A stretch of DNA of 20,354 nucleotides. Source: a virus. The DNA lies in the IMG/VR virus record IMGVR_UViG_3300045973_000227, positions 1 to 20,354 of that record; one strand, 5' to 3'. Below the pieces are notes generated by a model that saw only the letters and a list, made by a program, of their open reading frames with translations, did not search any database and was not told the DNA's origin. Of the stretch, positions 1-20,354 are shown piece by piece (positions within the stretch are counted from its first letter, which is position 1; every line of letters begins with the position of its first letter). A program made the translations under genes and the position numbers.

Positions 1-2
1 CC

Positions 3-596
3 AAAGACTTCGATACCAATCCAGAACCTAGTGTCAATGGTGGGCTAACTGTCAAAGCTGATGGGACTTCCAAAAAGTTCCCTGACTCAGGTTGGATTTA
101 CCACCACAAATTCTTATGGGTAGCTGACGATTACACTGGGTTTGATGTTGAAGAGAGCAAGCAAAGATCACTTCAATGGTCAAGCCTTGATGGTGTTGAT
201 AAAGCTAGGATAGGGCAACGCAAGCACTGGGATGATAATGTTATCCCTAGGCTGAAGGAAAGTGAAGAATTCCCTTTGGCTGGTGAAGTTGTGTCAGGGC
301 TAACTGTTAGATCAGAAGTCCCTAATACTGGATCTATCAGAGCATCTATAACAAATTACACCACATTGAAAGGGATTAGGGAAGTTCCTATGTCAGCTTT
401 CAATGGTGAGTATGAAGTTACTTCCAGAACAAAAAAGTTGGCTGAAGAGATAGAAGAAACCAAAGAGATAAATCCATTGATTGTTGTCATTGATTCTGAT
501 GGGCCTTACATCCTTGAGGGAGCACATAGGTTCGATGCTCTTGGGATTTTAAAGGTTAAGTCATTCCCTGCTATGGTTGTGTTAGATGAAGATTAA
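3..596 (+). CDS. C-terminal part of a large phage protein with ParB/Srx-like domain (partial)
   Basis: The frame is open from the left edge to a TAA at 594-596, so this is the 3' end of a longer gene and the in-window TTG at 276 is not a real start. About 197 residues are visible. The last ~75 residues look like a ParB/sulfiredoxin-like domain: a beta-strand of the type PLIVVID, then the EGAHR motif (about 28 residues before the end), a helix, and a hydrophobic strand ending in VVLDED. In this fold the (E/D)GxHR segment forms the nucleotide-binding box of ParB CTPases and related phage enzymes. The upstream ~120 residues are charged and tryptophan-rich and I do not recognise them. Such domains often sit at the end of large multi-domain phage proteins. 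The domain call is moderate and the biochemical role is unknown. A late promoter follows directly. Confidence 0.6.
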   Translation, partial: KDFDTNPEPSVNGGLTVKADGTSKKFPDSGWIYHHKFLWVADDYTGFDVEESKQRSLQWSSLDGVDKARIGQRKHWDDNVIPRLKESEEFPLAGEVVSGLTVRSEVPNTGSIRASITNYTTLKGIREVPMSAFNGEYEVTSRTKKLAEEIEETKEINPLIVVIDSDGPYILEGAHRFDALGILKVKSFPAMVVLDED

Positions 597-601
597 GTTT
601 T

Positions 602-609
602 TATAAATA
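602..609 (+). promoter_or_regulatory. T4-type late promoter (TATAAATA)
   Basis: An exact match to the T4 late-promoter -10 box TATAAATA, six bases after the preceding stop codon. In T4 this box spans -13 to -6, which puts the start near 615, giving a leader of about 23 bases to the ATG at 638. The flanks (ATAATACAAAA) resemble those of the promoter at 2270 (ATAATATAAAA), which strengthens the call. It should drive the cluster at 638-2150. Confidence 0.75.
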
Positions 610-637
610 ATACAAAAGGGTTTTTATAAAGTGGGCG

Positions 638-757
638 ATGGATGACTCAAAACTTATAGAGAGAATACTGGGAATTTCCATTGCTATTATTGCAATGATG
701 TTTGTTTTACTCTATATGAAGATATGTAACGGTGTTTTAGACTTTAAAATATTTTAA
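638..757 (+). CDS. Small single-pass membrane protein, 39 aa
   Basis: This short frame opens with ATG GAT GAC and ends with TAA at 755-757. After a charged N-terminus (MDDSKLIERI) it has one strongly hydrophobic segment at about residues 11-27 (LGISIAIIAMMFVLLYM), then a short polar tail ending DFKIF. This is the layout of a one-helix inner membrane peptide. It lies just downstream of a late promoter and 11 bases before the next gene. The ribosome site is weak: only a G-rich stretch (GTGGG at 631-635) lies very close to the ATG. I do not recognise a family. Small late membrane proteins in phages are often lysis or superinfection-exclusion factors, but nothing here shows which. Confidence 0.55.
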   Translation: MDDSKLIERILGISIAIIAMMFVLLYMKICNGVLDFKIF

Positions 758-768
758 TCTGAGGGCAT

Positions 769-1035
769 ATGGATCTGATTGAACAAGAATTGATGTTAGA
801 ATCTGCTGATTTCAAGAAGCTCAAGAAGAATCAAGTCAACCTGACACCCGAAGAACGTGCAGTTGTGAAAGACAAAAAAGCGGAATGGTCAGATGGTCAA
901 TCTGCAGTTTGGAAGAGTGTTGATAAGAATGGGAAAGCAACATTCATAACTCATACTCATAGGTGTTATAATACCGCTCCTACAGTTGCTGGGGCTTGTG
1001 GAAGATTTCATAAATTCATTAAAGGGACGGCATAA
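769..1035 (+). CDS. Conserved-looking phage hypothetical protein, 88 aa
   Basis: Starts at ATG 769 behind a GAGGG ribosome site (761-765) with short spacing, and ends one base before the next gene. The N-terminal half is charged and helical (residues 1-40). The C-terminal half has an aromatic and histidine-rich pattern: W40, SAVWKSV, then THTHRCYNT and GRFHKFIKG. This resembles small hypothetical proteins common in large myoviruses, but no function is known to me. No signal peptide or membrane segment is visible. The HTH (His-Thr-His) cluster and one or two cysteines could bind metal, but that is speculation. Confidence 0.7.
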   Translation: MDLIEQELMLESADFKKLKKNQVNLTPEERAVVKDKKAEWSDGQSAVWKSVDKNGKATFITHTHRCYNTAPTVAGACGRFHKFIKGTA

Positions 1036-1036
1036 T

Positions 1037-1432
1037 ATGAACAAAAAAGAGATCAAGCAAAAATGGATGGCAGAGTTCGAAAAGGAATGCTCCAAGAGAG
1101 ATGATTATAAAGCTGGGCGAATCAACTGGGACACCGCTACCTATCTCTTCAACCAAGGGAAAAGCCCAGCTGAAGCTGCTAACAATTCTAAAGGATCTCT
1201 TTTCAAAGAAGATATTAGTAAGTTTGAACAATACCTAATTGAAGCTGAAAATATGGTCAAAGTCAGGGATGACAACGGAATCAACTATACAATCCCAAAG
1301 GATTTGGAAAATAAGTTTAGTGAGATTCAAGATGAGTTGATTAAAAAGATATCACCTAAACATAAAGGGTATATTGAAACCTACGATAAGTTTAGAGCTA
1401 CTTTTAAAAAATACCAAACCACTAAGGAATAG
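1037..1432 (+). CDS. Hypothetical charged helical protein, 131 aa
   Basis: I place the start at ATG 1037 (MNKKEIKQKW), immediately after the previous TAA at 1033-1035. The upstream ATG at 986 would overlap the 88-aa gene by 50 bases. AAAGGG at 1021-1026 can act as ribosome site. The protein is rich in Lys, Glu and Asp, without a signal peptide or membrane segment. The N-terminal ~45 residues (WMAEFEKECSKRDDYK, then RINWDTATYLF) and the C-terminal third look helical. A stretch near residues 82-95 (VRDDNGINYTIPKD) looks like a beta hairpin. I do not recognise a family. It is followed two bases later by the methyltransferase gene, so the two are probably translated together. Confidence 0.65.
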   Translation: MNKKEIKQKWMAEFEKECSKRDDYKAGRINWDTATYLFNQGKSPAEAANNSKGSLFKEDISKFEQYLIEAENMVKVRDDNGINYTIPKDLENKFSEIQDELIKKISPKHKGYIETYDKFRATFKKYQTTKE

Positions 1433-1434
1433 TT

Positions 1435-1971
1435 ATGAGTAAATTTGAAAAATACCTAGCTGAAATGGCAAGCCCAGAAGAACAAGCAATTGCCCAGGCA
1501 ACCTCAAGGAACATGGGTGCAGTTGGGGCAAAGGCTGTTGTACCAAAAATGGTACGTCAATATGCAACTGAAAATGACAAGATCCTTGACTTTGGTGCTG
1601 GGAAAGCTGCAGCCCATACATTAGCTCTAAGGGGTGAAGGATTTGATGTTACTGCCTATGACTTCTCCCAATCAGAGCATCACGATCCTACAGCATTGAA
1701 TCGTAAATACACAATGGTTTTTGCTTCCAATGTGTTGAATGTTCAAGGGTCTGAAGAAATGCTGATGCATGATACCCTTGGGCCAATTTCCAAAGTTCTC
1801 AAGAAGGGTGGTAGATTCATCTGTAACCTACCGTCTAGCCCTCTCAAAGGGCTGTACAATGGATTATCATACAAAGAGGCTATCGCCCTATTGGAAGAGA
1901 AACTAAGATCGGTATTTGCCAAGGTAGAACGGCTAGAAGGGTCAACTCCAATATGGTTGTGTACAAAATGA
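1435..1971 (+). CDS. Class I SAM-dependent methyltransferase with capsid-targeting-like N-terminus
   Basis: A 178-residue protein with a Rossmann methyltransferase core. Motif I is ILDFGAGKA (about residues 50-58), followed by a strand and acidic turn (VTAYDFS, about 72-78) that should hold the SAM ribose. A motif IV-like strand (MVFASNVLNV) and a post-core segment LKKGGRFICNLP complete the fold. The second glycine position of motif I is altered (GAGKA). No DPPY/NPPY or PCQ motif is present, so a DNA adenine or cytosine target cannot be assumed. The N-terminus, MSKFEKYLAEM, looks like a T4 capsid-targeting sequence with a possible prohead-protease cut after LAE. If so, the enzyme may be packaged in the head. 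The stop overlaps the next start (ATGA). Fold call is good; substrate unknown. Confidence 0.75.
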   Translation: MSKFEKYLAEMASPEEQAIAQATSRNMGAVGAKAVVPKMVRQYATENDKILDFGAGKAAAHTLALRGEGFDVTAYDFSQSEHHDPTALNRKYTMVFASNVLNVQGSEEMLMHDTLGPISKVLKKGGRFICNLPSSPLKGLYNGLSYKEAIALLEEKLRSVFAKVERLEGSTPIWLCTK

Positions 1972-2150
1972 AATGCCCAGTGTGTAACTCAAAGAAGATC
2001 TCAATAACAATGGTACCTGGGATGACAACATACCCTGTCAAGGAATGTGACAAATGCCAATGTATCTACTACACAACTGAGAACGATAAAAAAGTGATTA
2101 TGCATCAAGGTAAGATGTTAGAACTTCTACCAGAAGGAATGAAGCTTTAA
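1968..2150 (+). CDS. Small zinc-ribbon protein, 60 aa
   Basis: Start chosen at ATG 1968, which overlaps the methyltransferase stop as ATGA. The earlier in-frame ATG at 1953 would lie inside that gene. The protein opens with MKCPVCNSKK and has a second CDKCQC knuckle about 28 residues on, giving the CxxC...CxxC pair of a zinc ribbon. The rest is short and beta-rich, with the tail MLELLPEGMKL. Such small zinc ribbons in phages may bind nucleic acid or host proteins; no specific role can be read. It is the last gene before a terminator. Confidence 0.7.
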   Translation: MKCPVCNSKKISITMVPGMTTYPVKECDKCQCIYYTTENDKKVIMHQGKMLELLPEGMKL

Positions 2151-2153
2151 AAG

Positions 2154-2228
2154 ACCCTCATTATATAAGCATTGGTAAGATGTTCACCAACTTTGTCTAA
2201 TGACAATAATCACTGAGGAATAGAGGGT
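2154..2228 (+). other. Folded RNA segment downstream of the zinc-ribbon gene (three-way junction, not a tRNA)
   Basis: ACCCTC (2154-2159) pairs with GAGGGT (2223-2228). Inside lie two hairpins: TTGGT/ACCAA (2172-2176 with 2186-2190) and TTGTC/GACAA (2193-2197 with 2202-2206, loop TAAT). The segment has no reading frame of note and sits just before the terminator, so it is the 3' UTR of the preceding transcript or a processed small RNA. The 75-base span is tRNA-like in size, but there is no T-arm and the anticodon position does not fit. Confidence 0.4.
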
Positions 2229-2233
2229 GCCTC

Positions 2234-2266
2234 AAGAGGGACTAGAGAAATCTAGTCCCTCTTTTT
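2234..2266 (+). terminator. Rho-independent terminator
   Basis: A perfect 13-bp stem, AAGAGGGACTAGA (2234-2246) with TCTAGTCCCTCTT (2251-2263), closed by a GAAA tetraloop and running into a T tract (2262-2266). It ends the 602-2150 transcript just before the next late promoter. Confidence 0.92.
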
Positions 2267-2269
2267 ATG

Positions 2270-2277
2270 TATAAATA
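2270..2277 (+). promoter_or_regulatory. T4-type late promoter (TATAAATA) for the tail operon
   Basis: An exact TATAAATA four bases after the terminator T tract, with downstream ATAATATAAAA like the promoter at 602. The predicted start is near 2283, giving a leader of about 27 bases to ATG 2310 that contains AGGGGG. It is the only clear promoter for the long rightward run of membrane, tail and baseplate genes to 13682. Confidence 0.8.
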
Positions 2278-2309
2278 ATATAAAACTAACCAACATAGGG
2301 GGAATGTAT

Positions 2310-2486
2310 ATGGCAATCGAATTTAAAGAAGTCCAGATCTCTAGTAAGACTTTACTGGAAGCTCTCAACAAAAATAAACCTAATGAGATCGTTCTCATTA
2401 CAAGTGACAACAAATGCTTGTTGATCAACGGAACTGCAAAGATATTCCAAGGGATCACAGCTCAACAAGCTAGAAAATTAGTATAA
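2310..2486 (+). CDS. Hypothetical protein, 58 aa
   Basis: The ribosome site AGGGGG (2297-2302) is too close to the ATG at 2304 but well spaced for ATG 2310, so the protein should begin MAIEFKEVQIS. It has no signal peptide, no membrane segment and a single cysteine. A beta-hairpin-like middle (EIVLITSDNKCLLIN) is followed by a helical tail (ITAQQARKLV). First gene of the late tail operon, 10 bases before the next. Not recognised. Confidence 0.6.
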   Translation: MAIEFKEVQISSKTLLEALNKNKPNEIVLITSDNKCLLINGTAKIFQGITAQQARKLV

Positions 2487-2496
2487 GGAGCAACTA

Positions 2497-2898
2497 ATGA
2501 ATGAATTACAAGTACAACTAAACAATAGGTTCAAAATCGAAGCAGGGGCAGCAATCATCTTGTTGATTTTGCTTGTATTCTTATTTTATAAGTGGAACCA
2601 AGCGGCAACAGAACACGCTGAGTATGTCAAAGCCCAGAAGACCAAGGAAACCACCGACAAGATCAACCAAGGCAAAAAGGAAGTCGAAGCTAGGGAGAAA
2701 GATTTGTACCCTAAAATTGATGCCAATATTGTACTCATAAATAAAAATATCAAGAGTATCAATGAGTCTATACTGAAACTTGAGGCTAATAAACCAACGA
2801 AGGAAGAGTCCAATGCAAAATTTATTGACAAAAACATCAATGAAATTAGTAACTTTTTCACTACTAATGGGTATAGCAACACAGTCATTAGCCGTTGA
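2497..2898 (+). CDS. N-terminally anchored coiled-coil membrane protein (i-spanin-like)
   Basis: 133 residues. One membrane segment lies at about residues 17-33 (AGAAIILLILLVFLFYKW) close to the N-terminus, followed by roughly 100 residues of Lys/Glu/Asn-rich helix with coiled-coil character (residues 35-110). That is the shape of an inner-membrane spanin (Rz-like) with the coil in the periplasm. The next gene starts inside it in another frame and encodes an exported protein, as in nested or overlapping Rz/Rz1 pairs. No holin or free endolysin is next door, so a lysis role is inference. AAGGAG (2485-2490) sits well placed before the ATG. A non-lysis envelope or structural role is possible. 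Confidence 0.65.
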   Translation: MNELQVQLNNRFKIEAGAAIILLILLVFLFYKWNQAATEHAEYVKAQKTKETTDKINQGKKEVEAREKDLYPKIDANIVLINKNIKSINESILKLEANKPTKEESNAKFIDKNINEISNFFTTNGYSNTVISR

Positions 2899-3238
2899 TG
2901 GGATCTTCTTCAATGTCTCCAGTTCTAAAAAGTTAGCTGCTGACATTGATTTTTATAACAAGACGATCATTAACAACAATGCAGTAATTGTAAAGCTGAA
3001 AGATGCTAATGTCAACCTATTAGATCTTTCAAAAGAATATAAGACCAAGACAGAAGCTTTGATCCTAGACAAGGGTGTACTTTTAGCCAGAGGTGACAAC
3101 TTCGAAAAAATATTCAACACATGCTCCAAAGAGTTGAATGAGTGTATTGAAAGCAGACCATCAAGGGCTGTATGGTTTGGATCTGGGGTCATTGCCTCAC
3201 TAGTAATTGGTGTAGCCGCATTGTTAATAGCAAAATAA
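2813..3238 (+). CDS. Exported protein with signal peptide and C-terminal membrane anchor, overlapping the gene before
   Basis: I start this gene at ATG 2813, eight bases after AAGGA (2800-2804). Residues 1-28 form a signal peptide (basic start, hydrophobic LVTFSLLMGIA, cleavage likely after QSLA). A helical, Lys/Asn-rich periplasmic region follows, with two cysteines (FNTCSKELNEC) that could form a disulfide. The last ~22 residues are a membrane segment (WFGSGVIASLVIGVAALLIA). It overlaps the preceding coiled-coil gene by 86 bases in another frame. A classical o-spanin would have a lipobox cysteine, and none is present, so if this is the partner of a spanin pair it is atypical. It might instead be an unrelated envelope protein. 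Confidence 0.6.
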   Translation: MQNLLTKTSMKLVTFSLLMGIATQSLAVDGIFFNVSSSKKLAADIDFYNKTIINNNAVIVKLKDANVNLLDLSKEYKTKTEALILDKGVLLARGDNFEKIFNTCSKELNECIESRPSRAVWFGSGVIASLVIGVAALLIAK

Positions 3239-3255
3239 ATTTAATGGAGTATGTG

Positions 3256-3435
3256 ATGGCATATGAAGAGTTTCTAACTGAACACAAATCAAAGAAAACT
3301 GAGTTGAATGTTTTCTTATCAAACAAAACGATGCTTCAAGGCAAGATCACAGATTTTGACGAATCTTGTATCATCCTTGACAAATGCTTTATTCGTTGTA
3401 ATGAAATTATTTCAATTACACCACAGAAAAAGTAA
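3256..3435 (+). CDS. Hfq/Sm-like RNA-binding protein, 59 aa
   Basis: Starts at ATG 3256 behind TGGAG (3245-3249). Residues 5-42 align without gaps to the Hfq N-terminal helix and Sm1 motif: EFLTEHK to the helix, LNVFLSN to strands 1-2, MLQGKITDFDESCIIL to LQGQIESFDQFVILL. The Sm2 part is shorter, CNEIISITP in place of YKHAISTVVP. Hfq forms hexameric rings that bind small RNAs on one face and A-rich RNA on the other. The LQG and FD positions are kept, but the proximal-face YKH triad is replaced (RCNE), so RNA preference may differ. There is no disordered C-terminal tail. It lies between membrane protein genes and the tail tube genes in a late operon. The N-terminus also has an FLTE motif like capsid-targeting sequences. 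Fold call is strong; function inferred. Confidence 0.78.
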   Translation: MAYEEFLTEHKSKKTELNVFLSNKTMLQGKITDFDESCIILDKCFIRCNEIISITPQKK

Positions 3436-3438
3436 AAA

Positions 3439-3990
3439 ATGATTGGATTAAGCCTACGAGAGTTTAGAAATGCTGTTTCCGATTTGGCTAGGCCAAATAG
3501 GTTTGAGGTATTGATTACCCCACCAGCAGTCTATGACATTTATACTCCAGAGCAATTGAGTATGCTGTCATGGATCGCTGAAACTGCACAAATCCCTGCT
3601 AGGACTCAAGGGGAAGTTCCAATCAAATTTCATGGAATGGAATACAAACTCCCAGGTGACTTTGCCAAAGAGAACTTATCAATTGGCTTCCTCAATACCT
3701 ACGGCTGGGAAGGTAGAGCTTTCTTTGAACGATGGATGGATTATATACAAGAAATTGTTGGTACCAATAGAAGGGAATCAGCGTTCTCTTTATTAAACGA
3801 TTCAAAGATTAGGGTAACCCAATTAGGCAGAACACGAAATGATGAGTTGGCTAGGTATGAATTTTATGATGTATATCCTACCAACATATCAAACATCGAA
3901 TTGAACATGAGTGAATTTGATTCTGTTGAAAAATTCACTGTTGAGTTTGCATATTCATACTATGAGGCATTGGGATCTAACAATGGCTAA
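3439..3990 (+). CDS. 19: Tail tube protein, gp19 family (paralog 1)
   Basis: 183 residues, close to T4 gp19 (163). The hallmark SDLARPNRFEV lies at residues 14-24 and matches the FARPNLFQVEI segment of T4 gp19. The C-terminal strand block (YPTNISNIELN, then EKFTVEFAYSYYE) matches the family's ending (WPTNVGELQL...TFEVTLALDYWE). The protein forms the hexameric rings stacked in the inner tail tube. Of the three paralogs here it is the smallest and least decorated, so I take it as the main tube subunit. It starts three bases after the Hfq-like gene without a clear ribosome site, so it is probably coupled. It overlaps paralog 2 by eight bases. Confidence 0.88.
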   Translation: MIGLSLREFRNAVSDLARPNRFEVLITPPAVYDIYTPEQLSMLSWIAETAQIPARTQGEVPIKFHGMEYKLPGDFAKENLSIGFLNTYGWEGRAFFERWMDYIQEIVGTNRRESAFSLLNDSKIRVTQLGRTRNDELARYEFYDVYPTNISNIELNMSEFDSVEKFTVEFAYSYYEALGSNNG

Positions 3991-4681
3991 GTCACCACGA
4001 AGATTGATCACACCTCGCCATAACAAGTTTGATCCTACCAAAAGCCCATTGAATGAGTTTGGGCCTAGTGGATCTCCAGCTCAATACCCATATGACGTTA
4101 ATGCGTCTGAGATTCCATTTGACTCAACTCAGTTTCATGTAAATTATCTTAAAAATCAGTTCAGTGATCTGGCAAGACCTAACCTGTTCAAGATCGATCT
4201 GTTGCCGCCAGAATCACTAATCAATGATATGGATATGTCTGTCAATAGTCTACTAGGGGTATTGGCAAAGTCAACTAAGATCCCTAGCATGACTGCAAAG
4301 GATTATGTCTACCAAAGAGCTGGTCAGAAACTTTATATCCCTACAGGGGAGATGGAACACGGTGATGCATCCATAACATTCTACAATGATTCCGATTTTA
4401 TCCTACGATCCCTTTTCAATCGTTGGATGAGATTAGGGGTTCATAATTGGGATTATAACATTGGTGCTGTTCCTTCATTGGCTTTGGCTGGGCAAGTTAC
4501 CATTTACCATTTCGATTACAGTTTAAAGCCTACATACTCGGTTGTATTGACCAATGCATGGCCTAAGACAGTATCTGAGATAGAGCTATCACAAGATGAT
4601 GAAAACAAGGCAGAAGAGTTTACAGTTGACTTCAACTATACTTCTCAGCTGATATACAAGTCTTACAAGGACGAAGAATGA
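3983..4681 (+). CDS. Tail tube-like protein, gp19 family (paralog 2)
   Basis: Start chosen at ATG 3983 (MAKSPRRLIT), overlapping paralog 1 by eight bases. An earlier ATG at 3911 would extend the overlap unnecessarily. 232 residues: an N-terminal extension of about 50 residues rich in Pro, Ser and Asp, then the tube core with FSDLARPNLFKIDLL, and the ending NAWPKTVSEIELS...EEFTVDFNYTSQ typical of the family. The extension and larger loops suggest a ring with a special location, for example at the baseplate or head end of the tube, or surface decoration. That is inference. Its stop overlaps the next start (ATGA at 4678-4681). Confidence 0.8.
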   Translation: MAKSPRRLITPRHNKFDPTKSPLNEFGPSGSPAQYPYDVNASEIPFDSTQFHVNYLKNQFSDLARPNLFKIDLLPPESLINDMDMSVNSLLGVLAKSTKIPSMTAKDYVYQRAGQKLYIPTGEMEHGDASITFYNDSDFILRSLFNRWMRLGVHNWDYNIGAVPSLALAGQVTIYHFDYSLKPTYSVVLTNAWPKTVSEIELSQDDENKAEEFTVDFNYTSQLIYKSYKDEE

Positions 4682-5307
4682 GCGATACCACTTCATACCT
4701 ACATTGGTTAGACGTTGATTGGATTAAAGAAAATTCAACTATCAATGACAACCAAGGGTTACCATTCACTGACAGATTCGTTTGTCTGTTGAATGCCCCA
4801 GGTGGTGAGTTGAAAAAGAATGGTTGGCTTGAACTTCAAGTCATGTCAGTTGAACTTCCAAACTTTGGGATCGATCCAACTGAGCAAGAACTGAATGGGG
4901 CAAAACGATTCTATTTCAAGGGTAGATCTGACTCAGAACTTAGCATCACATTCATGGAAACCCCTGACCTGTTACTAAGACGATTCTTCTATGCTTGGTT
5001 ACAAAAAGCAATTGATATCAATGAAACCTCTGGGGTTAGAAGATCGTATATGAATGAGTATATGCCATCCCCTTCAGAGTTTATCATCTTCCCTCTGAAC
5101 TACAAAGGGACTGCCAGTTATGCCGACAGGTTTGTTAACATTTTCCCATATGACATATCAGGGATCAGTTACAACTATGGGCAAGCTGGGGAATTGTTAA
5201 AAACTACCGTCAAATTCAAGTACATGTACCATTACATGACTTCCATTAAAGATTCTAAACCATACCACATTTCAGAATCCGCTAGTGGATTTAAAGCTGC
5301 CAACTAA
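4678..5307 (+). CDS. Tail tube-like protein, gp19 family (paralog 3, divergent)
   Basis: 209 residues, starting in an ATGA overlap with paralog 2. The opening motif is changed: GLPFTDRFVCLLNAP stands where DLARPN is expected. Shared features are the middle strand and helix (SELSITFMETPDLLLRRFFYAWLQ, equivalent to the SITFYNDSDFILRSLFNRWM of paralog 2) and the ending NIFPYDISGISYNYG...LLKTTVKFKYMYHY. It is therefore a tube-fold protein, and could be a tube initiator or terminator rather than the main subunit. The last ~20 residues (Ser/Ala/Lys-rich) look disordered. Confidence 0.72.
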   Translation: MSDTTSYLHWLDVDWIKENSTINDNQGLPFTDRFVCLLNAPGGELKKNGWLELQVMSVELPNFGIDPTEQELNGAKRFYFKGRSDSELSITFMETPDLLLRRFFYAWLQKAIDINETSGVRRSYMNEYMPSPSEFIIFPLNYKGTASYADRFVNIFPYDISGISYNYGQAGELLKTTVKFKYMYHYMTSIKDSKPYHISESASGFKAAN

Positions 5308-5328
5308 ACAACGAAAAGGAGTAACACA

Positions 5329-6042
5329 ATGTCATTACCAGAAATTAAGAAAGATATCAAGTATATCACAACTAAGGTTCCATCTGGCAAATCAATTGGG
5401 GTTCGTGGGTGGAAAGTTAAGGACGAGAAAGAACTTCTCTTTGCCCTTGAGGTTGAAGAAGACTTCGACAACAACAAGATCAACCACATCATCACCATGA
5501 TTCGTGGGTGTACTGACGATGTTGGGAAGTTTGATACCCTATCGGAAAGTGATGTACTAAAGGCTGCAGTTGAGGTTAGAAAACTAGCCAAGGGTGACAC
5601 AATTGAGTATAACTATGAATGCCCTCATTGTGCCAACAAATTCTTTGATGAGGTTAACCTAACCAAGGGGCTTACTACCAAAGACTTCGATCCTAAACCG
5701 CTCAATATCAATGATCAGTTGATTGTAACTTTCAAGGATCTTGATTGGAAATCGGTTGCCAAGATTTACGAGGAAGTTGATAGTTCAGCTAAGTTTGCAT
5801 TCAAACAGATCATGCATTCAATCGATTCAATGACGATTGAGGGCAATACATACACTGAGTTTACCCCTGCCGAGGTTGAAGCTCGTATCGATGAACTTAG
5901 TTCAGATGAGTTGAAAATCATTTACAAGGGCTTTGAAGAGCGTCAATCTTCATGTGTTCTAAGTCGTAGCATTAAGTGTATCAAATGTAAGAAAGACATT
6001 GATGTTAACTTTGGGGAAATGCTAAGTTTTTTAGTTTTATAG
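5329..6042 (+). CDS. 26: gp26-like baseplate/tail assembly chaperone (zero-frame product)
   Basis: 237 residues, started by a strong AAGGAG (5315-5320) eight bases before the ATG. The pattern WKVKDEKELLFALE, then INHIITMIRGCTDD, then KAAVEVRKLAKGDTIEYNYECPHC fits the T4_baseplate family of T4 gp26, a protein needed for hub assembly and not a stable part of the virion. Two CxxC knuckles (C98/C101 and C217/C220) probably bind one zinc ion. It lies directly upstream of the tape measure gene, the place held by lambda gpG and P2 gpE chaperones. It ends with a slippery heptamer a few codons before the stop, pointing to a longer -1 product. Family call is by pattern recognition, not search. Confidence 0.75.
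   Translation: MSLPEIKKDIKYITTKVPSGKSIGVRGWKVKDEKELLFALEVEEDFDNNKINHIITMIRGCTDDVGKFDTLSESDVLKAAVEVRKLAKGDTIEYNYECPHCANKFFDEVNLTKGLTTKDFDPKPLNINDQLIVTFKDLDWKSVAKIYEEVDSSAKFAFKQIMHSIDSMTIEGNTYTEFTPAEVEARIDELSSDELKIIYKGFEERQSSCVLSRSIKCIKCKKDIDVNFGEMLSFLVL
6027..6033 (+). promoter_or_regulatory. -1 programmed frameshift slippery site (TTTTTTA)
   Basis: The heptamer T TTT TTA lies in the correct phase for tandem -1 slippage (zero-frame codons agT TTT TTA) three codons before the TAG at 6040. It is the same class as the HIV-1 gag-pol site. After slipping, the frame is open for 61 codons to a TGA at 6216, touching the tape measure ribosome site. Downstream structure is weak: only TATAC/GTATA (6069-6073 with 6080-6084) is visible. 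Confidence 0.7.
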
Positions 6043-6218
6043 TCTTTGATCAACCCATATCCACGATCTATACGATGATGTATACGATGAAGAAGGAAAG
6101 TGGGTTCAGCATTGATGAGATTTACGATATGTACCCTTTTGAAATGGACATATTTCATTCAATGTGTATCAAAGACATCAAAGACAGGATTGAGTTAAAA
6201 CGTCAAGCTAATAGGTGA
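6033..6218 (+). CDS. -1 frameshift extension of the tail assembly chaperone
   Basis: The -1 frame between the chaperone stop and the tape measure gene is open from the slippery site to TGA 6216-6218. It adds about 61 residues after residue 235, giving a ~296-residue fusion. The extension includes GFSIDEIYDMYPFEMDIF and IKDRIELKRQ, a charged helical segment like the C-terminal parts of other tail chaperones. The frame closes upstream at a TAA at 6006. Internal ATGs (6075, 6078, 6087, 6129) lack a convincing ribosome site, so independent translation is less likely. In lambda (gpG/gpGT) and P2 (E/E+E') the rarer fusion binds tube subunits and the tape measure. If translated alone it would be a small gp51-like protein. 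Confidence 0.68.
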   Translation, partial: SFIVFDQPISTIYTMMYTMKKESGFSIDEIYDMYPFEMDIFHSMCIKDIKDRIELKRQANR

Positions 6219-6222
6219 TCAC

Positions 6223-9207
6223 GTGGCTGAGAAAAAACAAAAAGATACCGTAGAAGAAAAGTTTAAAATCTTAACCACAAGATTTAAAACTTCTCTTGGT
6301 AAGGACATCAAAGATAGTGATATCACTAATGATGACCTTCAAAAAATTGTTGAATATGCCAGAACAATCACCGTGGGTGCATCAATTGAAAAGATTAATG
6401 ATCATTTATTTCTTCTCAATAGAATAGTAAAAGATTTTAATAAGATCAAACCAGATTTACTTGACAAAGCACGTGATGCCAAAGTTGAAAGTGATCAATT
6501 AGATTTAGATGCTGCAACAATACGTGATAATATCAGAGTCATCAATGGTGGTGGTTTATCAGCTAATCAAAAAAAGAAACATATAAAAATAGAGAAAAAA
6601 GCACTCAAGCCTATTGAAGATAGGTTAGAAGCATTATCATTTATCACCAACCTTGACGAGCAATGTGAAGCAACTAAGAAAATCCTTGAAAAATGTGAAA
6701 AGTTTCTAAAGGGTGACCTTGGTGTTAAAAAGCTCATAAAAGTCAAAGATCAAGCTGGTAATATTAGTCTCCAAGAAGAAGGAGATGAACTAAGTTTAAA
6801 TGATATTAAAGGGTTACAGAAACAAAAAAACAAAAAAGAAATGAGAACAAATCTAATTGGTGGGTTAGCATCTGCTTTGACAGGGAGTGCTTTACCTGCC
6901 ATGATTCCTTCTGGTATTAGAAATGCTAAAGATTACATTAGTAACTTTAAAAGTGCTGGGAAGAAAGAAAAGTTGGCACTTACAGCACAAGCTGGGCTTG
7001 GTATATTAGGGTTCATGACAGGAAGTTCTGCGTTATTAATGGGTGCTTCCCATATGGGGCAGAAAGCAAACGCAGAGAAACAAAAAAAATCAGATAGAAG
7101 ATCATTGTTAAAATTAATTGCAAGTAGCAAATATCACTCAAAAAAGAAAGACAAAGATCCTAATTATGTACCAACTGCTCGTAGTAGGAGCGGGGTGTTG
7201 TCACCAGACGTTGATGCTTTGGTTAAGATATTAGCTGCCCATAATCCTTCTCTTGCTCCTTTTTTGCGAGGGGGTGGTTTTAGTGCCAAGAATGGTGGTT
7301 ACTTTGGTGTTCAAGGTGGGAATGAAGATGGGGCTGGTAGTACTATCAGTAACCTCAAGGTTCACGCTGGGGAAAGTGTAAAGGTCGTTCAAAAAGAAGA
7401 TCCTGTTGTCAAGGTATTAGAAAAGACAAATGCGATCCTTGAAGATATCCGTCAATCCAATAAGGATATGATGGAAGATGCTGCAGAGGCTGAAGCACGA
7501 AAGGGTCTGCTTAATAAAAGTAAGAGTAAAACCGCTGAGAAAACTGATGGGCTTGTTGGTAAAGAAAAAGAAGATGAGAAGGATGAAAAAGGTGGTAAAC
7601 CTTCCCTTCTCAAGTCTATGCTTATCAGTAAAGGTAGCCGATTACTTTCTAAGATTCCTAAAGTTGGTGGAATATTAGGGGCTGCTACTGGTGCAATGTC
7701 TGATGCAACCCCTGTCTATGTTGTCAATGCCTCTGAGATGGGTGGGGGTGGATTAGGTGGAGTAGCAACTTCAGTTGGTGGTATGGCTAGTTTGATCCCT
7801 ATCTTAACTGGAACTGCTATGGTTGGTGCCGTTGCAACAATGGCATACCAAGCATACAAAACCAACAAAGATTTAAGAGAGTTAGATTACCAAAAAGATA
7901 CCACATCTAAGTCAGGGATTGATAGAGATAATAACACATTTGATAATGTTAAAGCTGCTGCTATAGCTAAAGGGTTTAGTGAAGATAAAGCCCAGACAAT
8001 GGCTATTCAAGATAATGTATATGGAGATCCCAAAGATAGAAAAGGGATTCTCAATGGCATGTCGTTATCTGAGTATTTCTTTGGAACTAAAAAGCAAGGG
8101 GCAACTCCTACGGCATATGCGGTTGGTGGATCTTTCGAAACAAATGGCCCACATAGTATGTTGGTCGGTGAAGCTGGGAGAGAAAATGTTTCAGTTACCC
8201 CAACTAACAAACCAATGCCTGTTATCATTAAAGATGACAAATCCAAACTAGCAAAAGAACAACTATCAGCCTTGAAAAGGACTGATAAGTTTAAAAATAC
8301 TCAACCAATAATCAATGTTACCGCTGGGAAAGATGAAGAATCCGCTATGGCTACCCCTATGGCAGCTACAGGGTCTACATTTGGTAGTGCAATTTCAACT
8401 GGATTTGATTACATCAAGAGTGCTGTAAGTAGCCCTATTCAAACTTTCAAGGAATTGAAAAGTCGATTTACTAAGAGTGGTGGTAAAGAAAATGAAGCTC
8501 TGATGTTAAAAGAGTTGACAAATTCTGGCATCACTGATCCAAAACAGCAAGCAATCATGATGGGGCAATTGGCTCATGAGTCTGGTGGGTTTACCCAGAT
8601 GAGAGAACTAGCCTCTGGGGATGCTTATGAGGGTAGATCAACCCTAGGGAACACCCAACAAGGGGATGGTCGAAAATTTAAGGGCAGAGGGTTTATACAG
8701 CTCACGGGTCGTAGCAACTATGCAGCTGCTGGTAAAGCTCTAGGGCTTGATTTGGTCAACAACCCAGAACTTGCAGCTGAACCAAAAATTGCTGCTAAGA
8801 TTGCTACTTGGTATACCATGAAGAGAGTCGATAAGAAGGCTCTGGCTGCAGGGGATGTTGTAGGGGTAACCAAGAGTATCAATGGTGGGGTAAATGGCCT
8901 TGATGACCGTATAGCGAGGACTCAGGGCTATATGGAAGGTGGGTTGGCTAAAGTCATTCCTAAAAATGTGTCAGAAGGGTCAATTGCTAACATCAAGAAC
9001 AATGCTGCAAATGGATCTGAAGGGATTAATCTCAAAAACAGAGAAGTTGCAACCGATCTTGCTAACAAGGCAGCTACAGCCAAAGGGACTCAACAGGCTA
9101 TAAATAACATTACTGTTGGTGGGTCTGCTCCAGCGCAAACTCCAACACCAAACATCTTTACAGGAGATCAGATAAGTTATGCTGCTCGTCTAGCAAAAGC
9201 TTATTGA
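6223..9207 (+). CDS. Tape measure protein with GH19-type peptidoglycan hydrolase domain
   Basis: 994 residues, GTG start behind AGGTGA (6213-6218), overlapping the stop of the frameshift product. Residues 1-205 are charged coiled coil. Hydrophobic, Gly/Ala-rich segments lie at about 211-228, 251-276 and 513-546, as usual in tape measures that may enter the host membrane. VGEAGRE (648-654) is a motif frequent in tape measures. Residues ~755-905 are a GH19 chitinase-like muralytic domain: LAHESGGF with candidate catalytic E786, a second E795 or E803 (YEGR), then GRGFIQLTGRSNY (821-833) and the NPELAAEP segment. The protein should span the tube lumen, set tail length, and cut peptidoglycan on injection. 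T4 gp29 has no such domain. A tail of order 130-150 nm would be expected from this length. Confidence 0.85.
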   Translation: MAEKKQKDTVEEKFKILTTRFKTSLGKDIKDSDITNDDLQKIVEYARTITVGASIEKINDHLFLLNRIVKDFNKIKPDLLDKARDAKVESDQLDLDAATIRDNIRVINGGGLSANQKKKHIKIEKKALKPIEDRLEALSFITNLDEQCEATKKILEKCEKFLKGDLGVKKLIKVKDQAGNISLQEEGDELSLNDIKGLQKQKNKKEMRTNLIGGLASALTGSALPAMIPSGIRNAKDYISNFKSAGKKEKLALTAQAGLGILGFMTGSSALLMGASHMGQKANAEKQKKSDRRSLLKLIASSKYHSKKKDKDPNYVPTARSRSGVLSPDVDALVKILAAHNPSLAPFLRGGGFSAKNGGYFGVQGGNEDGAGSTISNLKVHAGESVKVVQKEDPVVKVLEKTNAILEDIRQSNKDMMEDAAEAEARKGLLNKSKSKTAEKTDGLVGKEKEDEKDEKGGKPSLLKSMLISKGSRLLSKIPKVGGILGAATGAMSDATPVYVVNASEMGGGGLGGVATSVGGMASLIPILTGTAMVGAVATMAYQAYKTNKDLRELDYQKDTTSKSGIDRDNNTFDNVKAAAIAKGFSEDKAQTMAIQDNVYGDPKDRKGILNGMSLSEYFFGTKKQGATPTAYAVGGSFETNGPHSMLVGEAGRENVSVTPTNKPMPVIIKDDKSKLAKEQLSALKRTDKFKNTQPIINVTAGKDEESAMATPMAATGSTFGSAISTGFDYIKSAVSSPIQTFKELKSRFTKSGGKENEALMLKELTNSGITDPKQQAIMMGQLAHESGGFTQMRELASGDAYEGRSTLGNTQQGDGRKFKGRGFIQLTGRSNYAAAGKALGLDLVNNPELAAEPKIAAKIATWYTMKRVDKKALAAGDVVGVTKSINGGVNGLDDRIARTQGYMEGGLAKVIPKNVSEGSIANIKNNAANGSEGINLKNREVATDLANKAATAKGTQQAINNITVGGSAPAQTPTPNIFTGDQISYAARLAKAY
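9099..9106 (+). promoter_or_regulatory. Possible internal late promoter (TATAAATA)
   Basis: An exact TATAAATA inside the end of the tape measure gene. The predicted start is near 9112, about 100 bases before ATG 9214, and could boost the baseplate genes. The flanks (ACATTACT) do not match those at 602 and 2270, and the match falls in coding sequence, so chance is possible. Confidence 0.3.
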
Positions 9208-9213
9208 TAACAT

Positions 9214-9921
9214 ATGGCACTTACATTTCCATTAAAATTTGAAAATGGGATTCCTTGGATTTATTTTAAGGCATATGAGTATCAATGCCCTATCCCTGGG
9301 ATTGATACAATAACCAATTTAGCTGGTAGAAAAGAAGCAGGTGCTAATATTGGTTTATACATGCCAGGGAATTTTACAGAATCTGCCTCTGCAGATTGGG
9401 CACCCGAAGATGTGTTTACTGGTAGTGGGGGTAATTGGTTAGCAACCGCTGCATCTAATGCTATTAAAGGTATTGGTGAAAAGCAAGGTGGGCATAAAGT
9501 AATATCAAGTTTATCCGCTCTTTCTGCTAGATCTCCATTCCCTACAGACATTATGATTTTTAGAAATGTAAACCCATTGGGGTTCACTCTTAATTTTGAT
9601 ATGATTCCTTACGATAAAGCGGAAGGTGATGCAATTGTAGAAATTATTCAAACTTTCAAAAAATTTATGATGCCTCAGATAGATAACTCTACAGCAATTA
9701 AAGGAGTTGTGTTAAAATTTCCACCTGTATGGGATCTATCATTTGAAGGTATTAAAGGACTTGGGATAACTGAGTCTAAATATAGAAACATGGCAATAAC
9801 TAATTGCAGTGTTTCATATGTATCAGGCAACGAGGGGGCATCTGTTTATCATGACAAGAATCCTACCCAAGTAAAACTATCATTAACATTTACTGCTATT
9901 CAAAAATTCTTTCTGGAATAG
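9214..9921 (+). CDS. Baseplate tube-cap protein, gp48/gp54-like
   Basis: 235 residues, following the tape measure by six bases, with no clear ribosome site. Residues 1-20 begin with strands (LTFPLKFENGIPWIYFKAYEY), then a Gly/Ala/Ser-rich middle (LATAASNAIKGIG), then an RxxNPLGFTLNFDMIPYDKAE region and an ending QVKLSLTFTAIQKFF that resembles the C-terminal strands of T4 gp48 and gp54. Those proteins extend from the hub and start the tail tube. T4 has two, and I see only one here, so this protein may do both jobs or a second copy lies elsewhere. Position between tape measure and gp53 fits. Identification is by pattern and order only. Confidence 0.6.
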   Translation: MALTFPLKFENGIPWIYFKAYEYQCPIPGIDTITNLAGRKEAGANIGLYMPGNFTESASADWAPEDVFTGSGGNWLATAASNAIKGIGEKQGGHKVISSLSALSARSPFPTDIMIFRNVNPLGFTLNFDMIPYDKAEGDAIVEIIQTFKKFMMPQIDNSTAIKGVVLKFPPVWDLSFEGIKGLGITESKYRNMAITNCSVSYVSGNEGASVYHDKNPTQVKLSLTFTAIQKFFLE

Positions 9922-9929
9922 GATAAACA

Positions 9930-10430
9930 ATGGCAGATTTTTCATACCTAGATCAGTTCTTAGACATAGAGATAAACTTAACAGAGTACCTAAACTCTGT
10001 TCCATCTACAACTACATACACACTCACTAACAAACAACCAGTTATAACAACTGTAAAGAACTTGTTCAGTAAGTATGAAGTTATCTATGACTACAAAACT
10101 AACATCAACCTACTCATAAACTACAAAATCAAAGAGTTTGAATTCATTGAAACAGTATCCTACAGTGTATACGGCTCCCCTGAGTACTGGTGGATCATTG
10201 CCCTATTCAACAACATTCAAGATCCACTGGTTGATTGGCCTTTGTCACAGGAACAAATGATCACCATAGCTACCAACCTCTTTGAAAAGGAAAGAAAATA
10301 TAATTATAACACATACTTGGATTCAATTTCAACACAGAACGAAACCAAACGTGACATTATTGTACCTAAGAGTGATATCCTCAAGGACATAATTTGGAAA
10401 TATCGTCAGGCTCTAATGGCTGGTAACTAA
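9930..10430 (+). CDS. 53: Baseplate wedge protein gp53
   Basis: 166 residues, with AGGA nine bases before ATG 9930. The diagnostic segment SVYGSPEYWWIIALFNNIQDP, near residues 78-98, matches T4 gp53 (IYGNPQLYWVLLMCNDNYDP), followed by a W and helical region (DWPLSQEQM). The ending PKSDILKDIIWKYRQALM parallels the AKSDINSFMNDLIRIMEKS of T4. Gp53 joins the wedges to the hub and fastens the baseplate. Shorter than T4 gp53 (196), mostly between the core and the C-terminal helix. The stop overlaps the next start (TAATG at 10428-10432). Confidence 0.85.
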   Translation: MADFSYLDQFLDIEINLTEYLNSVPSTTTYTLTNKQPVITTVKNLFSKYEVIYDYKTNINLLINYKIKEFEFIETVSYSVYGSPEYWWIIALFNNIQDPLVDWPLSQEQMITIATNLFEKERKYNYNTYLDSISTQNETKRDIIVPKSDILKDIIWKYRQALMAGN

Positions 10431-11686
10431 TGGAAAATAACAAAACAGTTGAAATTGTTAAGATTAGTAAAGTTACCATCAAGGGCTACACAATTGAAAC
10501 ATCATTCATCACCGATGTTGAAATTTACGAGTCAATAACTCAGCCTGGGATCACTGGATTCATGTCAATCAAAGATTACCAAGCTCTACAAGAGATTGGT
10601 TACATCTTTGCCGATGATGAAGTTACCATAACATTTGGTGTTGACAATGACGAGGCAAATGAGTTAAACTTAAAGTTTAAAGTATTCACCAATGAAGGGT
10701 CAAGACAACTTGCCCTCAACACATATGACTTCCTGAGAATCGGGTTCTGTTCCCCTTGGTTGATTGATGGATTGTCACGACTACTTTCCAAACCATACGA
10801 AAACAAATTTGTACATGAGATTGTCAAGGATCTTCTTCTTGAGTGTGGGGCAGAGATAGGCTTTATTGAGCCTACAAAGACCAAATTAGAGAACTTCGTC
10901 ACTCCCCTATGGACACCATACCATTCAATCAAACACATCTTAGGATTCGCTATAAACGAGAATAAGATAGGGGGATACCTCTGTTGGACTGATCTTAAAA
11001 CTGGGAAGGTGAATGTCACCACTTTGGACTACATGCTCAAGGGTACATTAGGGAAATATGAAAACCCTGGGTTCATTGTCAACCCTGCCAACTTGAGATA
11101 TGTCGGTAGGGTCAAGAGCATGTCAATTGAAAGCTCATATGACACTATCAGAACCATAAATACTGGGCTACCAAACATCAAATACCATGCTTTGAACTAC
11201 GATACTAACAAGATCGTAACTACAAAGAATGATATCACCCAAGACAAACAAACACGATTGGGAACTAAGTTTCCAATTCTTAATAAGTATAAGGATAAGA
11301 AGTATATAACCAACAAATTTGTATCTTTGTTCCCTGAGACTGCTAACTCAATTGCCTCTGACGAAACAAAGATCACTGACCTATTGAACGGATTGGAAAG
11401 TGCTAACTATGCTATGTTGGCTACTGACATTTTTAAGATCAACATTGAAACATTAGGGGAAACCAAAAGACGGGTTGGTTGGCTGGCAGATCTGCAGTAT
11501 CCCTCAGTTGCAGCTAACTCAGGGTCGGGTGGGGATAAGACCGACAACAAGATGTACAAAGGTTATTACCTCATTAGAGAAATCAAACATCAGTTTTCAT
11601 TGTTTGATGATTACAATCAATACATTACCCTAGTCAGTGACGGTTACAAGGAACTACCAATTGACCTCATATCATGGACAAAATAG
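10430..11686 (+). CDS. 27: Baseplate hub protein, gp27-like
   Basis: 418 residues, near T4 gp27 (391). The N-terminal half is a beta-barrel-like region (ITDVEIYESITQPGITGFMSI, then EVTITFGVDN). A helical segment FVHEIVKDLLLECGAEI and then PLWTPYHSIKHILGFAIN, GGYLCWTDLKTGKVNVTTLDYML follow, a succession matching T4 gp27 (PWTSTFENYLSYVREVALA, FVFVWQDIMGVNMMDYDMM). The end (KGYYLIREIKHQFSLFDDYNQYITLVSDGY) is like the second barrel of hub proteins. Gp27 trimers join the tube to the gp5 spike, and the next two genes supply the spike modules. Starts in a TAATG overlap and ends directly against the next ATG. Confidence 0.78.
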   Translation: MENNKTVEIVKISKVTIKGYTIETSFITDVEIYESITQPGITGFMSIKDYQALQEIGYIFADDEVTITFGVDNDEANELNLKFKVFTNEGSRQLALNTYDFLRIGFCSPWLIDGLSRLLSKPYENKFVHEIVKDLLLECGAEIGFIEPTKTKLENFVTPLWTPYHSIKHILGFAINENKIGGYLCWTDLKTGKVNVTTLDYMLKGTLGKYENPGFIVNPANLRYVGRVKSMSIESSYDTIRTINTGLPNIKYHALNYDTNKIVTTKNDITQDKQTRLGTKFPILNKYKDKKYITNKFVSLFPETANSIASDETKITDLLNGLESANYAMLATDIFKINIETLGETKRRVGWLADLQYPSVAANSGSGGDKTDNKMYKGYYLIREIKHQFSLFDDYNQYITLVSDGYKELPIDLISWTK

Positions 11687-11980
11687 ATGCTAGGTAAAGA
11701 AATCTCATTAGTGAATGAAACAACATTGGATGGTATTTTCATTGCCAAGGTTGTTGACAACGCAGATCCCAAGGCTCTGGAACGTGTCAGGGTACGTGTG
11801 ATTGGTGTTCATGATATGGAGAATGAGGATAAGAAAAATTCAATATGGGCCGCTCATCTTTGTCCGTCAAAGCAAAACTCTGGTGAGATCCCAGATGTTG
11901 ACGATTTCTTGTATGTACAATTTCTTCAGAGAGATCCTAGCCACTGTTTGTGGATAGGGTGGTGTAGGGTGATCAGCTAA
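11687..11980 (+). CDS. Stand-alone gp5 OB-fold domain of the baseplate spike complex
   Basis: 97 residues, beginning on the base after the gp27-like stop. GIFIAKVVDNADPKALERVRVRVIGVHD (residues ~16-43, in two parts: strand, then the DP...RVRVRV strand pair) is the OB-fold signature of gp5/VgrG N-terminal domains, followed by W54 and a second strand block (FLYVQFLQRDPSHCLWIGWC). In T4 this is the first of three parts of gp5, joined to a lysozyme and a beta-helix. Here it is a complete gene ending in a TAATG overlap with the spike gene. It should bind the gp27-like trimer and hold the spike. Confidence 0.82.
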   Translation: MLGKEISLVNETTLDGIFIAKVVDNADPKALERVRVRVIGVHDMENEDKKNSIWAAHLCPSKQNSGEIPDVDDFLYVQFLQRDPSHCLWIGWCRVIS

Positions 11981-12879
11981 TGTCATTTTTTGAACGAGAT
12001 AAATCACAATCATCTACATCAAAATACATACAGGCTAACAAGACTACAGCTGATGGTGGGTTTACTGCTGATGCCGCTGTTCTCAAGGGTACCCCTTCAG
12101 ACAAGATCATTACCCCTCAACTGAAGAGTGATACCAATGAAGTTATAACATTTGAGGCTAATCCACTGGCAAAACTTCTAGGGTTCTCAGCCTCATTGAT
12201 CCCTACAACTGAGCAGACAAAGGTAGAAGAACCTAAACCTACTGATAATAAAGCAGAGTATGGAAAAATACAAGTCAAAGAAAACAAGGCTGGATTTATT
12301 GTTATCAATGACGAAACCCCAGGCAATGTTCGTTATATCAATCTTCACCCAACTGGAACTTACAATGCCATGTTGGATAATGGCGATTACAACATCAAAG
12401 TTACCAATGATAGACAAGAAATCACTGATGGGAACTGGAACATCACAACCACAAAAGACAAGATTGAAATTGTCTCTGGGAACAACAGGATAGAGATTAG
12501 AAAGAACTTAACAGAGAATGTTAAGGGGAACTTCGATCTAAATGTTGGTGGGACTCAGAATAACGTAGTTGGTGGTGATGTAAGTGATGACTTTAAATCG
12601 ACTTACACTGGTAAGATTGCTGCTGACTATACTGAAAGTGTTGGTGGGAACAAAAAGGAAACCACTTCGGGGAACCTTGAAGAAAAGATCTCAGGGGATC
12701 ACAAAGAAAATGTTCAAGGTTCTTTAACAATTACAGTGATGGGTAACATTAACATTACTGCATGTGGTACCACTAATATCAATAGTGCAGGGTCAGTTAA
12801 CATTGCATCAAATGCCCCTGTCAATATCAAATCATCTAGCTTGGTCAACATATCAGCCCCAGCGATTAAACTAGGATAA
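11980..12879 (+). CDS. Beta-helix spike protein (gp5 C-terminal domain-like)
   Basis: 299 residues. Residues 1-105 are polar and Thr/Ser/Lys/Pro-rich, perhaps a linker and coupling part. From ~110 to the end it is a trimeric beta-helix type repeat region: short alternating strands with Asn/Gly turns (GNWNITTTKDKIEIVSGN, KGNFDLNVGGTQNNVVGG, then MGNINITACGTTNINSAG, ending INISAPAIKLG style). Periodicity is about eight residues, as in the T4 gp5 needle (VxGxxxxx) and VgrG tips. No lysozyme motif is present. It starts on the OB gene's stop (TAATG) and is the membrane-piercing needle of the tail. A PAAR-like tip protein is not obvious nearby. Confidence 0.82.
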   Translation: MSFFERDKSQSSTSKYIQANKTTADGGFTADAAVLKGTPSDKIITPQLKSDTNEVITFEANPLAKLLGFSASLIPTTEQTKVEEPKPTDNKAEYGKIQVKENKAGFIVINDETPGNVRYINLHPTGTYNAMLDNGDYNIKVTNDRQEITDGNWNITTTKDKIEIVSGNNRIEIRKNLTENVKGNFDLNVGGTQNNVVGGDVSDDFKSTYTGKIAADYTESVGGNKKETTSGNLEEKISGDHKENVQGSLTITVMGNINITACGTTNINSAGSVNIASNAPVNIKSSSLVNISAPAIKLG

Positions 12880-12881
12880 CT

Positions 12882-13682
12882 ATGAGTTTTGACTTCAAAG
12901 CAAAATTAGAGTTGATGCCTAAATCTGCATCCGATACAAACATGCTCTTTGCTATCCCATATGCTGAGTACAGGGGATATGTGTTGATCATGGATACTCT
13001 TTTGTTGGGCCATTCTTTCCTACTTGATGGTCTAACAAAAGGAATGGATACTGTCGATGGAGCAGCCTATAACACAATCATCAAGGGTGTTGGTGGGTTG
13101 AATGCTATCCTAAAATCTTCTGGGCTTGATAAACTGAATGTTGATATCGATCTTGATGCCCTAGGGAACGTAGGTGATGCATTAGCATTGACTTGTGTTG
13201 ATTACTTTGGTTCAATTCCACAGGATCTGTTCAATGTGTTCCAAGACTTCAAACATAGGGTAAACACAAAAGTTAAAATTGGTTTACCTGCTGGGTTGGT
13301 ATCTGGGTTAGCTGGTGAATTATTACGTTTGAAAGATGATGCAATGAAAGCTGTCCTTGGTAGTGTAATATTTGAGGCTGCTGTAAGCCCTCTGTTGGTC
13401 TATGAGGGGTTTATCAGGGACAATGGGATTGACACCATGATCAAACGTATGGAAGCCCTTGAACGCTGTATGACGAATCCTAAGATAGGTCACCGTCCAA
13501 AGAGCGACTTCATGCATCCAACTGAACGTGTTCTTTACTCTCAACATTTCAAAACCAAGTTTATGCTCAACTCCAAAGGGCAATTGAGCCTCAAACTCTT
13601 CCCTGGGGCTACAACAGCAACTAAAAAAGCTAAAATGTTTAATGTTATCAAAAAGGTACAAGCCTTTAGGATTACGATTTAA
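12882..13682 (+). CDS. Unknown protein encoded next to the spike, 266 aa
   Basis: Starts three bases after the spike stop, with AGGA nearby (12873-12876). It is the last gene of the late rightward operon and overlaps the convergent zinc-ribbon gene by four bases. The central part is alpha-helical and moderately hydrophobic (YVLIMDTLLLGHSFLLDGL near residues 33-51; GLPAGLVSGLAGELL near 145-160; AVLGSVIFEAAVSPLLVYEGF near 170-190), but the helices look amphipathic rather than membrane-spanning. The C-terminal 70 residues are basic. I know no homolog. Position suggests a hub or baseplate part, perhaps in the place of T4 gp28, but no motif supports that. Confidence 0.65.
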   Translation: MSFDFKAKLELMPKSASDTNMLFAIPYAEYRGYVLIMDTLLLGHSFLLDGLTKGMDTVDGAAYNTIIKGVGGLNAILKSSGLDKLNVDIDLDALGNVGDALALTCVDYFGSIPQDLFNVFQDFKHRVNTKVKIGLPAGLVSGLAGELLRLKDDAMKAVLGSVIFEAAVSPLLVYEGFIRDNGIDTMIKRMEALERCMTNPKIGHRPKSDFMHPTERVLYSQHFKTKFMLNSKGQLSLKLFPGATTATKKAKMFNVIKKVQAFRITI

Positions 13683-13846
13683 TAAAAATCACATTTATCT
13701 AGTAAATTCCATAGTTCCTTGGTTGTTAATGGATCTAAGACACTCAATGGTTTTACAATTGGGTCGCATGTAGGGCAATACTCAGTCTCTATTGTATTAT
13801 GACAATTTGGGCAATGGAACTTCCCGCAGATACACTTCTTTAGCAT
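13679..13846 (-). CDS. Small zinc-ribbon protein downstream of UvsY, 55 aa
   Basis: On the minus strand the UvsY stop and this start share an A (TAATG at 13848-13844), a strong sign of coupling. The protein begins MLKKCICGKFHCPNC and continues HNTIETEYCPTCDP, giving six cysteines in CxC, CxxC and CxxC groups plus two histidines: a rubredoxin-like or double zinc knuckle. The C-terminal 25 residues (LSVLDPLTTKELWNLLD) are helical. It ends at TAA 13681-13679, overlapping the end of the convergent late gene by four bases. Function unknown; a partner of the recombination proteins is plausible from context. Confidence 0.72.
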   Translation of the reverse strand: MLKKCICGKFHCPNCHNTIETEYCPTCDPIVKPLSVLDPLTTKELWNLLDKCDFY

Positions 13847-14277
13847 TACTTACCACCATTAATGAATTTTTGGTATTCAATGAAAGCCTTAATCTCCCAT
13901 TGCTTGTTCTTAAGGGTATCAAGGACAGAATCTACAAACTGCAGAATCTCCTTGATCGTCAAACACTCATGAAGTAAAGTAACATAAGCAGGGTCACTTT
14001 CAATGAAAATGTTATACTGTTCCTTGGTATCCAACTTCATAGGGAAGTCGGTGTGATAGAACTCATATGATGCCCTGTACTGTTTCTTTCGTTTCTCTTC
14101 GAAGTCTCTGTATACCCTTGACCATTCCGTTTTGATCGTGATCCATTTGATCAAACAGTTGGTGACGGTGAACGCTTCATTAAGATTGGTCTTGTCTAGG
14201 GTACAATCATTCTTGGCATCGATCTTTAGGGACTTGTACTTTTGATAAATTTTCTCCAGCATTGTTTCATCTGCCAT
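13846..14277 (-). CDS. uvsY: Recombination mediator UvsY
   Basis: 143 residues against 137 in T4 UvsY. N-terminal LEKIYQKYKSLKIDAKNDCT resembles LQEELKKDVFIDSTK. The middle has IKWITIKTEWSRVYRDFEEKRKKQYRASYEFYHTDFP (in segments), matching the basic helix and ARLDYYSGRGD region of T4. The end, VDSVLDTLKNKQWEIKAFIEYQKFINGGK in order, parallels LDAIKSRGFAIKHIQDMRAFEAGK. UvsY helps load UvsX recombinase on gp32-coated single-stranded DNA. T4 also has uvsY close to uvsW. It overlaps the upstream coiled-coil gene by 11 bases, and GAGAGG before its ATG serves as ribosome site. Confidence 0.83.
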   Translation of the reverse strand: MADETMLEKIYQKYKSLKIDAKNDCTLDKTNLNEAFTVTNCLIKWITIKTEWSRVYRDFEEKRKKQYRASYEFYHTDFPMKLDTKEQYNIFIESDPAYVTLLHECLTIKEILQFVDSVLDTLKNKQWEIKAFIEYQKFINGGK

Positions 14278-14554
14278 TCTTTAACCTCTCTATTTCCAAT
14301 TCAAGTTTCATAATCTCTGCAGTAAATGTGAAATTTTCTTCGTCCCTGATTCTCTTTTGTTCATGCCCAAATTTCCAGCCCTCTTCCCAGTTAGCATTGG
14401 CAGCTTTCATTCCAGCTTGATACCCTGCTTGCCACTTTGCGGGTAAATTGTCCATTGCTCTTTTGGCTATCCCTTGAACTTTTTCAAGGCTAGATTTTAG
14501 ATCATCTATCTGTTTTGAAAGATCAGCAAATGCTGCATCATTTTCAATTTTCAT
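14267..14554 (-). CDS. Coiled-coil hypothetical protein upstream of uvsY, 95 aa
   Basis: First gene of the leftward operon. Minus-strand AAGGA lies about nine bases before its ATG at 14554. Residues 1-35 form a heptad-like helix (FADLSKQIDDLKSSLEKVQ). The middle is Trp/Ala/Gly-rich (KWQAGYQAGMKAANANWEEGWKFG), and the end is another coiled coil (IMKLELEIERLKNGR). No known family. The divergent gap to uvsW is only 25 bases. Its job may be linked to UvsY, whose start it overlaps, but this is position only. Confidence 0.65.
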   Translation of the reverse strand: MKIENDAAFADLSKQIDDLKSSLEKVQGIAKRAMDNLPAKWQAGYQAGMKAANANWEEGWKFGHEQKRIRDEENFTFTAEIMKLELEIERLKNGR

Positions 14555-14566
14555 TCAAATTTTCCT

Positions 14567-14574
14567 TATAAATA
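14567..14574 (+). promoter_or_regulatory. T4-type late promoter directly before uvsW
   Basis: An exact TATAAATA. By T4 spacing the transcript starts at 14580, the A of the uvsW ATG, so the message would be leaderless. AAAGG (14574-14578) is too near the ATG to be an ordinary ribosome site. T4 uvsW is also expressed from a late promoter. The box overlaps the 5' leader of the divergent operon. Confidence 0.65.
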
Positions 14575-14579
14575 AAGGC

Positions 14580-16079
14580 ATGGAAAGAAAACACGACATA
14601 ATTATCCACCTACAAACCTATGCGACAGTTACGATTGAATGTAACAATACCATAGCAGGGGAGCTAAGTCAATATTTTTCAGCCTTTGCTGCGAACTATC
14701 GATTTGCCCCTCTATTCAAGAACAAAATGTGGGGCGGTAAAATATACTTCTTCAAATTGGCAACCAATGAACTCCCTATCGGGCTTGTTGAAAAGTTGTA
14801 CGAGTTTGCCAGATTGGGAAAGTATACAATACATTGTACATATGAGCGACATAATTGTATAAAACGTGAGGATCTTCAAAAATTTGTGGATTCCCTTAAC
14901 CTACCTTTCCCCATGCGAGATTACCAGTTCGAAGCCGTTTATGATTGTATTACCAAAAAGATCATAAATGTACAAGCAAACACAAGTAGTGGCAAAAGTC
15001 TTATAATTTATGTCATTGCTAGGTTCATGGTCTACATGAAGAAGAAGATGATCATCATTTGCCCTGCTACCCAATTGGTGGAACAAATGTTTGGTGACTT
15101 CATATCCTACGGCTGGGAAGCTGAACGATATTGCCATAGGGTATATGGTGGGCAAGAGAAGTTCTTCAATGCCCCTGTAACCATTTCTTGTTGGCAATCC
15201 ATGATCACCACTAAGGTTAGGAAAGAAAACCCCTACGATAGCTTCTCATGTCTTCTGATCGATGAAAATCATCTAGGGGCAGCAAAGTCAATCGCTGAGT
15301 TGAGTAAAGTGTGTATCAATGCCGAATACCGCTTTGGGTTCTCAGGGACATACCCAGAACAAAGTATAGCTGATTGGTATACCATTGTTGGATCTACTGG
15401 GCCTATCAAAACTTTCACTACCTATAAGAAGTTACAGGCTGATGGTCACATTACCCCATTGAAGATCTACAACGTCATGTTGAACTATAGTCGTGACTTC
15501 AAACTTCAAGTCTACAATGAATGTGGTACCGATTACCAGAAGCAAAGTGACTTGATATACAATAACCCTGATCGTAACCAGTTCCTATTGAAGATGGTGC
15601 AAAACCTCAAAGAGAATTGTTTGATCCTGTTCACCAAGAAAGAAGGGCATGGTTATGGTATCAGGGAACTCTTTGAAAATGAACTCAAAGATAAACACCT
15701 GATCTATATCGATGGTGACATTAGTGTTGAGGATAGGGAAAAGGCAAGGAAGATCCTTGAGACTAGGAATGATGTGGTCATGTTGGCTACCTATGCTCTC
15801 ATGTCTACTGGTATCAACATGAAGAACCTTCACTCTGTTATATTTGCATCAGGGTACAAGTCCAAAACTAAAACACTACAATCTATAGGTAGGGTATTAC
15901 GCTTGTCACCTGGGAAGAAACATGCTAAACTGTTTGATATAGTTGACAACCTATCTTTCCAAGATAGAGTTAATGACATAAAGTTCATTAACCACTCCAT
16001 GAATCACTATAAGGAACGGTCAGAGTTTTATAGGGTAGAGGAATGGGATGTAAAGACAGTCAAATATGACCTAAAGTGA
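14580..16079 (+). CDS. uvsW: UvsW SF2 helicase (recombination and R-loop processing)
   Basis: 499 residues, about T4 UvsW length. The N-terminal 100 residues match its accessory domain (ANYRFAPLFKNKMWGGKIYFF against DGYRFNPRFRYGNWDGRIRLL), and RDYQFEAV (113-120) is the Q-like motif. Walker A is ANTSSGKS (133-140), motif II DENH (228-231), motif III FSGT (254-257), and QSIGRVLR in the second RecA lobe is motif VI. UvsW unwinds branched DNA and R-loops, helping stop origin-dependent replication and promote recombination-dependent replication. The start is fixed by alignment to the T4 N-terminus and by a late promoter whose start point coincides with the ATG. A non-coding region follows. Confidence 0.92.
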   Translation: MERKHDIIIHLQTYATVTIECNNTIAGELSQYFSAFAANYRFAPLFKNKMWGGKIYFFKLATNELPIGLVEKLYEFARLGKYTIHCTYERHNCIKREDLQKFVDSLNLPFPMRDYQFEAVYDCITKKIINVQANTSSGKSLIIYVIARFMVYMKKKMIIICPATQLVEQMFGDFISYGWEAERYCHRVYGGQEKFFNAPVTISCWQSMITTKVRKENPYDSFSCLLIDENHLGAAKSIAELSKVCINAEYRFGFSGTYPEQSIADWYTIVGSTGPIKTFTTYKKLQADGHITPLKIYNVMLNYSRDFKLQVYNECGTDYQKQSDLIYNNPDRNQFLLKMVQNLKENCLILFTKKEGHGYGIRELFENELKDKHLIYIDGDISVEDREKARKILETRNDVVMLATYALMSTGINMKNLHSVIFASGYKSKTKTLQSIGRVLRLSPGKKHAKLFDIVDNLSFQDRVNDIKFINHSMNHYKERSEFYRVEEWDVKTVKYDLK

Positions 16080-16137
16080 CCCTTGTGGCCTAGGGCTGTC
16101 AAGAGTGTATATATAATATTAACAATATAACTAGTAT

Positions 16138-16185
16138 GGTTTTGACTTTGGTTTTGACTTTGGTTTTGACTTTGGTTTTGACTTT
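16138..16185. repeat. 12-bp tandem repeat, four copies (GGTTTTGACTTT)
   Basis: Four exact head-to-tail copies of GGTTTTGACTTT at 16138, 16150, 16162 and 16174, followed by a partial GACTTT. It lies just after an AT-rich tract. The TTTTGAC core recurs as half-sites in the two downstream early promoter regions. It could be iterons or protein-binding sites. Confidence 0.9.
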
Positions 16186-16209
16186 GACTTTTGTATCTAC
16201 CCAGAGGCT

Positions 16210-16275
16210 GATTGGGCATAACTAGAGCGGCATAGGACAATCTCATGGATTATCCAGTACTCAGTATGCCCAATC
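16210..16275. repeat. 11-bp perfect inverted repeat with a 44-base loop
   Basis: GATTGGGCATA (16210-16220) and TATGCCCAATC (16265-16275) are exact reverse complements. The loop contains further pairable segments such as TGGATTATCCA (16246-16256). No T tract follows on either strand, so it is not an intrinsic terminator. It is more likely a folded RNA or DNA element. Confidence 0.75.
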
Positions 16276-16526
16276 CCGATAACGGTTTGCATCTACCCTT
16301 TCGGCTTCATGGGGTTCATGTCAGGAAAAGACTGCATGAACTTCTAGAGACTTTGAGTGGTAACTTTCTCCACCCGATATGCCCTCTCTCCAGACACCTT
16401 CACTGAACCAGTGGAAGTGACATCGTAAGGTTGGGGTGTGCATATCTGGCACATTGTACCCCGAAGAATCTCTTTTGCCCATAGTGCCGCAGCTCATAAA
16501 CAAAGAGATTGGAAATGTAACAATTC

Positions 16527-16534
16527 TATTTATA
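16527..16534 (-). promoter_or_regulatory. Late-promoter match on the minus strand
   Basis: TATTTATA on the plus strand is TATAAATA on the minus strand. A transcript would start near 16521 and run left through the non-coding region toward the 3' end of uvsW. An exact match outside genes is notable, but a single 8-base match in an AT-rich spacer may be chance. Confidence 0.35.
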
Positions 16535-16605
16535 CTCCAGTTTTACTTCCAAAGTCAAATCGAAATTCCAACTACCTGATATATAAGATATTTTGCCATT
16601 TCGGG

Positions 16606-16635
16606 TTGACTTTACCCTTTGTGTTATTGTATAGT
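16606..16635 (+). promoter_or_regulatory. Sigma70-type early promoter for the nuclease gene
   Basis: TTGACT (16606-16611), an 18-base spacer, and TATAGT (16630-16635). The -10 box and following bases (TATAGTCAAATT) are identical to those of the promoter at 17372-17400, which argues for a shared early-promoter type. Expected start about 16642. Confidence 0.78.
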
Positions 16636-16645
16636 CAAATTTGAC
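16634..16645. promoter_or_regulatory. Operator-like palindrome at the early promoter (GTCAAATTTGAC)
   Basis: A perfect 12-bp palindrome overlapping the end of the -10 box and the predicted start point, where a repressor would block RNA polymerase. Its half-site TTTGAC also occurs in the tandem repeats at 16138-16185 and, in variant form, at the second early promoter. Confidence 0.45.
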
Positions 16646-16664
16646 ATTCTCACCTGGGGGCATA

Positions 16665-17375
16665 ATGTATTTAGTAAATGATAAAGCGAACTATGATATC
16701 CATTGTGGATTTGAACTAAATGAACAGAAACTTATGAAAAGTTTGCATAGAATCAATAACTTGTTAGAAGAAATTCCAAGTAAGATATATGTAAGATTAG
16801 ATTCAACCACAATAAGTGGGATCATAAGTTCACATGTTGTATTGGGGATAGAAGAAAATACAGATTCTAAAGGTAACCCACACTCACATGGCAGACCTGA
16901 TTTACTCCCATCTAGTTTACATATTTCAAAAAGTGGTATATATACCACTGGGTTAGAGATAAAATGTACCCCTGGGGCAGTTGATGCAAAAAAGTATTTT
17001 CTTGAAAAGTGTACCCCAAGGATAAAGTTTATAGATGATATCAAATGGACAAGTCACCATAATTTTGTAAGAAGTGCGTTGTACACTCTATGGGATTATA
17101 ACACAAATGGGATTCCGTTTATAACTGCATGTATGTTAACAAAATTGAATCAAGATTGTTTTAGTACGTTTAAAAGATCAAGTAATGCATGTCGGATATT
17201 ACCACCAGCACTTAAGATGATAGCTTCAAATTGGGTGGTGTTGTATGATAACCCATTATATATAAACACTTATTCTAGGTTGCTAGGGAAAAATTTATTG
17301 AGCCATACCACAGTTCATTTTGATAGGGATGATGTTGAAGTACCTCGCAATAATCTATCTGAGTTTTTTAATTGA
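16665..17375 (+). CDS. Candidate PD-(D/E)XK-fold nuclease (restriction-endonuclease-like), 236 aa
   Basis: I use ATG 16665, four bases after GGGGG (16656-16660); the TTG at 16641 sits at the transcription start. Residues 72-104 show the nuclease signature: HGRPD with P78 and D79, a hydrophobic segment, then G96-L-E98-I-K100, i.e. PD-x18-ExK, followed by a TPGAVDAKKYF helix as in restriction-type endonucleases. The remaining C-terminal part is helical, with W153 and an NTNGIPFITACMLTKLN segment. Early expression suggests host DNA degradation or takeover, or a selfish endonuclease. No partner methyltransferase is adjacent. Arg codons are almost all AGA/AGG and the gene is very AT-rich, unlike the helicase that follows. 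No family can be named without a profile search. Confidence 0.55.
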   Translation: MYLVNDKANYDIHCGFELNEQKLMKSLHRINNLLEEIPSKIYVRLDSTTISGIISSHVVLGIEENTDSKGNPHSHGRPDLLPSSLHISKSGIYTTGLEIKCTPGAVDAKKYFLEKCTPRIKFIDDIKWTSHHNFVRSALYTLWDYNTNGIPFITACMLTKLNQDCFSTFKRSSNACRILPPALKMIASNWVVLYDNPLYINTYSRLLGKNLLSHTTVHFDRDDVEVPRNNLSEFFN

Positions 17376-17400
17376 CCATAAACTAAAAACCGTCTATAGT
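17372..17400 (+). promoter_or_regulatory. Sigma70-type early promoter for the helicase gene
   Basis: TTGACC (17372-17377), a 17-base spacer, and TATAGT (17395-17400), overlapping the end of the nuclease gene. The string TATAGTCAAATT is shared with the promoter at 16606-16635. Predicted start about 17407, with a leader of about 35 bases. Confidence 0.8.
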
Positions 17401-17411
17401 CAAATTATAGA

Positions 17412-17423
17412 GTTTGATCAAAC
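17412..17423. promoter_or_regulatory. Palindrome just downstream of the helicase promoter (GTTTGATCAAAC)
   Basis: A perfect 12-bp palindrome at about +6 to +17, with TTTGA/TCAAA half-sites like those of the element at 16634-16645. A GTCAAA copy also lies at 17399-17404. Position fits an operator, or a hairpin in the 5' leader before AAGGAG. Confidence 0.4.
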
Positions 17424-17441
17424 AACAAAGGAGATTCAATC

Positions 17442-18920
17442 ATGTTCCAACCTTCCCCACAACAAGCAGACTTCTTCAACTGGATTCTTACTGGTAAGGG
17501 TTCATGTGTTCTTGAAGCTGTTGCTGGTTCTGGTAAGACCACTACCCTGATTGAAGCTCTTAAAATCATGGAAGGTTCGATCTTCTTTGGCGCATACAAC
17601 AAGAAGATTGCCGAAGAAATCAAATCAAAGGCACCTTCCAAAGCAGGGCTTGTCATTTCAACCATTCATGCAGCTGGTCTTGCCGCATGGAAAAAGGTTG
17701 CCCCTAAATGCCAGATCGATGGTTACAAATGTCGTGCAATCTATCGTGCAAACTTCAAGGGCAATGACTTCTATGAACTTGAAGGTGCAATTCTTTCATT
17801 GGTATCATATGCCAAGCAAGCAGCAATTGGCGCAGTTTGCTCTGCAGCTGATGAATCAGTATGGTACGAACTGGTCAACCACTTCAACATCGATTGCCTT
17901 GACAAAGATGAAGTAGTTGTTAAGACTGCCCAGAAAATGCTGGAATTGTCAACACAAAAAGATGTAGATGTTGTTGACTTTGACGATATGATCTTTTCCC
18001 CATTGTTCCACAAAGTAACTGCCCAGCAGTATGATTGGGTTTTAATTGACGAGGCACAAGATACCAACGCTTCCCGTAGGGCTTTGTCGCTCCTGATGCT
18101 GAAAAGGGGTGGTCGTTTGGTAGCAGTTGGTGACCGTCACCAAGCAATCTATGGCTTCACTGGCGCAGACTCTGATGCACTTGACCTCATTGGTGCAGCA
18201 GTAAGTGCAGTTCAAATGCCTTTGACTGTAACTTACCGTTGCCCTAAATCAGTTGTCCTTGAAGCACGTAAGTATGTTTCCCACATCACCGCTCATGAGT
18301 CAGCTATTGAGGGTACCGTTTCTCAATTCAATGGTGATCTGGTTAATGTCGTGAAGCCTGGGGATGCAATCCTTTGCCGCTTCAATGCACCAATCGTAGA
18401 GTTGGTTTACCGCTTCATTGCAAATGGTGTTGCAGCCAAAGTTGAAGGTCGTGAAGTTGGCAACGCAATGAAAACTCTGGCAAGACGCTACAAGTCAAAA
18501 ACCTACTCCGTTCTGGTTGAGCGTGTTGAAGCATTCGCAACCCGTGAAGCTGCAAAGCTCCGCATCAAGGAAATGGAGTCGATGGCAGTTGCTGTAGAGG
18601 ACAAGGTTCGTTGCCTTAAGGTTATCATTGCCAGAGCACAAAAGATCGATCCTAAGACCTCTGATCCAGTTGCACGTGTATGTGACGAGATCGATTCGAT
18701 CTTTGCTGATGGTGTTGATACCAAATGTGTTCTGCTCTCTACGATCCACAAGTCAAAAGGTCGTGAGTGGAAAAACGTGTACTTCCTTCAAACTGGCCCA
18801 GCAAAATGGGCAAGAATGGAGTGGGAACTGGCACAAGAGCAGAATCTTCTCTATGTTGCAGTTACCAGATCCCAAGAGAACCTGTTCTTGGTTCCACCAC
18901 CAAAGAAAGGGGAGCGTTAA
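17442..18920 (+). CDS. UvrD/Rep-like SF1 DNA helicase (Dda-type role)
   Basis: 492 residues, strong AAAGGAG site eight bases before ATG 17442. Motifs in order: Q motif (SPQQADFF, 5-12), Walker A AVAGSGKT (26-33), motif Ia (STIHAAG, 73-79), motif II LIDEAQD (201-207), motif III VGDRHQAIYGFTGAD (229-243), motif IV TYRCP, motif V STIHKSKGREWKNVY, motif VI LLYVAVTRSQENL near the C-terminus. It moves on single-stranded DNA and unwinds duplexes with ATP. The length is between T4 Dda (439) and full UvrD (~720), so the accessory subdomains are short. It has an early promoter. Arg is coded mostly by CGT/CGC, unlike the AGA/AGG-rich neighbours, suggesting separate acquisition or selection for high expression. 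Confidence 0.92.
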   Translation: MFQPSPQQADFFNWILTGKGSCVLEAVAGSGKTTTLIEALKIMEGSIFFGAYNKKIAEEIKSKAPSKAGLVISTIHAAGLAAWKKVAPKCQIDGYKCRAIYRANFKGNDFYELEGAILSLVSYAKQAAIGAVCSAADESVWYELVNHFNIDCLDKDEVVVKTAQKMLELSTQKDVDVVDFDDMIFSPLFHKVTAQQYDWVLIDEAQDTNASRRALSLLMLKRGGRLVAVGDRHQAIYGFTGADSDALDLIGAAVSAVQMPLTVTYRCPKSVVLEARKYVSHITAHESAIEGTVSQFNGDLVNVVKPGDAILCRFNAPIVELVYRFIANGVAAKVEGREVGNAMKTLARRYKSKTYSVLVERVEAFATREAAKLRIKEMESMAVAVEDKVRCLKVIIARAQKIDPKTSDPVARVCDEIDSIFADGVDTKCVLLSTIHKSKGREWKNVYFLQTGPAKWARMEWELAQEQNLLYVAVTRSQENLFLVPPPKKGER

Positions 18921-19195
18921 TGGATAGGAGATTTGATACAAATCCAGAACTTGAAGGGTTAAAAACAAGACCTTATTGGATATTGAAACGATTGGATATT
19001 CATAACAAAGAACAACTTTTAAAAAGAATTAATGATGACTCTAATTTCCCAAAAACTATCTTAGCATTGAATAATGCAGGTAAAGGCTCAATACGGGAAA
19101 TTTATGCATGGGCTGGGCTTGAATATATAAACAAAAATGTTACATGGGCAATACAGATATTGAAACAACATGGGTACAAGGTGGAGAAAATATGA
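18920..19195 (+). CDS. Small helix-hairpin-helix protein resembling the RNA polymerase alpha C-terminal domain
   Basis: 91 residues. The ATG shares a base with the helicase stop (TAATG), and AAAGGGGAG lies before it. Residues 14-34 (LKTRPYWILKRLDIHNKEQLL) and 50-67 (LNNAGKGSIREIYAWAGL) align with the two HhH halves of bacterial alpha-CTD (TVRSANCLKAEAIHYIGDL and [21 protein letters not shown]). Conserved are R17 (alpha R265), G54 (G296), S57 (S299) and E60 (E302), while N268 is replaced by Trp. The loop between the halves is a few residues longer. In bacteria this domain contacts UP-element DNA and activators. A phage copy could bind DNA or alter host transcription, but it may be a generic HhH DNA-binding domain. 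Confidence 0.6.
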   Translation: MDRRFDTNPELEGLKTRPYWILKRLDIHNKEQLLKRINDDSNFPKTILALNNAGKGSIREIYAWAGLEYINKNVTWAIQILKQHGYKVEKI

Positions 19196-19347
19196 ACTGC
19201 CCAAAATGTGAAGTGGGTTCCTGTGTTTCAGAATCCGCTTCATTTGACAACCCTGAGACAATGCTAATTCATCCTTTCTTGGTATACACATGCATTGATT
19301 GTGGGTATATATTCGAAGGAAAGATAAATAATAGATACCAACCTTAA
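19192..19347 (+). CDS. Small zinc-ribbon protein, 51 aa
   Basis: Start at ATG 19192, overlapping the previous stop (ATGA) and behind GTGGAG (19181-19186). The earlier ATG 19144 would lie inside the alpha-CTD-like gene. Begins MNCPKCEVGSC and has CIDCGYIFEG about 30 residues later, the paired knuckles of a zinc ribbon with a beta-strand between them. No further domain. Function unknown; its setting among early regulatory genes makes a nucleic-acid-linked role possible. Confidence 0.72.
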   Translation: MNCPKCEVGSCVSESASFDNPETMLIHPFLVYTCIDCGYIFEGKINNRYQP

Positions 19348-19358
19348 GTGGAGTATCT

Positions 19359-19880
19359 ATGCAAATCAAGAATTTTAAACAATTCATAAACGAAGCAACC
19401 AGTGTGAAAGAAGCTCAAGAAATTTTTAATGAGTTTAAAGCAAAGTTAGAGTCAAAGTATCAAGAGGTAAATCCAAATTTCAAAGTCTTGGGGTCTAGTC
19501 ATCTTTTTGATAGGGTAGTGGAAAGACTGAACAACAAGAATGAACTTACGAACATTTTCAATAAGGTCTATGATCGATTTTTCAAGTCTACATTTCAAAA
19601 AGGCTTTTCAACCCAAATCGATCCTGGGGCTTTTAAGTTGTCGCCAAGTAAAGAATGGGAGATCCAACATAAGATTTTTATTGACCCTAAAAACTTTAGG
19701 TGTATAGTATATACTGTAAAGCCTATTATTGTTGGTAAAGATGTAAATGGGATCGCCAGCATGAATTTCATCACTATAAACGACTTGAACAGGGATGGGA
19801 AGAACAACCCAGCTTATAGAAACACAACTGCAATCACTGAATCCATAGATTGGGATACCATAAACGAAATTGAAGATTGA
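19359..19880 (+). CDS. Unknown protein with capsid-targeting-like N-terminus, 173 aa
   Basis: ATG 19359 behind GTGGAG (19348-19353). The first 13 residues, MQIKNFKQFINEA, closely resemble T4 capsid-targeting sequences (MKTYQEFIAEA in internal proteins), with a possible prohead-protease cut after INE. The rest has SSHLFDRVVERL (~45-56), helices, then strands FRCIVYTVKPIIVG. The H...R..ER pattern followed by a VYTV strand is vaguely like small RNase-toxin-type folds (DUF4258-like), but that is weak. If the tag is real, this is an internal head protein injected with DNA. The gene lies away from head genes, as T4 internal protein genes may. Confidence 0.65.
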   Translation: MQIKNFKQFINEATSVKEAQEIFNEFKAKLESKYQEVNPNFKVLGSSHLFDRVVERLNNKNELTNIFNKVYDRFFKSTFQKGFSTQIDPGAFKLSPSKEWEIQHKIFIDPKNFRCIVYTVKPIIVGKDVNGIASMNFITINDLNRDGKNNPAYRNTTAITESIDWDTINEIED

Positions 19881-19899
19881 CAACGAAAGGAACAAACTA

Positions 19900-20289
19900 A
19901 TGAAAAGAGAAATCCAGTTCGTGGAAGTTTGGGATAAGCCAACATTAAAAGGATTCCCATCAAAGGAATCAATCGTAGTTACAATAGCGTTATATCAATA
20001 TGATGGGGATGCTACAGCTGGGTATGCATTCAAGATGCCTGGGGATCAACATGTTCCTCGTATTGGTAGAGGCATAGCACGACATGCAAAGTATAGTAAT
20101 CTGTTTGATGTTAACCCAACATGCCCTGAGAAGTATCTTTTAAGGTACCTTGATGTTGTTAATAAAAAGTTCCCCAGTAAGATAATGGATAGGTTAAAAG
20201 CCATAGCAGGGGTTTCAAGTATTGGAATGAAGTCTTCAGCCTATAAGTATCGTATCCAACCTGCTACGATCAACTACATAGAAGACTAG
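19900..20289 (+). CDS. Hypothetical protein, 129 aa
   Basis: I choose ATG 19900 (MKREIQFVEV), eight bases after GAAAGGAA (19885-19892); ATG 19870 would begin inside the previous gene. Mixed alpha/beta composition: a strand start, ESIVVTIALYQYDGD, then GIARHAKYSNLFDVN, then a helical, basic C-terminal half. No signal peptide, membrane segment or cysteine cluster (single Cys in PTCPEKY). Not recognised. Followed by a zinc-ribbon gene 10 bases on. Confidence 0.6.
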   Translation: MKREIQFVEVWDKPTLKGFPSKESIVVTIALYQYDGDATAGYAFKMPGDQHVPRIGRGIARHAKYSNLFDVNPTCPEKYLLRYLDVVNKKFPSKIMDRLKAIAGVSSIGMKSSAYKYRIQPATINYIED

Positions 20290-20299
20290 GAGAACTATC

Positions 20300-20354
20300 A
20301 TGGTAATATTTTCAGAATGCCCTGAGTGTCATCAATCAAGTACAGTGACACATA
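20300..20354 (+). CDS. Start of a further zinc-ribbon protein (partial)
   Basis: ATG 20300 behind AGGAGA (20288-20293). The visible 18 codons read MVIFSECPECHQSSTVTH, where CPEC is the first knuckle of a zinc ribbon. The frame runs off the window. Partial, so only the start and the motif are supported. Confidence 0.5.
   Translation, partial: MVIFSECPECHQSSTVTH

Follow-up and report, generated by a model that had tools for sequence, protein, structure and literature searches.

A probable -1 ribosomal frameshift adds a gp51-type extension to the gp26-type tail chaperone of an uncultured T4-like virus

The question raised by this locus is whether a gp26-type gene, lying just ahead of a probable tape measure gene, gives rise to one protein or two. 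The window, which is the whole stretch of 20,354 nucleotides that was analysed (IMG/VR record IMGVR_UViG_3300045973_000227), carries a slippery heptamer near the end of this gene, and the first-pass annotation had read it as a programmed -1 frameshift. Our analysis supports that reading through profile matches, through the conservation of both heptamer and extension and through purifying selection on the extension. It is very likely (with a probability of roughly 0.94) that two tail assembly chaperones of the gpG/gpGT type, TAC-N and TAC-NC, arise here from a single start by -1 frameshifting. All features of the window described below are on the plus strand.

The short form, TAC-N, is encoded by an ORF of 237 aa (5329-6042) with a strong ribosome site (AAAAGGAG) ahead of its ATG; the Shine-Dalgarno motif AAGGAG is located at 5316-5321. 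Residues 11-235 of the protein match the PF12322 profile with an E-value of 1.3e-24 and 87.6 bits, against a curated cut-off of 24.5. A profile search also yields phrog_150, the T4 gp26-type baseplate hub protein (E 2e-23), and both profiles bear out the assignment of the gene to the gp26 type. No match to the gpG family was found in the profile searches. The short form further contains two cysteine pairs, CPHC (residues 98-101; 5620-5631) and CIKC (residues 217-220; 5977-5988), that have the look of a zinc ribbon.

The 0-frame gene ends in ATG CTA AGT TTT TTA GTT TTA TAG. Here the heptamer T TTT TTA occupies 6027-6033 in the exact X XXY YYZ phase, as the first-pass annotation had it, and two codons separate it from the stop. 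The -1 frame is indeed open for 61 sense codons (6033-6215) and stops at a TGA (6216-6218). This TGA was said to touch the start of the tape measure gene, which proved slightly off: it ends at 6218 and the GTG start is found at 6223, with 4 bases between them. The extension itself (TAC-C, 6030-6218, 61 codons past the slip plus the TGA) is of the gp51 C-terminal type, since residues 4-59 of the -1 peptide match positions 59-114 of the 121 positions in phrog_634, 'baseplate hub assembly catalyst' (E 2.3e-8). The predicted fused product, TAC-NC, has a length of about 296 aa.

In the proposed mechanism the majority of ribosomes would terminate at 6042 and yield the 237-aa TAC-N. A minority would shift by one base in the 5' direction at U UUU UUA, where both tRNAs could re-pair on UUU UUU, and would then read 61 more codons to produce TAC-NC, which ends in a small domain of the gp51 type. 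By analogy to lambda gpG/gpGT, the tape measure protein, the product of the next gene, may be coated by many short copies, and a few long copies may recruit tail tube subunits, starting polymerisation; both forms would leave before the tail is completed. We infer the slippage in cells, its efficiency and ratio, and these binding roles.

For the window alone, given its protein and codon usage, the chance of an in-phase heptamer is 0.21, and therefore the comparison across loci has to carry the case for the heptamer. Relatives were collected by a match to the upstream protein, and some phage records by the extension; the slip site was not used for picking them. Sources were IMG/VR contigs and phage records of Kyanoviridae and of Aeromonas, Vibrio, Serratia and T4-type phages. 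In 96 of the 97 loci of the first survey the heptamer is conserved as an in-phase T TTT TTN at most 15 bases from the stop, together with a -1 frame that is open for 52-64 codons. The variants are T TTT TTC (59 loci), T TTT TTT (27), T TTT TTA (9) and T TTT TTG (1). Non-redundant genes show the same pattern: 86 out of 87 have an in-phase T6 in the last 15 codons, against a mean of 37.5 and a maximum of 54 when the same 87 proteins are shuffled synonymously (300 trials). The background in the bodies of related genes is 13 in-phase T6 per 19,764 codons, or about 1% per 15 codons.

These counts also bear on the idea that a sequencing error or a recent frameshift mutation split one fused gp51-like gene. 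T4 gp51 is one fused ORF and homopolymers are error-prone, which would fit such an event. However, the same frame relation recurs throughout the 96 loci, finished cyanophage genomes included, and this refutes the explanation, leaving it next to no chance of being right.

An alignment of related phages had been proposed as a check, and it finds the heptamer kept together with the extension outside a small group of exceptions. In the Ackermannviridae phages phiMAM1, FKP10 and SPTD1 and in Vibrio phage K357 the canonical T6 is absent and the extension is kept; therefore the heptamer is not universal. The sequences suggest that this group may use a non-canonical slip site, with a single-tRNA slip on TTC/TTT. 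Gene ends in the group (L009 2438-2620, L118, L119 and L120) consist of A, G or C followed by TT TTC, one codon and the stop.

Selection on the -1 frame is purifying, with a dN/dS of 0.125 for the extension over 28 disjoint pairs. The frame is open in 85 of 85 loci, and the remaining two frames are open in none of these (0/85). Nonetheless, the extension might be a small gene in its own right, a short 'gp51' that is translationally coupled and initiates from an internal ATG. Such a gene could begin at the in-frame ATG at 6075 of the window, and short ORFs at the extension are annotated in public records of cyanophages and others (Syn1 gp51, phiAS5 ORF0325, D479_0400). Yet no ribosome site precedes the ATGs of these ORFs or the one in the window, and among 96 loci only 5 have even four SD-like bases matched ahead of a usable -1 start. 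Moreover, sequence conservation sets in at the slip site, as does the open frame, before any ATG is reached, and in T4-type phages a single ORF holds the same domain fused to that of PF12322. A separate gene, which would also leave the conserved T6 without a purpose, is very unlikely.

Both frames could also be joined at the level of the mRNA, if transcriptional slippage on the T6 produced a mixed population of transcripts. The heptamer starts with six T, and in some relatives there are seven or eight. A run of six T is short for slippage by RNA polymerase, however, and the loci retain the ribosomal X XXY YYZ phase and tolerate the endings T TTT TTC, T TTT TTA and T TTT TTG, by which the run is ended. 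We consider this origin of the fused product extremely unlikely.

For frameshifting by the ribosome, the preferred reading, a possible stimulator is present in the Shine-Dalgarno-like GGGGA at 6013-6017, 9 bases 5' of the heptamer. Across the family, anti-SD pairing in the region about 8-16 bases 5' of the slip reaches -6.6 kcal/mol, and synonymously shuffled sequences show a weaker -5.0 kcal/mol. Bacterial -1 shifts have known stimulators of a similar kind, a likeness that is only suggestive. Downstream of the slip no significant stem-loop or pseudoknot was found in the window (z +0.4), nor a consensus structure in its five-member clade. Over all loci the RNA 12-72 bases past the slip folds better than shuffles (mean z -1.7); in the T TTT TTC group a shared consensus fold downstream of the slip was not found. 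In E. coli constructs A AAA AAG was more shift-prone than U UUU UUA (PMC5009743). Because of this, and because the clade has no conserved stem-loop, the frameshift efficiency of the window may be low. Even so, the lambda system itself works at about 1 long to 30 short copies (PMC5009743).

The window is a well-supported further example of a described T4-like arrangement and not a discovery. Vladimirov and colleagues are said to have named genes 26 and 51 and to have described frameshifting in several T4-like groups. A review of 2016 still listed T4 as the exception among long-tailed phages (PMC5009743). The link to T4, which the first-pass annotation implied to be new, had been published in 2022: by the account of citing papers, Vladimirov, Gautam & Davidson (Virology 566:9-15, doi 10.1016/j.virol.2021.11.003) identified the T4-like chaperone genes. 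Their study is cited in PMC12846349 for poly-T slip sites in T4-like TAC-N genes and in PMC10885494 for T4-like phages that possess a short gene as well as a fused long gene.

Compared to these T4-like TAC-N/TAC-NC genes (gp26/gp51), as far as the cited accounts describe them, the window has a protein of the same PF12322 family and likewise a poly-T slip site. It differs in its position within a divergent uncultured clade: in the short-form tree the window and four metagenomic contigs (L002, L003, L012 and L013) share a long branch with support 100/100. Its heptamer is T TTT TTA, whereas most relatives have T TTT TTC or T TTT TTT, and its extension is only 11-32% identical to those of other groups. 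Differences are larger with lambda gpG/gpGT, where the heptamer is G GGA AAG; in addition, the T4-like TAC-N is longer than lambda gpG and has an extra Cys4 (zinc-ribbon-like) part.

Kyanoviridae cyanophages show the same gene order and -1 extension as the window, even though TAC-N is roughly 16-25% identical and their heptamer, T TTT TTC, differs in the last base. Cyanophage gp51 has been described as being without the first ~200 residues (Sullivan et al. 2010, PMC3037559). Frameshifting would explain this truncated look. More generally, our large and independent set of loci confirms the view that tail chaperones are made by ribosomal frameshifting in many T4-like phages beyond the T4 group. 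It also reveals an annotation gap, as records often omit the extension or enter it as a separate tiny gene. In the records viewed it was either unannotated or a tiny hypothetical or 'gp51' gene, and never a joined frameshift CDS (for example L004 4765-4902, L005 4715-4899, L009 2454-2620 and L119 after 1507).

The split gp26 and gp51 arrangement of T4 was not encountered in the window, where only one PF12322 gene was found across the 20-kb record and the -1 frame encodes the extension. In T4, gp26 matches PF12322 only and gp51 matches PF12322 followed by phrog_634; gp51 consists of the short form and the extension in one ORF, with an in-frame junction at the point that corresponds to the slip site. 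Near the ends of split-type gp26 genes the T6 is absent. These relations explain the paralogy of T4 gp26 and gp51, which have long been called hub assembly proteins. The first-pass annotation had tied both proteins to the general tail-chaperone system, and this link gains support from the profiles, from gp51 as an in-frame fusion and from the match to a TAC fold described below.

In the short-form tree, which is unrooted and has long branches, a single branch (support 99/95) divides the frameshift genes from the split genes, and gp51 forms one group (100/99). This topology fits a single duplication leading to the T4 arrangement. It is about an even bet that the frameshifted single gene is ancestral in T4-like tails, that a duplication in Straboviridae fixed the two products as a short 26 and a fused 51, and that the clade of the window is a deep branch that kept the older state. 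If this is true, control over the product ratio would have passed from the slip site to gene expression in Straboviridae, and the window's clade would have a slip site stimulated from its 5' side by a Shine-Dalgarno-like element, with no hairpin 3' of it. A different gene order is seen in Enterobacter phage EC-F2 (Pseudotevenvirus; L113 2001-3294): a gp51-type gene is followed by a short gp26-like gene on the same strand, in contrast to the divergent 26/51 pair of T4.

AlphaFold gives a confident model of the short form, with a pLDDT of 91. For residues 1-90 of the model the top matches among solved structures, and the best fold matches overall to this part of the window's protein, are HK97 gp13 (2ob9, Z 6.7) and YqbN (3klu, Z 6.1), the latter described as a tail assembly chaperone (PMC9603447). 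The third match is 5ir0, a PICI protein of unknown function (Z 4.6), and clearly unrelated chains reach 3.6 at most. With these modest Z values the predicted fold supports a connection between gp26-type proteins and the tail-chaperone system in general, although a Z of 6-7 alone can also stem from a common arrangement. HK97 gp13 and YqbN are shorter than the window's TAC-N, are without the C-terminal half and have about 10% identity to it; a sequence search of the solved structures found no relative. The part with the CPHC and CIKC pairs (residues 94-230) weakly resembles the zinc ribbons of NrdR (3.6) and ZPR1 (2.2). A fold search with the model of a T4-type gp51 (pLDDT 82, 8 sequences) yielded Z values of at most 3.3.

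The placement of the gene corresponds to that of a gpG/gpGT-type pair, with tail tube genes upstream and a long ORF (6223-9207) directly downstream. This ORF of 994 aa has a GTG start, follows the chaperone gene and precedes genes of the gp48, gp53, gp27 and gp5 types; judged by its position only, it is the probable tape measure protein. It matches the GH19 profile PF00182 (E 3e-13). The GH19-type (chitinase/endolysin) domain is located near the C-terminus, at residues 763-905 (8509-8937), and also matches phrog_181 (E 2e-48). Upstream of the chaperone, three phrog_45 tail tube-like genes of 183, up to 256 and 209 aa are found in a row (3439-5307); a similar triplication of the tail tube gene has been reported in Vandenendeviridae (PMC12846349).
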